Part shown: in pieces, positions 1 through 64,000 of the stretch
Numbering within the stretch: the first letter of the stretch is position 1
Layout of the letters: each line of letters opens with the position of its first letter
From: Armatimonadota bacterium
GTDB taxonomy: Bacteria; Sysuimicrobiota; Sysuimicrobiia; Sysuimicrobiales; Sysuimicrobiaceae
Length of the DNA stretch: 64,000 nucleotides
Reading direction: 5' to 3'
Assembly: GCA_031460175.1 (NCBI GenBank)
Contig: JAVKGW010000002.1
Location: 124,001-188,000, forward strand
Position numbers and translations under genes: made by a program
Notes under the pieces: model-generated
The model's input: only the letters and a program-made list of their open reading frames with translations
Told to the model about the DNA's origin: nothing
The model's database searches: none

Positions 1-77
1 GGGGCCCGGGCCGCCACCACGCCCACGCCCCCCACCAGGCTCAGGGCGGCCGCCACCACGAAGAGCACGGACTCCAC
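1..77 (-). CDS. nuoJ: NADH-quinone oxidoreductase subunit J, N-terminal fragment
   Basis: Only the first 25 or so codons lie in the window and the gene continues past the left edge. A GTG start at 77 follows the nuoI stop codon with a one-base gap. The translated start (VESVLFVVAAALSLVGG and on) is hydrophobic, as expected for the first membrane helix of NuoJ, a proton-channel membrane subunit of complex I. The assignment rests mainly on position, because nuoJ normally follows nuoI. Confidence 0.65.
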   Translation of the reverse strand, partial: MESVLFVVAAALSLVGGVGVVAARA

Positions 78-78
78 C

Positions 79-564
79 CTACACCTCCCGGCGGGGATCC
101 CGGCCCGAGGCGCCCGGATAGGGCTCCGTGAGCATCTCCTTGGTGTAGATGAGGGCCTGGCGGGAGTAGTCCGCCAGCTCGAAATCGTGTCCCAGGACGA
201 TGGCGCCCGTCGGACAGGCTTCCTCGCAGAATCCGCAGAAAATACACCGCAGCATGTTGATCTGGAACTCCTCCGCGTACCGCTCCCCCTTGCTCACCCG
301 TCTTTCCGGGGTGTTCTCCGCGGGCTTGACGTAGATGGCCTGGGCGGGGCACACGATGGCGCACAGTTCACAGCCCACGCACCGCTCGTCCCCGTCCTCG
401 TACAGGGTGAGCCAGTGGCGGCCCTTGAACCGGGGCGCGACCCGGGGCCGCTGCTCCGGGTACTGGAGGGTGACGGGACGCCGGAACAGGTACCGCACGG
501 TCACCCCCAATCCTCTCAGGACCGCCGCGCTCTCCACCACCGCACGCCGAACCGTCCGGTTCAC
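79..564 (-). CDS. nuoI: NADH-quinone oxidoreductase subunit I (two 4Fe-4S clusters)
   Basis: This 161-residue protein is the electron-wire subunit of complex I. It carries clusters N6a and N6b and passes electrons from the peripheral arm towards quinone. Two classic 4Fe-4S ferredoxin motifs are visible, CVGCELCAIVCP near residue 61 and CIFCGFCEEACP near residue 106. The start is GTG at 564, 9 bases after the nuoH stop. It belongs to the minus-strand nuoA-to-J operon. Length and motif spacing are normal for NuoI. Confidence 0.95.
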   Translation of the reverse strand: MNRTVRRAVVESAAVLRGLGVTVRYLFRRPVTLQYPEQRPRVAPRFKGRHWLTLYEDGDERCVGCELCAIVCPAQAIYVKPAENTPERRVSKGERYAEEFQINMLRCIFCGFCEEACPTGAIVLGHDFELADYSRQALIYTKEMLTEPYPGASGRDPRREV

Positions 565-573
565 GGCTCCCTC

Positions 574-1545
574 CTAGACCACGAAGAACGAGGTCACCAC
601 GAGGTTTCCGAGGGCCAGCGGGATCAACAGCTTCCAGCTCAGCCCCATGAGGTGATCATACCGCACCCGGGGGACCGTGGCCCGAATCCAGATGAACACG
701 CCCACGAAGACCACCGTCTTCAGGAGGAACCAGGCCACGCCGGGCAGCCCCGGGCCGAGCCACCCTCCGAAGAACAGGAGGGTGGTGAGCGCGCTCTGGG
801 TGATGATGGCCACGTACTCCGCGATGTAGAACATCACGAACTTGAGTCCGCCGTATTCCGTGTGGTAGCCGGCGATGAGCTCCTGCTCCGCCTCCGGAAG
901 GTCGAAGGGCGCGCGGTTGGTCTCCGCCAGGGCCGAGAGGAAGAACACCCCGAAGGCCAGGGGTTGCTTGAGGACAAACCAGAGGTCCTGTTGCGCTTCC
1001 ACGATCCCCACGAGGCTCAACGTGCCGGCGGACAGCACCACGCTTAGGGCCGATAGCCCCCAGGCCAGCTCGTAGCTCACCACCTGGGCCGCGCTGCGCA
1101 AAGCGCCCAGCAGGGCGTACTTGCTGTTGGAGGACCACCCGCCCAGGATGAGGCCGTACACCCCGAGGGAGGAGGCCCCCAGGACCAGCAGGATCCCCGC
1201 GCTGGGGTTCGCGAGGTACAGGTGAATCCGGCGGCCGAACAGCTCGATGGGCGGGCCGAAGGGGATCACCGCATACGCCGCCAGGGCCGCCACCATCACG
1301 ATGAGGGGAGCTGCAAGGTACACCCACCTGTCCGCGGCCCGGGGCATGAAGTCCTCCTTGGCGAGGAGCTTGATGCCGTCCGCGAGGGGCTGCAGGAGCC
1401 CGAACGGGCCCACCCGGTTGGGTCCGATTCGGTGGTGGAACTTGCCCAACAGCCGCCGCTCCAGAAAGACCGTGTAAGCGGTGGCGGTAAGCAGCAAAAA
1501 CGCCAGAATGGCGCTCTTCAGGGCAGCTTCCAGCACCACCGTCAC
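574..1545 (-). CDS. nuoH: NADH-quinone oxidoreductase subunit H
   Basis: This 323-residue membrane protein forms much of the quinone-binding chamber of complex I and contacts the peripheral arm. Hallmarks are the N-terminal ERRLLGKFHHRIGPNRVGP segment, the loop LAETNRAPFDLPEAEQELIAG, and about eight hydrophobic helices. The reading frame stays open far upstream, but the true start is GTG at 1545, which overlaps the nuoG stop as GTGA. That start gives the usual family length and the usual N-terminus with one helix before the ERR motif. Confidence 0.95.
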   Translation of the reverse strand: MTVVLEAALKSAILAFLLLTATAYTVFLERRLLGKFHHRIGPNRVGPFGLLQPLADGIKLLAKEDFMPRAADRWVYLAAPLIVMVAALAAYAVIPFGPPIELFGRRIHLYLANPSAGILLVLGASSLGVYGLILGGWSSNSKYALLGALRSAAQVVSYELAWGLSALSVVLSAGTLSLVGIVEAQQDLWFVLKQPLAFGVFFLSALAETNRAPFDLPEAEQELIAGYHTEYGGLKFVMFYIAEYVAIITQSALTTLLFFGGWLGPGLPGVAWFLLKTVVFVGVFIWIRATVPRVRYDHLMGLSWKLLIPLALGNLVVTSFFVV

Positions 1546-4103
1546 CGCACGCCCTCCAGGGCCCGTACCCGGATCCGCACCGGGTGGCGGAAGACACCCC
1601 ACCGGTTCAACGGGATCTCCCGGAAGCCTAGAGGAACCAGCACATGCCCCGGCAGACCCTCCCGGGCCACCCGGCACCGCACTGCGGCGGAAATGCCGCC
1701 CACCTCCAGCTCCACGGGGTCTCCGTCCCGGATTCCCAGGCGCACGGCGTCTTCCGGGTGGAGGACCGCGTGGGGCTCGCTGATGAGCTCCGGGATGCCC
1801 CGGCACCGCTCCGCCATCTCCCCCTGGCGAAAGAGCCGGGGCACGGGAACGAGTACCAACCCTTTGTCCTCCACTTCCGGGCTCACGAGATCCACGGGCT
1901 CCACCCGGGGTGTGCGGCGGGGAAGGGGATAGGGCTGGTCGAGGGCGAGGCCCGGGATCACCCGGCGCATCTCCTCGAAGACGGCCTCCGGACCCGGGTA
2001 CTCGAGGGAGATCCCCAGGTGCGCGGCGAGGGCCTGGAGGATGGTGCCGTCGGCCCAGGCCCCCTCCGGTCCCAGCCGGGCCTGGACGATGCGCTGCGGC
2101 CGGCCTTCGATGTTGCCCACCGTCCCGGATCGCTCCGCGAACGCCAGGGCCGGGAGGACCACGTCCGCGGAGCGGGCGGTCTCGGTCCAGAAGAGGTCGG
2201 TCACCACTAAAAACAGCCGCTCCCGGGCCCGCACCCACAGGTCCGCGTCCGGGAAGTCCCGGGCGGGGTCAGCACCGGCCACGTACAAAACCTGGAGCGC
2301 GCCCCGGACGGCCGCCTCCAGCATCCCCACGGTATGGAGGCCGGGCTTTTGGGGGGGCCGGACTCCCCATACGGATTCAATGCGGGCCAGCGCTTCGGGG
2401 TCGTCCAGGGGCAGTAGACCCGGCAATACATCTGGCGCCATCCCCGCGATGGCGGCTCCGACGGCGCTCCCCCGGCCCTGCAGGAGTGAGAGCGTCCCCC
2501 CGCACAGGGCCCGCAGGGTATTCACCGCATGGAGCACCCGCTCCGCATAAGGGCTGAGGAGGCTCAGGCGGCCCACGAAGAAGGCCACGGGACCCTGCAG
2601 GAATGCCTCGGCGGCCCGCTCGAGGACCTCCACGGAAACCCCGGCCTGTTCGGCCACCGCGTCCACGTCCACCGCATCCAGGACTCCCGCGTTGGGGGCA
2701 GGCGCCATCCGGTCCCGCACCAGGCGCGCGAGGGCCAAAAGCAACCGGTGCTCGTGCCCGTACCGGTGGAGGATGAGGTGCGTGCAGTAGCGGTCGATCT
2801 CCAACCGCTTGGGGGCCAGCACCACCGCTTGCATCCCCTGATCCAGGGCGCGCTTGACGCGTAGCCAAAGCACCGGGTACTCCTCGGAGAGGTCGCAGCC
2901 CACGAGCACCAGGGTCCGCACCAGGTCCAGCTGATCCACGGGGCCGCCCGCGGGCCGGGGTCCGAGCCCCCGCTGGCGGCTATCGGGATCCACCACCTCC
3001 CCATCCGGGATCCCCTCCATCCCCCAGGCCCAATCCCGGGTGGGAAGCGGATGGAGGGTATCGGTGCGGAAGTCCAGGTTGTTGGTGCCCAGGGTGCGCA
3101 GGAGCCGGCTCAGCAGATACGACTCCTCGAGGGTGAGCCGCTCCCCACCCAGGGCTCCGATGGCGTCCGGCCCGGCCTCGCGGATCCGGCGGGCCACCAG
3201 GGAAAGCGCCTCATCCCAGCCACAGGGCTCCAGCTTTCCCTCGCGTCGCACGTACGGCGTGCGCAGCCGGTCGGGGTGGTTCACGTAGTCGTACCCGAAA
3301 AATCCCAGGTCGCACAGCCACACGTCGTTGAGGGCCCGGTGCTCCCGGGCCCGGATCCGCACCACCTCCCCGCCCCGGACGTCCACCCACACCGCGCACC
3401 CGAGACCGCAGTGGGTGCACACGCTTGGGACAGGGCGGTTGTCCCAGGGTCGGGCCCGGAACCGGTACACCCCGCTCGTGAGGGCGCCCACCGGGCAGAT
3501 GGCGATGGTGTTCCCGATGAACTTGCTGGGACGTTCCTGGGTAATGGGCGGCGCGTCGATGTGGGTGAGGTATCCCCGCTCGTGGCCCTTGAGGGCGTGG
3601 TCTCCGGCCACCACCTCCCCGAACCGGACGCACCGCCAGCACAGGATGCACCGCTCCCGGTCCAGGGTGAGCACGGGGCTGAGGGGCACCGCCTTGGGGA
3701 AGTGGCGCTTGGGCTCCACGAACCGGCTCGCTCCCGGCCCGTATTTGAAGGTGTTGTCCTGGAGGGGGCACTCTCCACCCTTGTCGCAGATGGGGCAGTC
3801 GAGAGGATGGTTGATCAGGAGGAACTCCAGGATCGCCTGCCGCGCCTCCACCACCTCCGGGGTCTCCGTCCAGACCACCATGCCCTCCTGGGCCTCCAGG
3901 GTGCAGGCGGTCTGAAGCCGCGGCATCTTCTCCACCCGCACGAAGCACATGCGGCAGGCCCCGAGGGGGGGCATCCGCTCGTGGTAGCAGAACACGGGGA
4001 TCTCGATGCCCGCCCGCTCCGCCGCGTGGAGCACCGTGGTCCCCTTGGGCACCGTCACCGGACGGCCATCAACGGTCAGGGTCACCGATCCCGGATCGGC
4101 CAT
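1542..4103 (-). CDS. nuoG: NADH-quinone oxidoreductase subunit G
   Basis: NuoG is the large iron-sulfur subunit of the NADH dehydrogenase module (853 residues). Domains in order: a 2Fe-2S ferredoxin domain (CYHERMPPLGACRMC), the His-Cys3 4Fe-4S region (CDKGGECPLQDN), two more clusters (CILCWRC and a later Cys), the CTHCGLGC motif that in some bacteria binds the extra N7 cluster, and a C-terminal molybdopterin-oxidoreductase-like domain that has lost its cofactor role in this family. A clear ribosome binding site (GGAGGACC) precedes the ATG at 4103, 24 bases after nuoF ends. Confidence 0.94.
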   Translation of the reverse strand: MADPGSVTLTVDGRPVTVPKGTTVLHAAERAGIEIPVFCYHERMPPLGACRMCFVRVEKMPRLQTACTLEAQEGMVVWTETPEVVEARQAILEFLLINHPLDCPICDKGGECPLQDNTFKYGPGASRFVEPKRHFPKAVPLSPVLTLDRERCILCWRCVRFGEVVAGDHALKGHERGYLTHIDAPPITQERPSKFIGNTIAICPVGALTSGVYRFRARPWDNRPVPSVCTHCGLGCAVWVDVRGGEVVRIRAREHRALNDVWLCDLGFFGYDYVNHPDRLRTPYVRREGKLEPCGWDEALSLVARRIREAGPDAIGALGGERLTLEESYLLSRLLRTLGTNNLDFRTDTLHPLPTRDWAWGMEGIPDGEVVDPDSRQRGLGPRPAGGPVDQLDLVRTLVLVGCDLSEEYPVLWLRVKRALDQGMQAVVLAPKRLEIDRYCTHLILHRYGHEHRLLLALARLVRDRMAPAPNAGVLDAVDVDAVAEQAGVSVEVLERAAEAFLQGPVAFFVGRLSLLSPYAERVLHAVNTLRALCGGTLSLLQGRGSAVGAAIAGMAPDVLPGLLPLDDPEALARIESVWGVRPPQKPGLHTVGMLEAAVRGALQVLYVAGADPARDFPDADLWVRARERLFLVVTDLFWTETARSADVVLPALAFAERSGTVGNIEGRPQRIVQARLGPEGAWADGTILQALAAHLGISLEYPGPEAVFEEMRRVIPGLALDQPYPLPRRTPRVEPVDLVSPEVEDKGLVLVPVPRLFRQGEMAERCRGIPELISEPHAVLHPEDAVRLGIRDGDPVELEVGGISAAVRCRVAREGLPGHVLVPLGFREIPLNRWGVFRHPVRIRVRALEGVR

Positions 4104-4127
4104 GGTCCTCCTCGGTTCCGGAATGGG

Positions 4128-5417
4128 CTATCCGCCCGGTGCAAGGATCCCTTCCCGGATCCGCACCGGCATCTCCACGGGGGTGCGCGCACCCCGGATG
4201 TAGGCGACGAACTCGTCCCGGAAGTCCTCTAGCCCCGCCCGGAGGCTCGGCGGCACGCTCTCCCCGAGCGGGCAGAAGCAGGTGCCCGTCATGTTCCTGG
4301 CGATGCTCTCCAGGAGATCCAGGTCCTCCATGCGGCCCCGGCCGTGCAGGATGCGATCCAGGATTTGGGTTACCCACCGGGTGCCCTCCCGGCAGGGCGT
4401 GCACTTCCCGCACGATTCCTCCCGGTAGAACTCGCAGACCCGGGCGATCACCTGGACCATGTCCGTGGTCTCGTCCATGATGATCACGGCCCCGCTTCCC
4501 AGCATGGAGCCCAACTTCGCCAGGGACTCGTGGTTGAGGGGGACATCCAGGTGCTCTGCCCGGAGGGGCCGGCTGCTGGTCCCCCCCGGATAGAAGGCCT
4601 TCACCCGCCGGCCGCCCCGCACCCCACCCGCCCGCTCGATGAGCTCCCGGGCCGTGGTCCCCAGCGGCGCCTCGATGACCCCGGGCCGGTTCACATGCCC
4701 GCTCACGGAATAGAGCTGCGGCGGCCCTTGCGCGAGCCACCACTCCGGGCCGTGCTTCACGATCCACGGAATGCAGCACATGGTCTCCACGTTGTTGAGC
4801 ACCGTGGGCTGATTGTAGAGTCCCATAACCGCGGGGAAGTAGGGGGGCTTGAGGCGGGGCATGGCCCGCTTCCCCTCCAGGGACTCCAGCAGCGCCGTCT
4901 CCTCGCCCGCGATGTACGCCCCGGCCCCGGGGTGCAGCACGATGTCGCAGCTGAAGTCCGTGCCCAGGATGCGCTCCCCCAGAAATCCGTGCTCGTAGGC
5001 CTGGGCGATGGCCCGCTCCAGCTTCCGGTAGGCCTGGTAGAACTCCCTCCGCAGGTAGATGAAGGCCTTCCGGATCCCCATCGCGTAGCAGGTGAGGATC
5101 ATCCCTTCCAGGAGGAGGTGCGGGTCGCCCTCGAGGAGGGTCCGGTCCTTGAAGGTTCCCGGCTCCCCTTCGTCCCCGTTCACCACCAGGTACTTCACGG
5201 GCGCGTCCTTGGGCACGAACTTCCACTTGCGGCCTGTCGGAAAGCCGGCCCCGCCCCGGCCCCGCAGCTGCGACCGGTCCACCATCTCCACCACGTCCTC
5301 GGGGCTGAGCTCCCGCAGGGCCCGGCGCAGGGCCTCGTATCCCCCGTGGCGCAGGTAGGTCTCGATGTCCTCCTGGCCCGGAACCCCCACGTGGCGCAGC
5401 AGGACCCGCTCCGTCAT
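4128..5417 (-). CDS. nuoF: NADH-quinone oxidoreductase subunit F (NADH/FMN site)
   Basis: This 429-residue subunit oxidises NADH, passes electrons to FMN and then to a 4Fe-4S cluster. The NADH/FMN glycine-rich stretch LRGRGGAGFPTGRKWKF lies near residue 50, GDEGEPGTFKDR follows, and the cluster ligands are CGKCTPC near residue 335 plus a later Cys in TCFCPLG. The ATG at 5417 overlaps the nuoE stop (ATGA), which fixes the start, although the frame stays open upstream. Length is typical. Confidence 0.95.
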   Translation of the reverse strand: MTERVLLRHVGVPGQEDIETYLRHGGYEALRRALRELSPEDVVEMVDRSQLRGRGGAGFPTGRKWKFVPKDAPVKYLVVNGDEGEPGTFKDRTLLEGDPHLLLEGMILTCYAMGIRKAFIYLRREFYQAYRKLERAIAQAYEHGFLGERILGTDFSCDIVLHPGAGAYIAGEETALLESLEGKRAMPRLKPPYFPAVMGLYNQPTVLNNVETMCCIPWIVKHGPEWWLAQGPPQLYSVSGHVNRPGVIEAPLGTTARELIERAGGVRGGRRVKAFYPGGTSSRPLRAEHLDVPLNHESLAKLGSMLGSGAVIIMDETTDMVQVIARVCEFYREESCGKCTPCREGTRWVTQILDRILHGRGRMEDLDLLESIARNMTGTCFCPLGESVPPSLRAGLEDFRDEFVAYIRGARTPVEMPVRIREGILAPGG

Positions 5418-5890
5418 CGCCGTTCCCCGTCCCCGAACAGGATGCGGTCCACGAGCTCCGGGGTGAGGGGGCCGTAACGCTCCGTGCCCACGATCATGCA
5501 GGGCGCCTGGTCGCAGGCCGCCAGGCATTCCGCGATGCGGAGGGTGTAGCGGCCGTCGGGCGTGGTCTGCCCCGGCCGGATCCCCAACCGCTCTTCCAGA
5601 TGGCGGCGGATCACCTCTGCGCCGTTCAGGAGACAGGAGACATTCGTGCACAGCTGGATCACTCGCTCCCCCACGGGTTCCGTGAAGAGGAGGGAGTAGA
5701 AGGAGGCCACCTCCGCCACCGCCTCCACGGGCAGGTCCAGCAGCTCCGCCACCTCCCGTTGAGCCTCCGGCGGCAGCCACCCCAGCTCCTCCTGGGCCCG
5801 CAAGAGCGCGGGGATGAGGGCCGAGCGCGCCACGGGGTACCGGGCGGCGAGTCTGCGGATCTCCTCCCGAGTTGCTTCCGAGAGCCTCAC
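5414..5890 (-). CDS. nuoE: NADH-quinone oxidoreductase subunit E
   Basis: This 158-residue thioredoxin-like 2Fe-2S subunit pairs with NuoF in the NADH-oxidising module. The four cluster cysteines are visible as CTNVSC near residue 80 and CLAAC near residue 117. An N-terminal helical region (EELGWLPPEAQREVAELL) is typical of the family. The start is GTG at 5890, overlapping the nuoD stop as GTGA. The frame is open upstream, but that extension lies opposite nuoD and is not coding. Confidence 0.94.
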   Translation of the reverse strand: MRLSEATREEIRRLAARYPVARSALIPALLRAQEELGWLPPEAQREVAELLDLPVEAVAEVASFYSLLFTEPVGERVIQLCTNVSCLLNGAEVIRRHLEERLGIRPGQTTPDGRYTLRIAECLAACDQAPCMIVGTERYGPLTPELVDRILFGDGERR

Positions 5891-7059
5891 CGGTCCACGT
5901 CTCCCAGCACGATGTCGATGGAGGCGATGGCCACCACCACGTCCGCCAGCATCCCGCCCTGCACCATCACGGGAAGGGCCTGGAGGTTGCTGAAGGAGGG
6001 GGAGCGCACCCGCACCCGCACGGGTCGGTTGGACCCGTCGGAGACGATGTAGTAGCCCTTCTCCCCGCGGGGCGATTCCACCGCGGCGTACACCTCGCCC
6101 CTGGGCGGGTGGATCCCCTCGCTCACCAGCTTGAACTGGTGGATCACCGCCTCCATGCTCCGCACCAGTTCCCGCCGGGGCGGGAGCGCCACCTTCCGGT
6201 CCTCCACGAGGACGGGGCCGTCGGGGAGCCGGTCCAGGGCCTGCAGGATGATGCGCCGCGCCTGCCGCATCTCCTCCATGCGCACGAGGTACCGGTCGTA
6301 GGCGTCCCCGTGCTGGCCGACCGGGACATCGAATTCGAAGTCCTCGTAGGAGGAGTACGGGAACGCCTTGCGGACGTCGTAGGCGATCCCAGAGGCCCGG
6401 AGCACCGGTCCCGTCACCCCGTAGCGCAGGGCATCCTCGGGACGCAGCACCGCCACGCCCTCGTTCCGCTGCCGCCAAACGAGGTTCTCCGTGAGCAGGG
6501 CCTCGTACTCGTCGAGCCGCCTGGGGAACTCGTCCAGGAAGGCCCGGACCCGGGGGAAGAACTCCTCGGGGAGGTCCTCGGCGACCCCCCCGATGCGGAA
6601 GTACCCCGGCATCATCCGCTGCCCCGAGACCATCTCCGACAGCTCCAGGATCTCCTCCCGATCCCGGAAGCAGTACATGAGGAGGCTCGTGACGTTGAGA
6701 TCCAGGGCGGAGGTGCCCAGCCACACCAGGTGGCTCGAGATGCGGTTCAGTTCCGCCATGATCACCCGGATGTACTGGGCCCGCTTGGGGACCTCGATCC
6801 CCAGGAGCTTCTCCACCGCGAGGCAGTACGCGAATTCCTCGTGGTAGCTGCTGAGGTACTCGATGCGGTCCACCAGGGTGATGTTCTGGTGGTAGGTGCG
6901 GGACTCCATCTCCTTCTCGATGCCCGTGTGGAGGTAGCCGATCACGGGCCGGCAGGAGACCACCACCTCCCCCTCCAGCTCCAGCACCAATCGCAGGACC
7001 CCGTGGGTGCTGGGATGTTGGGGCCCCATGTTGATGGTGAGGGTCTCCCGCTGGATCAC
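5887..7059 (-). CDS. nuoD: NADH-quinone oxidoreductase subunit D
   Basis: This 390-residue 49-kDa-type subunit forms the quinone site with NuoB and is related to the large subunit of NiFe hydrogenases. The N-terminus carries NMGPQHPSTHGVLRLVLELE, the family signature, and the protein ends IDIVLGDVDR as in other NuoD proteins. It is a stand-alone NuoD, not the NuoCD fusion of enterobacteria. The start overlaps the nuoC stop (ATGA). Confidence 0.96.
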   Translation of the reverse strand: MIQRETLTINMGPQHPSTHGVLRLVLELEGEVVVSCRPVIGYLHTGIEKEMESRTYHQNITLVDRIEYLSSYHEEFAYCLAVEKLLGIEVPKRAQYIRVIMAELNRISSHLVWLGTSALDLNVTSLLMYCFRDREEILELSEMVSGQRMMPGYFRIGGVAEDLPEEFFPRVRAFLDEFPRRLDEYEALLTENLVWRQRNEGVAVLRPEDALRYGVTGPVLRASGIAYDVRKAFPYSSYEDFEFDVPVGQHGDAYDRYLVRMEEMRQARRIILQALDRLPDGPVLVEDRKVALPPRRELVRSMEAVIHQFKLVSEGIHPPRGEVYAAVESPRGEKGYYIVSDGSNRPVRVRVRSPSFSNLQALPVMVQGGMLADVVVAIASIDIVLGDVDR

Positions 7060-7601
7060 CGATCCTCCCTCCGGCGAGGGGGGACGTTCGGGATCGTCTC
7101 GCTGGGAACCTTCGGGGTGTACCCCTTGAACTCCACGGGCTCCTCCGTGAGGGGGTAGTCCTTCCGGAGGGGGTGCCCTTCCCAGTCATCGGGCAGGAGG
7201 ATCCGGGTGAGGTCCGGGTGTCCGACAAACCGGATCCCGAACAGATCCCACAGCTCCCGCTCGAACCAGTTGGCGCCCGCGAAGAGGGGGATCGCCGTGG
7301 GGAGCACGGGATCCGAGCCGGGGACCCGGGTCTTCACCCGCAGGCGCTCCCGCCGGCTGAGACTCAGGAGGTGGTAGACCACCTCGAACCGGGGCTCTGT
7401 GGGATACCGGTCCCAGGCGGTGAGGTCCGTGAGCATCTCGAACCGCCAGGGGTCCCCCTTCACCGCCGCGAGGGCGTCGAGGAGGGCTTCAGGCCGCACG
7501 AGCACCGTCGGGTCTCCCCGGAACCGGTGCACTTCCAGCACCCCTTCTCCCAGGCGCTCCTGGAGGAAGGCCTGCACGGGAGCGGGATCCACCACGTGCA
7601 T
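7056..7601 (-). CDS. nuoC: NADH-quinone oxidoreductase subunit C
   Basis: This 181-residue 30-kDa-type subunit of the complex I connecting module has the family signature near residues 110-150: WFERELWDLFGIRFVGHPDL followed by RILLPDDWEGHPLRKDYPL. Its end overlaps the nuoD start. Four bases separate its ATG at 7601 from the nuoB stop, so the genes are tightly coupled. Confidence 0.95.
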   Translation of the reverse strand: MHVVDPAPVQAFLQERLGEGVLEVHRFRGDPTVLVRPEALLDALAAVKGDPWRFEMLTDLTAWDRYPTEPRFEVVYHLLSLSRRERLRVKTRVPGSDPVLPTAIPLFAGANWFERELWDLFGIRFVGHPDLTRILLPDDWEGHPLRKDYPLTEEPVEFKGYTPKVPSETIPNVPPRRREDR

Positions 7602-7605
7602 CTTC

Positions 7606-8127
7606 CTACCCCACCCGGGACGACGCGCGGCGGAGGGTTCCCAGCTTCCCTTGCTCCCGGATCTTCTCCTGGAGCTTCATGAGGCCGTACAGCAAGGCCT
7701 CCGGCCGGGGGGGGCAGCCGGCCACGTACACGTCCACGGGCACCACTTTGTCCACGCCCTGCACCAGGGCGTAGTTGTTGTATACCCCGCCGCAGCTGGC
7801 GCAGTCGCCCATGGCGATGACCCACTTGGGCTCCAACATCTGCTCGTAGATGTGCCGAAGCACGGGCGCCATCTTCTGGCTCACCCGGCCCGCCACGATC
7901 ATGAGGTCGGATTGCCGCGGGGAGGCCCGGAAGGCCTCCATCCCGAACCGGGCGATGTCGAACTTGCTGGTGGTGGTGGCGATCATCTCGATGGCGCAGC
8001 AGGCGAGTCCGAACTGTACGGGCCACACGGAGGAGCTGCGGGCCCACGCCAGCATGCGGTCCACGGTGGTGGTGAGGACGTTGCGCCGGAGCCCCTCCGC
8101 TTCTGCATCCAGATCTACTCTTGCCAT
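7606..8127 (-). CDS. nuoB: NADH-quinone oxidoreductase subunit B (cluster N2)
   Basis: NuoB (173 residues) carries N2, the terminal 4Fe-4S cluster that reduces quinone. The ligands are visible: the tandem cysteines in [10 protein letters not shown], one cysteine of GDCASCG, and the cysteine in AGCPPRPE. The ATG at 8127 lies inside the end of nuoA, a 13-base overlap. An earlier in-frame start would lie deeper inside nuoA and add no family-like sequence. Length is normal. Confidence 0.95.
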
Positions 8128-8477
8128 TCCAGCCCCCCTCTCGCCCACTCGTAGGCGTAGCCCAGTCCCAGCAGGGCGATGAACACGAGGCCTGCCCACA
8201 GGGCAGGCGTTCCGAGTTCCCGCAGCACCAGGGCCCACGGGTACAGGAACACCGCCTCCACATCGAACAGGATGAAGAGCATGGCGATGAGGTAGTAGCG
8301 GATGGGCACCCGCTCTCGGGCAGAACCCAAGGGCCACACCCCGCTCTCGTAGGCCTCCAGCTTCTCAGGCGTGGGATAGCGACCCCCCAGGAGGGCGTGG
8401 AGCCCGAGAAGCCCCACCGCGAGCCCCGTGGAGATCGCCAGGTGCACCAGGACGGGAACGTATTCCCTCATCTCCAT
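8115..8477 (-). CDS. nuoA: NADH-quinone oxidoreductase subunit A
   Basis: NuoA (120 residues) is a three-helix membrane subunit and the first gene of the complex I operon. The loop [13 protein letters not shown] is the family signature, with Ser where many homologues have Cys (ECG). The segment [23 protein letters not shown] is the conserved second helix with its acidic residues. The N-terminus is MEMREY; the second Met, six bases later, could also be the start, and no strong ribosome binding site decides between them. Confidence 0.94.
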
Positions 8478-8514
8478 AAAAACGCCGGTGCACGGACGCT
8501 CCCGGCTCCGGCGC
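8478..8514 (-). promoter_or_regulatory. hairpin with U-tract directly before nuoA (possible attenuator)
   Basis: Read on the minus strand, an inverted repeat GCGCCGG ... CCGGCG with a loop of about 19 bases is followed by TTTTT and then immediately the nuoA start codon. It looks like an intrinsic terminator placed between the upstream desulfurase gene and nuoA. It could end readthrough from upstream or act as an attenuator. The stem is short and the loop long, so support is weak. Confidence 0.3.
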
Positions 8515-8580
8515 TTCCTCCCCGCAGGCCCACCGCGAGCCCGCCTTCCTGCTAGATGATGGCAGACCCGGCCCGCGGAA

Positions 8581-9759
8581 TCAACGCCGAGTTCCCGCGG
8601 GTCTCCGTCTTCCCCCGCCGGAGACCCGGCGGACCTGCGCCACCGCCTCCGCGGTGGCCCGGATGGCCTCCTCCACCTCCTCCTCCGTGGTCCACCGGCC
8701 CAGGGTGAACCGCACGCTCCCCCGGGCCAGGTCCTCCGGGAGTCCGATGGCCCGCAGCACGTGGCTGGGCTCCAAGCTCCCCGCGGTGCAGGCGGAGCCG
8801 CTGCTCGCGGCGATGCCCGCGAGGTCCAGGTTCAGGAGCAGGGTCTCGCTCTCCGCGCCCTCGAAGGAGACGTTCACGTTGTTGGGGAGGCGGTCCGTGG
8901 GGTGCCCGTTGAGATGGGCTCCCGGAATCTGCAGGAGTCCCTCGATGAGCCGGTCCCGCAGCCGTCGTATCCGCGCCTGCTCTACTTCCCGCTCCTCCAG
9001 GGCAATGGCGATGGCCCGGGCAAATCCCACGATCCCCGGGACGTTCTCCGTGCCTGCCCGCCTTCCCCGCTCCTGACTCCCCCCCCGCAGGAGGGAGAGG
9101 ATTCGGGTGCCCTTGCGGACGTACAGCAACCCCACGCCCTTGGGCCCGTACCGCTTGTGGGCGCTGGCGGAGAGGAGGTCCACGCCCAGCTCATCCACGT
9201 GGAGGGGAAGGGCCCCGAAGGACTGGGTGGCGTCCGTGTGCACGAGCACCCCCCGCTCCCGGCAGATGCGGGCGATCTCCGCGATGGGCTGCAGGGTCCC
9301 GATCTCGTTGTTGGCGTGCATCACGGACACGAGCACGGTATCATCCCGGAGGGCCCGGCGCACATCCTCCGGATCCACCCGGCCGTAGGGGTCCACGGGC
9401 AGGTAGGTGACCTCCCATCCCCGCTCCTCCAGGAACCGGCAGGGCTCCAGCACCGCGTGGTGCTCCACGGCGCTCGTGATGAGGTGCCGCCCCCGGTCCT
9501 CGTGGGCCCACGCGACTCCCAAAATTGCCCAGTTGTCGGCCTCCGTGGCTCCGCTGGTGAAGACCACCTCCGAGGGCCGGGCCCCCAGGGCCTGGGCCAG
9601 GATCCGGCGGGCTTCATCCACCGCGGCCCGGGCCTCCTGCCCGAAGGCGTGCACGCTGGAGGCGTTCCCGAAACGTTCAGAGAAATACGGTACCATGGCC
9701 TCCAGGACCCGGGGGTCGAGGGGCGTGGTGGAGGCATAATCCAGGTAGATCCGTCGCAT
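8581..9759 (-). CDS. cysteine desulfurase (NifS/IscS family)
   Basis: This PLP enzyme removes sulfur from cysteine to supply iron-sulfur cluster or thiolation pathways. Seen here: the N-terminus RRIYLDYASTTPLDPRV, the HANNEIGTLQP segment, the PLP lysine in SAHKRYGPKGVG, and the catalytic cysteine loop SSGSACTAGSLEPSHVL. The complex I genes downstream, with at least eight iron-sulfur clusters, are natural clients, but no scaffold gene is adjacent. The start is the Met of MRRIYLDYA at 9759, because a Met four codons earlier lies inside the likely -10 box. A Cys-containing active-site loop of this kind is found in both IscS- and NifS-type enzymes, so no gene symbol is given. Confidence 0.92.
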   Translation of the reverse strand: MRRIYLDYASTTPLDPRVLEAMVPYFSERFGNASSVHAFGQEARAAVDEARRILAQALGARPSEVVFTSGATEADNWAILGVAWAHEDRGRHLITSAVEHHAVLEPCRFLEERGWEVTYLPVDPYGRVDPEDVRRALRDDTVLVSVMHANNEIGTLQPIAEIARICRERGVLVHTDATQSFGALPLHVDELGVDLLSASAHKRYGPKGVGLLYVRKGTRILSLLRGGSQERGRRAGTENVPGIVGFARAIAIALEEREVEQARIRRLRDRLIEGLLQIPGAHLNGHPTDRLPNNVNVSFEGAESETLLLNLDLAGIAASSGSACTAGSLEPSHVLRAIGLPEDLARGSVRFTLGRWTTEEEVEEAIRATAEAVAQVRRVSGGGRRRPAGTRR

Positions 9760-9769
9760 GGCCAGGCCC

Positions 9770-9775
9770 ATTATA
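9770..9775 (-). promoter_or_regulatory. -10 box TATAAT for the cysteine desulfurase gene
   Basis: A perfect TATAAT on the minus strand ends 10 bases before the ATG at 9759, so the transcript would begin only a few bases before the start codon. No good -35 hexamer is seen at the usual distance. Confidence 0.45.
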
Positions 9776-9821
9776 CGGCCGCGGCACCCATCTTGCTTAC
9801 TTCAGGAGGGCGGGATGGGCC

Positions 9822-12800
9822 ATGGGCGGAAGTCGGTGGCGGGATCGGTGCCGGAGGCGACTCCCGCTCCTCCTGGTGGCGGGGCACACGGGGCTGTGCG
9901 CCCTGCTGGGTCTCGGGATCTGGAAGGGGCTGCCTTATTCCGCGGCGGTGATCCTGGTGGGGCCTGTCCTGCTGGCAGCCGCCACCTGCGAGCGTCGGAT
10001 CTACCTCGCCCTCCTCCCCCAGACGGGCGTGGCCACCCTCCTGGGCATCCTCCTCCGGGCCCCCACCCGATCCGAGGCCCTCGTGGCCTTCTTCGGGTTG
10101 AGCGTCACCGTGATCCTCCTCTCGGAACTGCTCTTCCGGATCTCCCGAGGCCACCGCGAGACCGAGCGGGCCCTCCGGCGGCGCACGGAGGTGCAGCAGG
10201 CCCTCCACAGCACGGCCCTGGGCCTGCTGCAGGGGCATGATGTGGACACCCTCCTGGAGGAGATCCTCCGCCGGGCCTGCGCGCTCCTGAACACCTCCCA
10301 CGGAGACCTCTTCCTCGTGGAGGGAGACCACCTGCGGTGCCGGGTGGCCCTGGGGGCGCTCCGCTGGATGCAGCAAACCGGATTCCGCATGGCCAAGGGC
10401 AGGGGGATCGCGGGCCGGGTTTGGGAAACCGGAAAACCCCTCTTGGTTACGGACTACGGGCGGTGGCGGGAGAGGCTTCCAGATCCCCGCTTAGCGTTCA
10501 CCCGCCACGCGGTGGGGATCCCGCTCGTGGTGAACCGAGAGGTGAGAGGGGTCGTGGTGGTGGCGCGGGACGCAGACCCTCCCTTCACCCCGGAGGATCT
10601 CGCCCTGATGGAGCAGTTCGGGGAACTCGCCTCCCTGGTTCTCCAGAACGCCTCCCTCTACCGGGCGGTGCAGGAGGAGATTCGGCAGCGCCAGGAGGCA
10701 GAAGCCCACCTCCGGCAGCGGACCCGCCTGCTGGAGGCCCTGCACCAGGTGACGGAGGGGCTGCTCCAGGCCCTGGACACCGAACGGTTGCTGGAGGCCA
10801 TCGCCCAGGGGGCCTGCGAACTCCTGCGGACGCCCCACTGCAACCTGTTCCTAGTGGAAGGGGACGCGCTGCGGTGCCGGGTGGCCTACGGGAACGTGGG
10901 GTGGATGCGCGCGGAGCCCCTCCGGATCCCCAAGGGGCAGGGGCTTGCGGGCCGGGTGTGGGAGACCGGGCTTCCCGTGGTGGTGGAAGATTACCCCCGC
11001 TGGCCGGGCCGTCTCCCGGATCCGAGGTTCCACGGGGTGTATCACTCCGTGGGCGTCCCCATCCTGGTCCAGGGAGAGGTGGCCGGGGTGCTGAACCTGG
11101 CCCGGGAGGATCCCCGGGATCCCTTTACGGAGGAAGAGGTGGCGGCCCTCGCCCAATTCGCCCACCTGGCCTCCCTGGTGCTTCACAGCGCGCGGCTGCG
11201 GACACAGGCGGAGGCCGCGGCCCGGGAGGTAGAAGCGCAGCGGGCCTTCTACGAGGAGATCCTGAACAACGTGCAGACCGACATCGCGGTCTTCGACCCC
11301 CAACTGCGATACGTGTACGTGAACCCCTCCGCCATCCGGGACCCCGAGCTCCGGCAGTGGATCATCGGGCGGGACGACTACGACTACTGCCGCCGCAAGG
11401 GACGCGACCCCGCCTTGGCGGCCCGGAGGCAGGAGTATCTGCGCCGGGCCATGGAGGAGAAACGGGTCCTGGAGTACGAGGAGGCGGTTTCCACTCCTTC
11501 CGGGGAGGAGCGGTACTTCCTCCGGCGGGTCTGCCCGGTCCTCGACGCGGAGGGCAATGTGGTGCGGCTCATCGGGTACGGGATGGACATCACGGACCGC
11601 AAGCGCATGGAGCTGCAGCTCGCCCACATGGCCCTGCACGACGCCCTGACGGGCCTGGCGAACCGCACCCTCTTCCTGGACCACCTGCGGCAGGCCCTGG
11701 AGCGCACCCACCGGACCGGTACCCGGGTCGCGGTGCTGTTTCGTGGACCTGGACCGGTTCAAGCTCGTCAACGACAGCCTGGGGCACGCGGCGGGAGACC
11801 AACTGTTGGTGGAGGCCAGCAGGCGATTCCAGGAATGCCTGCGGTCCACGGACACCCTGGCGCGGCTTGCAGGGGACGAGTTCGCGGTGCTGGCGGAAGT
11901 CCAAGATCCTGCGGATCCGGCAAGGATCGCGGAGCGCCTCATCGAGGCGCTCCGTCCCCCCTTTCTCCTCAACGGGGAGGAGGTCTACATGAGCGCCAGC
12001 ATCGGGGTGGCGGTCGGGGATTGGACCCGCCGGCCCGAGGACCTCCTCCGGGAGGCGGACACGGCCATGTACCGGGCCAAGGCCGCGGGGCGCAACCGGT
12101 ACCAGTACTTCGAGGAAGCCATGCACCTGGAAGCCGTCCGCCAGTTGCACCTGGAAGGGGAGATCCGCCGGGCCCTGGAACGGGGAGAGTTCGTCCTCCA
12201 CTACCAGCCCGTGGTGCGCCTGCAGGATCAGGTGCCCGTGGAGATGGAAGCCCTGATCCGGTGGCGGCACCCCAGGGACGGCCTCCGGCTGCCCGCGGAG
12301 TTCCTGGAGGCCGCGGAGCGGGCAGGCCTGGGGCCGACCCTCGGCGCGTGGGTCCTCGGGGAAGCATGCCGACAGGCCCGGGCGTGGGCCACCCGGATCC
12401 CGCAATCCCCGGTCGTGGTAAGCGTGAACCTCTCCGCCTCCCAGGTTCAGGATCCCCAGCTCCCCGACCGCCTGACGGCAGCCTTCCAGACCACCGGAGC
12501 CTCCCCCCGGACCCTGCGGCTTGAGGTCTCGGAGCGCGTCCTCGCCTCCTTGCCCCCGGAGGCGCTCCACCGGCTCGGGAGGCTAGGTTCCCTCGAACTC
12601 GGCGTTCACGTGGACGACTTCCACAACTCCCTCGCTCCGGACCTCCTCCAGTGGCTCCCGATCCGGGCCCTCAAGGTTCCCTGGGCCGTGATCTCCACCT
12701 CCCCGGAGCCTCGGCAGGCCGCCCACCGGCTGCTCACCGGGGCACGGGACCGGAGGATCCCGGTGGTGGTGAAGGGCGTCGAGGACCCTCAAGCCCTGGA

Positions 12801-12906
12801 GGAGGTGGCGGCCATGGGGTTCGAGTACGCGGAGGGGTTCGCCATCGCCCGCCCCATGGACCCGGAGGCCGCCACCGCTTACCTGTTGGGGGTCAACGGG
12901 AGGTAA
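9822..12906 (+). pseudogene. frameshifted membrane GAF-GAF-PAS-GGDEF-EAL signalling protein
   Basis: One gene split by a single-base shift near 11742. The first frame encodes about 640 family-like residues: three or four N-terminal membrane helices (residues 10-95), two similar GAF domains (about 140-280 and 320-455), a PAS domain (about 477-590, ending MDITDRKRMEL) and the start of a GGDEF domain (HDALTGLANRTLF). Family sequence then jumps to the next frame: VAVLF in the first is followed by VDLDRFKLVND in the second, with one surplus C between them. Without the shift the product would be about 1,027 residues. It would be a cyclic-di-GMP regulator that senses a small ligand. The shift may be a real mutation or a sequence error. 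The first frame as written stays open to 12524. Confidence 0.8.
11743..12906 (+). CDS. GGDEF-EAL half of the split gene (EAL degenerate)
   Basis: This is the downstream frame of the broken gene, 387 residues, and could be translated from GTG at 11743. The diguanylate cyclase active site reads LAGDEF, an accepted variant of GGDEF. An inhibitory-site RxxD (RSTD) lies five residues before it, so cyclase activity and product inhibition are possible in the intact protein. The EAL domain keeps the Glu of MEALIRW, the Asn of VSVNLSAS, the Glu of RLEVSER and the DD pair, but the essential EGVE motif reads KGVE and the DDFGTGYS loop reads DDFHNSLA. It is therefore probably not an active phosphodiesterase. 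A cyclase fragment without its N-terminal half is unlikely to work normally. Confidence 0.75.
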   Translation: MDLDRFKLVNDSLGHAAGDQLLVEASRRFQECLRSTDTLARLAGDEFAVLAEVQDPADPARIAERLIEALRPPFLLNGEEVYMSASIGVAVGDWTRRPEDLLREADTAMYRAKAAGRNRYQYFEEAMHLEAVRQLHLEGEIRRALERGEFVLHYQPVVRLQDQVPVEMEALIRWRHPRDGLRLPAEFLEAAERAGLGPTLGAWVLGEACRQARAWATRIPQSPVVVSVNLSASQVQDPQLPDRLTAAFQTTGASPRTLRLEVSERVLASLPPEALHRLGRLGSLELGVHVDDFHNSLAPDLLQWLPIRALKVPWAVISTSPEPRQAAHRLLTGARDRRIPVVVKGVEDPQALEEVAAMGFEYAEGFAIARPMDPEAATAYLLGVNGR

Positions 12907-12908
12907 CG

Positions 12909-12938
12909 AGGCGGGCACACCGGAGGGTGTGCCCGCCT
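12909..12938. terminator. perfect 13-bp hairpin between convergent genes
   Basis: AGGCGGGCACACC, a GGAG loop and GGTGTGCCCGCCT form a perfect 13-base-pair stem three bases after the stop of the signalling gene. It lies between that gene and the convergent MerR gene. No T-tract follows on either strand, so it is a likely but non-classical terminator or mRNA 3'-end stabiliser. Confidence 0.6.
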
Positions 12939-12996
12939 GGAGCCGCCGGAACGTCCGAGCCGCCCGCTCCGGCTACCCCCAGAACCTATTCGCTCT

Positions 12997-13353
12997 CTAA
13001 GGCTCGAACTCCTCCCCCACCGCGCAGACCGGCACCACCGCGATCCGGTTCCCTCCCCTCCGGGGCGGACGGCCCCGCCGCCACAGCCCCCTCTCCCACC
13101 CGGTGAACCTGGGCCAGCCCTCCTGGACGGCGGCCCTGGCCTGGAGGGGGGAGAGTCCCTCCGTCTCCATGAGGTGGCGCAGGAGCCGGATCTGCTCGAT
13201 GTCCCGCCAGGAATAAAGCCGGAGCCGCCTCCGACCGCTGCGGACCGGAGCCACAAGTCCCCGCTCCTCCCAACGGCGGAGGGTAGAGGGCCGCAATCCC
13301 GTCAAGAGAGACACGATGCCGATGGGGAAGAGTTCCTCCTTGGGATCCGACAT
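12997..13353 (-). CDS. MerR-family transcriptional regulator
   Basis: This 118-residue protein has an N-terminal winged helix of MerR type: FPIGIVSLLTGLRPSTLRRW, then EERGLVAPVRSGRRRLRLYS and IEQIRLLRHLMETEGLSPLQA. The arrangement resembles HspR/GlnR-like small MerR proteins that lack a long effector domain. The short C-terminal tail is Arg-rich and has no cysteine pattern for metal sensing. It is monocistronic with its own promoter. The target is unknown. Confidence 0.85.
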   Translation of the reverse strand: MSDPKEELFPIGIVSLLTGLRPSTLRRWEERGLVAPVRSGRRRLRLYSWRDIEQIRLLRHLMETEGLSPLQARAAVQEGWPRFTGWERGLWRRGRPPRRGGNRIAVVPVCAVGEEFEP

Positions 13354-13388
13354 GGCCAGCTCCAGGGGACCGTGGGGTTCCGGAGGTC

Positions 13389-13415
13389 AGTATACCAGGG
13401 GGAGGGGGGGTTCAA
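13389..13415 (-). promoter_or_regulatory. promoter of the MerR-type gene
   Basis: TTGAAC (13415-13410), a 15-base spacer rich in C, and TATACT (13394-13389), about 35 bases before the MerR ATG. The short spacer is unusual, though MerR-controlled promoters often have odd spacing. Confidence 0.45.
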
Positions 13416-13446
13416 CAGGCGACGTGCGTTCGATCCGGAGATGCGA

Positions 13447-14307
13447 TCATGTGTTCGCCAGATGGATTGGGACCTCCGTTCGTCTCCGGCGGGTGAAGAG
13501 GCACCGGGTGCGGTATCCCGCGGCCCAGGCCGCGGCCTCGGCCTGATGGAACGCGTAGCCCACGTGTTCGGGGAGGTGGGCGTCGGAGCTGGTGACGATG
13601 GGGACGGCTTGGCGGTGGAGGATCCGGAGGAAATCCGGGGCGGGGTACAGCTCTCCCACGGGTTTCCGCAGTCCCGCGGTACTCACCTCCGCGCACACGC
13701 CCGCCCGGGCCATGGCCCGGGCCGCCTCCTCGTACCAAGGGAGGGGGTCCCGGTGGGGCCGGTGTCCGAACACCTTTACCACGTCCGGATGGGCAATGAC
13801 GTCGAACAGCCCGGTCTGGGCAGCCTCCGCCAGCAGCCGGAAGTACTCCGCGTACACCTCGTCCACAGAGCGGTTCTCCCACTCCGCTCGCTGGTCCGGG
13901 ATGTCGAATCCCCACCACGCGCCATCCTTCCCGCGCAGCCAGTGCACCCCGCCCAGGGTGAAATCCCAGTCGTAGGCCCGGATCCACCGTTCCAGCTCCC
14001 CCTCGCGCCCCGGGCAGTAGTCCCACTCCATCCCGGCCTTGACGGGCAGCCCCTCCGCCCGCGCCCGGTCCAGCAACCGCACGTAGGCATCGAAGTCCCA
14101 GTTCCGGCGCTCGGAGACCTCCCGGGCATGGATCCACGAGTTGTCCGGCGGGTAGATGGTGCGGCACTGCACGAAGTTGTGGGCGTGCTCCGTGAGCCCG
14201 ATCTCCGTGATCCCCACCCGCATGGCCGCTTCCACCAGGCGCGTCAGCCCGTCCCAGGTGAGCCCCACGTTCTCCAGGTGGGTGTGGTAGTCGGGCCTTG
14301 GGATCAC
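13447..14307 (-). CDS. PHP-domain phosphatase, histidinol-phosphatase-like
   Basis: This 286-residue protein has a PHP metallophosphatase fold. Metal-binding motifs seen in order are DYHTHLE near residue 6, LTEHAH near 40, GMEWDY near 90, DVIAHPDVV near 165 and SSDAH near 235. The family includes HisJ/HisK histidinol phosphatases, the most likely function. No other his gene is near, so the substrate is inferred from family only. The GTG start at 14307 overlaps the stop of the upstream phosphoesterase gene (GTGA). Confidence 0.82.
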   Translation of the reverse strand: MIPRPDYHTHLENVGLTWDGLTRLVEAAMRVGITEIGLTEHAHNFVQCRTIYPPDNSWIHAREVSERRNWDFDAYVRLLDRARAEGLPVKAGMEWDYCPGREGELERWIRAYDWDFTLGGVHWLRGKDGAWWGFDIPDQRAEWENRSVDEVYAEYFRLLAEAAQTGLFDVIAHPDVVKVFGHRPHRDPLPWYEEAARAMARAGVCAEVSTAGLRKPVGELYPAPDFLRILHRQAVPIVTSSDAHLPEHVGYAFHQAEAAAWAAGYRTRCLFTRRRRTEVPIHLANT

Positions 14308-15011
14308 GGCCGCCCCGTACGGATGCGCTCGGCCCACACCTCCCCCCGGGGGTGGGAGGATCGGTATCGAAGGGCCACCTGCTCGGGGTCGTACCCCTCC
14401 GCGATCCGGCGCATCTCCACGTGCCAGCTCCCGTCCCACGTGAGGATGGCGTAGGCGGGTCGGGGGTCGCCGTCCAGGGGGAACCCCACGGACCCCGGAT
14501 TGACGAGGAGGCGGTCCTGCCAGGGTCGGCGGTACTGCTTGTGGACGTGCCCGTACACCACCAGTCGCGCCCCCGCCTCCTCGAAGATGCGGCGCACCAC
14601 CTCCTCCGGCGCATCGGGATGAACCGGCTCCTCCACGCTCCACGGGGTGGCGTGCACCAGGTACAGGTCGTGTCCCTCCTCCGGGATCAGGCGGAGGTGG
14701 AAGGGCAGATCCGCGAGGTAGAGGAGGTGGTCGTCGCTGAGCTGCTCCAGCGTCCACGCGAGCAGCTCGTCCGCCTCCTGGGATTCCGGGGCCCGGGCGG
14801 CCTCCGCGAGGATGGCGTCCGTGTTCCCGAGGATGGCCGCGTATCCGTGGTCCCGGACGAAGTCCAGGCACTGGGCGGGTTCCAGGCCCCCGAAGCAGAG
14901 GTCCCCGCCCACCAGCACGTGCTGGAGGCCCGGGACCTCCGCGAGCTCCCGCGCCACGGCCTGGAGGGCGGGGAGGTTCCCGTGGATGTCACAGAGCACC
15001 GCCAGCTTCAC
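14304..15011 (-). CDS. metallophosphoesterase (YfcE/MJ0936-like)
   Basis: This 235-residue calcineurin-like phosphoesterase shows the full set of two-metal motifs: DIHGNLPAL at the N-terminus, GGDLCFGG, GNTD, HATP and YGHVHKQ. Relatives hydrolyse phosphodiesters or phosphomonoesters in vitro and their physiological substrates are mostly unknown. The start is GTG at 15011, coupled to the Nudix gene upstream by a GTGA overlap. The three genes 13447-15613 form a small phosphatase/hydrolase operon. Confidence 0.87.
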   Translation of the reverse strand: MKLAVLCDIHGNLPALQAVARELAEVPGLQHVLVGGDLCFGGLEPAQCLDFVRDHGYAAILGNTDAILAEAARAPESQEADELLAWTLEQLSDDHLLYLADLPFHLRLIPEEGHDLYLVHATPWSVEEPVHPDAPEEVVRRIFEEAGARLVVYGHVHKQYRRPWQDRLLVNPGSVGFPLDGDPRPAYAILTWDGSWHVEMRRIAEGYDPEQVALRYRSSHPRGEVWAERIRTGRP

Positions 15012-15613
15012 CCGTCCCCTTCCAGCAACGAGGTGAACCGCCGGAGGATGCGGGCCGTGGCTCCCCACACCACGTGGCCCTGATACCGGTAGAAGTACTG
15101 CAGCCTCCCGGAGGGATCCCGCCGGACCTCCACCGCGCGGGGATCCAGGAAGAACGCGAGGGGAATCCGGATGACCTCCGCGATCTCCTCCTCCGCGGGC
15201 CGGAGGGGATACGGATGGGGAAGGCGGCCCACGAAGGGCCGGATGAGGAACCCGGAGACCACGGTGCACTCGTCGTCCACCTGTCCGAGTACCTCCACGT
15301 CCTCCCGCCGGATGCCCAGCTCCTCCTCCGCCTCCCGGAGGGCCGCGTGGAGCGCGTCCGGATCTTTCTCCTCCACTGCCCCACCGGGAAACGAGATCTG
15401 GCCCTTGTGCACCGCCACCCGGTCCGTGCGCCGGGTGAGCAGCACCCAGATCCTCCCGTCCTCCTCGTAGAGGGGAATCAGGACCGCGGCCAGCCGCAGG
15501 GACGCGTCCTCCACCGTGCGCGGGACGTAGCCGAGGAGGACTTCCCGGATCCGGGCGAAGGTGACACCCGGGCGGGGTTCCCGGTCGGCGGTGCAGGAAG
15601 GATAAGCCCCCAT
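15008..15613 (-). CDS. Nudix hydrolase, CoA pyrophosphatase-like (NudL type)
   Basis: This 201-residue Nudix protein carries the family-specific stretch LLTRRTDRVAVHKGQISFPG just before a Nudix box that ends ALREAEEELGI. The HxGQISFPGG motif is typical of the subfamily that cleaves coenzyme A and acyl-CoA to 3',5'-ADP and phosphopantetheine. The C-terminus includes the usual IPLAFFLDPRA segment. Confidence 0.87.
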   Translation of the reverse strand: MGAYPSCTADREPRPGVTFARIREVLLGYVPRTVEDASLRLAAVLIPLYEEDGRIWVLLTRRTDRVAVHKGQISFPGGAVEEKDPDALHAALREAEEELGIRREDVEVLGQVDDECTVVSGFLIRPFVGRLPHPYPLRPAEEEIAEVIRIPLAFFLDPRAVEVRRDPSGRLQYFYRYQGHVVWGATARILRRFTSLLEGDG

Positions 15614-15618
15614 GCCCG

Positions 15619-15846
15619 TCAGCCGACCGGCCAGGCCCCGGGACCGGTCCGGAGCCGGCGAGCCATCTCGTCCACCGCCTCCTCATCCGGGCCGCCGCCC
15701 CGGAAGGGCCGAGCCGCCAGGAGCGTGAGGCGACGCAGGGGGTGATGGCGCGGGAGGAAGGCGGTGAGGTCGAACAGGCCTGCCACCGTCACCATCCCGT
15801 AGACCAGCAGGAGGACGAGGAGTACCGCAAGCCAGAACAGGATCAC
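15619..15846 (-). CDS. small membrane protein of unknown function
   Basis: This 75-residue protein starts at GTG 15846 behind a strong ribosome binding site (GGAGGTG). One long N-terminal hydrophobic stretch (ILFWLAVLLVLLLVYGMVTV) predicts a single-pass membrane anchor. The basic, cytoplasm-like tail ends with DEEAVDEMARRLRTG. I recognise no family. It sits between the Nudix gene and the divergent thyX. Confidence 0.6.
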   Translation of the reverse strand: MILFWLAVLLVLLLVYGMVTVAGLFDLTAFLPRHHPLRRLTLLAARPFRGGGPDEEAVDEMARRLRTGPGAWPVG

Positions 15847-15942
15847 GGCTGCACCTCCGGCAAGATCATACCAAAGCTCCTTCCCATCCCCGGCCGGCCT
15901 AAAATGGAGGGGAGTGCCACCACCCGGGAGGATTGGAAAGCC

Positions 15943-16749
15943 ATGGAGGAATCCTCGGGATTGCCCATCGCCCAGTTGCGCATCCACCTTGTGGCGGAGA
16001 CCCGGTTCGTGCTGAACGCGTGGAACGGAGTCCCGTGGCGGGTGTGGGAGACCACCTCCGCAAGGGACGCGGAGGTCCTCGCGGAGTTCGCGGGCAGGCT
16101 GTGCTACCAGAGCTGGCACCGCCCCAATCCCGCCACCGCACGGAACGAGGACTACCTCCGCAACATCCTCGCGCAGGGCCATTTCTCCGTCCTGGAACAC
16201 GCGGGCTTCACGGTGGTCCTCACGGGGGTCTCCAGGGCCTTCACCCACGAGATGGTCCGGCACCGGCACTTCAGCTACTCCCAGCTCTCCCAGCGGTTCG
16301 TGGACGAGGAGCGCGCCGCGGTGGTGGTCCCGCCCCTGTTCCGGGATGATCCGGAAGCCCTCGCGATCCTGGAGGAGGTTCACCGGAAGACGCAGGAGGC
16401 GTATGCGCGCCTCGTGCGCCTCGCCCAGCGGAAGCTGGAGGGCCTTGCGGACCGCCGCATGCGACGGAAGCGGGCCCGGGAGGCCGCCCGGTGCGTGCTC
16501 CCGAACATGACGGAGACCCACATCGTGATCACCGGAAACCACCGGGCCTGGCGGGAGTTCTTCGAGAAGCGGGGGAGCCTGCACGCGGACGCGGAGATCC
16601 GGGAGGTGGCGGTCCGGATCTTCACGGAGGTGGCCCGACCCCTCGCCCCGCACATCTACCAGGATTTCGAGGTGGTGGAACACCGCCTCCCGAACGGGGA
16701 AACGGTGCCGATCCTGCGGAGGCAACCGCTCCCCGCCTCCGAGGAGTGA
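15943..16749 (+). CDS. thyX: flavin-dependent thymidylate synthase
   Basis: ThyX (268 residues) makes dTMP from dUMP using FAD and methylene-tetrahydrofolate. The diagnostic motif RHRHFSYSQLSQR is present, preceded by HFSVLEHAGFTVVLTGVSR. Later LPNMTETHIVITGN and the RGSLHADAEIR segment match the family. An earlier ATG at 15904 overlaps a TAAAAT that would serve as -10 box, so the start at 15943, behind GGGAGG, is preferred. The organism may rely on ThyX rather than ThyA, but only this window is seen. Confidence 0.93.
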   Translation: MEESSGLPIAQLRIHLVAETRFVLNAWNGVPWRVWETTSARDAEVLAEFAGRLCYQSWHRPNPATARNEDYLRNILAQGHFSVLEHAGFTVVLTGVSRAFTHEMVRHRHFSYSQLSQRFVDEERAAVVVPPLFRDDPEALAILEEVHRKTQEAYARLVRLAQRKLEGLADRRMRRKRAREAARCVLPNMTETHIVITGNHRAWREFFEKRGSLHADAEIREVAVRIFTEVARPLAPHIYQDFEVVEHRLPNGETVPILRRQPLPASEE

Positions 16750-16750
16750 G

Positions 16751-17355
16751 CTACGGAGCCAGCTCCCGCGTCATGTACAGCAGACGCGAGGCCCCGAAGA
16801 GGAACCGGCCCGCCAGAAGCGGCACGCGCCGCTCCGCTCGGAACCCGAGGGACCCGTAGAGCCGAAGGGCGGGCTGGTTTCCCTCCACCACGTAGAGGGC
16901 CGCCCGGCGCTTTCCCGCCCGCCGGGCCTCCTCCAGCGCCCGGCGCATCAGGGCCCGGCCCACGCCCCGTCCGCGCACCTGGGGGAGCACCGCCACCGCC
17001 TCGATCAGCGCGGTATCCGGCTCCGGTGCCGCACTCCCCATCAGGGCCAGGAGCACGAGGGCCCACAGGGCCCGGGGAAAGGAAAGGTGCCGCCGCAGCA
17101 CGGGCCAGAGGGGAGCGGGGGAGGAGGATTCCAGGACCAAGGTGAGGGTCCCCACCACCCGTCCGCCCATCTCCGCCACGAAGACCCGCCCGGAGGAGGG
17201 AAGGTCCGCGAGGATCCGCGCGACCCTGCGGGGATCCGGCCCGAAGATCCGGCTGAACTTCTCCAGGAATCCACTGGTGAGGATCTCCGCCACGGCCCCG
17301 CGATCCTGTGGGGAGGCCGGACGCACGGAGAGGCTGGGCTCGTCCACCGGACACC

Positions 17356-17359
<4 letters not shown>
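16751..17359 (-). CDS. GNAT-family N-acetyltransferase
   Basis: This 202-residue protein has the acetyl-CoA binding motif A (VLPQVRGRGVGRALMRRAL, near residue 130) and motif B (LYVVEGNQPALRLYGSLGF). Between beta strands lies an unusual hydrophobic insert (LSFPRALWALVLLALMG). The acceptor substrate is unknown. The ATG at 17359 overlaps the stop of the upstream MFS gene. It is convergent with thyX, with only one base between the stop codons. Confidence 0.84.
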
Positions 17360-20040
<2,681 letters not shown>

Positions 20041-20046
20041 CCCGGT

Positions 20047-20514
20047 CTATCGCTCCCCCTGGGCCGAGCGGATCGCGCGCAGGGCCAGCAGCCCCCCGCC
20101 GACCACGATGCAGGTGTCCGCCAGGTTGAAGACGGGCCAGTAGGGGAGCTCGATGAAGTCCACCACGAAGCCCCACCGCACCCGGTCCAGGAGGTTTCCC
20201 ACCGCTCCCCCCAGCACGAGCCCCAACCCCACCAGGACCACCCGATCCGCGGCCCACCGGTCCCGGTGGAAGGCGAACAGGAGGAAGGCGGTGAGGGCCG
20301 CGAGCACGCCCACCAGGGCATTGGCACCGCCCAGGAGGCCGAAGGCGATGCCCGTGTTCCGGTGGAGGGTGATGCGCAGCAGCGGGGGAAGGACGGGGAA
20401 GGTCTCTCCGAAGGAGAGGGTCCGCATCACCGCGTGCTTCGCCACCTGATCCAGGAGGACCACCAGGATGGCCAGCGTCGCGAGGAGCGCGGCCCCGCCC
20501 CGGCCCCGCTTCAT
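20047..20514 (-). CDS. lspA: lipoprotein signal peptidase (signal peptidase II)
   Basis: This 155-residue membrane aspartyl protease cleaves prolipoproteins ahead of the lipid-modified cysteine. Four membrane helices are visible. The catalytic Asp residues lie in GGAVGNLLDRVRWGFVVDFI and in FNLADTCIVVG. It starts at ATG 20514, overlapping the stop of the upstream TraR/DksA-like gene. Confidence 0.95.
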   Translation of the reverse strand: MKRGRGGAALLATLAILVVLLDQVAKHAVMRTLSFGETFPVLPPLLRITLHRNTGIAFGLLGGANALVGVLAALTAFLLFAFHRDRWAADRVVLVGLGLVLGGAVGNLLDRVRWGFVVDFIELPYWPVFNLADTCIVVGGGLLALRAIRSAQGER

Positions 20515-21143
20515 GCCCAGCGGGCTTGATGCCGCTCCCGTTCCTCCTCGGTCTTGCACCGGATGCATAGTCTCGCGAACGGGAGAGCGCGCAACCGCTC
20601 CACGTCGATGGGCTCCCCGCATCGCTCGCACATGCCGTACTGCCCGGCATCCAGCTTGCGGAGGGCATCCTCCACCATCCGGAGCATGCCCTGGACGGAG
20701 GTCTCCAGGGCAAACCCCTTCTCCCGCTCCACCGCCTCCGCGGCCACGTCCCCGTAGTCGTCCTCCGAGGACTGCTCCACCAAGCCCAGCTCCTCCACCT
20801 GCCGGAGTTGCCGGTCCATGGCGGCCAGCTCCCGGAGGAGGCGATCCCGCTCCGCCAGCAGCATCGCCCGGAACTCCGGGTAGTCGCGCTCCGTGATGGG
20901 CTGGGCGGTCCATCGGGTCTCGGCTCCTGCCGCGGACATCCGCGGGCTTCCCCCGGGGGAAGTCTCTGCAGGCTGTAGTTGGGGCGATGCGACCTCCCCG
21001 GAGATCGCGGGAGCCGCTTTCGCTCCGGCTTCCGGGGTGACCAGCCGCCTCCGGCGGAGCACCATCTTCTTCGGCTTCCCCGGGGACCGGCGCACGGTCT
21101 TCTTCGAGGTCCCCCTCTTCGCCACCTTCCTCGCCCTTGCCAT
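20511..21143 (-). CDS. TraR/DksA-like zinc-finger protein (YlyA-like)
   Basis: This 210-residue protein has a very basic, Ala/Lys/Arg-rich N-terminal tail of about 70 residues, a coiled-coil helical segment (residues 95-165) and a C-terminal C4 zinc finger (MCERCGEPIDVERLRALP, then CIRC). Its place between ileS and lspA matches B. subtilis ylyA, a DksA-type RNA-polymerase-binding protein. Compared with small DksA-like proteins, the basic N-terminal tail is an extra that may bind nucleic acid. The role in transcription is inferred from family and synteny. Confidence 0.87.
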   Translation of the reverse strand: MARARKVAKRGTSKKTVRRSPGKPKKMVLRRRRLVTPEAGAKAAPAISGEVASPQLQPAETSPGGSPRMSAAGAETRWTAQPITERDYPEFRAMLLAERDRLLRELAAMDRQLRQVEELGLVEQSSEDDYGDVAAEAVEREKGFALETSVQGMLRMVEDALRKLDAGQYGMCERCGEPIDVERLRALPFARLCIRCKTEEERERHQARWA

Positions 21144-21173
21144 ACAACCTCCCTGGTGTGGAATGCGGGTCCC

Positions 21174-21914
21174 CTACCGTCCCTTCTGGGAACGTGCCAC
21201 GGGCTCGTCCTCTTCCCGGCATGCGGAGAGGGCGGCGTGCACCGCGGTCCGGGCCAGGGCCAGGGTAGAGTCGATGACCGGGACCGGCCACTCAGCCGGG
21301 TCCACCACGAGAGGGATCTCGGTACATCCCAGCACGATGGCCTGAGCCCCCCGATCCACTAGCCCGAGCCCCACCCGTCGGACCCCCTCCCGTACCGCGG
21401 GCCCCAGATCTCCCGCCTTTACCGAATAGATGGCCCGATCCACGACCTCCTGTTCCTCCCCCTCCGGAACCACCACCCGGACCTCCCGCCGGGCGAAGGT
21501 CCGGTGGTAAAGGCGGGCGCGGATGGTGGCCGTGGTGGCCAGGAGCCCCGCGGCGACCAGGCCCGGGACCGCCCGGACCGCGGCCTCCGCCACCGCCTCC
21601 GTGATGTCCAGGACCGGGATCCTCACGCTGCGGCGGATGGCTTCCAGGAAATAGTGGGCCGTATTGCACGGGATCACCAAGAAGTCCGCACCCGCAGCCT
21701 CCAGCCTCCGCGCGGCCTCCACCAGCCACGGGGTAGGATCTTCCCCTCCCCCGAGAATGAACGCGGAGCGGTCCGGGATCTGCGGGTTGCTCTCCACGAG
21801 TACCCGGAGGTGGTCCTGGTCCCGTCGCGCGGGGGTGAGCTCGATGAGCTTCCGGAAGAAATCCGCGGTCGCCCGAGGGCCCATCCCCCCCAGGACCCCG
21901 ACCGTCAGCGACAT
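21174..21914 (-). CDS. aspartate/glutamate racemase family protein
   Basis: This 246-residue cofactor-independent racemase shows both catalytic cysteines: VIPCNTAHYF near residue 82 and VLGCTEIPL near residue 192. The N-terminus VGVLGGMGPRATADFF is typical of aspartate racemases, so Asp racemase is the best guess and other acidic amino acids are possible. It is inserted between ileS and the TraR/DksA-like gene in an otherwise conserved block. Confidence 0.88.
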   Translation of the reverse strand: MSLTVGVLGGMGPRATADFFRKLIELTPARRDQDHLRVLVESNPQIPDRSAFILGGGEDPTPWLVEAARRLEAAGADFLVIPCNTAHYFLEAIRRSVRIPVLDITEAVAEAAVRAVPGLVAAGLLATTATIRARLYHRTFARREVRVVVPEGEEQEVVDRAIYSVKAGDLGPAVREGVRRVGLGLVDRGAQAIVLGCTEIPLVVDPAEWPVPVIDSTLALARTAVHAALSACREEDEPVARSQKGR

Positions 21915-21994
21915 CCGTGCCTCCCCTATCCGACATTACGCGGTAACGTCCCGAGGCACCCATTTTAGCACGGGATCCGGGAGATCAATCCAGC

Positions 21995-24900
21995 CTATCC
22001 TACCGGCCGGAGGACGATCCGCACGGGGCCATGGGCCAACCGTACCTCCCGCGCAATCCCCTCCTCCCCTCGGCCCAGCTCCACCCGGACCGCCAGCACC
22101 TCCGCGGCCACGGTCTCCCGGTGGGCTCGCACCGCTTCTGCCACCTCCCCCGTGGCCTCCACCCACAGCTCGATCCGCTGGTCCACCGAAAGCCCCGCAT
22201 CCCGGCGGAGCTGCTGCACGTGGTGCACCAGTTCCCGCATCCATCCCTCCCCCACCAGCTCCGGCGTGAGGCGGGTGTCCAGGACCACCACGATCCCGGA
22301 CCCCGCCTCCGCCACGAACCCCGGCCGCTCCCGGGGCCGGATCTCCAGGTCCTCGGGTTCCAGGGTCACGGTCTCGGGTCCCAGGGCAAGGGTGACCCGC
22401 CCCTCTCGGGCCACGGCTTCTGCCTGTTCGGGTTCGAGGGCCGCGAGGGCGGAGGCGACGGCCTGCACCCTGGGTCCGAACCGGGGACCCAGACGGTCGA
22501 ACCGCGGTCTGACCTCATAGGTGACGTACGCGCTGGCCTCCCCCAGGAACCGAACCTCCTTCACGTTCAGCTCCTCCGCCACCAGGTCCACGAGCTCCGT
22601 GAGCCCCGCCAGGCGCGTGCGGGGAGCCACCACGAGGAGCGCGGGCAGGGGCTGCCGGATCCGGATGCCGGCCCGGCTGCGGGCCGCCCGACCCAGCCGC
22701 ACGAGTTCCCGCGCTTCCTCCATGACAGCTTCCAGTTCCAGATCCCGCGCATGGGGATCCGTCTCCGGCCAGTCGCACAGGTGCACGCTGAGGGGCGCCT
22801 GGGGATCCACCGCACGCACCAGGCTCTGGTACAGCGCCTCCGAGAGGAAGGGGGCGAAGGGGGCCATGAGCTTGGCCACGGTGACGAGGGCGGTGTAAAG
22901 GGTGTGGTAGGCGGCCCGCTTGTCCTCGTCGTCCTGGGACTTCCAGTACCGCCGGCGGCCGCGGCGCACGTACCAGTTGGAGAGATCCTCCACGAACGCC
23001 TCGATGGCCCGGGCCCCGTCCGTGGGGTTGTAGTTCTCCAGGGCATCCGTGACGGTCTCCACCAGATCCGCCAAGCGGGACAGCAACCACCGGTCCAGGG
23101 CGGGCCGCTCCCGGATCGGAGGAGCCGGGGTCCGGAAGGGGTCGAACCCGTCCAGGCTCGCGTACGTGGTGAAGAAGACGTGGGTGTTCCAGAGGGTGAG
23201 GAAGAACCGCCGCACCACCTCCTCCACCGCAGCCAGGCTCAGCCGCTTGGGGATCCCCGGCGGGCTTACGGAGAAGAAGAACCATCGCAGGGCATCCGCG
23301 CCGGAGCGATGGAGGATGGTCCAGGGGTCAATCACGTTGCCCCGGCTCTTGCTCATCTTCTCGCCCTTCTCGTCCAGGACGAGCTCCAAGCAGACGCAGT
23401 TCCGGAAGGCGGGTCGGTCGTAGAGCATCACCGCGATGGCGTGGAGGCTGTAGAACCACCCTCGGGTCTGGTCGATGCCCTCGCAGATGTAATCCGCGGG
23501 GAAGGACCGTTCGAAAACCTCCCGGTTCTCGAAGGGATAGTGCCACTGGGCCACGGGCATGGCCCCGGAGTCGAACCACACGTCAATCACGTCCGGCACC
23601 CGCCGCATCTTGTCCCCACACCGAGGACAGCGCAACACCACCTCGTCCACGTACGGCCGGTGCAGCTCGAACCGCTCCGGCAGCCGCACGCTCATCTCCC
23701 GGAGTTCCTGGATGCTGCCCACGCAGTGCCGGTGGTCGCAGCGCTCGCAGACCCAGATGGGGAGCGGCGTGCCCCAGTACCGCTCCCGCGAGAGGGCCCA
23801 GTCCGTCAGGTTCTCCAGCCAGTTGCCGAACCGCCCTTCCTTGATGTGCTCGGGCACCCAACGGATCTCCCGGTTGGCCCGGATCATCCGATCCCGCAGA
23901 CGGCTGGTGGCCACATGCCAGCTCATGCGGGCGTAGTAGAGGAGGGGTGTCCCGCACCGCCAGCAGAAGGGATAGGTGTGGAGGTAGGTCTCGGAACGGT
24001 ACAACAGCCCCCGATGCCGCAGGGCCTCGATGATCCCGGGATCCGCCTCCTTCACGAACCGCCCTTGCCAGGGCGGGACCTCCGCGGTGTACCGGCCGTC
24101 CGGTCCCACGGGGTGGAAGACGGGGAGGCCGTAGCGCCGGCCCAGCTCCAAATCCTCCTCCCCGTAGGCGGGGGCGATGTGCACGATCCCCGTGCCCTCC
24201 TCCGTGCTGACGAACTCCGCGGGAAGCACGGTCCAGGTGGGCTCGGAGGCCTCGTAGAACCGGAAGGGAGGTTCGTAGGCGAGCCCCACGAGCCTGGCTC
24301 CCGGAACCTCCTCCACCGCCTCGTACGGGCCCTGCAGGACCCGGTCCACGAGGTCCCGGGCCACCACCAGGATCTCGTCCCCCTGGCGGACCTTCAGGTA
24401 CGGCACGTGCGGGTGCACCGCGCAGGCGGCGTTCGCGGGCAGGGTCCAGGGGGTGGTGGTCCACACGAGGAGGGAAGTCCGGGGATCGTCCCGCAGCCGG
24501 AACCGCACGTAAATCGAGGGATCCTCCACCTCCTCGTACCCCAGGGCCACCTCGTGACTGCTCAGGGGCGTCCCGCACCGAGGGCAGTAGGGCACCACCT
24601 TATAGGCCTGGTACATGAGGCCCCGGTCCCAGAGCTGCCGGAGGATCCACCAGACCGACTCGATGTACTCGTCCGTGAAGGTGATGTAGGGATGCTCGTA
24701 ATCGAGCCAGAAGGCGATGCGCTCGCTGAGGCGCACCCACTCCTGCTCGTACCGGAACACGGAGGCCTTGCACCGCTCGTTGAAGCGGGCGATCCCGTAC
24801 GCCTCGATCTCCCGCTTGCTGTCTAACCCCAGCTCCTTTTCGACCTCGATCTCCACGGGAAGCCCGTGGGTGTCCCACCCTGCCTTGCGGGGCACGTAGT

Positions 24901-25132
24901 AGCCCCGCATGGTACGGTAGCGGGGGATCACGTCCTTGTAGGCCCGGGCGAGCACGTGGTGCACCCCCGGGAGTCCATTCGCGGTGGGCGGCCCCTCGTA
25001 GAAGGTGAATTGGGGCCGTCCTTCCCGCAGCCGGAGGCTCAGCCGAAAAACGTCCTGCTCCCGCCAGAAGGCCAGGATGCGCTCCTCCAGCTCCGGGAAG
25101 TTCACCTTGGGCGATGCCGGTGTAAATCCCAT
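21995..25132 (-). CDS. ileS: isoleucyl-tRNA synthetase
   Basis: This 1,045-residue class I aminoacyl-tRNA synthetase has the HIGH-like motif as GPPTANGLPGVHHVLARAY, the Trp-rich editing domain after it, and the KMSKS motif as EKMSKSRGN. Zinc-type cysteine pairs such as CPRCG and CWRCG are also present. The C-terminal region (residues 850 on) resembles the long bacterial/eukaryote-like IleS type. The ATG at 25132 gives the family N-terminus (MGFTPASPKVNFPELEERIL); the frame is open upstream, but that part is the leader. Expression is probably controlled by the attenuator just upstream. Confidence 0.95.
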   Translation of the reverse strand: MGFTPASPKVNFPELEERILAFWREQDVFRLSLRLREGRPQFTFYEGPPTANGLPGVHHVLARAYKDVIPRYRTMRGYYVPRKAGWDTHGLPVEIEVEKELGLDSKREIEAYGIARFNERCKASVFRYEQEWVRLSERIAFWLDYEHPYITFTDEYIESVWWILRQLWDRGLMYQAYKVVPYCPRCGTPLSSHEVALGYEEVEDPSIYVRFRLRDDPRTSLLVWTTTPWTLPANAACAVHPHVPYLKVRQGDEILVVARDLVDRVLQGPYEAVEEVPGARLVGLAYEPPFRFYEASEPTWTVLPAEFVSTEEGTGIVHIAPAYGEEDLELGRRYGLPVFHPVGPDGRYTAEVPPWQGRFVKEADPGIIEALRHRGLLYRSETYLHTYPFCWRCGTPLLYYARMSWHVATSRLRDRMIRANREIRWVPEHIKEGRFGNWLENLTDWALSRERYWGTPLPIWVCERCDHRHCVGSIQELREMSVRLPERFELHRPYVDEVVLRCPRCGDKMRRVPDVIDVWFDSGAMPVAQWHYPFENREVFERSFPADYICEGIDQTRGWFYSLHAIAVMLYDRPAFRNCVCLELVLDEKGEKMSKSRGNVIDPWTILHRSGADALRWFFFSVSPPGIPKRLSLAAVEEVVRRFFLTLWNTHVFFTTYASLDGFDPFRTPAPPIRERPALDRWLLSRLADLVETVTDALENYNPTDGARAIEAFVEDLSNWYVRRGRRRYWKSQDDEDKRAAYHTLYTALVTVAKLMAPFAPFLSEALYQSLVRAVDPQAPLSVHLCDWPETDPHARDLELEAVMEEARELVRLGRAARSRAGIRIRQPLPALLVVAPRTRLAGLTELVDLVAEELNVKEVRFLGEASAYVTYEVRPRFDRLGPRFGPRVQAVASALAALEPEQAEAVAREGRVTLALGPETVTLEPEDLEIRPRERPGFVAEAGSGIVVVLDTRLTPELVGEGWMRELVHHVQQLRRDAGLSVDQRIELWVEATGEVAEAVRAHRETVAAEVLAVRVELGRGEEGIAREVRLAHGPVRIVLRPVG

Positions 25133-25243
25133 GGCCACTCCCTCCCTGAACAAACAAAAATGCCCGCCCGGTCGGGACGGGCAATCCCCGGAACTCTCTG
25201 CGGCGCCGGAACCCGCGGTACTCCTCCCCTTCCCCGCTTTTGC
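25133..25243 (-). promoter_or_regulatory. ileS leader with terminator; T-box-like but incomplete
   Basis: Between the promoter and the ileS ATG lies a leader of about 110 bases. Its 5' part reads GGAGGAGTACCGCGGG and then GCAGAGAG, which resemble the stem I consensus of T-box leaders (GAGTA and CAGAGAG). A strong terminator hairpin follows at once. I find no convincing isoleucine specifier loop and no exact UGGN bulge. It may be a shortened or degenerate T-box, or another type of attenuator. Its place before an aminoacyl-tRNA synthetase gene favours amino-acid control. Confidence 0.5.
25152..25182 (-). terminator. intrinsic terminator / attenuator hairpin before ileS
   Basis: On the minus strand GCCCG-T-CCCG pairs with CGGGCGGGC (nine pairs with one bulged T and an AC loop). 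It is followed by ATTTTTGTTTGTT, a classical U-tract. It lies between the ileS promoter and the ileS start, so it can only serve as a regulated attenuator. Confidence 0.8.
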
Positions 25244-25248
25244 CCGGA

Positions 25249-25279
25249 ATTCTACCACGCGGTCCGGTCCGACCGTCAA
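25249..25279 (-). promoter_or_regulatory. ileS promoter
   Basis: TTGACG (25279-25274), a 19-base spacer and TAGAAT (25254-25249). Both hexamers are close to the housekeeping sigma consensus; the spacer is slightly long. Transcription would begin near 25242, just ahead of the attenuator leader. Confidence 0.7.
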
Positions 25280-25297
25280 CGCCGCGGGCCTCCCCGC

Positions 25298-27154
25298 CTA
25301 CCGTCGCCCCTCCGACCCGCCCACGCAGACCTGCAATCCCAGGACTTCCCGGCACTCGGGTGCGCGGGCCGGCCCCCGCTCCGCGGCGGGGAGGAAGGCG
25401 CTGCGGATCGCGCTCCACAGCAGGGCGGCGCCCTGGCCCCGGGTAAGATAGGGGCCCGTCGTCGAGATGCTTCCCGGAAGGCCCAGGGCCCGCAGAAGCG
25501 AGAGCGCGGAGGAGACGGAGAGGGGATACCCCAGGGTGGAATAGGAAGCCGAGCGAACCGCCAGCAGCGTCTCCAGGGCCGCGGGACTCCCGCGGGCCCG
25601 GAGGAAGTGCTCCAAGTTCTCCAGCCACTCCCGGAGGGACATTTTGCGGTCCAGGTGGAGTCCTCCCCGGAGTCGGTAGGAACCGTTGAAAAGCCCCCGC
25701 CGGAGCAGTTCCACCGCTTCCGGGTATCCGGGGTCCAGCACGTCCTCGGGGACGGGAGGTCTGGGAGCGCTGAGGCGGATGCCCGCCGCCTGGAGGGCCC
25801 GCCGGAGGGTTTGGAGGGCCTGAGAATCCTCCAGGAAAACCGTGGGAGGACGCCCCAGGGCATGGGCCAAGGCGATGGTGATCCCCGCGGCTTCCCCGAG
25901 GCTCATCTGGAGGGGCACCACCCGGGCGGAGAAGGCGGCCACGGAATCGAAGGAGGCCGCGGGAGAAACCACCAGGAGGTTGGTGAACCCGTCCGGCACG
26001 AGGCACCGGAGGGGGACTCCGTAAGGAGCGGGGATCCCGGGGAGGTAGGGAGGTTCGCCGGCGATGTAGCTCTGGCCGTCCATGGGGTACCCGCCCAGGG
26101 AGAGGGCATCCGGAAAGTCCCGGCCGTACAGCACGTCGTCCGCCCGGAGGCGGTAGCGGCCGACCAGGTGCCGGCTCTCCCGGACGTAGAGGGAAGGGGC
26201 CACGCCCAGGAGTTCTGCGGAACCGAAGAGGTCCGGAGCGATACGCCGGAGGAAACGCACCACCCTCCCCACCTCCGCCTGGGCCTGGAGGTAGGCCTGG
26301 CGGGAGCTCTCCGGATCGGTGGCGTCCACCCCAAACACCTGCAACCCCTTCACGAGGACCGTGCCGTCGTCCTGGAGGGCGAGCTCCAACCCTCGAAGGG
26401 CAAACCGCTCGGGATCGCTGGGGACGTACCGGGCCACAAGGTCGTTGAACCCCCAGATCATCCGGCCGACCCGGCCGCTCCCCATGGGGCACGGACGGCG
26501 TGGGCAGGCCCGGGATCCCACCCGCTCCCAGGAGAGGCCCCCGAGCCGGAAGATCAGGGATGCCGCCATCTGGCGCCGATCCAAGCCCGTGTCCTCCCGT
26601 CCCACCGTGAAGCGCGCACCCGCCGCAGCCGCCAGGGTGGCGAGGTCCGTGGCGTCCAGGAAGGCTGCGGCCCGCACCTCCACCGTCCCGCCCGGTGTCG
26701 CGAAGGAGGCCATTTCCAGACGGTGGGACGTTCCCTGAACACCCACCAGCCTCCACCCCAGACGGGGGACCACGGAGGCCTCGGAGAGCATGCTCCTGAG
26801 CACCTGCTCCGCCCGCTCCACGTCCAGGCCATCCCGGCTCCCGATCCTCAGCACGAACTGCGCGGTGAGACCGCCGTAGAGGGGATGCCCCCGGCGATCC
26901 CACGTCAAATCCACGGTGTTGAGCCAGCTCCGGGAGAAGACACCCCCGACCGATCCCGTAGGCTCCGCAAGCAGCACCCGAACGCCCCGGGAGGCCGCGG
27001 CCACGGCCGCGGTCACCCCTTGCGGCGTGGCCCCGTACACGAGGAGGTCCACGGTGAGGGAGCGGGGTTGCGCGGAGAGAGGGGCCGGCAGAGCCAGGAG
27101 GAGCCCCATCACAAGGCAGAAGCAGATTCTGCAGGAAGGGCTACGTTCGCGCAC
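25298..27154 (-). CDS. secreted FAD-dependent oxidoreductase with SLH-like C-terminus
   Basis: This 618-residue protein starts with a signal peptide (CRICFCLVMGLLLALPAPLSAQ). A Rossmann FAD-binding fold follows (DLLVYGATPQGVTAAVAAASRG, then LLAEPTGSVGG), typical of the FAD_oxidored family. The last 150 residues hold two stretches like S-layer homology motifs: YPEAVELLRRGLFNG ... MSLREWLENL, and a copy ending YLTRGQGAALLWSAI. The enzyme would act outside the cell, anchored to the wall or S-layer. The substrate is unknown. The gene starts at GTG 27154 behind GGGAGG and is unrelated in function to ileS downstream. Confidence 0.75.
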   Translation of the reverse strand: MRERSPSCRICFCLVMGLLLALPAPLSAQPRSLTVDLLVYGATPQGVTAAVAAASRGVRVLLAEPTGSVGGVFSRSWLNTVDLTWDRRGHPLYGGLTAQFVLRIGSRDGLDVERAEQVLRSMLSEASVVPRLGWRLVGVQGTSHRLEMASFATPGGTVEVRAAAFLDATDLATLAAAAGARFTVGREDTGLDRRQMAASLIFRLGGLSWERVGSRACPRRPCPMGSGRVGRMIWGFNDLVARYVPSDPERFALRGLELALQDDGTVLVKGLQVFGVDATDPESSRQAYLQAQAEVGRVVRFLRRIAPDLFGSAELLGVAPSLYVRESRHLVGRYRLRADDVLYGRDFPDALSLGGYPMDGQSYIAGEPPYLPGIPAPYGVPLRCLVPDGFTNLLVVSPAASFDSVAAFSARVVPLQMSLGEAAGITIALAHALGRPPTVFLEDSQALQTLRRALQAAGIRLSAPRPPVPEDVLDPGYPEAVELLRRGLFNGSYRLRGGLHLDRKMSLREWLENLEHFLRARGSPAALETLLAVRSASYSTLGYPLSVSSALSLLRALGLPGSISTTGPYLTRGQGAALLWSAIRSAFLPAAERGPARAPECREVLGLQVCVGGSEGRR

Positions 27155-27238
27155 CGACAGATCCCTCCCGTTCCGCGATCACATCCTGGCTTAACTACGT
27201 ACAGAACCGTCCAGGCTCCTGCAGGAATCGCGCTTCCC

Positions 27239-27267
27239 TTGAACTCAGGGACCTCTCCCCGTAGCAT
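27239..27267 (+). promoter_or_regulatory. promoter of the zinc dehydrogenase pair
   Basis: TTGAAC (27239-27244), a 17-base spacer and TAGCAT (27262-27267). An alternative ATG at 27266 would lie inside the -10 box, so the promoter also supports the dehydrogenase start at 27302. Confidence 0.5.
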
Positions 27268-27301
27268 GGCAGGAGAGTTGGATCAGGGGAAGCCCACCTC
27301 C

Positions 27302-28333
27302 ATGCGACAGGCCTACCTGGAAGCCCCGCGGCGGCTCGTGCTCCGGGAGGCACCGGTGCCGGAGCCGGGCCCAGGGGAGGTCGTGGTCCGGACCCGCGTC
27401 GCCCTCACCTGCGGCACGGATCTCAAAACCTACCGGCAGGGTCACCCGCGGATCCCCGTACCCGGCCCCTTCGGTCATGAGGGGGCGGGGGAGATCGCCG
27501 AGGTGGGGGAAGGGGTGGAGGGATGGCGGGTGGGCGAGCGGGTGGTGTGGCTTCCCACGGCTCCTTGCGGTGCCTGCTCCCGCTGCGAGGAGGGACGCGG
27601 CAACCTCTGCCACCGGCTCTTTGAATCCCACCGGATGGCGCTGGGGGTCTACGCGGACTACGTGCGCCTTCCCGCGGACATCGTGCGACACCACCTCTTC
27701 GTCATCCCCCCGGGGGTCCCGGAGACCGTGGCTGCGCTCCTGGAACCCCTCGCGTGTGCGGTCCGGGGTGCAAAGCGGCTGGGGACTCCCGACGACGTCC
27801 TGGTGGTGGGAGGAGGCCCCATGGGAATCCTCCTCACCCTGGTGTTGAAGGTAAACGGCGTCCGCGGCCTCACCGTGGTCGCCCGCCGTCCAAGGGGGGC
27901 CCTCTGCGCCCGGGAACTGGGAGCCGAGGTGGTGGAGGGGAGCCTCGAGGAGTGCATGGAAGCGCTGTGGATCCGACGGCCGGAGGGGTTCGAAGCCGTG
28001 GTGGAGTGCACGGGGAGACGGGAGGTCTGGGAGGAAGCGGTGCACTTGGTCCGGCCCGGCGGACGCGTGCTCCTCTTCGGGGGACTCGCCCGGAACACCC
28101 AGGTCCGATTCGACGCGGGCCGCTTACACTACGACGAGATCGCGATCACGAGCTCCTTCCACTACACCACGGAGGACGCCCTGGGGGCGTACGGGCTGTT
28201 GTCACGGGCCGCGGGGGAGCTGATCCGCCTCGTTTCCCACAGGCGGCCGCTCCAGGAGGTGGTCTCGGTCTTCGAGGAGCTGGACCGAGGCATGGACGCC
28301 CTGAAGGTGGCCCTCTTCCCGGGCGCCCCATGA
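27302..28333 (+). CDS. zinc-dependent medium-chain dehydrogenase, copy 1
   Basis: This 343-residue MDR-family protein has catalytic zinc ligands in TCGTDLKT and FGHEGAGEI, plus the Glu of LEPLACAVR. The structural-zinc cysteines lie in CGACSRCEEGRGNLC. The nucleotide-binding fold begins DDVLVVGGGPMGILL. Relatives oxidise polyols, sugars, threonine or alcohols with NAD(P), and the substrate here is not predictable. The stop overlaps the start of a second, related dehydrogenase (ATGA), so the two may act in sequence on one substrate. Confidence 0.85.
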   Translation: MRQAYLEAPRRLVLREAPVPEPGPGEVVVRTRVALTCGTDLKTYRQGHPRIPVPGPFGHEGAGEIAEVGEGVEGWRVGERVVWLPTAPCGACSRCEEGRGNLCHRLFESHRMALGVYADYVRLPADIVRHHLFVIPPGVPETVAALLEPLACAVRGAKRLGTPDDVLVVGGGPMGILLTLVLKVNGVRGLTVVARRPRGALCARELGAEVVEGSLEECMEALWIRRPEGFEAVVECTGRREVWEEAVHLVRPGGRVLLFGGLARNTQVRFDAGRLHYDEIAITSSFHYTTEDALGAYGLLSRAAGELIRLVSHRRPLQEVVSVFEELDRGMDALKVALFPGAP

Positions 28334-29376
28334 ACCCCCTCCCGGCCACCATGAAAGCCGCGGTGCTGAGGGCACCGGGCCAGGTGGCCCTCGAGGACCT
28401 CCCCGCCCCGCGGCCCGGCCCCGGGGAGGCGGTGGTCCGGGTACGGGCCTGCGGGATCTGCGGTTCGGACCTCATGGAGTGGTACGTGGCTCCCCGCATC
28501 CCCTTCGTGTTCGGCCACGAACTCAGCGGGGAGATCGCGGCATTGGGCGAAGGGGTGACCGGCTGGCGGGTTGGGGAAGCCGTGTTCGTGCACCACCACG
28601 CCCCCTGCGGGGCGTGCGCGGCCTGCCATCGAGGGGACGAGGTCCACTGCACCGCGTGGCGTGCAAGCCGCATCGAACCAGGCGGGATGGCGGAGTACGT
28701 GCGGGTCCCTCCGGAGATCCTGCAACGGGACACCCTGCGGCTCCCACCGGGAGTGGGATTCGACGACGCGGCCCTTATCGAGCCCGTGGCGTGCGCGGTG
28801 AAGGCCCTGCGGCGGGCGGAAGGGCTCCTGCGCGGACTCGGCGCGCAGGGACAGGGCCTTCGGGGTACCCGGATCCTGGTGCTGGGTGCGGGGTTCTCCG
28901 GGCAGGTCCTGGGAAAACTTGCCCGCAGGTTGGGTGCCCGGGAGCTGCTCGCTGCGGATCCGGCGCCCGAGCGCCGGGAGCGGGCCCGGGGGTGGGCGGA
29001 TGCGGTGAGTGAACCCGAGGCGATCGAAACGGCGGGAGTGGACCTCGCGGTGGTGGCCGCGGCTTCCCCGGACGCATGGGCCACCGCCGCCCGGGCCGTC
29101 CGCCCGGGCGGCGCGATCCTCCTGTACGCCCCCCTCCCGCCCGGAAGCCCTCTTCCCCTAGACCCACACGCGCTCTTCTTCCGGGAGGTCACCCTCCTCC
29201 CGTCGTACTCTGCGGGGCCCCGGGATACCCGGGAGGCGCTCCGGTGGATCTCAACGGGCGTGATCCGAGCCGCGGAGTTCGTCACCCACCGGTTCCCCCT
29301 CCGTCAGGCTCCCGAGGCCTACCGCACCGCGCGGGCGGGAGGGCCGGCCCTCAAGGTGCTCGTGGAGATGATCTAA
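28330..29376 (+). CDS. zinc-dependent medium-chain dehydrogenase, copy 2
   Basis: This 348-residue MDR protein resembles copy 1 in domain layout. Catalytic zinc ligands lie in GICGSDLMEW and FGHELSGEI, structural-zinc cysteines in CGACAACHRGDEVHC, and the Rossmann start is ILVLGAGFSGQVLGKLA. The ATG at 28330 is coupled to copy 1; another Met at 28351 (MKAAVLRAP) is a possible alternative. It converges with the cupin gene and the stop codons overlap. Confidence 0.85.
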   Translation: MNPLPATMKAAVLRAPGQVALEDLPAPRPGPGEAVVRVRACGICGSDLMEWYVAPRIPFVFGHELSGEIAALGEGVTGWRVGEAVFVHHHAPCGACAACHRGDEVHCTAWRASRIEPGGMAEYVRVPPEILQRDTLRLPPGVGFDDAALIEPVACAVKALRRAEGLLRGLGAQGQGLRGTRILVLGAGFSGQVLGKLARRLGARELLAADPAPERRERARGWADAVSEPEAIETAGVDLAVVAAASPDAWATAARAVRPGGAILLYAPLPPGSPLPLDPHALFFREVTLLPSYSAGPRDTREALRWISTGVIRAAEFVTHRFPLRQAPEAYRTARAGGPALKVLVEMI

Positions 29377-29900
29377 AAGGCATACGGGGCGGTGAGGGGG
29401 TCGGTGGCGATGGCCTCCCACTCCGCGTCGTCCAGCGGCTGAGGCGGGTCCCGCTCCGCGTCCACCGGGCAGAGAAACCCGAAGGGCTCCTCTCCCTCGT
29501 TGACCCACCGGTGCGGCACGAGGGGCGGGACATACAGGAGATCGTAGGGCGCGAGATCGAAGATCCGGGTGCCCACCACGGCCCGGCCCCGACCCCGCAG
29601 GACCAGGATGAAGTGCACGTGTCGGTGCTTCTCGAAGCTGCTATACCCTCCGGGCTCGATCTCGAAGTACCGCAGCTCGAAGGCCGCGGGGACCTCCCGG
29701 GGACTCGTGAGGGTGAGCCGCTGCACACCCCGCCAGCCCATGCCCCGAACCTCTCCCGCGCGGAACTTGTAGACCGTGGGCTCGATCCCCTCCCACCGGA
29801 AGCGCTCCGGATCGAAGGACCGCCTGTAGGCGGCCGGGATGGCTACAGACCGCGGTTGCGCAGGCGTCTGTTGGGGCGGCTTCCGGTTTGCACCGTCCAT
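29373..29900 (-). CDS. cupin-domain protein
   Basis: This 175-residue single-cupin protein has cupin motif 1 as GGYSSFEKHRHVHFILVLRG and motif 2 as YDLLYVPPLVPHRWVN, with the His and Glu residues expected to bind a metal. Such proteins may be dioxygenases, isomerases or sugar-binding factors. It converges with the dehydrogenase pair, and its stop overlaps that of copy 2 by a few bases. A functional link with that pair is only a guess. Confidence 0.78.
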   Translation of the reverse strand: MDGANRKPPQQTPAQPRSVAIPAAYRRSFDPERFRWEGIEPTVYKFRAGEVRGMGWRGVQRLTLTSPREVPAAFELRYFEIEPGGYSSFEKHRHVHFILVLRGRGRAVVGTRIFDLAPYDLLYVPPLVPHRWVNEGEEPFGFLCPVDAERDPPQPLDDAEWEAIATDPLTAPYAF

Positions 29901-30006
29901 GCGGCTCCCTCCGGGGAAGGATCTCCTCTCAGGATACCGGGTTCAGGAACGGACCGCGTCCCTGCGGGTACAATACTCGCAGTCATCCGGTTCCAGGAGG
30001 TTCGGA

Positions 30007-30894
30007 TTGCGGGGGGAACCGTTCGCCCTGCTCGCGGCCTTCGCGTTCGCGCTGAGCGCCGTCTACACCCGCCGGTTCACCACGGGTGCGGGGGGGCGGC
30101 CCCCGGCGCCCCCCGAGATCGGGGTGCTGGCGAGTCTTCTTGGGGATCTCACCACCTTTGGCGTCCTGGCGGTCGGAGAGCTGGCACGGGGGAAAGGCCA
30201 GATGCTCCGTCCGGAGTCCGTGGTGCTGTTCCTCCTCGCGGGCCTCGTGGCCAGCATGCTGGGTCGGAACCTGGCCTTCCTGAGCGTGAAGCAGATCGGT
30301 GCGGGCCGGTCCACCGCGGTCCGGCTCAGCAACACGGTGTTCTCCGCGGTGGTGGGCTGGGTGTGGCTGCGGGACCTCCCGCGGCCGGCGCAGCTGCTCG
30401 GAATCGCCCTCGTCACCGCCGGACTATGGGTGGTGGTGACGGAGCGGGAGGGGTGGGAGCAGGACACGAACTGGGCCGGGGTAATGACCGCGGTGAGCGC
30501 GGCGCTGGCCTTCGCGGTGGGCGACACCGCCCGCCGGGCTGGTCTCCTGATCACCCCTTCAGTCCCCCTCGGCGGTTTTCTGGGCGCGTGCGCCGCGATC
30601 CCTGCCCAGGTGGTGCTCCTGCGGCCGTGGCGCTGGCCGGAGGCGGTTTGGCGGTACCTCCGCCGCCCGGATGTGCTTGCCAGCGGCGGGTTCAACAGCG
30701 TTGCCCTGCTGTTCCTCACCACGGCGGTGCACCGCACGCCCGTGGCCAACGCCGCGGCCCTCTACAACCTCCAGGTCCTCCTGGTGATCGGTCTCGGCCG
30801 GTGGATGCTGCGGGGGGAGGATCCGGGAGGGGCGCGCCTGGTAACCGGGAGCGTCACCGCCGTGGTCGGAGCGGCCCTGGTCCTGGGAGGATAG
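30007..30894 (+). CDS. EamA/DMT-superfamily transporter
   Basis: This 295-residue protein has about ten membrane helices in two similar halves, as in EamA (DMT) metabolite transporters. The start is TTG at 30007, chosen because AGGAGG sits seven bases upstream and a TACAAT at 29969-29974 could be its -10 box. It ends five bases before the convergent TauE-like gene. The substrate is unknown. Confidence 0.8.
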   Translation: MRGEPFALLAAFAFALSAVYTRRFTTGAGGRPPAPPEIGVLASLLGDLTTFGVLAVGELARGKGQMLRPESVVLFLLAGLVASMLGRNLAFLSVKQIGAGRSTAVRLSNTVFSAVVGWVWLRDLPRPAQLLGIALVTAGLWVVVTEREGWEQDTNWAGVMTAVSAALAFAVGDTARRAGLLITPSVPLGGFLGACAAIPAQVVLLRPWRWPEAVWRYLRRPDVLASGGFNSVALLFLTTAVHRTPVANAAALYNLQVLLVIGLGRWMLRGEDPGGARLVTGSVTAVVGAALVLGG

Positions 30895-30899
30895 TCCGG

Positions 30900-31649
30900 T
30901 CAGGCCCCCCGCACGGACAGCAGGGCGAGGAACCCCAGGCAGACCGTCGCGGCCCCCACCACGGTGCGCAGCGCCTCCGCGCCCACAATGCGCACGGCGC
31001 GGGCGCCCAGAGGCGCGGCCAGGGCGGCACCGCCCGTGACCGCCAGCACCAGGTCCCACCGCCAGGAGGCGGCGAACCACCACGCGTATCCGCTCAGCGC
31101 GGTCAGGGACACCACCGCCTCCGCGAGGTTCGTGATGGCCACCGCGGCCTTGGGATCTAATCCTGCCACCATCTGCCCTCCCGCGAGAAGCGGCCCGTAT
31201 CCGCCGCCGGTGAGGGCTTTGTTCACCGAGGCGACGACTCCCAAAGCCACAAGCCGCACCCAGGAGAACCGATAGACCTTCTGGCCCACCATGAGCCAAC
31301 CCCCGAGGCCGAGGATCATCAGCCCCATGTAGATCCGCACCGTTCCTTCGCTCACCTGCCGGGCAAGCCACGGCCCTCCGAGGCCCCCGGCAAGGCCCGC
31401 GCCCATGAGCACCAGGGCCACCTTCAGGTGAACGGAACCCCGCGCGAACGACGCGTTGCCGTTCAGGTGGTGGAACCGCGCGCCCACCAGACCCGCCGCG
31501 AACTGCGAGAGGAGCAGGGCGGGCACGAGCTCCGGGAGGCGGTAGCCGAAGAGGAGGAGGAGCGGGGCGAGGATGGTCCCATACCCCATGCCCAGCACGG
31601 CGTCCAGGAACCCCGCGCCGAAGGCGAGCAGGACCACGAGCGACAGCAC
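30900..31649 (-). CDS. TauE/SafE-family membrane transporter
   Basis: This 249-residue protein has seven or eight membrane helices and the family features GAGFLDAVLGMGYGTILAPLLLL and SVNKALTGGGYGPLLAGGQ. TauE/SafE proteins export sulfite, sulfoacetate or other organosulfur anions. As the last gene of the sulfate assimilation operon it may relieve sulfite excess or move sulfate. The GTG start at 31649 lies 13 bases after cobA ends. Confidence 0.85.
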   Translation of the reverse strand: MLSLVVLLAFGAGFLDAVLGMGYGTILAPLLLLFGYRLPELVPALLLSQFAAGLVGARFHHLNGNASFARGSVHLKVALVLMGAGLAGGLGGPWLARQVSEGTVRIYMGLMILGLGGWLMVGQKVYRFSWVRLVALGVVASVNKALTGGGYGPLLAGGQMVAGLDPKAAVAITNLAEAVVSLTALSGYAWWFAASWRWDLVLAVTGGAALAAPLGARAVRIVGAEALRTVVGAATVCLGFLALLSVRGA

Positions 31650-31662
31650 GCGGCTTCTCCGC

Positions 31663-32442
31663 TCATCGCCCGGATTCCCCCCTGGACGCCAGGGTGCAGG
31701 GAGCCTCTCCCACCGGCTCCGTCCACCACGGGCTGAGGCGCACCACCTCCCCCACCACCAGCGTGGCGGGCGGCTCGAGTCGTGCCTCCTCCACCTTCCG
31801 CACGATCTCCTCAAGCCGCCCCACCACCACCCGCTGGCCCGGAAGCGTCCCCCGGCTGATCACCGCGGCAGGAACCCCCGCATCCGCCCCGTGACCCAAG
31901 AGCCGATCCACCACCCGCCCAAGCCGCCGCAACCCCATCAGCACCACCAGGGTCGGCACCCGCGCCAACGCCCCCCAGTCCAGGTCCGAGGGCCCCTCGC
32001 ACTCGTGCCCCGTCACCACCGCGAAGGCGGAGGCGTAGGCCCGGTGCGTCACGGGGATGCCCCCGGCCGCGGGAACCGCCACCGCCGCGGTAACCCCCGG
32101 AATGACCTCGTACGGAACCCCGGCCGCCCGCAACGCCTCCACCTCCTCCCCCCCTCGGCCGAAGACGAAGGGGTCTCCCCCCTTCAGGCGCACCACCCAC
32201 AGCCCCGCCCGGGCCCGCTCGATCAACAGCCGGTTGATCTCCTCCTGCGGGAGGCGGTGCCCCGGAGCGTCCTTGCCCACGAAGACCCGCTCGGCCTCAG
32301 GAGGCGCCTCTTCCACCAGGCACGGGTGGACCAGCCGGTCGTAGACCACCACCTCAGACCTCCGCAGCACCCGTAACCCCCGCACCGTGATGAGCTCAGG
32401 ATCGCCCGGGCCGGCCCCCACCAGGTACACCTTGCCCCTCAT
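31663..32442 (-). CDS. cobA: uroporphyrinogen-III C-methyltransferase (SUMT)
   Basis: This 259-residue enzyme transfers two methyl groups from SAM to uroporphyrinogen III, making precorrin-2, the branch point to siroheme and cobalamin. Seen: the N-terminal [20 protein letters not shown], then [26 protein letters not shown], and [17 protein letters not shown]. It overlaps the precorrin-2 dehydrogenase stop (ATGA). Within this operon its job is to supply siroheme to the sulfite reductase. Confidence 0.95.
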
Positions 32443-33080
32443 CCCCCTCCCCCCACGAGCTCCCAAAGCCGCACCCGGGCCCGCTCCCGATCCCCCCGGC
32501 GCAGCAGCTCCAGGATCTCCGAGTCCACGATGCGGTACCACAGCGCCACCCGCTCCCGAAACACCGGAACGCGCCGGGCAATCTCCTCCCGCACCTCGCC
32601 CACGAGGTCCAAAAACGCCCCGTACTCCGGCCCGAGTTGTGCGGCGAACCGGTCCCTCAACCGCACCGCCAGCGCCGGAGCCTTCCCCGACGTGGAGACC
32701 GCAACGACCAAATCCCCCTCCCGGTGCACGGCCGGCGCGATCGCGCTGCAGTGAGGCGGGTCGTCCACCGCGTTGAGCCACACCCGCCGGGCCTCCGCCT
32801 CCTCCCACACCGCGGCATTCGTCGCCCGATCCTCCGACGCCGAGATCCCCAGCCACGCCCCCAACAGATCCCCCCACCGGTACGGCCGCGCCACCCACCT
32901 CAACCGACCTTCCTCCGCCCACCGGCGGATCCGGTCGGTCACCTCCGGGCTCACCACGACCACCTCTGCACCGACCTCCAGAAGCTGAACCACCTTCCCC
33001 TCAGCGAGGGCACCCCCACCCACCACCACGCACCGCCTCCCCCGCACATCCAGCATCACCGGGTAGTACACCGCCTTCAT
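32439..33080 (-). CDS. precorrin-2 dehydrogenase / sirohydrochlorin ferrochelatase
   Basis: This 213-residue protein corresponds to the N-terminal half of CysG (Met8p/SirC family). The start YYPVMLDVRGRRCVVVGGG shows the NAD-binding loop, AVDDPPHCSAIAPAVHREGDL includes the active-site Asp segment, and STSGKAPALAVRLRD follows. It oxidises precorrin-2 and may insert iron to give siroheme. Bacillus-type SirC does only the first step, so ferrochelatase activity is uncertain. Start and end overlap hemD and cobA. Confidence 0.92.
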   Translation of the reverse strand: MKAVYYPVMLDVRGRRCVVVGGGALAEGKVVQLLEVGAEVVVVSPEVTDRIRRWAEEGRLRWVARPYRWGDLLGAWLGISASEDRATNAAVWEEAEARRVWLNAVDDPPHCSAIAPAVHREGDLVVAVSTSGKAPALAVRLRDRFAAQLGPEYGAFLDLVGEVREEIARRVPVFRERVALWYRIVDSEILELLRRGDRERARVRLWELVGGGG

Positions 33081-33883
33081 CCCCCGACACCTCGCAAGTG
33101 TTCCCGCAGGGACTCGATGAGGGGCTTCATCTTCGGGTGGGGGGGCTCCACGGAGACCGGAACGCCCCGGTCCAGCAGGGCCTGCCGCGAAACAGGCCCC
33201 ACCGCGGCCACGGTCACGCGTCCGTTCAGGGCCTCCCGCAAGGCCTCCGCGCACCCCAGCTCCTCCGCGACCCGGAAGAGGTGGGTGACCTGCGGCCGGC
33301 TCGTCACCAGCACCGCCGAAAATGCCCCCTCCACAAGGCCCCGCACGGCCTCCCGAAGCGGGCGGGGATCCGGGGGAAGCGCCCAGCGGTAGGGCTGGGC
33401 GTCCACCACCGCGGCGCCGCGGCCGAGCAGGTACGCGCGGAGGGGTTCGTTTCCCTCGCCGTAGTGCTGCACGAAGACCGTCTTCCCCGCGAGCGGCACG
33501 GAATCCAGGGCGGCGCACAGCTCCGCGGTCGTGTAGGGGCTTGGCGCGGCCAGGGTGGGGCGGATTCCCCATCGCTGGAGCACCGCGGCGGGTTTGGGGC
33601 CCCGGACCGCGACGGGAACCGTCCGCAGGGCCTCCACGTAGGGCTGTCCGAGCCCGAGATGCTCCGCGATCCGGTACAGCCGCTCGGCCCCGGCTCCCGT
33701 CTGCAGCACCACCCAGTCCACCTCCCGCTGGCACAACCGCTCAAGCGGTGTCCGCACCTCCTCCGGATCTGCGTCCACCTCCACCACCGCAGCAGCACAG
33801 ACCACCTCCCACCCGGCCCGCCGTCCGAGCGTCGCCAGGATCTCCGGCATGCGGGATTCGAGCACGAGGACCCGCGGCGTCAT
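33077..33883 (-). CDS. hemD: uroporphyrinogen-III synthase
   Basis: This 268-residue protein closes hydroxymethylbilane to uroporphyrinogen III. The sequence is weakly conserved in the family, but the two-lobed pattern is seen: DWVVLQTGAGAERLY, VAVRGPKPAAVLQRWG, GKTVFVQHYGEGN, and the C-terminal FSAVLVTSRPQVTHLFRVAEE and VTVAAVGPVSRQALLDRG. Its place between cysC and the precorrin-2 dehydrogenase gene makes it part of the siroheme supply for sulfite reduction. Confidence 0.9.
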   Translation of the reverse strand: MTPRVLVLESRMPEILATLGRRAGWEVVCAAAVVEVDADPEEVRTPLERLCQREVDWVVLQTGAGAERLYRIAEHLGLGQPYVEALRTVPVAVRGPKPAAVLQRWGIRPTLAAPSPYTTAELCAALDSVPLAGKTVFVQHYGEGNEPLRAYLLGRGAAVVDAQPYRWALPPDPRPLREAVRGLVEGAFSAVLVTSRPQVTHLFRVAEELGCAEALREALNGRVTVAAVGPVSRQALLDRGVPVSVEPPHPKMKPLIESLREHLRGVGG

Positions 33884-34896
33884 CCCCGCATCCCCATCGG
33901 GTATCCGTGGTGGGCCAGGAGCTCCAGCACCTTCCGGGCACTCTCCTCCGGCGGCTCCCGGTCCGTGTCGAGCACGAGGTCCGGGGCTTCGGGAGGCTCG
34001 TACGGATCATCCAGTCCCGTGAAGTTCGGGATCTCGCTCCGCAGGGCCCGGGCGTAGAGTCCTTTTGGATCCCGCGCGATGAGCACCTCGAGCGGGCAGC
34101 GCACGTAGACTTCGAGGAAGTCGCCGATGCGTCTCCGGGCCTCCTCCCGGGCCTCCCGGTACGGGGAGACCAGGGCCACCAGGACCACCACACCGTGGCG
34201 GACCAGGAGCTCCGCCACGTATGCCACCCGCCGGATGTTCTCGAGCCGGTCCTCCCGGCTGAACCCGAGGCCTCTGGAGAAGTGCTGGCGCACCACGTCC
34301 CCATCCAGGATCTCCACGGGATGGCCTTCCCGCTGCAGACGGTCCGCCACCTGGTGCGCGATGGTGGTCTTGCCGGATCCGGGAAGTCCCGTGAGCCACA
34401 CGCATAGGCCCCGGCGCGAAGGGGTGTTTCCGCTCCCTTCCACGCTCACGCTTTCCACCTGCACGCCGTCCGCCCGCACGGCCAGGTTGAGCCCGATGCC
34501 GTCGGCCCGGAGGTTGAGGGTGAAGTGGCCCAGGGTCCGCATCTCCACCCGCACGGACTCCAGCCGCACGCCGCGCAGGGCCCGCAGGGCCCGGTTTACC
34601 TCCTCGACCTGAGCTTGCAGGGCCTGACCCCGGGGCGTGCGCAAAAGCATCGCCGTCCAGAGGCGTTCCCCCTCCGCATGGAGCCGAGCCCGGGCCCGGC
34701 CCGTCTGCAGCACCATGACCGCAAGCCCTTCCAGCAGGTCCACGAGGTCCGGCGGGACTTCCCCCGCGCGGGCGTGCTCCACGAGCCGCAGCATCTGGGA
34801 TCGCTGGGGCTCCCGAACGGCCCGGCCCAGGGCCTCCGCCTCTTCCACCACCAGCCGGGCCTCTTCCTCCGTAAGGGGGATGCGGACTTCGGTCAT
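33880..34896 (-). CDS. cysC: adenylylsulfate kinase with extra N-terminal domain
   Basis: This 338-residue protein is a two-part fusion. Residues 160-338 form APS kinase: P-loop GLPGSGKTT at 170-178, ILDGDVVRQHFSRGLGFS, ENIRRVAYVAELL and DPKGLYARA; it phosphorylates APS to PAPS. Residues 1-160 match no family I recognise: a helical, acidic first part (to about residue 110) and then a strand-rich part (SVRVEMRTLGHFTLNLRADG). Ordinary bacterial CysC is about 200 residues. The ATG at 34896 overlaps the cysH stop. PAPS is not needed if CysH uses APS directly, so the product may feed sulfotransferases or the domain may add another function. Confidence 0.9.
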   Translation of the reverse strand: MTEVRIPLTEEEARLVVEEAEALGRAVREPQRSQMLRLVEHARAGEVPPDLVDLLEGLAVMVLQTGRARARLHAEGERLWTAMLLRTPRGQALQAQVEEVNRALRALRGVRLESVRVEMRTLGHFTLNLRADGIGLNLAVRADGVQVESVSVEGSGNTPSRRGLCVWLTGLPGSGKTTIAHQVADRLQREGHPVEILDGDVVRQHFSRGLGFSREDRLENIRRVAYVAELLVRHGVVVLVALVSPYREAREEARRRIGDFLEVYVRCPLEVLIARDPKGLYARALRSEIPNFTGLDDPYEPPEAPDLVLDTDREPPEESARKVLELLAHHGYPMGMRG

Positions 34897-35711
34897 TCCG
34901 CCCGCCCTCCTGCGGGTTCCAGGGCGGTGCCGTGGGCCTCCTTGAGGATGGCATGGGCCTCGTGCTCGAACCCGCCCGTCTCGATGGGGCAGTGGATGCC
35001 GCACTCCTTGGGCGCGCCCACCTCCCACCACCACCGGCCCGCCCGGTCGTCCTCCCCGGGCTGGATGGGCCGGGTGCAGGGATCGCAGCCGATGCTGGTG
35101 TAGCCCCCCTCGTAGAGGGGATGTACGGGGACCCCGTGGGTCGTGAGGTACTCCCACACTTCCTCCTTGGTCCAGTCCGCGAGCGGGTTCACCTTCACGA
35201 TGCCGTCGTGGTCGTGGTCCAGCTCTACCTTGCGGATGTTGGCCCGGGAGGCCCACTGCTCCCGGCGCAGCCCCGTGATCCACGCATCCAACCCCTCCAG
35301 GGCCCGCACCAGAGGCCGCACTTTCCGGACCTGGCAGCACAGCAGCCGCAGGGGCACGGACCGGTAGAAGAGGTTCACACCGTGCCGCCGCACCATGGCC
35401 TCCACCTCCCGGTAGTCCGGGAAGAGCACCTCGAACCGCGCCTGCGGGTAGTGCTCCCGCACCTGGTCCATGAAGGCATAGGTGGCCTGCGGGAGTCGGC
35501 CCGTGTCCACGGTGATCACCCGCACGTCCGGCCGGATGCGGGCCGCCATGTCGAGGACGGCCATCCCCTCCGCCTGGAAGGCGGTGACCACCGCCACGCC
35601 GTCCCCGAAGGTCTCGAGGGCCCAGGCGATCACCTCCTGCGGGGAGCGGTCGTCCAGCTCGACGGCGATCTCGCCGATCTCCAGGTCATCGAAGCTTAGC
35701 TGCCGCGGCAT
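34893..35711 (-). CDS. cysH: adenylylsulfate (APS) reductase, thioredoxin-dependent
   Basis: This 272-residue enzyme reduces APS (or PAPS) to sulfite. The cysteine pairs CC at 125-126 and CxxC at 209-212 mark the 4Fe-4S type, which prefers APS. The catalytic cysteine lies in KECGIHC at 236-241. The PP-loop-like segment VVTAFQAEGMAVLDMA and the Arg-rich TGLRREQWASRA are also seen. The protein lies between the sulfite reductase and the APS kinase in the operon. Confidence 0.92.
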   Translation of the reverse strand: MPRQLSFDDLEIGEIAVELDDRSPQEVIAWALETFGDGVAVVTAFQAEGMAVLDMAARIRPDVRVITVDTGRLPQATYAFMDQVREHYPQARFEVLFPDYREVEAMVRRHGVNLFYRSVPLRLLCCQVRKVRPLVRALEGLDAWITGLRREQWASRANIRKVELDHDHDGIVKVNPLADWTKEEVWEYLTTHGVPVHPLYEGGYTSIGCDPCTRPIQPGEDDRAGRWWWEVGAPKECGIHCPIETGGFEHEAHAILKEAHGTALEPAGGRAE

Positions 35712-35729
35712 TCCGGCACCTCCTCGCGT

Positions 35730-37658
35730 TTATCCGCCCGAGAGGGCGGGCAGGATGGTGAGCTCCTGCCCGGGCCGGAGCGGAGTCTCAAGCCCCTGTA
35801 GTCCCCGGATGTCTTCCTCGTCCACGAAGAGGTTGATGGAGGGGTGGACCTGGCCGTCCGGGGTAAGGAGCTGGGCGGCCAGCTGTGGGAACTGCGCCTT
35901 CAGGATCTCCAGGGCCTCCCGCACCGTCTTCGCCTCCACCTCCACCCGGTCCGCGCCGTCCGTGAAGGGCAGGAACATGCCGGGGATGCGCACCACGGGC
36001 CGCCGGCAAGCCTCCTCCTGGGTGCGCTGGCCGAGCGCCATGGCCTGGAGGGCCTCGTCCGGATGGGCGTCCACGAAGTCCCGGAACCGGTAGCCCGGGC
36101 CGTGCTCCGCTCGCTCCCGCAGCCACGCCTCCACCAGGCGGCAGACCACCTCCGTGATCTGGTCCTCCGGGATGCGGCGCAGGATCGGCTTTCCGATGGC
36201 GGCCTTCGTCCCGAGCCCGCCCCGCAGGCATACATCGTAGGCTTCCACCCGCACGCCCTTGGTGGGGTGCTGGGTGGTGGTGCCCTGGAGCCCGATGTCC
36301 CCAACCCAGTGATGGGCGCAGGCGTGCGGGCATCCATCCGTGTAGATGCGCAGGTCCTCCACGGCCTCCCCGAACCGCTGCTCCAGCACCTCGAGGATCT
36401 CCCGCAGCTTCCCCTTGGTCTCCGCCACGGAGTAGTTGCAGAACTGGTGATCCGTGCAGGCGATGGACCGGCCGTAGAGCCTGTTGCGATCCGGGTCCAG
36501 CCCGATCCGCCGCAACCGCTCCACCACTCCCCCGACCGCACCTTCAGGCACGCCGGTGAGGATGATGTTCTGCATACGGGTAAAGCGCGCGTCCCCGCCG
36601 AACTCCCCGACGAGCTCGCCCAAGGCCACCAGCTGATCCCCCCGCACCCATCCCATGGGCACCGGGATCCCCACGTACACCAGCCCCTCCTGCTTCTGGG
36701 GGTGGATGCCGAGATGATCCGTGTCCCGCATGGGCGGCGGAGCGACACCGTCCTCCAATCTGCGGCCCAACCTCTCCTCCACCATGGCCCGCACGCCCTC
36801 CGGGCCGTAGTCGTCCACCAGGAACTTGATGCGGGCCTTGGCGCGACTCAGGCGGTAGCGGAGGTTGTGTTGCCAGGTGTCCGTGATGGCCCGCAGGACC
36901 TCGATGACGCCTTCGATGGGTTCTGCGGGCACGAACACGCCGAGGTCCCGGGAGATCCGGGGCGTGGCGGAGAGGCCGCCGCCCACCCGCACGGCGAATC
37001 CCGGCCGGCCGTCCTTGAGCACGCCCACGAGGGCCACGTCGTGGATCTCCGGGGCGTTGCACTGGGCGGGGCAGGCGCTGATGGTGTACTTGTGCTTGCG
37101 GGGGAGGTTGCTGTACGCACGGTTCCCATAGAAGAAGCGGGCCACCGCGGCCACCACGGGCTGCACGTCGAACAGCTCCTCCCGGTCCACACCCGCCACG
37201 GGGCAGCTCGTGACGTTGCGCACCGTGTCCCCCTCCCCGCCCACGGTGGTGAGGCCACTCGCCTGGATCTCCTGGAGCACCTCCGGCAGCTGATCCAGCC
37301 GAACCCAGTGGAGCTGGATCCCCTGGCGTGTGGTGAGCTCCCCGTAGTTGCGGCCGTACCGCTGGGAGATCCGGCCCACGGCGATGAGCTGCTCGGGTGC
37401 GATCCGGCCGCCCGGGACCTTGATGCGCACCATGAAGGTGCCCACCTTGGGCTTGTCGTGCGTGAGGCCCCACCAGTTGAGCCGTACGATGTCCTCTTCC
37501 GGGACGGCCTCGTACCCCCGCGCGATGAGCTCCGGGAGCTCGTGGACGATGTCGAGGGGGAACTTCTCCTGCTTGAGGCGCTCGATGGAGTTGCGCTTGA
37601 GGACGAGCTCCCAGGTGACCTCCGCCGTCTGTCCCGTACCGGTGACCTGTACTGCCAT
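35730..37658 (-). CDS. siroheme sulfite reductase fused to a MoaD/ThiS-like sulfur carrier
   Basis: This 642-residue protein has two parts. Residues 1-550 are a ferredoxin-type sulfite/nitrite reductase with duplicated halves; the 4Fe-4S/siroheme ligands are C401, C407, C443 and C447 (C-x5-C-x35-C-x3-C). Residues 555-642 form a beta-grasp domain like MoaD, ThiS and CysO: VREALEILKAQFPQL, then INLFVDEEDIRGLQGLETPL, and a free C-terminal Gly-Gly after ILPALS. Such carriers become thiocarboxylates at that end, so the fusion would join sulfide production to its acceptor. Operon context (sat, cysH, cysC) favours sulfite over nitrite. No E1-like activating gene or Mec+ protease gene is seen nearby. 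Confidence 0.9.
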   Translation of the reverse strand: MAVQVTGTGQTAEVTWELVLKRNSIERLKQEKFPLDIVHELPELIARGYEAVPEEDIVRLNWWGLTHDKPKVGTFMVRIKVPGGRIAPEQLIAVGRISQRYGRNYGELTTRQGIQLHWVRLDQLPEVLQEIQASGLTTVGGEGDTVRNVTSCPVAGVDREELFDVQPVVAAVARFFYGNRAYSNLPRKHKYTISACPAQCNAPEIHDVALVGVLKDGRPGFAVRVGGGLSATPRISRDLGVFVPAEPIEGVIEVLRAITDTWQHNLRYRLSRAKARIKFLVDDYGPEGVRAMVEERLGRRLEDGVAPPPMRDTDHLGIHPQKQEGLVYVGIPVPMGWVRGDQLVALGELVGEFGGDARFTRMQNIILTGVPEGAVGGVVERLRRIGLDPDRNRLYGRSIACTDHQFCNYSVAETKGKLREILEVLEQRFGEAVEDLRIYTDGCPHACAHHWVGDIGLQGTTTQHPTKGVRVEAYDVCLRGGLGTKAAIGKPILRRIPEDQITEVVCRLVEAWLRERAEHGPGYRFRDFVDAHPDEALQAMALGQRTQEEACRRPVVRIPGMFLPFTDGADRVEVEAKTVREALEILKAQFPQLAAQLLTPDGQVHPSINLFVDEEDIRGLQGLETPLRPGQELTILPALSGG

Positions 37659-37671
37659 GGTTTCCCTCCCC

Positions 37672-38865
37672 TCACCGCACGCCCTGTGTGGGTTGTTCCT
37701 GGACTCCGGAAAAGTGCTCCATGAGGATCCGGGCCACCTCCGGCCGCATCACCTGCGGCGGCGGCAGCTGTCCCGAACGCAGGAGCTCCCGCACCCAGGT
37801 GCCGCTGGGGTTCACCCGCGCCTCCGGCGGGTGCGGGCAGCTGCGTTCCGTGGCCATGCCGTCGCACCGCGAGCAGTAGAAGGCCTCCCCGAAAAAGAGC
37901 GGCACGATTCCGATGGCCTGCGGATCGAACCGCTCGAAGATGCGGTGGGCCGCGTACGGCTCGTAGAACCCGCCCACCCCCGCGTGATCCCGGCCGATGA
38001 GGATGTGGGTGCACCCGTAGTTCTTGCGCACGAGCGCATGGAAGACCGCCTCCCGCGGTCCCGCGTAGCGCATGGCCGCAGGGAAGACCGCGAGAAGCAC
38101 CCGATCCCGGGGGTAGTACTGGGCCAGGAGCACCTCGTAGGTGCGGAGCCGCACCGCGGCCGGAAGATCATCCCCCTTGGTCTCGCCCACCAGCGGATGC
38201 AGCAGCAATCCATCCGTGACCTCCAGGGCCACTTTCTGCAGGTACTCGTGGGCCCGGTGGATGGGATTGCGGGTCTGGAACGCGGTCACCGTGCGCCATC
38301 CCGCCCGCGCGAACAGAGCCCGGGTCTGGGCCGGATCCAGCTCAAGTCCCGGGAACGCGGGCGGCGGCCGGTCCACCAGCCAAACCGCTCCGCCCGCAAG
38401 CCACCGCGACTCCCGCAAAAGCCTCGCCACGCCCGGATGCCGGAGGTCCGTGGTGCCGAAGACGAGCCGCGCTTCCTGCTCCGGGTCCCGGCGGTAGATC
38501 TCCGCCACCTCCATCACCGCCAGGAGCGTTGGACCTTGGAGGGCCAGCCGATCGCCTGGGCTGATCCGGCGCGCGAGCTCCTCCGGAACCGGCAGGGTGA
38601 CGGGCAGGGTCCAGGGAAGGCCATCGGGCAAGTGCATCTCGTGCACCACGGAGCGGTACGCTTCCTGCGTCATGAAGCCCCGCAGGGGACTATAGGCCCC
38701 CGTGGCAATGAGAACCGCGTCCGCGGCCTCCTTGGGCGCAAGAAGCACCGTTGGAAGGTGGCGGGCCTCTTCCCGAAGGGCCTGCGCGAGCTCTCCATGT
38801 ACAACACCTTGGACCAACTCTCCGCCGTGTGGTGCGATCACGGATCCACCTCCAGGTACGGCCAT
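37672..38865 (-). CDS. sat: sulfate adenylyltransferase (ATP sulfurylase)
   Basis: This 397-residue enzyme activates sulfate with ATP to form APS, the first step of assimilation. Active-site motifs are present: FQTRNPIHRAHEYLQK and LIGRDHAGVGGFYEPYAA. A C-terminal CSRCDGMATERSC segment may bind zinc, as in thermophile enzymes. It is the dissimilatory/plant-like homo-oligomeric Sat type and has no APS kinase domain attached. It is the first protein-coding gene of the operon after the leader peptide, with GGGAGGG seven bases before its ATG. Confidence 0.95.
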   Translation of the reverse strand: MAVPGGGSVIAPHGGELVQGVVHGELAQALREEARHLPTVLLAPKEAADAVLIATGAYSPLRGFMTQEAYRSVVHEMHLPDGLPWTLPVTLPVPEELARRISPGDRLALQGPTLLAVMEVAEIYRRDPEQEARLVFGTTDLRHPGVARLLRESRWLAGGAVWLVDRPPPAFPGLELDPAQTRALFARAGWRTVTAFQTRNPIHRAHEYLQKVALEVTDGLLLHPLVGETKGDDLPAAVRLRTYEVLLAQYYPRDRVLLAVFPAAMRYAGPREAVFHALVRKNYGCTHILIGRDHAGVGGFYEPYAAHRIFERFDPQAIGIVPLFFGEAFYCSRCDGMATERSCPHPPEARVNPSGTWVRELLRSGQLPPPQVMRPEVARILMEHFSGVQEQPTQGVR

Positions 38866-38955
38866 ATCCCTCCCGGCCCGGGGGCAAACCCGCCCCCCCC
38901 GGCCGCGGGGGTGGCAAATCCTATTCGGAGAACTCAGGGGGAATCGCGGAAGGGA
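38866..38955 (-). promoter_or_regulatory. sat leader, GC-rich hairpin region hiding the ribosome binding site
   Basis: After the leader-peptide stop, the minus strand carries CCACCCCCGCGGCCGGGGGGGGCGGG, then GTTTG, then CCCCCGGGCCGGGAGGG just before the sat start. Several mutually exclusive hairpins can form. The G-run may pair with the first C-run, or with the second C-run next to the ribosome binding site GGGAGGG. No U-tract is seen, so control by exposing or hiding the ribosome binding site, or by Rho, is more likely than an intrinsic terminator. Confidence 0.45.
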
Positions 38956-39051
38956 TCAGGCGCCCGCCGACCGACGGGCACAGACCGCCTTCCGCCCAGG
39001 ACAGATGCACTGGCAGCGGGAGAGGCAGAGATCAACCCGTCGCATGCCCAT
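38956..39051 (-). CDS. cysteine-rich leader peptide upstream of sat
   Basis: A 31-codon reading frame starts at ATG 39051 (or ATG 39045) and ends TGA at 38956. The core reads RRVDLCLSRCQCICPGRK, followed by one more Cys, so six of 31 codons are cysteine. The sat promoter -10 box ends 10 bases before the ATG, so the peptide would be translated from an almost leaderless mRNA. The core resembles the RRHVDLC-type leader peptides annotated before sulfur-assimilation genes in actinobacteria. Ribosome slowing at the Cys codons when cysteine is scarce could change folding of the following hairpins and raise sat expression. This is inference from sequence and position. Confidence 0.75.
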   Translation of the reverse strand: MGMRRVDLCLSRCQCICPGRKAVCARRSAGA

Positions 39052-39061
39052 GGCTAGGTTT

Positions 39062-39090
39062 ACTGTACGCAAGGGCCCGCATCCCGTCAA
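39062..39090 (-). promoter_or_regulatory. promoter of the sulfate assimilation operon
   Basis: TTGACG (39090-39085), a 17-base spacer and TACAGT (39067-39062), close to the housekeeping sigma consensus. Transcription would start near 39055, a few bases before the leader-peptide ATG. Confidence 0.75.
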
Positions 39091-39115
39091 GCGGGGAAGA
39101 TGCTAAAAACGGGAT

Positions 39116-40510
39116 TTACCGGATCCCCACCCTTGCCCGGTACTGCCGTGCGGCCTCCGAGTACGGAGTGGGGCCTACCGTGGCGCGGATCTCCACCTGC
39201 GCGTGGCGCTCCACCGCCGGCTTCCGGGTTCCACCGCCCGCCTCTCCCCATACCACCGTGACCTGGGTGCCGGGCTGACTGTACCGAACGTCCACCACGC
39301 CCAGGGACAGCACGGCCCGCTCATTCGCACTGTACCCTGTGTACTTGGAGAACCCGATGACGTCTCCGTGCTCGTCCAGCACCTTGTCGTAGGGCCAGAC
39401 GGCGTAGTTCGCCAGGGGGAATTCCATATACTTCGCGCGCGCTCCCTTCTGAAAGAGCGTGCCGATGGCCCGAAGCACGTCTTCCGGATTCCACACCAAG
39501 GTCACCTTGGTCCTCCGGGGCTCTTTCGCCATCTCCTCCAGGGCCTTCCGTCCGACGAACTCGTGATCAAACCTCACGAGTCGCCCTGCCCCCAGGTCGA
39601 AGGGCGTCAGATAGTAATCCTCCACGTTTTTGGAGTCAAAGCTGCCTCCCAAAGATCCTGTGGCCTCGAAGCTGGTGGCGGGTAACCATTCCCGGTACCC
39701 TCTCAGGTCTTCTCCGGTGTAGATGGCCGGGAGGGCGGTAGAAATCCATCCGGATTCGAGGGTGTTTGTAGGATAGGCCCGGGTTCCCACCTGTCGGAGC
39801 CCGAACTCTTTTCCCGCCTCCAGGATGGCTTCCCGGACCTCCTCCCGTTCCTCCCATGGCCCGAAGATCTCGAGTCCCGCCACGCCCGCCATGCCGTGGT
39901 GCAGGGCCCGGACCCTCCGACCCGCGATGGTGATCCATCCCATGTGGAAGAACGGGATCTCCGGGAGGGGTCCTCCGTTCAGCTTCTCCAACAGCGAGAT
40001 CGCATTGGGCCCTTGGAGCTGGTACCGGTATACCTTCCGGCGCCCCCGTGGGTTCACCGCGCTCCGCTCGTCCCGTTCGAACTCTACCAGGTACCCGCCC
40101 TTCTCCCCATGGAACTGCACCCAGTTGTGGGCCATGGGGCGGCCCACCAGCTGCAGGAGCTCCGGTTCCAGGTAGAAGAGAACCGCATCCCCCACGATGT
40201 ACCCTCGCTCGTTGCAGACGTAGAGGTGTTTCGCCATCCCGGGCTCAAAGCCTCGAAAGCGATTTACCCCGAGGTGCTCAAGCAATTTGACCGCATCCGG
40301 ACCCCGGATGTAGAGGTCTTCCATGTGGTGCGTCTGGTCGAAGAAGGCCACCGTCTGCCGCCAGGATTCCTGTTCCTCGATCCAGTTCGTGAACTCCCGA
40401 GGCACGTTGACGAACACGTAGGCACCCGTCGAATTGTTCCGGAGGAAGTCTACAATGTTCCCGACAGACTTCACGATGTCCTCGAGTGTCCGATGGGTCC
40501 CTGCAGGCAT
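39116..40510 (-). CDS. GcvT-family aminomethyltransferase, LigM-like O-demethylase
   Basis: This 464-residue protein belongs to the folate-binding GcvT superfamily. The length and segments such as FFDQTHHMEDLYIRGPDAVK, YQLQGPNAISLLEKLNGG, HHGMAGVAGLEIFGPWEE and DLGAGRLVRFDHEFVGRKAL match the tetrahydrofolate-dependent LigM/DesA demethylases of vanillate and syringate. It would move a methyl from a methoxy-aromatic acid to tetrahydrofolate. The start at 40510 follows GGAGGTG. It is the last gene of the left arm of the aromatic regulon. Homovanillate is a plausible substrate because its product would be homoprotocatechuate. The substrate is inferred. Confidence 0.8.
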   Translation of the reverse strand: MPAGTHRTLEDIVKSVGNIVDFLRNNSTGAYVFVNVPREFTNWIEEQESWRQTVAFFDQTHHMEDLYIRGPDAVKLLEHLGVNRFRGFEPGMAKHLYVCNERGYIVGDAVLFYLEPELLQLVGRPMAHNWVQFHGEKGGYLVEFERDERSAVNPRGRRKVYRYQLQGPNAISLLEKLNGGPLPEIPFFHMGWITIAGRRVRALHHGMAGVAGLEIFGPWEEREEVREAILEAGKEFGLRQVGTRAYPTNTLESGWISTALPAIYTGEDLRGYREWLPATSFEATGSLGGSFDSKNVEDYYLTPFDLGAGRLVRFDHEFVGRKALEEMAKEPRRTKVTLVWNPEDVLRAIGTLFQKGARAKYMEFPLANYAVWPYDKVLDEHGDVIGFSKYTGYSANERAVLSLGVVDVRYSQPGTQVTVVWGEAGGGTRKPAVERHAQVEIRATVGPTPYSEAARQYRARVGIR

Positions 40511-40541
40511 CGCCTTCACCTCCGCATCGCCGTTTCTCCTT

Positions 40542-40937
40542 TCACCATTCGAGCCAATCCCGCAACGGTGCATTCCAGTCCGTGGGACCCGGGATCCGGA
40601 TCGAGATCTGCCAGGCACTCGCCCCCTTGTTCGCGCCATGCCAGTGCCAGGTTCCTGCCGGGATCACCACGATGTCGCCCGGCCCCACTGGCCGTCGCTC
40701 CGCCTCGGTGGCCACCACCCCTTCTCCCTCCATGAAAAAGAGGATCTGTTCGGTAGAGTGCACGTGCGGCCGGGTCCTGGCACCGTTCTCGAAGAACACC
40801 ACCACGAGCTCCATGCTGCCGGGCCCTGACGCCTCGTGGATGCGCTGCATCCGGACCGTCCCGCTGAAGGCCTCCGGCTGATCCGGCTCGTGCGCCCGGT
40901 GGGGATCCACCTTTGCCCAGGTTACGAGATGGTTCAT
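40542..40937 (-). CDS. cupin-domain protein in the aromatic regulon
   Basis: This 131-residue single cupin has the metal-binding pattern GARTRPHVHSTEQILFFMEG and a second motif GDIVVIPAGTWHWHG. The Met at 40937 follows GGAGAG. The gene overlaps the upstream dehydrogenase stop (ATGA). The role is unknown; small cupins in aromatic clusters can be isomerases, decarboxylases or accessory proteins. Confidence 0.8.
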   Translation of the reverse strand: MNHLVTWAKVDPHRAHEPDQPEAFSGTVRMQRIHEASGPGSMELVVVFFENGARTRPHVHSTEQILFFMEGEGVVATEAERRPVGPGDIVVIPAGTWHWHGANKGASAWQISIRIPGPTDWNAPLRDWLEW

Positions 40938-41869
40938 CGCTCTCCTCCTGACAGGGATGGGGAAACGTGTGAGTTCCACGACCGATACACCTCAGCGAGC
41001 ACCGCCACGTCTCGGCTCCCGTACCCCACGTTCGCCGCCATCCGGAGCACTTGCACCACGAGCCCGCACACCGGGGCCGTCATCCTCGCCTCCTCCGCCA
41101 TGTGAAGGAACAGCTCCACGTCCTTCCGCAACAGGCCCAGGGCGAACCCTGGCTCATATGAGCTCTGAAACGCCTCGCGTCCCAGATAGTTCAGGACCCA
41201 GCTCTGGGCGGTGCCGCTCCCCAGGATGTCCACCAGCATCCTCAGGGGAAGCCCATGGGCCATTCCGGTGAGGAGGACTTCCGTGGCTGCCACCATGGCG
41301 GCCGCCGCGGCCATGTTGTTGCACAGTTTGACCACCTGCCCGCTCCCCGAAGGCCCCACGTACACCACGCGAGACCCTAAGTGCTTGAGAAGGTGCCGGA
41401 CGCGCTCATAGGCGGGGTGCTCGCCGCCCACCATGATGGTGAGGGTCCCCCGCTCCGCGCCCTCCACCCCTCCGCTAACGGGCGCGTCCAGGGCGGCAAT
41501 GTCTCTCGCGGCGGCGGCGGCAGCCACCGCCCGGGCAGTCCCTGGGTCTGTCGTGCTGAAGTCCACCAGGATCGTCCCCGGACGCATGGCGTCCAGCACC
41601 CTCCCATCTCCCAGCACAACCTCCCGTACCGTCGCAGGATCCGGCAGGCTCAGGAGGACGAAGTCGGCCTCCTTCGCTGCATGTGCGGCCGAATCCGCAA
41701 CCCGGGCGCCTGCCTCCTTGAGGGCCTCTGTCGCCTCCCGTCGTCGGTCATACGCCCGGAGGGAACAGCCCGCGGCCAGCAGGCGGCGAGCCATCCGGCT
41801 TCCCATGTTCCCCACACCGATGAAGGCCACCTGTTCTTTGCTCGCCTCCCCGGCCCGTCTTGTCGTCAA
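40934..41869 (-). CDS. NAD(P)-dependent 3-hydroxyisobutyrate-dehydrogenase-like oxidoreductase
   Basis: This 311-residue beta-hydroxyacid dehydrogenase has the nucleotide-binding motif VAFIGVGNMGSRMARRLL, the substrate motif DAPVSGGVEGAERGTL and the catalytic lysine region GQVVKLCNNM. The family includes 3-hydroxyisobutyrate, tartronate semialdehyde and gamma-hydroxybutyrate dehydrogenases. Within this operon it may act on a C3 or C4 semialdehyde from ring cleavage, such as succinic or tartronic semialdehyde. That step is inferred. Confidence 0.83.
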   Translation of the reverse strand: MTTRRAGEASKEQVAFIGVGNMGSRMARRLLAAGCSLRAYDRRREATEALKEAGARVADSAAHAAKEADFVLLSLPDPATVREVVLGDGRVLDAMRPGTILVDFSTTDPGTARAVAAAAAARDIAALDAPVSGGVEGAERGTLTIMVGGEHPAYERVRHLLKHLGSRVVYVGPSGSGQVVKLCNNMAAAAAMVAATEVLLTGMAHGLPLRMLVDILGSGTAQSWVLNYLGREAFQSSYEPGFALGLLRKDVELFLHMAEEARMTAPVCGLVVQVLRMAANVGYGSRDVAVLAEVYRSWNSHVSPSLSGGER

Positions 41870-41885
41870 CGCGCTTCCCTCCGAT

Positions 41886-43092
41886 CTAGAACCGAACCCA
41901 CGTCCACTGGCCCCGGCGCACCTGAAGGATCACCATGGACCGCCGCGGGTCCAGACCCACATGGTCCCGGGGGCTAAAGTTGAAGACCCCTCCGATTCCC
42001 ACCAGGTTCTTGGTCCCGGCCTCGATCTCGTCCCGGATGGTCCGGCGAAGTTGTCGCAGGTCGGCGTTCCCAAATCCACGGGCCACCACTCGCTCCACCG
42101 CCTGGTGGAGGATGAGCATGGCATCGTACGCGTGGCCCCCGAAGGCACTTCGGGTTCCCGGACCGAACCGGCTTTCGTACCGGCGTATGTATTCCAGGAG
42201 GACCTTCCGCTGGGGATCGTTCACGTTCAGCTGCTCCGCCACCAGGATCTTTCCCGCGGAGATATAGGCTCCTTCCACCGTTGGCCCTCCCAGCTCCAGG
42301 AACGTCCGGTTCGCCACTCCCTGGCTCAGGTACAGGGAGAGCTGGCCGCCCAGGTCTCGCAGGTTTCGCACCACCACGTTTGCGGCGGGGGGTACAGCCC
42401 AGATCACCACGGCCTGCGGGTTTCTCGTGAGCACCCGAACCGCCTGGCTGCTGGCATCCGTGGCTCCATATGGGAAGTACTCCTTGGCCACCACCTCCAG
42501 CCCCCGCTGCGGGGCGAATGCATCCAGTTCTCGCTCCCCATCCTGCCCAAAGGCATCGTTCGTTCCCATGAAGGCCACCCGGCGGATCTTTAGCGTCTGC
42601 ATGTGGGCGGTGATCAGGTCCACGTTCATCCGTCCATCGTGCGCGGTCTTAAAGACCCAGAAGCGCTGATCCACAGGCTCCACGATGGCCCGGGCTGAGG
42701 CGAGGGAGATGGTCGGGATCCCTGCGTTCGTCACGGTGCTCAAGATGGCCAGGGTTTCCCGGGGAAGTGGTGCAGCAGATGATGGCCGCCGCCCGCTCCT
42801 CCTCGATGAGACGTCGGACTGCCACCACCGTTCGGGTCACGTCCGTCTCTCCATCCGTCACCACCCAGCGGATCCGCACCGCGCCTCCGCGCCCCTGTAC
42901 CCCCCCGAAGTCCGATTCATAGAGCTGCACCGTGTTCCGCTCCGGGACCCCCAGGGACGACGCAGGGCCCGTGATGTCCACCACCACCCCCACCACGATC
43001 TCCCGCACCTGCCCCATGCCCACCGGGGCCACTCCGAAGACCACGCACAGAGCTCCGAAGAGGAGCATCCATCTCGGACCGACAAACCGCAT
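41886..43092 (-). pseudogene. branched-chain-type ABC substrate-binding protein, frameshifted
   Basis: The N-terminal frame (from 43092) has a signal peptide and a Leu/Ile/Val-binding start: REIVVGVVVDITGPASSLGV, then AAAIICCTTSP. Family sequence then continues in another frame from about 42750 (LSTVTNAGIPTISLASARAI) to 41886. One surplus base around 42755-42765, in or near GGGAAACCC, separates the two. The intact protein would be about 401 residues, normal for the family. It would be the binding protein for the Liv-type importer on the right arm. The lesion may be a true inactivation or a sequence error. Confidence 0.82.
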
Positions 43093-43128
43093 TCTACCCC
43101 CTCCCTTCCCAAACGGATCCCATCACGT

Positions 43129-44616
43129 TCAATTCACGGTTCTGGATTCCTCCGGGGGCTCCGGAGCGAATCGTTCCGCCTCCTCCAGAAAGGCCCGCAC
43201 CCGCTCCATGTATGGCCTCCGGTCATACGTCTGGAACATGGCACTCGCCATCCGCACGGGATCACAGAAGAAGCACTCGTACAGCACCTGACGCCCACCG
43301 ACGGCGCTCAGAGCGATGTCCCAAGCCAGTCGGAAAAGCCGAACTCGGTCTGTGGCCTCGGCCCGGGCGGCCTGGCAGTAGCGCCGGATCAGAGGAGCCA
43401 TGGGTCCTTCGAGATCCCCCCGCGTGGGAATGGCCATGAATCCACTGGCGCCCAGCTGCTGCAGGATCTCCACGAGCCTCGGATACGTCCGGACGTAAAG
43501 GTTCCGTGCCGCATTGAGCGGAGGCCAGGCGGGCACCAGCGCTCCCCACCGGTTGGGCTGGGCTTCCACCTCACTCGTTCGCAGGAAGGCCCGCATGGCC
43601 TGCAGGACGATGATGATCTCCGCGATCTTCTTGTGGACGTGCTGGTAGGGCTCGATGGCGATGGTCTCCACGGCCAGGGAAGCAACTCCGAGAATGAACT
43701 TCGTTTTCGCCACGTTCTTCGTGACCATCTGATGGGCCATGAAGGCTACTGCTCCGGTCTCCGCAAACGCCTGGTTACAGCGCTCCACGTCCCGGAGGAG
43801 GAAGACTCGCTCCCACGGAACGAACACATCCTTGAAGATCACCACGGCGTCCATCTCCTCGAACCGAGCGCTGAGGAGATGGTCGGAAGTCGGGCGCCCG
43901 TACCAGAAGCTTTCCCGACACTGGAACCGCAGTCCCGGAGCATCGCATGGCACCGCCACCGCGAAGGCATACGGGGCGTCCTCCATGCCCGCCCGCAGGA
44001 GGGTGGAGGGGAACAACAGGAGCTCGTCTGCTACGGGGAGTGTGGCCAGCATCCGGGCTCCCCGGAGCACGATGCCCCTTGTGTTCTCCTTCACGATCCG
44101 CGCGGCGAGATAAGGGTCCGCCTGCTGGGAAGGCCCCACGGATCGGTTCACCTGGGGATGGATCAGGGTATGCGTCAAGCAGAGATCGTTCTCCCGCGCG
44201 TATTCATAGTACCGCAGGACGTTCTCGGCAAAGCGGGAATCGCTCACGGCGAAGTATGCGGCAGCTGACGCGAACCCCACGAGGGCACGGTTGAGGTAAT
44301 CGAGGGTGCGGCCCATGAACTCGCCGGAAAAGTCCGCCCACCGCTTCATCATCCGGCGGATGCGGACGAGGTCCTCCTGCGTCTTGGGGATCAGGAAGGA
44401 CAGCCCCACCCGCTCCCCAGAGGTCGGCGAGGGGTATGTCATCTCCTCCCGCAGATCGGGGTAATGCTGTAGGTCGTACAGGGCCCCGATGCTCCGGGTG
44501 ATCCTCGCGAAGACGGAATGTTCTGTGGGATCCTCCACCCGTTGGCCCGCATACCAGAGCTCCCGCGGCCGCCGCCGAAGTCCTTCCAGGTATTCCGCCC
44601 CCGCCCGCGCCGGCAA
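43129..44616 (-). CDS. hpaB: 4-hydroxyphenylacetate 3-monooxygenase (HpaB family)
   Basis: This 495-residue FADH2-dependent oxygenase hydroxylates a phenol ortho to its OH. Seen: SGERVGLSFLIPKTQEDLVR, the conserved DLCLTHTLIHPQVNRS stretch, and DHLLSARFEEMDAVVIFKDV followed by VPWERVFLL. It would convert 4-hydroxyphenylacetate to homoprotocatechuate, the ring-fission substrate. The reductase partner HpaC is not in the window. The start at 44616 is TTG behind a G-rich stretch, so it could be shifted a little. Confidence 0.83.
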   Translation of the reverse strand: MPARAGAEYLEGLRRRPRELWYAGQRVEDPTEHSVFARITRSIGALYDLQHYPDLREEMTYPSPTSGERVGLSFLIPKTQEDLVRIRRMMKRWADFSGEFMGRTLDYLNRALVGFASAAAYFAVSDSRFAENVLRYYEYARENDLCLTHTLIHPQVNRSVGPSQQADPYLAARIVKENTRGIVLRGARMLATLPVADELLLFPSTLLRAGMEDAPYAFAVAVPCDAPGLRFQCRESFWYGRPTSDHLLSARFEEMDAVVIFKDVFVPWERVFLLRDVERCNQAFAETGAVAFMAHQMVTKNVAKTKFILGVASLAVETIAIEPYQHVHKKIAEIIIVLQAMRAFLRTSEVEAQPNRWGALVPAWPPLNAARNLYVRTYPRLVEILQQLGASGFMAIPTRGDLEGPMAPLIRRYCQAARAEATDRVRLFRLAWDIALSAVGGRQVLYECFFCDPVRMASAMFQTYDRRPYMERVRAFLEEAERFAPEPPEESRTVN

Positions 44617-44639
44617 CCCCCCTCACCCCCTGGTTTGCC

Positions 44640-45941
44640 CTACGCCCGCATGCCCATCCGGGGAATGGCGTGTCCTCCCAGGGCCACGTGGATCGTCTGG
44701 TATTCACAGTAGAACTCGAAGGAGAACTCGCCTCCCTCACGTCCTATCCCGCTGTGCTTCATCCCTCCGAAGGGAGTTCGCAGGTCCCGCACGTTGTGGG
44801 AGTTCACCCAGACCATGCCCGCCTCCAGGGCCTGCGCGATCCGGTGGGCCCGGTGCACTTCCCGGGTCCACAGGTAGGCCGCGAGTCCGTACCGTACCCC
44901 GTTGGCGATGCGGAGGGCCTCCTCCTCCTCAAACGGAATCACCACCACGGGCCCGAAGATCTCCTCCCGGGCCACCCGCATCTCCGGCCGTACGTCCACG
45001 ATGAGGGTTGGCTGGAGGTAGTTGCCGTGGGACAGGTTCTCCGGACGATCTCCTCCCACGAGCACCGTGGCGCCCTCCGCACGGGCGAGCTCCACGTACC
45101 CACGCACCCGCTGCCAGTGTTCCGGGTGGATCAGGGGACCCACCTCGGTGGCAGGGTCAAACGGATCCCCCACCCGCAGTGCCTGCACCCGGGCCGCGAA
45201 CCGCTCCAGGAACGTATCGTACACCTGCCGTTCCACCAGCAGCCGGGATCCGGAGGTGCACCGCTCCCCGTTGAGGGAGTAGCCCATGAAGACCGCAGCG
45301 TCCAGGGCACGATCCAGGTCGGCATCCGCGAACACGATGGTGGGGTTCTTTCCCCCTAGTTCCATGGAGCACCGTTTCAAGGTGGGCGCTGCGTTCCGGA
45401 GGATCTCCACGCCCGTGCGGCTCTCCCCGGTGAAGGAGATCAAGGAGGCCTGCGGGTGCGCCACCAGGGCCGCGCCCGCGGTCTCCCCGTAGCCCTGCAC
45501 CACGTTGGACACCCCGGGCGGCAGATCTGCCTCCTGGATGATCTCCGCGAGCTTCATGTAGGTGATGCCCAGGATCCGGGACGCCATCTCCGCGAAGAAG
45601 AAGTTCTCGGCAGCGCGCGGGATCTGAGTGCCTCCCGCCTGTGAGATCGGCGTCCCCGTGTCCAGGACCTCTAGGACCCCGATCTCCTCCGCGTGCTTCA
45701 GGATCAGCTCGCCCACCCGACGCAGGTACCCCGCACGCTCCTCCGCCCGCATCCGCGGCCAGGGGCCCTCGTGGAAGGCCTTCCAGGCGGCCTGCACCGC
45801 ACGGTCCACATCTACCTCGTTTCCCTCCGCCACCTCCGTGATCACCTCGTTTGTCGTAGGGTTCAGGGTGGAGAAGGTGCGTCCGGATTGTGACTCCACA
45901 AACTCGTTTCCGATGAAGTGCCGCACGGGCCCGACCCGCAT
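44640..45941 (-). CDS. hpaE: HpaE-like aldehyde dehydrogenase with internal deletion
   Basis: This 433-residue protein resembles 5-carboxymethyl-2-hydroxymuconate-semialdehyde dehydrogenase. It keeps the general-base Glu194 (MELGGKNP), the catalytic Cys228 (GERCTSGS) and the C-terminal VRDLRTPFGGMKHSGIGREGG motif. A stretch of about 55-58 residues is missing between residue 128 (LGITY) and 129 (MKLAEIIQEADLPPGV). That stretch normally carries the PWN motif with the catalytic Asn and the Lys that binds NAD. The family is usually 490-510 residues. The reading frame is intact, but the enzyme should be inactive. Junction at about 45557. Confidence 0.85.
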   Translation of the reverse strand: MRVGPVRHFIGNEFVESQSGRTFSTLNPTTNEVITEVAEGNEVDVDRAVQAAWKAFHEGPWPRMRAEERAGYLRRVGELILKHAEEIGVLEVLDTGTPISQAGGTQIPRAAENFFFAEMASRILGITYMKLAEIIQEADLPPGVSNVVQGYGETAGAALVAHPQASLISFTGESRTGVEILRNAAPTLKRCSMELGGKNPTIVFADADLDRALDAAVFMGYSLNGERCTSGSRLLVERQVYDTFLERFAARVQALRVGDPFDPATEVGPLIHPEHWQRVRGYVELARAEGATVLVGGDRPENLSHGNYLQPTLIVDVRPEMRVAREEIFGPVVVIPFEEEEALRIANGVRYGLAAYLWTREVHRAHRIAQALEAGMVWVNSHNVRDLRTPFGGMKHSGIGREGGEFSFEFYCEYQTIHVALGGHAIPRMGMRA

Positions 45942-45951
45942 GTCTCTCCTC

Positions 45952-46707
45952 TCATGCGTAGGGGCCGATCTCCTCGCCCACCACGGGGTTCTCCAGGGCC
46001 CCGATCCCCTCGATCTCCAGCCGCATCACGTCCCCGGGCCGCACCGGACTGATCCCCCGGGGCGTCCCCGTCAGGATCAGGTCCCCCGGCTCCAGGGTCA
46101 TGAAGGAGGAGACCCAGGCGATCAGCCGAGGAACCTTCCAGAGCATCTCTCGGGTGTTCCCCCGTTGCCGGAGTTCCCCGTTCACGTACACCCGCATCTC
46201 GAGGTCGTGAGGATCCTCGATCTCCCCTTCCACCGACCAGGGCCCCACAGGGCCGAAAGTGTCGTATCCCTTGGCCCGGACGGGAGGCCGGTAGAAGTTC
46301 CCCACGAAGTCGCGGGCCGTGATGTCGTTGGCAATGGTGTACCCCTGAACGACCCGCAGGGCCTCTTCGGGCTGCACGTTGCGGCACCGCCGGCCGATGA
46401 CCACCGCCAGCTCCACCTCGTAGTGCAGGTACTCAACCCCCCGGGGGTAGACCACCGGGGCCCGGTGTCCCACGAGGCAGGAGAGGGGCTTGAAGAACAG
46501 GGGCGGCTCGTCCGGAATTCGCATGCCCAACTCCGCGGCGTGCTCCGGGTAGTTCAGGGCAACTCCGAGGACCTTCGTGGGGCTCACGGGCGGAAGCCAG
46601 ACCACACGATCTGGATCGTACCCGCGTCCTCCCGCATCGTAGAGCGCCCCTTCCCTGAAGGTTCCCTCGTGGACGGCGCCTTCCGCGGCGAACCGCACGC
46701 GCTTCAT
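45952..46707 (-). CDS. fumarylacetoacetate-hydrolase-family enzyme (HpaG-like)
   Basis: This 251-residue FAH-fold protein has GVALNYPEHAAELG, LHYEVELAVVIGRR with the metal-binding Glu residues, YTIANDITARDFV and the C-terminal LEPGDLILTGTPRGI. In homoprotocatechuate pathways such enzymes (HpaG) decarboxylate and isomerise the ring-cleavage product. Only one copy is present, while enteric HpaG is a fused pair. It overlaps the DapA-like gene start. Confidence 0.87.
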   Translation of the reverse strand: MKRVRFAAEGAVHEGTFREGALYDAGGRGYDPDRVVWLPPVSPTKVLGVALNYPEHAAELGMRIPDEPPLFFKPLSCLVGHRAPVVYPRGVEYLHYEVELAVVIGRRCRNVQPEEALRVVQGYTIANDITARDFVGNFYRPPVRAKGYDTFGPVGPWSVEGEIEDPHDLEMRVYVNGELRQRGNTREMLWKVPRLIAWVSSFMTLEPGDLILTGTPRGISPVRPGDVMRLEIEGIGALENPVVGEEIGPYA

Positions 46708-47615
46708 CCGTTCGAGTCTCCCTCCCCCTCAAGCAACCCGTACCGCTGCAACACCCTCTGGATGCGGCGCCGGTTCTCCTCGGTCGGCAGCACGAGCGGC
46801 AATCGGATCTCGGGGACGATCTTCCCGAGGAGACCCAGGGCGTACTTGAGGGGTCCCGGATTGGTCTCGATGAACAGGATGTCGTTTAAGGGCAGCAGCT
46901 CATAGTGAAGTGCGAGGGCGCCTTGCCAGTCACCGGAGAACCAAAGATCGTGCATGCGCGCCACACGGTCGGGAACCAGGTTGGCAGTGGCACTGATGGA
47001 ACCAGCGCCTCCGATGGCGAGCATGGGATAGCACAGGAGCTCGATCCCGCTGTAGAGTAGGAAGTCGCGCCCGCAGTAGTAGAGGACCCGGTTCACGTGC
47101 TCGAAGTCCCGGTTCGCCTCCTTCACTCCCACGAGGTTCGGGCAATCCTCACGCAGTCGCGCCAGCGTCTCCACTTCCAGGTTCACTCCGGTCCGTCCCG
47201 GAATGTTGTACACGATCACCGGAAGCTCCGTAGCGTGCGCCACAGCCCGGAAATGCTCGTAGAGGCCCTGCTGCGTTGGACGAACGTGGTAGGGCACCAG
47301 GACCAAAAGCGCATCCGCCCCCCACCGCTCCGCCCGGCGCGCGAGGAAAAGGGTCTCCTCATGATGATTCGTTCCCACCCCTGCCACCACCGGAACCCGC
47401 CCGGCCGCAGTCTTAACGGCAATGCGGATGAGCCGTTCTCGCTCCTCCAGGGTGAGGGAGGTGGCCTCCCCGGTGGTGCCCCCGATGGAGATCCCGTGGC
47501 TTCCGGAAGCGATCTGCCACTCGATGAGGTCTCGAAGGGTTTCCTCGTCGAGCTGTCCATTTTGGAAGGGCGTGACCAGCGGGACGATGGAACCCCGCAG
47601 ACGTTGCAAGTTCAT
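46704..47615 (-). CDS. dihydrodipicolinate-synthase-family aldolase
   Basis: This 303-residue TIM-barrel class I aldolase has the family motifs GGTTGEATSLTLEER, VYNIPGRTGVNLEVETL and the Schiff-base lysine in LVGVKEANRD. In aromatic degradation clusters, DapA-family proteins can replace the HpaI aldolase and make pyruvate plus succinic semialdehyde. True lysine biosynthesis is less likely in this operon. Confidence 0.83.
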   Translation of the reverse strand: MNLQRLRGSIVPLVTPFQNGQLDEETLRDLIEWQIASGSHGISIGGTTGEATSLTLEERERLIRIAVKTAAGRVPVVAGVGTNHHEETLFLARRAERWGADALLVLVPYHVRPTQQGLYEHFRAVAHATELPVIVYNIPGRTGVNLEVETLARLREDCPNLVGVKEANRDFEHVNRVLYYCGRDFLLYSGIELLCYPMLAIGGAGSISATANLVPDRVARMHDLWFSGDWQGALALHYELLPLNDILFIETNPGPLKYALGLLGKIVPEIRLPLVLPTEENRRRIQRVLQRYGLLEGEGDSNG

Positions 47616-48328
47616 CGTGTCCCCTCACGCGCTTCGACGAGCGTTTCCCATCTCTCCCCCCGCACGCGTTCCTCGGCGTCCATGTGCCTTTTCCATCTCA
47701 AGTAGGCTTCTAGGGTGCGGAGCTTGTGCTGCCGTGCGAAGCGCTCGATCTGCAGCGGATCCGCTCCTTGCTCGATGAGGTCCACCAAGCGGTCATGCTC
47801 CTTTACCGAGTCCAGCCCTCGGTGCGGGATGAAGGGGAAGATGCTGCGGCGGATGGTGTCCATGCGGTTCCAGGTGGCCCGGAGAAGCTCCAGGAGGTAG
47901 CGGTGATCACATCCCGCGCAGAGGGTCATGTGGAACCGACGGTTGAGGCGATCGAAGAGGGGAAGATCGAAGGAGGCCATCGCCTGGCGCATGCGCTCGT
48001 TCATGCGTCGCAACTCCCGCAGGGTCCTCGGGGCAAGTCGGGGGGCAGCCAAGGCGGTAGCGTACCCCTCCAGAAGGGCCAGCAACGAGAGGGTCTCGGT
48101 GTAGGCCCGTTCGTCCACCTGAGCTACCCGGGCCCCTTGGTAGCGCTCGTAGGTGACCACCCCTTCCGCCTGAAGGCGCCGGAGGGCTTCCCGTACGGGG
48201 GTGGGGCTCATCCCGAACTCTCTGGCGAGGGCCTCGATGCTGAGGCGGTAGCCGGGCCCGTACTCTCCCCGCAGGATGCGCTCATAGATGCGCCGGTAGG
48301 CCTCCGCGTACTTCCCGCCTTGTTTCAT
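47612..48328 (-). CDS. GntR-family (FadR-type) regulator of the aromatic regulon
   Basis: This 238-residue regulator has an N-terminal winged helix (RLSIEALAREFGMSPTPVRE, residues 28-50) and a C-terminal all-helical FCD domain (residues 85-215) with His and Asp residues that often bind metal, e.g. RLNRRFHMTLCAG. It is first in the left-arm operon and divergent from the dioxygenase. A perfect palindrome seven bases before its start is the likely operator, so it should repress both arms until an aromatic acid or pathway intermediate binds. Confidence 0.9.
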   Translation of the reverse strand: MKQGGKYAEAYRRIYERILRGEYGPGYRLSIEALAREFGMSPTPVREALRRLQAEGVVTYERYQGARVAQVDERAYTETLSLLALLEGYATALAAPRLAPRTLRELRRMNERMRQAMASFDLPLFDRLNRRFHMTLCAGCDHRYLLELLRATWNRMDTIRRSIFPFIPHRGLDSVKEHDRLVDLIEQGADPLQIERFARQHKLRTLEAYLRWKRHMDAEERVRGERWETLVEAREGTR

Positions 48329-48329
48329 A

Positions 48330-48359
48330 TTGACAATCCTATAGGATTTCGCCTATAAA
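48330..48359 (+). promoter_or_regulatory. right-arm promoter (dioxygenase and importer)
   Basis: TTGACA (48330-48335), an 18-base spacer and TATAAA (48354-48359): a perfect -35 and a good -10. The palindromic operator fills the spacer, so a bound repressor would block RNA polymerase. Confidence 0.8.
48335..48348. promoter_or_regulatory. 14-bp palindrome, probable GntR operator
   Basis: AATCCTATAGGATT is its own reverse complement over all 14 bases. It sits between the -35 and -10 of the right-arm promoter and ends seven bases from the gntR start on the other strand. One site can thus control both arms and the regulator itself. Confidence 0.75.
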
Positions 48360-48402
48360 CCTAGCCAGGTTGTTGTCTGTTGTCAACCCACGGGGTGGGG
48401 GG

Positions 48403-49344
48403 ATGGAAATCCGAGCGCCGCGAGTCGTCCGGGCAGGACACGTGGTCCTCTACGTCTCGGATCTCCAGGCCGCCCGTCGGTTCTACGTGGAGTTGCTGGG
48501 CTTCTCCATCCTGCATGAGGGCCCCGACGCCCTTTACCTGCGGGGATACGAGGAGCGGGAGTGGAGCCTGAAGCTCCAGCTGCACCCCCGTCCTGGGCTT
48601 CGGCACATCGCCTTCAAGGTGGCCGAGGAGAAAGACCTCGACTCGGCCATCGAGATGGCCAAAGGGTTCGGACTCCCGTGGCGGGAGGAGGAGGAGTTCG
48701 AACGCCCCCACATGGTCCGCATCCAGGACCCATTCGGATTTCCCGTGGCCTTTTACCGGCGATCCAGCCGCCACCCTCCCCTCCTGCAGGAGTACCACCG
48801 ATATCGAGGGCCCGGGATCCAGCGGCTGGACCACTTCAACCTCTTCAGCCCGAAGGTGCCGGAGGTGGTGCGGTTCTATATGGACGTGCTGGGGTTCCGG
48901 CTGACGGAGTATACCGTGGACGATCACGACCAGCTGTGGGGGGCCTGGCTCCAGCGGAAAGGGAACGTGCACGACCTCGCCCTCACTTCCGGTCCGGGAC
49001 CCCGTCTCCACCACATCGGCTATTGGGTGCAGGACGTCCACGGAATCCTGCGGGCCGCGGACATCCTGGCCTCCGCGCGGTGTGTCCACCAGCTGGAACG
49101 TGGGCCCGGCCGACACGGAATCAGCAACGCCATGTTCCTCTACCTCCGGGATCCAGACGGCCACCGGGTGGAGCTGTACACCTCGGACTACCTCACTGTG
49201 GATCCCGAGTTCGAACCGGTCCGCTGGCACCTGCGTGACCCCCGCCGCCAGACTCTCTGGGGGCAAGCAGCCCCCGAGAGCTGGTTCCAGGAAGGGAGCG
49301 CGGTCGAGGGCTTCACCGGCCAGTTCGTGGAACCCTCGTCATGA
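48403..49344 (+). CDS. hpaD: 3,4-dihydroxyphenylacetate (homoprotocatechuate) 2,3-dioxygenase
   Basis: This 313-residue extradiol ring-cleaving dioxygenase is of the two-domain VOC/glyoxalase type. Domain 1 (residues 12-125) has lost its metal site. Domain 2 holds the Fe/Mn ligands His in RLDHFNLF, His in LHHIGYWV and Glu in HRVELYT. It opens the homoprotocatechuate ring to the muconic semialdehyde used by the HpaE-like enzyme. The ATG at 48403 follows a G-rich stretch; a TTG at 48370, right after the promoter, is a less likely start. Confidence 0.88.
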   Translation: MEIRAPRVVRAGHVVLYVSDLQAARRFYVELLGFSILHEGPDALYLRGYEEREWSLKLQLHPRPGLRHIAFKVAEEKDLDSAIEMAKGFGLPWREEEEFERPHMVRIQDPFGFPVAFYRRSSRHPPLLQEYHRYRGPGIQRLDHFNLFSPKVPEVVRFYMDVLGFRLTEYTVDDHDQLWGAWLQRKGNVHDLALTSGPGPRLHHIGYWVQDVHGILRAADILASARCVHQLERGPGRHGISNAMFLYLRDPDGHRVELYTSDYLTVDPEFEPVRWHLRDPRRQTLWGQAAPESWFQEGSAVEGFTGQFVEPSS

Positions 49345-50237
49345 GCCTCGGTCAGCAGCTCACCCAGTTCATCGCCGTGGGGGTCGTCAACGGAGCCATC
49401 TATGCCTTGCTGGGATTGGGTCTCGTGGTCATCTACTCCGTTACCCGTGCGGTAAACGTGGCCCAAGGGGAGTTCGCGGCGTTGGGGGCCCTCCTCGCCG
49501 CGACCCTGGCAAGCGCCGGTTGGCCGGCGGAGGTTGTCCTCCCCGCAGGAACCGCGGCGTCTGCCCTGCTCGGATTGCTGACCTACCTCGGTGGGATCCG
49601 TCCCGTCCGCACCGCAAGCCCCCTCGTGCTCATCATCGTGACCCTCGCCATGCACCTCACCCTCAAAGGCCTCTTGCTGCTGGTCTGGGGAACGGATCCC
49701 TACGCGCTCCCGCCCTTCTCTCAGGGAGCCCCTCTGCGGATCCTGGGCGCCGTGGTGGCCCGCCAGAGCCTGTGGATTCTGGGGACCGTGGTGGCGGCCC
49801 TCATGGTCCTGTACGGGTTCTTCGGGTACACCCTGTACGGCAAGGCCCTGCGGGCCTGCGCCATCAACGAGCTCGCCGCGCGCCTGATGGGCATCCGTCC
49901 CCAGACCATGGGTGCCATCGCTTGGACCCTGGCCGGAGCCCTAGGAGGCCTCGCGGGAGTGCTCATCACCCCGCTCACCCTCGCCACCTACGACATGGGA
50001 CTGATGCTGGGACTCAAGGGGTTCGTGGGCGCGGTGGCCGCGGGGCTCACCAGCTATCCACTAGCCGTGCTCGGGTGTTTGCTGTTCGGCATCGTGGAGT
50101 CTCTGGTGGCCGGGCTACTCCCCTCCGGCTATCGAGACGCCATCGCTTTCGGGGTCCTCGTGGTTGCCCTGCTCACCCGAGCGGTCCTGGCTCTCCGTCA
50201 GGGCGTGCTGGTGAAAGAGGAGGTTCTCTCCGAATGA
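49341..50237 (+). CDS. Liv-type ABC permease (LivH), aromatic regulon
   Basis: This 298-residue inner-membrane permease has eight or so helices and the LivH start VVNGAIYALLGLGLVVIYSVTRAVNVAQGEFAAL, shown here only in part, plus the cytoplasmic EAA-like loop YGKALRACAINELAARLMGI. It overlaps hpaD (ATGA) and the next gene (ATGA). With the fused permease/ATPase and LivF it forms an importer, probably for aromatic acids rather than branched-chain amino acids. Confidence 0.9.
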   Translation: MSLGQQLTQFIAVGVVNGAIYALLGLGLVVIYSVTRAVNVAQGEFAALGALLAATLASAGWPAEVVLPAGTAASALLGLLTYLGGIRPVRTASPLVLIIVTLAMHLTLKGLLLLVWGTDPYALPPFSQGAPLRILGAVVARQSLWILGTVVAALMVLYGFFGYTLYGKALRACAINELAARLMGIRPQTMGAIAWTLAGALGGLAGVLITPLTLATYDMGLMLGLKGFVGAVAAGLTSYPLAVLGCLLFGIVESLVAGLLPSGYRDAIAFGVLVVALLTRAVLALRQGVLVKEEVLSE

Positions 50238-52096
50238 ACCGCGCATGGTTCCTCCGGGGAGGAGGTCTATTGCTCCTGCTCCTTTTGCCCTGGGTCCTCC
50301 GGGATCGTCTCTCCCTCACCGTTCCCTTCGTTATCGGGCTCCACGCGGTCCTGGCCATCGGGCTCGCCATGCTCGCCGGCCAGGCTGGTCAGGTCTCCCT
50401 GGGACAGGCGGCCTTCTACGGCATCGGGGCGTACACCGCGGCGCTCCTCACCGTCCGGCTGGGATGGGATCCCTGGATCGCCCTCGGGATGGCCGTACTG
50501 GTGGCCGCTTCCCTGGCCTTCATCCTGGGAGCGCCCGTGATGGCCCTGCGTGGCCACTACCTGGTACTGGGAACCCTGGCCCTGAACGTGGTGGTGGAGG
50601 TGGTCCTGCGCAACTGGCAGTCCCTCACGGGTGGGGCGAACGGCCTGAGCGGGGTTCCACCGCTTCACCTGGGCCCCTTCGGCGCGCTTCAGGGAACCCT
50701 TCCTTACTACTACCTGAGCTGGGGACTCGTGCTCCTCTCCCTCTGGCTCGGCCACAATCTGCTGCGCTCCCGGGTGGGGCGGGCGCTGGCGGCCATCCGG
50801 GCAAGCGAGGTGGCCGCGGTCAGTCTGGGGATTCCGCCGACCCGCTACAAGCTGCAGCTGTTTGCCTACAGCGCCGGGTGCGCCGCAGTGGCCGGCGGCC
50901 TGTACGCCTACGAACTCGGGTTCGTGAGTCCTTCCCCCTTCGGATTTGAACTCTCCATCGCAATCCTGGTCATGGGCGTCCTCGGCGGCATCCATCACCT
51001 TCCGGGTGCAGTGCTGGGAGCCGCGGTCGTCACCCTCCTCCGGGAGCTGCTCCGCAGCCTGCTCCCCCGGTTTTTCCGCGGGGGAGCGTCCGCAGAGTAC
51101 GAAGCCGTGGTGTATGGCCTCCTCCTCGCCGCCACGGTCATCGCCGCGCCCATGGGGCTGTGGCCCTTCCTCGCCCGCTGGACGCGCCGCCCGGCACCGG
51201 AGCGCTGGGCCCAATCAGCGCATCCAGCCCCCTCGCCGCTCGTCCCGACACCCGTGGATCCTCCCGGCCCTGAAGACACCGGAGACGCCGTGGTAGAGAC
51301 CCGGAGCTTGACCAAGCGCTTTGGCGGACTCGTGGCGGTGGACGATCTCTCCTTCGCCGTTCACCCGGGCGAGATCTACGCCATCATCGGACCCAACGGA
51401 GCGGGGAAGACCACGGTGCTGAACCTGATCACCGGCCTGCTCCGCCCTACCGCCGGGACCATTGCCCTGTTTGGATCCTCCGTTCATGCGCTGTCCCCCG
51501 AACGCATCGCGTCCCTCGGCGTGGCGCGTACCTTCCAGACCCCCCGGGTGGTGTGGGAGCTCACGGTGCTGGACAACGTGCGGCTCGGCATGCACCTCCA
51601 CCTGCGAGCGGGCTTCCTCACCTCCCTGATGGGCCTCAACCACAGGGAAGAGGTCTGGTCCATCCGTCGGGCTCTAGCCCTCCTGGATCGGTTAGGGCTC
51701 GCCGCGGAAGCTCACGAGGCCGCCGAGAACCTCCCCTTCGGATCCCTGCGTCTGCTGGAGCTCGCCCGGGCCCTGGCCCTCCAACCCCGTCTCCTCCTGC
51801 TGGACGAGCCCGCCTCCGGTCTCAGCCAGGCGCAGCGGATGGAGCTGGCCCGACTCATCCGGGAGATCCGCGCGGAGGGTGTGACGGTGGTACTGGTGGA
51901 GCATGACGTGGAGATGGTGCTGCAGACAGCGGATCGGGTCCTGGTTCTGCACCAGGGACGACGCATCGCGGAGGGTCCCCCTGCGGTGGTCCGGTCGCAC
52001 CCGGAGGTGATCTCCGCCTACCTGGGTCCTGACGTGGCGGAGATCACTACGGCAGGACCCAATCACCTTCGGAGGAGCCGAAGGGCACAGGCATGA
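50234..52096 (+). CDS. fused LivM permease - LivG ATPase
   Basis: This 620-residue protein joins two ABC subunits that are usually separate. Residues 1-325 are the LivM membrane domain, with eight to ten helices, GQVSLGQAAFYGIGAYTAAL near the start and ALAAIRASEVAAVSLGI as the ATPase-contact loop. A Pro-rich linker of about 30 residues follows. Residues 355-620 are the LivG ATPase: Walker A IIGPNGAGKTT, Walker B LLLLDEPASGL and the H-loop VLVEHDVEMV. The signature motif is atypical (LPFGSLRLLELARAL). The start is ATG 50234, coupled to the LivH stop. Confidence 0.92.
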   Translation: MNRAWFLRGGGLLLLLLLPWVLRDRLSLTVPFVIGLHAVLAIGLAMLAGQAGQVSLGQAAFYGIGAYTAALLTVRLGWDPWIALGMAVLVAASLAFILGAPVMALRGHYLVLGTLALNVVVEVVLRNWQSLTGGANGLSGVPPLHLGPFGALQGTLPYYYLSWGLVLLSLWLGHNLLRSRVGRALAAIRASEVAAVSLGIPPTRYKLQLFAYSAGCAAVAGGLYAYELGFVSPSPFGFELSIAILVMGVLGGIHHLPGAVLGAAVVTLLRELLRSLLPRFFRGGASAEYEAVVYGLLLAATVIAAPMGLWPFLARWTRRPAPERWAQSAHPAPSPLVPTPVDPPGPEDTGDAVVETRSLTKRFGGLVAVDDLSFAVHPGEIYAIIGPNGAGKTTVLNLITGLLRPTAGTIALFGSSVHALSPERIASLGVARTFQTPRVVWELTVLDNVRLGMHLHLRAGFLTSLMGLNHREEVWSIRRALALLDRLGLAAEAHEAAENLPFGSLRLLELARALALQPRLLLLDEPASGLSQAQRMELARLIREIRAEGVTVVLVEHDVEMVLQTADRVLVLHQGRRIAEGPPAVVRSHPEVISAYLGPDVAEITTAGPNHLRRSRRAQA

Positions 52097-52881
52097 AGCC
52101 CTCCCGGGATCGCGGGAGTCTGGAAAGTGCCCGAAACACCGGGGGACACCTACAGGTGTACGACCTCCACGCCTCCTACGGGCCCGTGCAGGCCCTCCGG
52201 GGTGCCACCCTGGAATGCACCCCTGGGGAGCTCGTGGCCATCATCGGCCCCAATGGGGCCGGCAAGAGTACCCTGCTCCGGGCAATCCTGGGCCTTCTCC
52301 CCCATCGCGGGGATGTCCTGCTGGATGGCCGATCGCTTAGGGCGCTCTCCACGGAGGATCGGGTTCGGTGCGGTCTGGCCCTGGTCCCAGAACGCCGGCA
52401 GCTTTTCGACACCCTCAGCGTGCGGGACAACCTCCTGCTGAGCGGATTCGGACGGGGGCTTGCGCGGTCCCGGATGGAGGAGCGGCTGCGCCTGGTGTTC
52501 TCCCTATTCCCCGCGCTGGCCGAGCGTCCACGGGCCCCCGCCCGGTCCCTCTCCGGCGGACAGCAGCAGATGCTGGCCATCGGACGGGCCCTTATGGGGG
52601 AACCCCGCGTGCTCCTGATGGACGAGCCCCTCCTCGGACTCGCCCCCCTCATCGTCTCGGAATTGCTGGGGCTCCTGCGGAAGCTGTGCACTGAGGGGCT
52701 CTCCGTGGTCCTGGTGGAACAGAATGCCCGGGCGGCGCTCGCGGTGGCCGACCGGGCGTACGTCCTGGAACGGGGACGGATCGTCCGGAGCGGCTCCACC
52801 CGGGATCTGCGGTCAGACCCCACGGTGCAGAGCGCCTACCTGGGCGGTCCCATGGAGCCCGAGGCCACTCGGGGAAAGTGA
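52093..52881 (+). CDS. Liv-type ABC ATPase (LivF), aromatic regulon
   Basis: This 262-residue ATPase has Walker A IIGPNGAGKST, signature LSGGQQQMLAIGRAL, Walker B RVLLMDEPLLGLAP and the Q-loop segment LALVPERRQLFDTLSVRDN. The extra 20 or so N-terminal residues before VYDLHASYG are unusual for LivF. It is the last gene of the right arm and ends one base before the convergent LivF of the second importer. Confidence 0.9.
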   Translation: MKPSRDRGSLESARNTGGHLQVYDLHASYGPVQALRGATLECTPGELVAIIGPNGAGKSTLLRAILGLLPHRGDVLLDGRSLRALSTEDRVRCGLALVPERRQLFDTLSVRDNLLLSGFGRGLARSRMEERLRLVFSLFPALAERPRAPARSLSGGQQQMLAIGRALMGEPRVLLMDEPLLGLAPLIVSELLGLLRKLCTEGLSVVLVEQNARAALAVADRAYVLERGRIVRSGSTRDLRSDPTVQSAYLGGPMEPEATRGK

Positions 52882-52882
52882 G

Positions 52883-53599
52883 CTAACGCGGGGATCGCCG
52901 CACGCCCAGTGCGCGGATCAGGCGCTCGGGTTCGCGGGAGATCTCCTCCTGGGTGCCGAGGGGATGGATGCGTCCGCCCTCTAGGAGAAGCCCGCGGTGC
53001 AGAACCCGGAGGGCCGAGCCCACCCGCTGCTCCGCCAGCAGCACCCCCACCCCCTCCTGGGCGAGGTGGGTGAGCACCTCCAGGACCCGCTGGACCATCC
53101 CGGGCATCAGCCCTTCCAGGGGCTCGTCCAGGAGGAGCAGGATCGGGCGGAGGCAGAGGGCGCGGGCGATGGCCACCATCTGCTGTTCGCCGCCAGACAG
53201 TCTTCCCGCAGGCTGATCCCACCGTTCCCGCAGGACGGGGAACAGCTCCAGCACCCACGCCAGGGCCTCCCCCTCCGAACCCCGAACCCGCAGCCCCATC
53301 CGCAGGTTCTCGCCCACCGTCAGCTCGGGGAAAAGCCGACGACCCTGCGGGACGTACCCGATGCCGAGCCGGGGGATCTCATGAGGGGCAAGTCCCGTGA
53401 GCTCCACGCCGTCCAGCCGGACGCGACCCTGCACGGGCCGCACCAGTCCCATGATGGCCCGCAGCAGGGTGGTCTTGCCCGCGCCGTTGCGGCCGAGGAG
53501 TCCCACCACCTCCCCGGAACCCACCTCCAGGGAGACTCCCCGCAGGACCGGCGCACCCCCGTATCCGCAGACCAGCCCCTCCACGCGCAGGGTTCTCAT
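52883..53599 (-). CDS. Liv-type ABC ATPase (LivF), second importer
   Basis: This 238-residue ATPase has Walker A LLGRNGAGKTT, the Q-loop stretch IGYVPQGRRLFPELTVGEN, signature LSGGEQQMVAIARAL and Walker B LLLLDEPLEGLMP. Its start overlaps the LivG gene stop. It is the last gene of a leftward operon that also encodes LivG, LivM, LivH and a binding protein. Confidence 0.92.
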   Translation of the reverse strand: MRTLRVEGLVCGYGGAPVLRGVSLEVGSGEVVGLLGRNGAGKTTLLRAIMGLVRPVQGRVRLDGVELTGLAPHEIPRLGIGYVPQGRRLFPELTVGENLRMGLRVRGSEGEALAWVLELFPVLRERWDQPAGRLSGGEQQMVAIARALCLRPILLLLDEPLEGLMPGMVQRVLEVLTHLAQEGVGVLLAEQRVGSALRVLHRGLLLEGGRIHPLGTQEEISREPERLIRALGVRRSPR

Positions 53600-54339
53600 C
53601 CCCCCGCTCCCAGGTACACCCGCTGCACCGCGGGCTCCTCTTCCACCTCCCTGGGGGTCCCCTCAAAGAGGATGCGGCCTCGGTCCATGACCGTTATCCG
53701 GTGCGCGAGTTCCAGCACCACGGGGAGGTTGTGCTCGATGAGGAGGACGGTGGTGGTTTGGGCCACCCGACGGATCAAGGCGATCCAGTTGTCGATCTCC
53801 TCGGGGCTCAGGCCCTGCGTGGGCTCGTCGAGCACCAAAAGGCGCGGCCGGAGGGCGAGCGCCATGGCCAGCTCCAGGAGCCGCTGGTGGCCGTACGGGA
53901 GGGCCCCCGCGCGCTCCTCCCGCAGATCTCCCAGCCCCACCGCATCCAGCACCGCGCGAACCCGGATCCTCAAAGCCTCCTCCTGCGGTCGCAGGAAGTC
54001 GAGGGGGCGGCGGAGCTCGGTCCGCTGGAGGGCGAGCAGGACGTTCTCGAACACCGACAGGCCCCGCAGCACCGAGGGGATCTGCAGGGTGCACACGATG
54101 CCCATCCGCACGCGGCGGTGGGGGGGGAGGAAGGTGATCTCCTCCCCCTCGAAGTACACGCGGCCAGAGGTGGGGCGCAATCGGCCGGTGAGGAGGTTCG
54201 CGAGGGTGGTCTTGCCTGCGCCGTTCGGGCCGATGAGGCCCCGGATCTCTGCCACCTCCACCCGGAAGTCCACATCGTCCACGGCCACGATCCCCCCAAA
54301 GGTGCGCCGGACCTTAACCGCCTCCACCATCGGCCTCAC
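53596..54339 (-). CDS. Liv-type ABC ATPase (LivG), second importer
   Basis: This 247-residue ATPase has Walker A LIGPNGAGKTT, an atypical signature LPYGHQRLLELAMAL that is usual in LivG, Walker B LLVLDEPTQGLSPEE and the H-loop LLIEHNLPVV. The start is taken as GTG 54339 because it overlaps the LivM stop (GTGA) like its neighbours; ATG at 54330 is an alternative. Confidence 0.9.
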   Translation of the reverse strand: MRPMVEAVKVRRTFGGIVAVDDVDFRVEVAEIRGLIGPNGAGKTTLANLLTGRLRPTSGRVYFEGEEITFLPPHRRVRMGIVCTLQIPSVLRGLSVFENVLLALQRTELRRPLDFLRPQEEALRIRVRAVLDAVGLGDLREERAGALPYGHQRLLELAMALALRPRLLVLDEPTQGLSPEEIDNWIALIRRVAQTTTVLLIEHNLPVVLELAHRITVMDRGRILFEGTPREVEEEPAVQRVYLGAGG

Positions 54340-55256
54340 GGGAGCCACCGCCACCTCCGATCCCGTAGGCTCCCCAGGATCCCCTGAGGGAAGGCCCGGA
54401 TGAGGAGGACGAGGGCGATCCCCACGACCACGAGATACGCGTTCAGAAGGCCGCTCGCCGCCTCCACCGTGTACGTCACGAGGGCTACGCCCAGCAGCGG
54501 CCCCAGGGTGGTGCCCGCCCCGCCCACCAGGACCCACAGCAAGGGGTACACGGAGTACAGGACGGAGGCGAAGGCGTTCCCCACGTAGGCGAACAGCAGG
54601 GCATAGGCGGCCCCCGCGGCTCCGGAGAGGGCGCCGGAGAGGAGATGCGCCGTCCACCGGTAGAGGAAGGGATCGTATCCCAGCAGGTGTGTGCGCTCCT
54701 CGTGCTCCCGCAGTCCCATCAATACCCGGCCGAAGGGTGATCGCACGAGCCACAGGGTGCCGAGAAGCGCGCTCCCGAACAGCAGCAGGGCGAGGTTGTA
54801 GCGGAGGGGAGGAGGGACCTGGACGGGGAGGGTAAGGCCCTGGTCGGCCCAGGTGATCCGGTTGAAGTACAGGGTCAGGAGATACCCCGTCTGTCCGAAC
54901 AGCAGGGTCACGATGGAGAAGGCTAGCCCCGCGGTGCGGAGGGCGGGAATTCCCAGCAGGGCCGCGACCGCCATGCTCCCGAGCATGCCCACGAAGAACG
55001 CCCCTACGGCATCTAGACCCAGGTAGTACACGGGGAGCCCGGCGCCGTACAGACCGGCGGCGAAATAGAGGGCGTGCCCGAGGCTCAATAGACCCGTATA
55101 GCCCAGTAGGAGGTTGTAGGCCACGGCGTACGTGCCGAACAGGAGGATCCGGGTCACGACGCCGTGGTGGTACGGAGGCAGGAGGAACTGCAGCACGCCC
55201 AGGCCCACCAGGACCCCGAGGTGCAGGCCCCAGACCCGGCGCGCCTGCACCCTCAT
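54336..55256 (-). CDS. Liv-type ABC permease (LivM), second importer
   Basis: This 306-residue membrane protein has eight or more helices. The LivM signature GYTGLLSLGHALYFAAGLYG lies near residue 52 and the cytoplasmic loop RVLMGLREHEERTHLLGYD near residue 180. The ATG at 55256 is coupled to the LivH stop. Unlike in the neighbouring importer, permease and ATPase are separate genes here. Confidence 0.9.
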   Translation of the reverse strand: MRVQARRVWGLHLGVLVGLGVLQFLLPPYHHGVVTRILLFGTYAVAYNLLLGYTGLLSLGHALYFAAGLYGAGLPVYYLGLDAVGAFFVGMLGSMAVAALLGIPALRTAGLAFSIVTLLFGQTGYLLTLYFNRITWADQGLTLPVQVPPPLRYNLALLLFGSALLGTLWLVRSPFGRVLMGLREHEERTHLLGYDPFLYRWTAHLLSGALSGAAGAAYALLFAYVGNAFASVLYSVYPLLWVLVGGAGTTLGPLLGVALVTYTVEAASGLLNAYLVVVGIALVLLIRAFPQGILGSLRDRRWRWLP

Positions 55257-56119
55257 CCCGCCCGCTCGTCCCACAGCCCTCCCCGCCGCACCACCAGGAC
55301 CAAGGCCACCACCAGGGTGGCGAGGATGCGGGCGAGGGTGGGGGTGAAGAACAAGGAGATGAACCCGTCCATCCACCCGACGAGGAGGCTCGCGACCACC
55401 GTTCCCCCGAGACTCCCCAGCCCTCCCAGGATGACCACCACGAAGGAGAGCAGCAGGACATCGAGACCCATGAGGTAGTGGGCCTGTTGCACGGGCACCA
55501 CCAGAACTCCCGCCACCGCGGCCAGCCCTGCACCGAGGGCGAACACCGTGGTGTACACCCGCTCCACCGGAACGCCCAAAGCAACCGCCATCTCCGGATC
55601 CTGCCGGGTGGCCCGCATCACCAATCCCAGATCCGTGCCCCGCAGCAGGACGCCCAGAGCGGAGAGGAGGGCCGCGGACAGGCCCGCGATGGCCAGCTTG
55701 TAACCGGAGTACCCAAACCACGGGAACTCCACGGTGCCCCCGAAGGGCGCGGCGATCCCTCGGGCTTCGGGACCGTACAGCAGGAGGGTCAGCTGCTGGA
55801 GCACGTAGAGCACCCCCAGGGTGGCCACCACGGTGGGTTGGGCCGCGTAGCGGAGGGGGCGGAGCACCAGCCGATCCACCCCGACGGCCAGGGCCATCAC
55901 TGCAGCCGGCGCGAGCAGCAGGGCCAACGGGAAACTTCCCGTGACCGTGACGACCGCCCACGCGAGCACGGCGCCCAGCATGAAGAACTCGCCGTGGGCC
56001 ACGTTCACGATGCGCAGGATCCCAAAGCTCAGGGAGAAGCCCACCGCGGTGAGGGCCAGCAGGAGCCCGTTCGTGGTCCCGTCCAGGAGGGCGAGGGCAA
56101 GGGGCCCTGGAAAGGGCAT
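55253..56119 (-). CDS. Liv-type ABC permease (LivH), second importer
   Basis: This 288-residue permease has eight helices. The N-terminal LivH signature FGILRIVNVAHGEFFMLGAV lies near residue 32 and the EAA-like loop GLVMRATRQDPEMAVALGV near residue 180. The ATG at 56119 lies eight bases after the binding-protein stop. The transported solute is not predictable from the permease. Confidence 0.9.
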   Translation of the reverse strand: MPFPGPLALALLDGTTNGLLLALTAVGFSLSFGILRIVNVAHGEFFMLGAVLAWAVVTVTGSFPLALLLAPAAVMALAVGVDRLVLRPLRYAAQPTVVATLGVLYVLQQLTLLLYGPEARGIAAPFGGTVEFPWFGYSGYKLAIAGLSAALLSALGVLLRGTDLGLVMRATRQDPEMAVALGVPVERVYTTVFALGAGLAAVAGVLVVPVQQAHYLMGLDVLLLSFVVVILGGLGSLGGTVVASLLVGWMDGFISLFFTPTLARILATLVVALVLVVRRGGLWDERAG

Positions 56120-56127
56120 GCGGGGAG

Positions 56128-57417
56128 CTACAGGGACTGCCTGCGGTAGTCCGCCTCCGGCGGGTACAGGCTGTCCTCGATGCGGGTCCGGTGCACCACC
56201 CGCAGCTTCCGGCCCTCCACCCGGGAGATGAACTGCTGTCCGAAGGCCTGATGGATCTGGCCCACGAACCGCTTGGGCCCCTGCGGGTGGCCGAGCCCCT
56301 CCTCGAATCGCTCCGTGGCCTCCAGGGTTTCGATGAAGGCGCGGTAGTCCCGGAGGTTCCGGTTGCGGTAGCCGCTGCGCTCCACGATCTCTTTGATGAC
56401 GAACAGGGTCTCCCACACTCCGAACATGTGGGAGTAGGTGGAGACGTCCCGGGGATCCGTTTTGCTGGCACCGTTGGCATCCACCCCCACCGCCTCCCGG
56501 AACGCCCGCTCCCAGGGGGTGTCGTACTGCCCCGCGTAACGGGGAAGGGCCTCCCAGAAGTAGGTGCCCTCCAGGAACTCCAGGCCTGGGCTCGCGAGGT
56601 CCACCCCCTCCAGGGAATCGATGAAGCCGAAGAACTGCGGTCGGCGTCGGCCGAAGTACTCCCCCATCTCCCGGACGAAGGTGAGCACCGCGGGCCCCAC
56701 CATCACGTGGTAGACCACCTCCACATTGCGGGGAATCCTGGGGAAGTACTTCGTGAAGCTGGTCTCCGTGGGGGGAATGGGCACCAGCGCCACGATCTCC
56801 GCGCCCAGGCGGCGGGCGGCCGCGGTGAAGAAGTCCCGATGGTCGTAGCCGAAGGCGTAGTCCGGAAAGATCATGGCGATGCGCCGGCCGAGGTTCCTGA
56901 CGATCCAGGGAGCCACCGCGGTCACCTGGGATCGCACATCCGTGATTCCGGGTTGAAAGGTCCACCGGTTGAGCCTCCCGCTGGGCACGTGGTAACCCTC
57001 GCTCACCACCAGGTACGGGATCTTCAGCTCCGCGGCCCGGGGAGCAGATGCCACCACCACGTTGGAGAACAGGGTGCCGAAGATGAAGTCCACCCGGTGC
57101 TGCAGGGCGAGCTTCTCCACCACCTCGATCCCGCGCTTGGGATCCGTACCGTCGTCCTCCACCACCAGCTGCACGGGCCGACCTCCGATGCCTCCCCGGG
57201 CGTTCAGGGTCCGCACCGCGGCCCGGGCGGTGCGTTCATACCACTTCCCGTACACGGCCCCGATCCCCGTGCGGTGGGCCTGCAGTCCTACCCGGAGCGG
57301 GGGTTGCCCAGCGGTTCCCGCGTACGCGTACGGCGCGAGCAGGCGGAAGGCGCTCGCCCCCACAAGCGCCCCTACGGTCCTAAGCATCTCCCGTCGGGTC
57401 AGCAACTGGGCGGACAT
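56128..57417 (-). CDS. ABC substrate-binding protein, second importer
   Basis: This 429-residue periplasmic-type binding protein of the Leu/Ile/Val-binding family has a twin-arginine-like signal (TRREMLRTVGALVGASAF). Family features include LNARGGIGGRPVQLVVEDDG, a nucleotide-like DPKRGIEVVEKL segment and WIVRNLGRRIAMIFPDYAFG. Ligands of this family range from branched-chain amino acids to amides and aromatics. The start at 57417 follows GGAGGTGG; a codon three positions earlier is a weaker option. A TACAAT lies about 20 bases upstream, without a clear -35. Confidence 0.87.
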   Translation of the reverse strand: MSAQLLTRREMLRTVGALVGASAFRLLAPYAYAGTAGQPPLRVGLQAHRTGIGAVYGKWYERTARAAVRTLNARGGIGGRPVQLVVEDDGTDPKRGIEVVEKLALQHRVDFIFGTLFSNVVVASAPRAAELKIPYLVVSEGYHVPSGRLNRWTFQPGITDVRSQVTAVAPWIVRNLGRRIAMIFPDYAFGYDHRDFFTAAARRLGAEIVALVPIPPTETSFTKYFPRIPRNVEVVYHVMVGPAVLTFVREMGEYFGRRRPQFFGFIDSLEGVDLASPGLEFLEGTYFWEALPRYAGQYDTPWERAFREAVGVDANGASKTDPRDVSTYSHMFGVWETLFVIKEIVERSGYRNRNLRDYRAFIETLEATERFEEGLGHPQGPKRFVGQIHQAFGQQFISRVEGRKLRVVHRTRIEDSLYPPEADYRRQSL

Positions 57418-57481
57418 GCAGACCACCTCCGCCTGTTTATTGTAGAAATCCCGTGTGGGGCCGTGCGGGACGGATCTCCGT

Positions 57482-59404
57482 TTACCCGGCCTCCGGCTTG
57501 GGCCGCAGGCTCGGAAGGGGTGGAGCCACAGGCCTCACGGGCTCCGGAGCCGCTTGAGGAGCCGGCGGAGACGGAGGGGTGGATACGGGCTCCAGGGGTT
57601 GCCCGCTCACCAGGCGATCCAGCTCTTCCGCGTCCAGGGTCTCCTTCTCCAGCAAGGTGCGGGCGATGCGCTCCAGCTTGTCCCGATGGGCCTCCAAGGT
57701 CGAGCGGGCCCGGGTGTAGCACTCGTCGATGATGCGCCGCACCTCCTTGTCGATCTCGTAGGCCACCTCCTCGCTGTAGTTCCGGCTCTCCACCAGGTCG
57801 CGCCCCAGGAAGATGGGACCGTGGCGCTTGCCGAAGGACATGGGGCCCAGCTTCTCCGACATCCCGTACTCCGTGACCATGCGGCGGGCCATGTCCGTGG
57901 CCTGTTCGAAGTCGTTCTCCGCCCCGGTGGTGATCTCCCCGAACACGAGCTCCTCCGCCACCCGGCCGCCCATGGCCACGGTGATCTCGTCCAGGAGCTC
58001 CGCCCGGGTGCGGGTGTACCGGTCCTCCGGTGGCATCCCCATCACGTAGCCCAGGGCCATGCCCCGGGAGACAATGGTGACCTTGCTGGGCGGATCCGCG
58101 TGCGGCAACAGCTTGCGGAGCAGGGCGTGCCCGGCCTCGTGGTAGGCCACCAGCTCCCGCTCCCGGGGGGAGAGCACCCGGCTGCGGCGCTGCGGTCCCG
58201 CGATGACCCGCTCGATGGCCTCGTCGAACTCCGCCATGGTGATCCTGCGCTTGTTGCGGCGTGCGGCCAGCAGCGCCGCCTCGTTCACGAGATTCGCGAG
58301 GTCCGCGCCGGAGAACCCCGGGGTGCGCTTGGCGAGCAGCTCCACGTTCACATCCTCGGCGAGAGGCTTGCCCCGCAGGTGGACCTCCAGGATGGCCCTG
58401 CGCCCCTTGGTGTCCGGGTTGTCCACCACGATACGGCGGTCAAAGCGGCCCGGACGCAGGAGGGCGGGATCCAGGATGTCGGGCCGGTTGGTGGCCGCGA
58501 TGACCACGATGCCCGCGTTGGGGTCGAACCCGTCCATCTCCACCAGGAGCTGGTTCAGGGTCTGCTCCCGCTCATCGTGGCCGCCTCCGAGCCCAGCCCC
58601 CCGCTGCCGGCCCACCGCGTCGATCTCGTCGATGAACACCAGGCACGGCGCGCTCTTCTTGGCCTGGTCAAAGAGGTCCCGGACCCGGCTCGCCCCTACC
58701 CCGACGAACATCTCCACGAACTCCGAACCGGAAATGGAGTAGAAGGGGACTCCGGCCTCCCCGGCCACCGCCTTAGCCAGGAGGGTCTTGCCGGAACCCG
58801 GCGGCCCAACCAGGAGAACCCCTCGGGGGATCTTGGCGCCCAGGGCCTGAAACTTCTTGGGGTGCTTGAGGAACTCGATGATCTCCTGGAGCTCCTCCTT
58901 GGCCTCGTCCACGCCCGCCACGTCCTCGAAGGTCACCCGGGTCTTGGATTCGTGGTGGAGCCGGGCCCGGCTCTTCCCGAAGGACATGGCCTGGTTGCTG
59001 CCGGACTGGGCCTGCCGGATCATCAGAAACCACAGCCCGATGATCAGAAGCACGGGCAGGAAGCTGCCGAGGAGGTTGGGCCAGGGCGAGTTGCGGGCGG
59101 ACGCCTCGATGCGGAAGGGAATCCGCCGCTCCCGCAGCATCTTCTGGATCTCCGGAGTGGTCTCCCGGGAGTAGGTGGTGCGGAAGGGCTGTCCGTCCCG
59201 GGTGGTGCCGTAGATGGTGCTGGAATCCTCATTGAACACCACGGTGTCCCGAATCCGGCCCGCCTCCACCCAGCTCAGGAACTGACTGAAGTCCACCTGA
59301 TGCGAGGTCGTCCGGGTGCTCCGGTACATGGGCACCAGGACGAACAGCACCACGGTGATCACCAGGGACCAGATCACCAGACTGCGTAGGTACCGGTTCG
59401 CCAC
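57482..59404 (-). CDS. ftsH: ATP-dependent zinc metalloprotease FtsH
   Basis: This 640-residue membrane protease degrades damaged membrane and soluble proteins. Two N-terminal helices flank a short external domain. The AAA domain has Walker [14 protein letters not shown], Walker [13 protein letters not shown] and second region of homology [20 protein letters not shown]. The peptidase site is [10 protein letters not shown] (HEXXH). The tail is Pro-rich. It follows tilS by nine bases, an order common in Gram-positive bacteria, but without hpt between. Confidence 0.97.
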
Positions 59405-59413
59405 GCTCTCCTC

Positions 59414-60865
59414 CTACCGGCCACCTCCGGCCGCCCCATTATAACACCCCGAGCCCCCGCCGCCCGCTTCGAGCCGCCACGCCCGCATCCGCAGGCATCT
59501 GCCCTCCCGGGGGGGAGGGAGGGCGGCCGCGCAGTAGCCGATCACCCAGAGGACCTCTCCATCCCGGGTAGCCACGATTCCCACCCCATCCCGCTCCCAC
59601 CGGGGAACCCCGGCCTCCGTAAGGACGTCCTGCACCTTGCGATGCCCCCCCCGGAGCCGGATCCGATCCCCGGGCCGGCGGTTGCGGAGGACCAACCCCC
59701 GCTCGCTCACCGCGGGGTCCAGTTCCACCTCCCACTCCCCCTGTACGGCCCCGGCTCCCTCCACCGGCTCGATCCTCGCCTCCACGAGAAGCCCAAGCTC
59801 CGTGCTGAGCACCTCTCCGGGCACCGGAAGCGGCACCTCCACGGGCGGACGAGATCCCGTGTCCCCCCGATCCACGATCAGCACCTCCCGGGCCACCCGG
59901 ACCCGCACCCCGTGCGGCAGGATGAACTCGTTCCCCGTCTCTCCCCGCAAGACCGCGCGACGGATCCGCTCCACGTGAACGAACGTGACATCTGCTCCGA
60001 TTCCGAGCTCCTCGACCAGTGCCCGGAGCAGCCGCCGCTGGAGGGCGGGGGCGAGTTCCTGGAAACCCAGGCGGTCCACCCGCAAGGCCCCTTCCCCTCT
60101 GCGGGCCACCAGGGTCTCCCGCAGGGTCTCCAGCTGTTCCTCCCACCACGCCTCCTCCGCCCGCACCATCTCCGCCAGATGCGCCAGGGCTTCCCGGATC
60201 CGCGGATTCTCCCTCTCCAGCAGGGGGAGGATGAGATGTCGGATCCGACTGCGCGGGCGCGCGAGGTCCGCGTTCGTCGGGTCCTCCCGCCAGGAGAGGC
60301 CGAGGGCGGAGAGGAAGGCCCGGAGCTCCTGGCGTCGGGTCCACAGCAAGGGCCGGACGACCGCGACCCCTGGCCGAAGGGGTCGGAGGGGCAGGATTCC
60401 CCCGAGCCCCGCCACGCCCGTACCCCGCACCAGCCGGAGGAGCACCGTCTCCGCCTGATCGTCCAGAGTGTGGCCCGTGGCCACCACGGAGGCACCGACG
60501 GCCTGCGCGATCTGGCCCAGGGCCTGATAGCGGGCCTCCCGGGCCCGGGATTCGAGGTTGGGGTCCTGTGGCTTGAGATCCGTCAGGCGCGCCAGGTGAA
60601 AGGGAACCCCGAGCTGCGCGCACAGGGCTTGGACGAAGGCCGCGTCCTCATCCGCCTCCGGGCGAAGGCCGTGGTGCACGTGGCCCACGGCGAGCTGCAG
60701 GCCCCAGAAGTCCGGAAAACGCCGCAGGATGTGAAGGAGGGCGGTGCTGTCGGCCCCACCGGAGCATGCCACCAGGATCCGCGCACCGGGTGGAAACAGG
60801 CGGTACTCCGTCACCGCTTCCTGGATGCGGGCGATCAGACGATCCACGGACACCGAAGACGCCAT
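59414..60865 (-). CDS. tilS: tRNA(Ile)-lysidine synthetase
   Basis: This 483-residue N-type ATP pyrophosphatase attaches lysine to C34 of tRNA-Ile(CAU), changing it from Met-like to Ile-reading. The PP-loop is ILVACSGGADSTALLHIL near residue 35. The motifs VGHVHHGLRPEADEDAAFV, ATGHTLDDQAETVLLRLVRG and the C-terminal RRPGDRIRLRGGHRKVQDV are all typical. The last 25 residues are Gly-rich and probably disordered. A tRNA with CAU anticodon lies just upstream on the same strand. Confidence 0.95.
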   Translation of the reverse strand: MASSVSVDRLIARIQEAVTEYRLFPPGARILVACSGGADSTALLHILRRFPDFWGLQLAVGHVHHGLRPEADEDAAFVQALCAQLGVPFHLARLTDLKPQDPNLESRAREARYQALGQIAQAVGASVVATGHTLDDQAETVLLRLVRGTGVAGLGGILPLRPLRPGVAVVRPLLWTRRQELRAFLSALGLSWREDPTNADLARPRSRIRHLILPLLERENPRIREALAHLAEMVRAEEAWWEEQLETLRETLVARRGEGALRVDRLGFQELAPALQRRLLRALVEELGIGADVTFVHVERIRRAVLRGETGNEFILPHGVRVRVAREVLIVDRGDTGSRPPVEVPLPVPGEVLSTELGLLVEARIEPVEGAGAVQGEWEVELDPAVSERGLVLRNRRPGDRIRLRGGHRKVQDVLTEAGVPRWERDGVGIVATRDGEVLWVIGYCAAALPPPREGRCLRMRAWRLEAGGGGSGCYNGAAGGGR

Positions 60866-60908
60866 TTCCGGGGTTCACGGTCCGCGCGAAACCGCGCGTC
60901 TTTGCCGT

Positions 60909-60984
60909 TGGTGGCGGCGGTGGGACTCGAACCCACGACACCGCGGGTATGAGCCGCGTGCTCTGACCTCTGAGCTACGCCGCC
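60909..60984 (-). tRNA. tRNA-Met (anticodon CAU, elongator type)
   Basis: The minus strand reads GGCGGCGTAGCTCAGAGGTC from the 5' end. It has a seven-base anticodon loop CTCATAC (anticodon CAT), a T arm GTGGGTTCGAGTCCCAC, a 3' acceptor strand CGCCGCC and an encoded ACCA end. All seven acceptor pairs form. The G1-C72 pair argues against initiator tRNA, and the loop ending and acceptor pairs 4 and 5 (G-C, not C-G) argue against tRNA-Ile(CAU). Confidence 0.92.
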
Positions 60985-61037
60985 CCCTTCTTTTTTATCA
61001 CCCTCCGCCCCGGGGAGGAAGCCAAGACCGGAAGGGA

Positions 61038-62243
61038 ATGGCTACAATAGCGACGATGCGCCCGGTCTGGGGAATGGTGCTCCTCCTGCTGGCGGCCGCC
61101 GTGTTGCGGTTCTGGCGGCTCGGGGAGCCCCCCAAGCAGTTCTTCGACGAGATCTACTACGCCCGGACCGCCCAGGAGTACCTCACGGGCCGCCCCATCT
61201 ACGAGTGGACCCACCCGCCCCTCTCCAAGCTCCTCGTGGCGGGCAGCATCCGGGCCTTCGGCTTCACCCCGTGGGGGTGGCGGTTCGCATCCGCCCTGGC
61301 GGGGGTGCTGGGGGTGGCGGCCCTCTATGCCCTGGGATGCGCGGTGCTCGGGGATTCCCGTAAGGGCCTCACGGTGGCGGCCCTGGGCGCGTGGGACAGC
61401 CTGCTCCTGGTGGAGTCCCGGATCGCAAAGCCCGAGATCTTCCTCCTGCTCTTCGGCACCGCCGCCTACGCCGCGTGGTGGACGGCCCTCCGCACCCGCC
61501 GCCCGGGATGGTATCTCGCCGCAGGGCTCTGCGCGGGCGCGGCGATGGCCACGAAGTGGACGGGGCTCACGAGCGCGGGAATCCTGCTGGTCGCTAGCCT
61601 CCTCGCCTGGCGAAGAGGGGAACTCGCGGCTCCCGGGGCTAACTTCGCGGCCCTGCTGCTCCTCCCCGCGGTCCCCTACACGGCCTCCTACCTCCCCCAC
61701 CTCCTGCGGGGGGAGACGCTTGGGGATCTTCTGCGCCTCCACGAGAACATGTACCGGTACCACAGCACCCTGGTGGCCACCCATCCGTACGCGAGCCGCT
61801 GGTGGAGCTGGCCGCTCCTGCTGCGGCCCATGTGGTACCACTACGAGGCGCACGCGGGGATCATGACGGGAATCTTCGCGGTGGGAAACCCGATGGTGTG
61901 GTGGGCCATCCTCCCTGCGGTCGGGTTTGTGGCCTGGCGCACGGCCCGCAAGAGCCGCCCAGAGGACCCGTTCATCCTCGCGGGATTCCTCCTGTCCTAC
62001 CTCCCCTATGCCTTCATCGGCCGGCTCCTCTTCGTCTATCACATGTTGCCCGCCCTCCCTTTCGCGTATCTTGCCATCGCGGAGGCCCTGGACGCGGTGG
62101 AAAGGCGGATGGGAAGGAAGTGGAAGCGAGCGTACCTCCTCGTGGTGGCCATGGTCTTCGCGTTCCAGCTGCCGGTTCTCGTGGCCTATCCCGTGCCCGC
62201 CCGGTGGCTGCGGTGGTGGATCTGGATGCCCACATGGGTATGA
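61038..62243 (+). CDS. membrane glycosyltransferase, GT39/PMT-like
   Basis: This 401-residue protein has about ten membrane helices. The first external loop carries FFDEIYYARTAQEYLTG, with the Asp-Glu pair that is catalytic in protein mannosyltransferases, and then YEWTHPPLSKLLVAG, also typical. It would transfer a sugar from a lipid-linked donor to protein or lipid outside the membrane. An ATG at 61056, six codons later, follows a TACAAT by seven bases and could be a leaderless start. Confidence 0.85.
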   Translation: MATIATMRPVWGMVLLLLAAAVLRFWRLGEPPKQFFDEIYYARTAQEYLTGRPIYEWTHPPLSKLLVAGSIRAFGFTPWGWRFASALAGVLGVAALYALGCAVLGDSRKGLTVAALGAWDSLLLVESRIAKPEIFLLLFGTAAYAAWWTALRTRRPGWYLAAGLCAGAAMATKWTGLTSAGILLVASLLAWRRGELAAPGANFAALLLLPAVPYTASYLPHLLRGETLGDLLRLHENMYRYHSTLVATHPYASRWWSWPLLLRPMWYHYEAHAGIMTGIFAVGNPMVWWAILPAVGFVAWRTARKSRPEDPFILAGFLLSYLPYAFIGRLLFVYHMLPALPFAYLAIAEALDAVERRMGRKWKRAYLLVVAMVFAFQLPVLVAYPVPARWLRWWIWMPTWV

Positions 62244-63034
62244 AGCCTTCCCTGAGTGCCTTCTTTCCCGCCCACAACGAGGAGGGAAACATCGAGGAAA
62301 CCGTCCGGCGGGCACTCGAGGTGCTGCCCGCGTACGCGGAGACGTTTGAGGTCATCGTGGTAGACGACGGGAGTACGGACCGCACCGCGGAGGTGGTGCG
62401 CCGCCTCATGGAGGAGGACCCTCGCGTGCGGCTCGTGCAGCACGAGCGGAACCGGGGCTATGGAGCGGCCCTACGCACGGGATTTGCGGTCGCCCGGTAC
62501 GAGTGGGTGTTCTTCAGCGACGCGGATCTGCAGTTCGATCTCGCGGATCTGGGCCGGCTCGTTCTCCACACGGATCGAGGGGACCTCATCGTGGGCTACC
62601 GGCTTCGACGTCGGGACCCGCCTCATCGTCGTCTCATCGGCCGGGCCTGGAACCTGCTGGTGCGGTGGGGATTCGGGGTGCGGGTGCGGGACGTGGACTG
62701 CGCCTTCAAGCTCCTGCGTCGGGAAGTGGTGCAGCGCCTGCCCCTGCGAAGCGATGGGGCCTTCATCAGCACGGAGTTGCTTTGCCGGGCCGCAGCCTTA
62801 GGAGCCCGCATCGTAGAGGTAGGAGTCCCGCACTACCCCCGGCGGTGGGGCCGACAGGGCGGGGCAAGCCTGCGGGTGATCCTCCGAGCCCTACAGGAGC
62901 TGTGGCGGCTTCGACGGGAGCTCAGGCAGGCTTCCGGGTCAGGAGAACCAGCATCCACCCCAGCGCCGTCAGATGGAGGAGGGAGAGGACGGTGGTCACG
63001 GGGGGGAGGAAGAGGTTCCACACCGCGTGGGTAA
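62234..63034 (+). CDS. family 2 glycosyltransferase, dolichyl-phosphate-sugar synthase-like
   Basis: This 266-residue GT-A fold protein has SAFFPAHNEEGNIEETVRRAL at the N-terminus (shown in part), VIVVDDGSTDRTAEVV, WVFFSDADLQFD with the metal-binding DAD motif, and DVDCAFKLLRREV. It probably loads a sugar on a polyprenyl phosphate for the neighbouring GT39 enzyme. The start overlaps the GT39 stop by ten bases. The last 32 residues are Gly/Ser/Arg-rich, lie opposite the next gene, and may not be native. Confidence 0.87.
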   Translation: MGMKPSLSAFFPAHNEEGNIEETVRRALEVLPAYAETFEVIVVDDGSTDRTAEVVRRLMEEDPRVRLVQHERNRGYGAALRTGFAVARYEWVFFSDADLQFDLADLGRLVLHTDRGDLIVGYRLRRRDPPHRRLIGRAWNLLVRWGFGVRVRDVDCAFKLLRREVVQRLPLRSDGAFISTELLCRAAALGARIVEVGVPHYPRRWGRQGGASLRVILRALQELWRLRRELRQASGSGEPASTPAPSDGGGRGRWSRGGGRGSTPRG

Positions 63035-64000
63035 AGGGGGTACGGGTTGCGGGGTGCGTGCTCAGGTAGGCGAGGCCGTAGACGAGATCCACAAAGAGCA
63101 GGAAGGTGAGGGCGCCGACCGGTGGAAGCCCGATCCGCCCGCGGCCCCAGGCGAGGAGCCCGAAGGGCAGGGCCGGAAAGAGATAGCGCTCGTGCATCCG
63201 GGTGCCCAGGGTGAAGGCGCCCAGGAAGAGGGCGGCCGCGGCGAGATCATAGGACCCAGGTCCTCCCTCCCGGGCACACCGCCACAGGACGATCCCTCCG
63301 ACCGCGCCCACCAGCAGCAGCCCCCACACGTTCGCCGGCATGCCCATCCACGGGATGGCATCGGATTTCCAGTTAAACCCGAGGAGGTGCCACAGGTTGA
63401 GGGCGTTGACGGACCCGTAGGGGTAGACCCGGACGGCCTGGACGACCAGGGCGAGAAGCCGTGTGGGCGTCAAGCCAAACCCGAGGGAGGGGAGCACCAC
63501 GGCCGCGGCTCCGGTTGCCAGAACCCGTCCCCAATCCTCCCGAGGCAGTACCCTGGAACGGATCCCCCAAAGACCCATCAGGGGCAGCACCAGGGCGTAC
63601 TGGGGTTTGGTGAGGATCCCGAACCCGAGGAGCGCTCCCGCCAAGGTAGCCTTGCGGCTCTGCAGTGCCCACCAGCCCCCGAGGAGCCAGGCCACGGCCA
63701 CGCTCTCCGCCTGCCCCCACAGGGCCCCGATGCAGAGCACCGCGGGGTTCCACAGGTACCACGAGGCCGCCCGCGCCCCGCCCAGTCGCGCCACCAATCC
63801 CGCCACCGCGAAGTCCGCGAGGGCAGGGGGGAGCTTGACGAGCACCGGCCCGGCCTGTGGCACAAGCCGCATCAGGATCCCCACGGGCCACAGCACCAGC
63901 AGGTAACCGGGGGTGTAGTCCACGAAGGTGTCCGGAGCGTAGAAGCGGAGGGGGCCGGTCTGGGCCATCCGCACGGCCCAGGACTGGAAGGTGGCCACGT
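62922..64000 (-). CDS. membrane glycosyltransferase (GT87/mannosyltransferase-like), partial
   Basis: At least 358 residues with about ten membrane helices; the gene runs past the right window edge, so the true N-terminus is missing. The visible start ATFQSWAVRMAQTGPLRFYA, then FVDYTPGYLLVLWP, followed later by GFGILTKPQYALVLPL and TRMHERYLFPALPFG, is typical of polyprenyl-phosphate-dependent membrane sugar transferases. The end overlaps the convergent GT2 gene by 113 bases. Confidence 0.78.
   Translation of the reverse strand, partial: VATFQSWAVRMAQTGPLRFYAPDTFVDYTPGYLLVLWPVGILMRLVPQAGPVLVKLPPALADFAVAGLVARLGGARAASWYLWNPAVLCIGALWGQAESVAVAWLLGGWWALQSRKATLAGALLGFGILTKPQYALVLPLMGLWGIRSRVLPREDWGRVLATGAAAVVLPSLGFGLTPTRLLALVVQAVRVYPYGSVNALNLWHLLGFNWKSDAIPWMGMPANVWGLLLVGAVGGIVLWRCAREGGPGSYDLAAAALFLGAFTLGTRMHERYLFPALPFGLLAWGRGRIGLPPVGALTFLLFVDLVYGLAYLSTHPATRTPFTHAVWNLFLPPVTTVLSLLHLTALGWMLVLLTRKPA

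Follow-up and report, generated by a model that had tools for sequence, protein, structure and literature searches.

We found that the window (the whole 64,000-nucleotide stretch of DNA analysed here) encodes a sulfite reductase (Sir) with a sulfur-carrier domain at its C-terminus and a free Gly-Gly end. On the evidence of its sequence, the fused domain is probably a working tethered sulfur carrier. The reading towards which we lean, with moderate confidence, is that of an assimilatory NirA-type Sir with a covalently attached protein-thiocarboxylate carrier, which would be loaded by an E1 enzyme and would serve a PLP sulfhydrylase. The direct fusion had been implied to be novel by the initial annotation, but the architecture was published in 2006, when Iyer, Burroughs, and Aravind described Nocardioides and Acidothermus sulfite reductases that have ThiS fused to their C-terminus, called the domain 'a distinct version of ThiS', and connected gene clusters of this kind with sulfate assimilation and transfer onto the carrier (PMC1779556). 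The fusion itself has therefore been known for twenty years; what is added here is its range over at least six phyla, the invariant Gly-Gly, a separate carrier group, and forms in which an internal Gly-Gly is followed by CysH. A literature search found no experimental or biochemical study of any Sir-ThiS protein. The gene and its parts are as follows.

35730-37658, reverse strand: sir-ThiS open reading frame, 642 amino acids, ATG start
36039..37658, reverse strand: siroheme/4Fe-4S sulfite reductase core, residues 1-540 (Pfam NIR_SIR and NIR_SIR_ferr; four invariant Cys)
37089..37109, reverse strand: NLPRKHK, residues 184-190, with Lys190 as the sulfite-reductase-type residue (alignment to tobacco nitrite reductase)
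35997..36038, reverse strand: variable linker, residues 541-554, Ala/Glu/Pro-rich (40% mean column identity in 31 fused relatives)
35733..35996, reverse strand: C-terminal ThiS/MoaD/CysO-type sulfur-carrier domain, residues 555-642, about 88 amino acids (Pfam, CysO match, and tree)
35733..35738, reverse strand: terminal Gly641-Gly642 with free C-terminus, the stop codon (35730-35732) following directly

Pfam searches identified NIR_SIR (5e-50) and NIR_SIR_ferr (3e-39) in the reading frame. The initial annotation had described residues 555-642 as MoaD/ThiS/CysO-like and ending in Gly-Gly, and profile searches of the C-terminal residues bore this out. ThiS matched residues 570-642 at 6.3e-10 and 39.9 bits (Pfam cut-off, 22.5 bits), and the isolated carrier tail matched it at 7.4e-11. 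The closest solved relative of the tail was M. tuberculosis CysO (3dwg, labelled in its record as the 9.5 kDa culture filtrate antigen cfp10A), with an E value of 3e-11 over residues 2-88 of 88. The last residues of the protein were ..ILPALSGG, after which came the stop codon. The same architecture was repeated in a genome of the same genus (87% identity) and in three more members of the family (81-82%). The dN/dS ratios were 0.17-0.29 for the carrier and 0.09-0.21 for the reductase, and the carrier domain is under purifying selection. The domain matches, the repeated architecture, and the dN/dS ratios led us to reject chance or a frameshift or sequencing artefact as the source of the fusion.

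In the NCBIfam search the tail matched SAMP1 best (3e-14), followed by moaD_arch (7e-9), each under its own cut-off. SAMP1 is an archaeal protein modifier, and the JAB protein of this genome scored as a desampylase, also below cut-off; both would suit a docking, regulatory, or SAMP-like conjugating module whose Gly-Gly serves protein binding or isopeptide conjugation. We consider such a module very unlikely, in that the sulfate-assimilation operon and the position of CysO as closest solved relative favour sulfur transfer, although the two roles are not exclusive.

The cluster and siroheme cysteines C401, C407, C443, and C447 were invariant across 47 relatives, and so was K190 in the alignment. 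The position of Lys190 is one that we take to be Asn226 of tobacco nitrite reductase, where a change from Asn to Lys moves the plant nitrite reductase towards sulfite. In the tobacco nitrite reductase chains this column was mostly Asn (SNLPRKWN), with Lys in chain 3vlx (SNLPRKWK). The genome contained a second reductase (G000:C2:1072-2535) that read NLPRKFN, with Asn where the fused enzyme has Lys190. This second enzyme had no carrier domain and scored best, by far, as a ferredoxin-nitrite reductase (572.6 versus 341 bits). Because of Lys190 and the features of the second reductase, the fused enzyme was assigned as the sulfite reductase, and we conclude that it is an assimilatory ferredoxin/NirA-type Sir by predicted activity.

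Relatives were collected from a scan of named genomes, which gave 69 loci. The fusion was present in at least six phyla, the fused enzymes coming from Armatimonadota-labelled genomes, Acidobacteriota (Pyrinomonas), Actinomycetota, Chloroflexota, Rhodothermota, and Aquificota, with one labelled Tectomicrobia. Unfused Sir occurred in Latescibacterota, Acidobacteriota, Chloroflexota, Actinomycetota, and others. Retention of the terminal Gly-Gly among relatives, on which the initial annotation had placed weight, was complete in the 31 aligned fused proteins (31/31), and mean column identity among fused relatives fell from 74% in the reductase to 60% in the remainder of the carrier and 40% in the linker. 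The carrier is absent from many of the reductase's close relatives, is presumably dispensable for sulfite reduction as such, and might be thought a structural appendage without carrier chemistry; however, a Gly-Gly that stays invariant while the linker drifts, together with purifying selection, makes this highly improbable. Three forms of the end were found in fused proteins: a free Gly-Gly (most of them, including the present protein), Gly-Gly plus 2-5 residues (GGGA, GGAC, GGGC, GGAF, GGAR, GGAV, GGAL, GGVS, and GGVDNEV), and an internal Gly-Gly. A profile of the fused domain found no split carrier gene beside unfused Sir, the best unexplained match having an E value of 0.017. At one locus (L057:4640-6883, forward strand) a second reading frame encoded CysH followed by the C-terminal half of Sir and its carrier; a complete Sir-ThiS gene lay alongside, and the arrangement represents a tandem duplication or a misassembly.

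The sir-ThiS gene was the second of a compact operon that runs from sat through sir-ThiS, cysH, apsK, and the siroheme genes to tauE. Its other members are listed below.

37672..38865, reverse strand: sat, ATP sulfurylase, operon gene 1, 13 bp upstream of sir (NCBIfam TIGR00339 and PRK04149 over cut-off)
34893..35711, reverse strand: cysH, APS reductase, 18 bp downstream of sir (TIGR02055 over cut-off; CC and CxxC motifs)
33880..34896, reverse strand: conserved N-terminal part of about 160 amino acids fused to adenylylsulfate kinase (Pfam APS_kinase, NCBIfam; kinase from about 34410 down)
33077..33883, reverse strand: hemD, uroporphyrinogen-III synthase, for siroheme supply (Pfam HEM4)
32439..33080, reverse strand: precorrin-2 dehydrogenase/ferrochelatase-type gene, for siroheme supply (TIGR01470 over cut-off)
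31663..32442, reverse strand: cobA, uroporphyrinogen-III methyltransferase, for siroheme supply (TIGR01469 over cut-off)
30900..31814, reverse strand: TauE/SafE-type exporter, the final gene in this direction (Pfam TauE)

The CC and CxxC motifs of the operon CysH are the pattern of APS reductases. Pattern matching alone placed a promoter-like site at 39090-39062, upstream of sat, and a terminator-like site at the end of the gene preceding sat. The protein of about 160 amino acids (window 34410-34896, reverse strand) had no Pfam match over cut-off and was found in 52 loci. In most Sir loci, fused and unfused alike, it was encoded after cysH, and in the present genome and its near relatives it was joined to the N-terminus of adenylylsulfate kinase. 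Genes for E1, JAB, and CysM or another PLP sulfhydrylase were found neither in the sir operon nor, within the available flanks, near the fused relatives. The present gene resembles the Sir-ThiS of Iyer et al. in its ThiS-type C-terminal fusion on an assimilatory sulfite reductase and its sulfate-assimilation neighbours; it differs in that it and the relatives examined have no adjoining E1 or JAB, in a range that extends beyond Actinobacteria, and in the addition of Sir-ThiS-CysH.

The E1-like partner, CysM, and JAB protein that the initial annotation had proposed to look for were all present when the rest of the genome (2.49 Mb, 98.9% complete) was searched, with E1 and JAB on other contigs than the sir operon or far from the window. 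The sole strong E1 (G000:C3:138148-138852, 3e-83) was MoeZ/MoeBR-like and carried a rhodanese domain with the Cys loop YCASGQRS. Contig C8 held a cluster of a free CysO-like carrier ending in ..AMAGGKR, an SbnI/SerK-like protein, CysM, and the JAB protein, which had the motif HxHx7SxxD and scored, below cut-off, as a desampylase. The C8 CysM was the only protein to exceed the cysteine synthase cut-off, and nothing in the genome reached that of CysE (best, 32 versus 211 bits). Cysteine is therefore probably made through CysM, and these scores suggest that it derives from O-phosphoserine in this genome. The presence of E1 and JAB was rejected as support for a role of the fusion, since both were about equally common with unfused Sir: in a survey covering the genomes of 50 of 62 loci (32 fused and 18 unfused), JAB was found in 30/32 and E1 in 30/32 fused-Sir genomes, compared with 16/18 and 15/18 of the unfused. 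Further carriers in the genome were a MoaD-MoaE fusion, a ThiS-ThiG fusion, and a small carrier (G000:C12:12908-13075, reverse strand; also in L017), which had residues after its Gly-Gly (VVSGGGRAVREV) and adjoined a TtcA/TtuA-like tRNA-thiolation gene.

In the working that we propose, the single MoeZ-like E1 would adenylate the free Gly-Gly end of the fused protein. A Gly-Gly thiocarboxylate would then form as AMP is displaced, either by bisulfide produced at the siroheme within that polypeptide chain or by a persulfide on the rhodanese domain of the E1. From the loaded domain the sulfur would move on to a PLP sulfhydrylase; CysM, acting with O-phosphoserine, is the likeliest acceptor and the MetZ-like enzyme a possible one. 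JAB would release the amino acid. Adenylation, thiocarboxylate formation, the identity of the acceptor, and any channelling are steps that we infer, and the tether may likewise allow sulfide loading, protection, and direct capture of the reductase's own sulfide. If it is true that the tethered carrier takes sulfide at the siroheme, these thermophile-rich lineages would keep a toxic, volatile intermediate from being released during sulfate assimilation. The question is directly testable with purified proteins, given a single E1, a single clear cysteine synthase, an invariant Gly-Gly, and natural forms with free, tailed, and internal Gly-Gly.

That one E1 can charge more than one carrier is known from mycobacterial MoeZR, which charges both MoaD and CysO (PMC3227635). 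A rhodanese route has been proposed for CysO in the same work (PMC3227635), and since the only strong E1 here has a rhodanese domain, the carrier could be loaded with sulfane sulfur (from the E1 rhodanese or a cysteine desulfurase) instead of the enzyme's own sulfide, with the fusion serving only to co-localise or co-express the two. We hold this to be unlikely, if with a real chance, because at least two separate lineages, and perhaps a third, have the carrier joined specifically to the enzyme that makes sulfide, for which co-expression alone is an insufficient explanation.

The CysO route to cysteine, which the initial annotation had invoked, was borne out in part. As in the CysO/CysM/Mec+/MoeZ route of M. 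tuberculosis, there was a CysO-like fold with Gly-Gly, and E1, CysM, and JAB were in the genome. On the other hand, a separate CysO (tail GGKR) stood beside CysM and JAB, all three on C8, whereas sir-ThiS was not beside cysM or JAB, and the fused carrier fell outside the CysO group. Since the separate CysO adjoins CysM, the fused carrier may not be the partner of CysM. Its place outside the CysO group would also fit a loaded carrier that serves homocysteine and methionine synthesis (HcyS-type) in place of cysteine. Gene neighbourhoods that combine carriers with JAB, E1, sulfite reductase, and O-acetylhomoserine sulfhydrylase have been described (PMC1779556, row 4e), and the genome had one clear Cys/Met-metabolism PLP enzyme, MetZ-like and closest to methionine gamma-lyase and O-succinylhomoserine sulfhydrylase. 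This enzyme was however encoded on another contig (C8) and stayed below every curated cut-off shown, and the Sir operon showed no such gene; we rate the methionine route as fairly unlikely. Krishnamoorthy and Begley are said to have reported in 2011 that bisulfide from Sir loads HcyS in Wolinella. The HcyS/HcyD/HcyF protein-thiocarboxylate methionine route of Wolinella succinogenes, for which PMC5764234 cites their paper, is alike in that a carrier is loaded in a sulfate-derived pathway using sulfite reductase; here, in contrast, the carrier is covalently on the reductase, nothing follows the Gly-Gly, and the operon has no E1, JAB, or sulfhydrylase. An HcyS-type E1/JAB/MetY cluster was absent, with E1 and JAB on other contigs or distant and the PLP candidate on C8.

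The history of the carrier was examined in a tree of 41 Sir-fused domains and 55 standalone CysO-like carriers, built from an alignment of only 88 columns with sequences gathered by related queries. The two sets were split by a branch with support of 95/91, present in 94% of bootstrap trees. The split is good, though not conclusive, evidence that the fused carriers form a distinct family apart from CysO. A standalone carrier copy was also found in 30/32 fused genomes. Since the domain tree grouped the fused carriers together, we rejected the idea that the CysO of each genome had been fused locally on repeated occasions. In the reductase tree the fused state took two changes (the main group and Aquificota), and both trees are explained equally well by a single ancient fusion followed by losses or transfers and by two fusions that drew on one carrier family. 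At L024:1091-2929 (forward strand), a related reductase bore at its end a shorter carrier of another kind, ThiS/SAMP2-like and with further residues following its Gly-Gly (LSGGSGGEVICREWA), likely through a separate fusion event.

The reading frame extended past a retained, now internal Gly-Gly into CysH in nine Aquificota genomes and at one Chloroflexota locus (L064); the single-frame Sir-ThiS-CysH loci were L103, L104, L122-L130, and L064. Pfam recognised all four families within a single chain. At the Aquificota junction PALAGG was followed by Ala or Ser, and CysH began a few residues on. MoaX of M. tuberculosis, a MoaD-MoaE fusion, undergoes a cleavage between Gly82 and Ser83 that its function requires (PMC4326299). 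By analogy, Sir-ThiS-CysH is predicted to be cut after its internal Gly-Gly, and the L064, L103, and L104 genomes did encode JAB proteins. MoaX and ThiS-ThiG resemble the present protein in that a carrier is fused to its working partner, but the present carrier is C-terminal with a free Gly-Gly, so no cutting is needed. It is conceivable, though we think it quite unlikely, that Sir-ThiS and the Aquificota Sir-ThiS-CysH make up a dedicated line that takes sulfate sulfur from sulfite to a protein thiocarboxylate, bypassing free sulfide, and in which a JAB-type protease cuts after the internal Gly-Gly. For Aquifex and Acidimicrobium, PMC5764234 notes a homocysteine route that is yet to be found; as Aquificota and Acidimicrobiaceae are among the groups with fused enzymes, the Sir-ThiS line might bear on it, which is so far a coincidence of lineage only. 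In two genomes, a CysO-like carrier and an E1 apparently shared one open frame (G046:C7:263552-264586 and G047:C122:1985-3028; 489 and 494 amino acids), which suggests a carrier-E1 fusion in Pyrinomonas-type genomes.

Follow-up and report, generated by a model that had tools for sequence, protein, structure and literature searches.

A conserved CICP leader peptide and covarying hairpin ahead of sulfur genes: a probable family of cysteine-responsive translational attenuators

Analysis of a 64,000-nt stretch of DNA (the window) revealed, ahead of its sulfate assimilation operon, a short reading frame whose Cys-Ile-Cys-Pro (CICP) core recurs before sulfur genes across the phylum. Judged by comparison between genomes, the CICP leader probably belongs to a phylum-wide family of translational attenuators that act in cis and respond to cysteine, and it is most likely a cysteine sensor that controls a whole set of sulfur genes. 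The comparisons support a conserved frame with marks of translation, a conserved core, a fixed spacing from this core to a covarying hairpin, and sulfur-related targets; beyond this, we infer that the signal is cysteine, in which direction the control works, and that the controlled step is translation and not transcription. The family signature is [Q/E]-C-I-C-P-x-R together with the hairpin arm GCGRRGG, which begins 14 nt after the first nucleotide of the first Cys codon. A preliminary description had proposed that a near-leaderless Cys leader responds to the supply of cysteine by switching the folding before sat; the comparative evidence upholds this core idea, and the details have had to be revised. 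The leader region of the window comprises the following features.

39062-39090, minus strand: promoter, assigned from sequence only, with -35 TTGACG at 39085-39090, a 17-nt spacer and -10 TACAGT at 39062-39067
38956-39051, minus strand: leader peptide ORF of 31 codons, encoding MGMRRVDLCLSRCQCICPGRKAVCARRSAGA, with its TGA stop at 38956-38958
38992-39012, minus strand: conserved core CAG TGC ATC TGT CCT GGG CGG (Q-C-I-C-P-G-R), found 64 times, in 31 of the 43 phylum genomes

The promoter had been described as TTGACG-17-TACAGT about 10 nt ahead of a 31-codon frame, and the window sequence bears this out: the leader ATG stands 10 nt past the -10 box, which makes the start near-leaderless, and both hexamers are identical in a same-genus relative (L002). 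The MGMRRVDLCLSRCQCICPGRKAVCARRSAGA frame contains five Cys codons rather than the six first claimed. All five are retained in L002, one of them changed from TGC to TGT, whereas the rest of the peptide differs between the two species of the genus by 11 non-synonymous and 3 synonymous codon changes. The conservation check proposed at the outset had a positive outcome: the frame and its Cys codons are kept in close relatives. Outside the core, the two species of the genus show no synonymous excess. Two features that had been regarded as key are not shared by the family. A high Cys count is not general, in that most members have only two Cys codons and the other sat leaders retain just the two of CICP; RRVDLC reads RWIDPC in the sister species and is absent elsewhere. 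Two near variants of the core also occur: L006 has CICL before sat, and L153 has CICR.

The 64 leaders were collected by a three-mismatch core search combined with a strict peptide pattern; they have stops nearby, and two matches in L116 were dropped as chance. The genome count (31 of 43) was made by hand from the match places. On its own, the strict pattern PR[QE]CICP occurs in 28 of the 43 phylum genomes, and the core search finds matches across the order; the reversed pattern gave no matches in either case. The 43 genomes sample a single order, and the phylum searched is probably Sysuimicrobiota (CSP1-3), which has one class and one order (PMC11604079). Three copies are present in the genome of the window, before sat, TusA (L169) and a MoeB-rhodanese gene (L168), and a search of this genome for further variant leaders found none that was convincing. 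Spread to other phyla was considered and rejected, as about 800 genomes gave chance-level matches only. The strict pattern was found in 2 of 301 genomes from the phylum of a Chloroflexi MAG, 0 of 296 from that of an Actinomycetota MAG and 2 of 201 from that of an Armatimonadota MAG, with all four matches inside or against longer reading frames; 74 diverse genomes likewise gave only chance matches, those inspected falling inside other genes. As judged from these comparisons, the leader frame is real and not a product of chance, with all five Cys codons kept in the same genus and the core recurring phylum-wide. A chance ORF without function, for which the missing synonymous excess outside the core in the two species of the genus might be cited, is hardly credible in the face of 64 instances, zero reversed-pattern controls, chance-level matches elsewhere and consistent sulfur targets; we consider it refuted by the recurrence before sulfur genes.

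Evidence for translation comes from the position of the start codons. Forty-eight leaders have a good promoter-like site; in 30 of them an ATG or GTG in the CICP frame lies 5-12 nt past the -10 box, while the other two frames have 1 and 0 such starts. This 30:1:0 frame bias behind -10 boxes supports translation from a leaderless or near-leaderless start as a putative family trait, although some members have longer 5' regions. It also weighs against a non-coding RNA element or protein-binding site in which the ORF is incidental. That explanation would account for the near-invariant nucleotides ATCTGTCC and GCGG, but it is very improbable given the frame bias, the fact that many members stop shortly past the core, and the lack of any Rfam covariance model match at the leader element. 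Variation in the flanking codons points the same way: at codons -2 (Pro), -1 (Arg) and +4 (Pro) it is mainly the third base that varies, with positions 1 and 2 largely fixed.

The core itself shows conservation that counting of Cys codons does not explain. The second CICP Cys codon (39001-39003 of the window, minus strand) is TGT in 64 of 64 leaders, against a TGC share of about 78% among Cys codons in the longest reading frames, and an intramolecular search for an RNA partner of TGCATCTGTCC that might explain the invariant TGT found no pairing above shuffles. This unexplained codon counts against the attenuator reading, as do the number of Cys codons (two are few for a starvation sensor) and the fixed Ile and Pro, which codon counting alone would not need. 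A rival reading is a nascent-peptide sensor, in which a ligand such as a thiol, a persulfide or a metal would make the CICP(x)R(R) peptide itself arrest the ribosome or let it go. The strict CICP with its fixed Ile and Pro, the PR ahead of it and the mostly only two Cys in 64 leaders fit this proposal, and there is a precedent in CruR, where copper acting via CXXC controls arrest at a RAPP motif (PMC9426467). Against it, the N-terminal part is variable, as the 11 non-synonymous and 3 synonymous differences attest, the residues past the core are explicable by the RNA arm, and conservation at the nucleotide level (TGT in 64/64) points beyond the peptide. Peptide sensing on its own is therefore distinctly unlikely, but the arrest-peptide reading stays alive because the invariant TGT and a recurrent pyrimidine tail (see below) lack an explanation. 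A bolder variant, which we regard as doubtful, makes CICP a dual peptide-and-codon sensor: an arrest peptide with an invariant UGU and fixed Ile and Pro that would sense cysteine or sulfane sulfur and govern the sulfur regulon of the phylum.

Downstream of the core, the attenuator reading draws on a conserved hairpin with two arms in the window.

38988-38995, minus strand: hairpin 5' arm GCGGAAGG, beginning 14 nt after the first nucleotide of the core's first Cys codon (Cys1)
38946-38953, minus strand: hairpin 3' arm CCTTCCGC, with the conserved pyrimidine tail GATTCCCC behind it; kept in L002

The GCGRRGG arm lies at the constant 14-nt distance in 63 of the 63 members that carry it; the sole member of the 64 without an arm is L184, whose frame stops right after CICP. 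Arm and partner covary (GCGGAGG/CCTCCGC, GCGGGGG/CCCCCGC, GCGAAGG/CCTTCGC and GCGGAAG/CTTCCGC). An exact downstream complement to a non-majority arm is found in 16 of 29 own loci, compared with 4% of loci with the majority arm GCGGAGG. When G-U pairs are allowed, the arm pairs in 63/63 loci, against a mean of 52.9 and a maximum of 58 when the downstream regions are dealt anew among loci, and 23.8 for shuffled sequences. The pairing signal peaks at offset 14, with 33 own loci versus a dealt mean of 20.0 and maximum of 25. For the window a long hairpin spanning 38946-38995 is predicted, with the arm at its base; the 176-nt region as a whole barely beats shuffles in folding (z -1.15). In L002 the 3' arm is kept, whereas the sequence further downstream diverges. 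The GC-rich hairpins at 38866-38910, originally proposed as the switch, do not occur in the sister species; they lie downstream of the conserved hairpin. A TTCC-like pyrimidine tail recurs directly behind the CCYYCGC 3' arm in family members (L111-L191).

The leader end is separated by 114 nt from the probable start of sat. The relevant genes and the probable ribosome binding site are listed here.

38846-38853, minus strand: probable sat Shine-Dalgarno (SD) sequence GGAGGTGG, at the same position relative to VIAPHGG/VVAPHGG in sat relatives
37672-38841, minus strand: sat (ATP sulfurylase; Pfam ATP-sulfurylase 1.4e-92, NCBIfam NF003166 1.7e-152)
35730-37658, minus strand: sulfite/nitrite reductase-type hemoprotein, operon gene 2 (Pfam NIR_SIR, NIR_SIR_ferr, ThiS)
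34893-35711, minus strand: cysH (APS/PAPS reductase; NCBIfam NF002537 3.4e-85)

The sat reading frame is open from ATG 38865, but the beginning VIAPHGGELVQ is common to all relatives, so the probable start is GTG 38841 with its SD sequence GGAGGTG. APS kinase, uroporphyrinogen-III synthase and probable siroheme-synthesis genes also lie downstream of the leader, which confirms the earlier assignment of the leader to a sulfate assimilation operon (sat, sulfite reductase, cysH, APS kinase, siroheme genes). At its C-terminus, the sulfite/nitrite reductase-type protein is fused to a ThiS/MoaD-like domain (a ubiquitin-like sulfur carrier) at residues ~570-642, a combination that seems unusual. On the other side of the leader, a cluster at 39116-46707 (minus strand) includes syringate/vanillate O-demethylase-like, HpaB and aldehyde dehydrogenase genes and resembles aromatic/O-demethylation catabolism.

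The cost of opening the SD sequence was predicted for 48 loci with a recognisable start. It is 3.74 kcal/mol with the ribosome at Cys1 versus 4.99 with the ribosome at the leader stop; opening is costlier at the stop in 25 of these loci and cheaper in 2, although P values for the family loci overstate certainty because the loci are phylogenetically related. Replacement of the arm by A7 made opening costlier in 27 loci and cheaper in 5, and replacement of random 7-mers had no such effect. Complementing the arm gave a larger effect than A7, but we rely on the A7 replacement because the complement of the arm itself resembles an anti-SD sequence. Individual loci vary. For sat in the window the predicted costs are 4.5 (stalled), 4.6 (stop) and 5.3 kcal/mol (A7), and the near absence of a change here counts against the attenuator reading; for the MoeB-rhodanese copy of the same genome (L168), the cost of 2.2 rises to 6.4 kcal/mol once the ribosome is at the stop. 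The SD switch is thus predicted to be weak for the sat gene of the window and strong for this MoeB-rhodanese copy.

A mechanism is proposed in which the short ORF, at or near the 5' end of the mRNA, would be translated, and a scarcity of charged tRNA-Cys would slow the ribosome at the first Cys codon of CICP. By the standard footprint, when Cys1 is in the A site the ribosome spans the 12 nt starting with this codon, so that its edge ends two nt short of the arm. With the leading edge halted there, GCGRRGG could pair with the downstream CCYYCGC, which would hold the pyrimidine-rich arm off the downstream SD sequence and allow translation of the sulfur gene. When cysteine is plentiful, the ribosome would reach the leader stop and cover the arm, leaving the 3' arm free to pair with the purine-rich SD sequence and switch the gene off. 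Activation at low cysteine would be sensible because the targets include sulfate assimilation, and the SD model predicts the same direction. Alternatively, the same Cys leader could act on transcription, with the ribosome position governing a downstream intrinsic or Rho-dependent terminator instead of SD access. The conserved pyrimidine tail behind the hairpin arm is compatible with this, L191 has a hairpin and TTTT between leader and gene, and Rho has been suggested for the mycobacterial cys leaders, which lack terminators (Seliverstov et al., PMC1262725). Inspection for trp-type features revealed alternative arm partners in several loci and a U-tract in L191, with none in the window. Control of transcription is nevertheless rather unlikely: a U-tract follows the hairpin in few loci as judged by inspection, a terminator made of the conserved hairpin would mean that stalling turns the genes off in starvation, and the arm effect on predicted SD opening is specific.

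The genes behind the leaders comprise sat, sulfite reductase, rhodanese, TusA, DUF4395, ThiF/MoeB-rhodanese, NMT1-type (ABC) binding proteins, a RimK-like ATP-grasp protein, a Cys/Met PLP enzyme, OsmC and SBP_bac_5. Translational control by cysteine explains this set imperfectly, since DUF4395, OsmC and the peptide-binding protein are not plainly involved in cysteine biosynthesis. The RimK-like ATP-grasp protein (GVVYEHPEWF...) follows the leader in one family of the phylum (L156-L158, L164, L165, L167, L184, L187 and L189) and may be a thiol-related ligase. Related genomes also contain other regulatory RNAs: a T-box near a guanidine-I riboswitch just under threshold (L130:928-1290, minus strand) and a fluoride riboswitch (L119:375-439, minus strand). 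If translational attenuation by the CICP leader is correct, cysteine control by leaderless leader peptides reaches well beyond Actinobacteria and takes a form specific to this phylum, in which many sulfur genes are preceded by the same four fixed core residues and a common hairpin design. It would also predict a sulfur regulon that includes the poorly understood DUF4395 and RimK-like ATP-grasp proteins in hardly cultivated organisms, and the 64 natural variants provide a test set for a single codon (UGU) and ribosome-edge geometry as switch determinants.

Several known systems resemble the CICP leader in part. The actinobacterial 'putative leader peptide' cis_reg_atten (NF042934, RRHVDL type) is also a short leader, and its core is similar to the RRVDLC of the window, but this motif is not conserved even within the genus and there is no profile match. 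We therefore rejected an actinobacterial-type leader; the resemblance to RRHVDLC leaders looks coincidental, given the loss of the motif in the sister species and its absence elsewhere. None of five family members matched an NCBIfam leader model, NF042934 included, even with E allowed up to 10, whereas two actinobacterial-type peptides used as positive controls matched NF042934 at 2.9e-9 and 6.8e-10; the models of the mycobacterial Cys-rich leader families Ms4527A/Ms5788A (NF042936/NF042933) gave no match either. The copper uORF CruR/DUF2946 (PMC9426467) is likewise a regulatory uORF with a Cys motif at the head of an operon but, compared by description, differs in having CXXC instead of CIC, a full small protein and a copper signal. 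Candidate leaders of cys operons in Mycobacterium, P. acnes and B. longum (Seliverstov 2005, PMC1262725) share Cys codons near the stop before cys genes; conserved hairpins were not found there, while the CICP family has one.

Mycobacterial polycysteine leaderless sORF attenuators (Canestrari et al. 2020), as presented in the papers that cite them (PMC9094748, PMC9031893), are leaderless short ORFs that contain Cys codons and precede sulfur genes, among them cysA2 (PMC4633059); for these ORFs, attenuation through ribosome speed has been proposed, as it is here for CICP. The leaderless short ORF before sulfur genes recurs in the CICP family, but a run of contiguous Cys codons does not, as most members have only the two non-adjacent Cys of CICP. 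The CICP leader further differs in its fixed core, invariant TGT, covarying hairpin at fixed spacing and occurrence in another phylum. Our literature search, with many subscription papers outside its reach, did not find a CICP leader. The best reading is that it works like the mycobacterial Cys leaders yet constitutes a separate, undescribed family.
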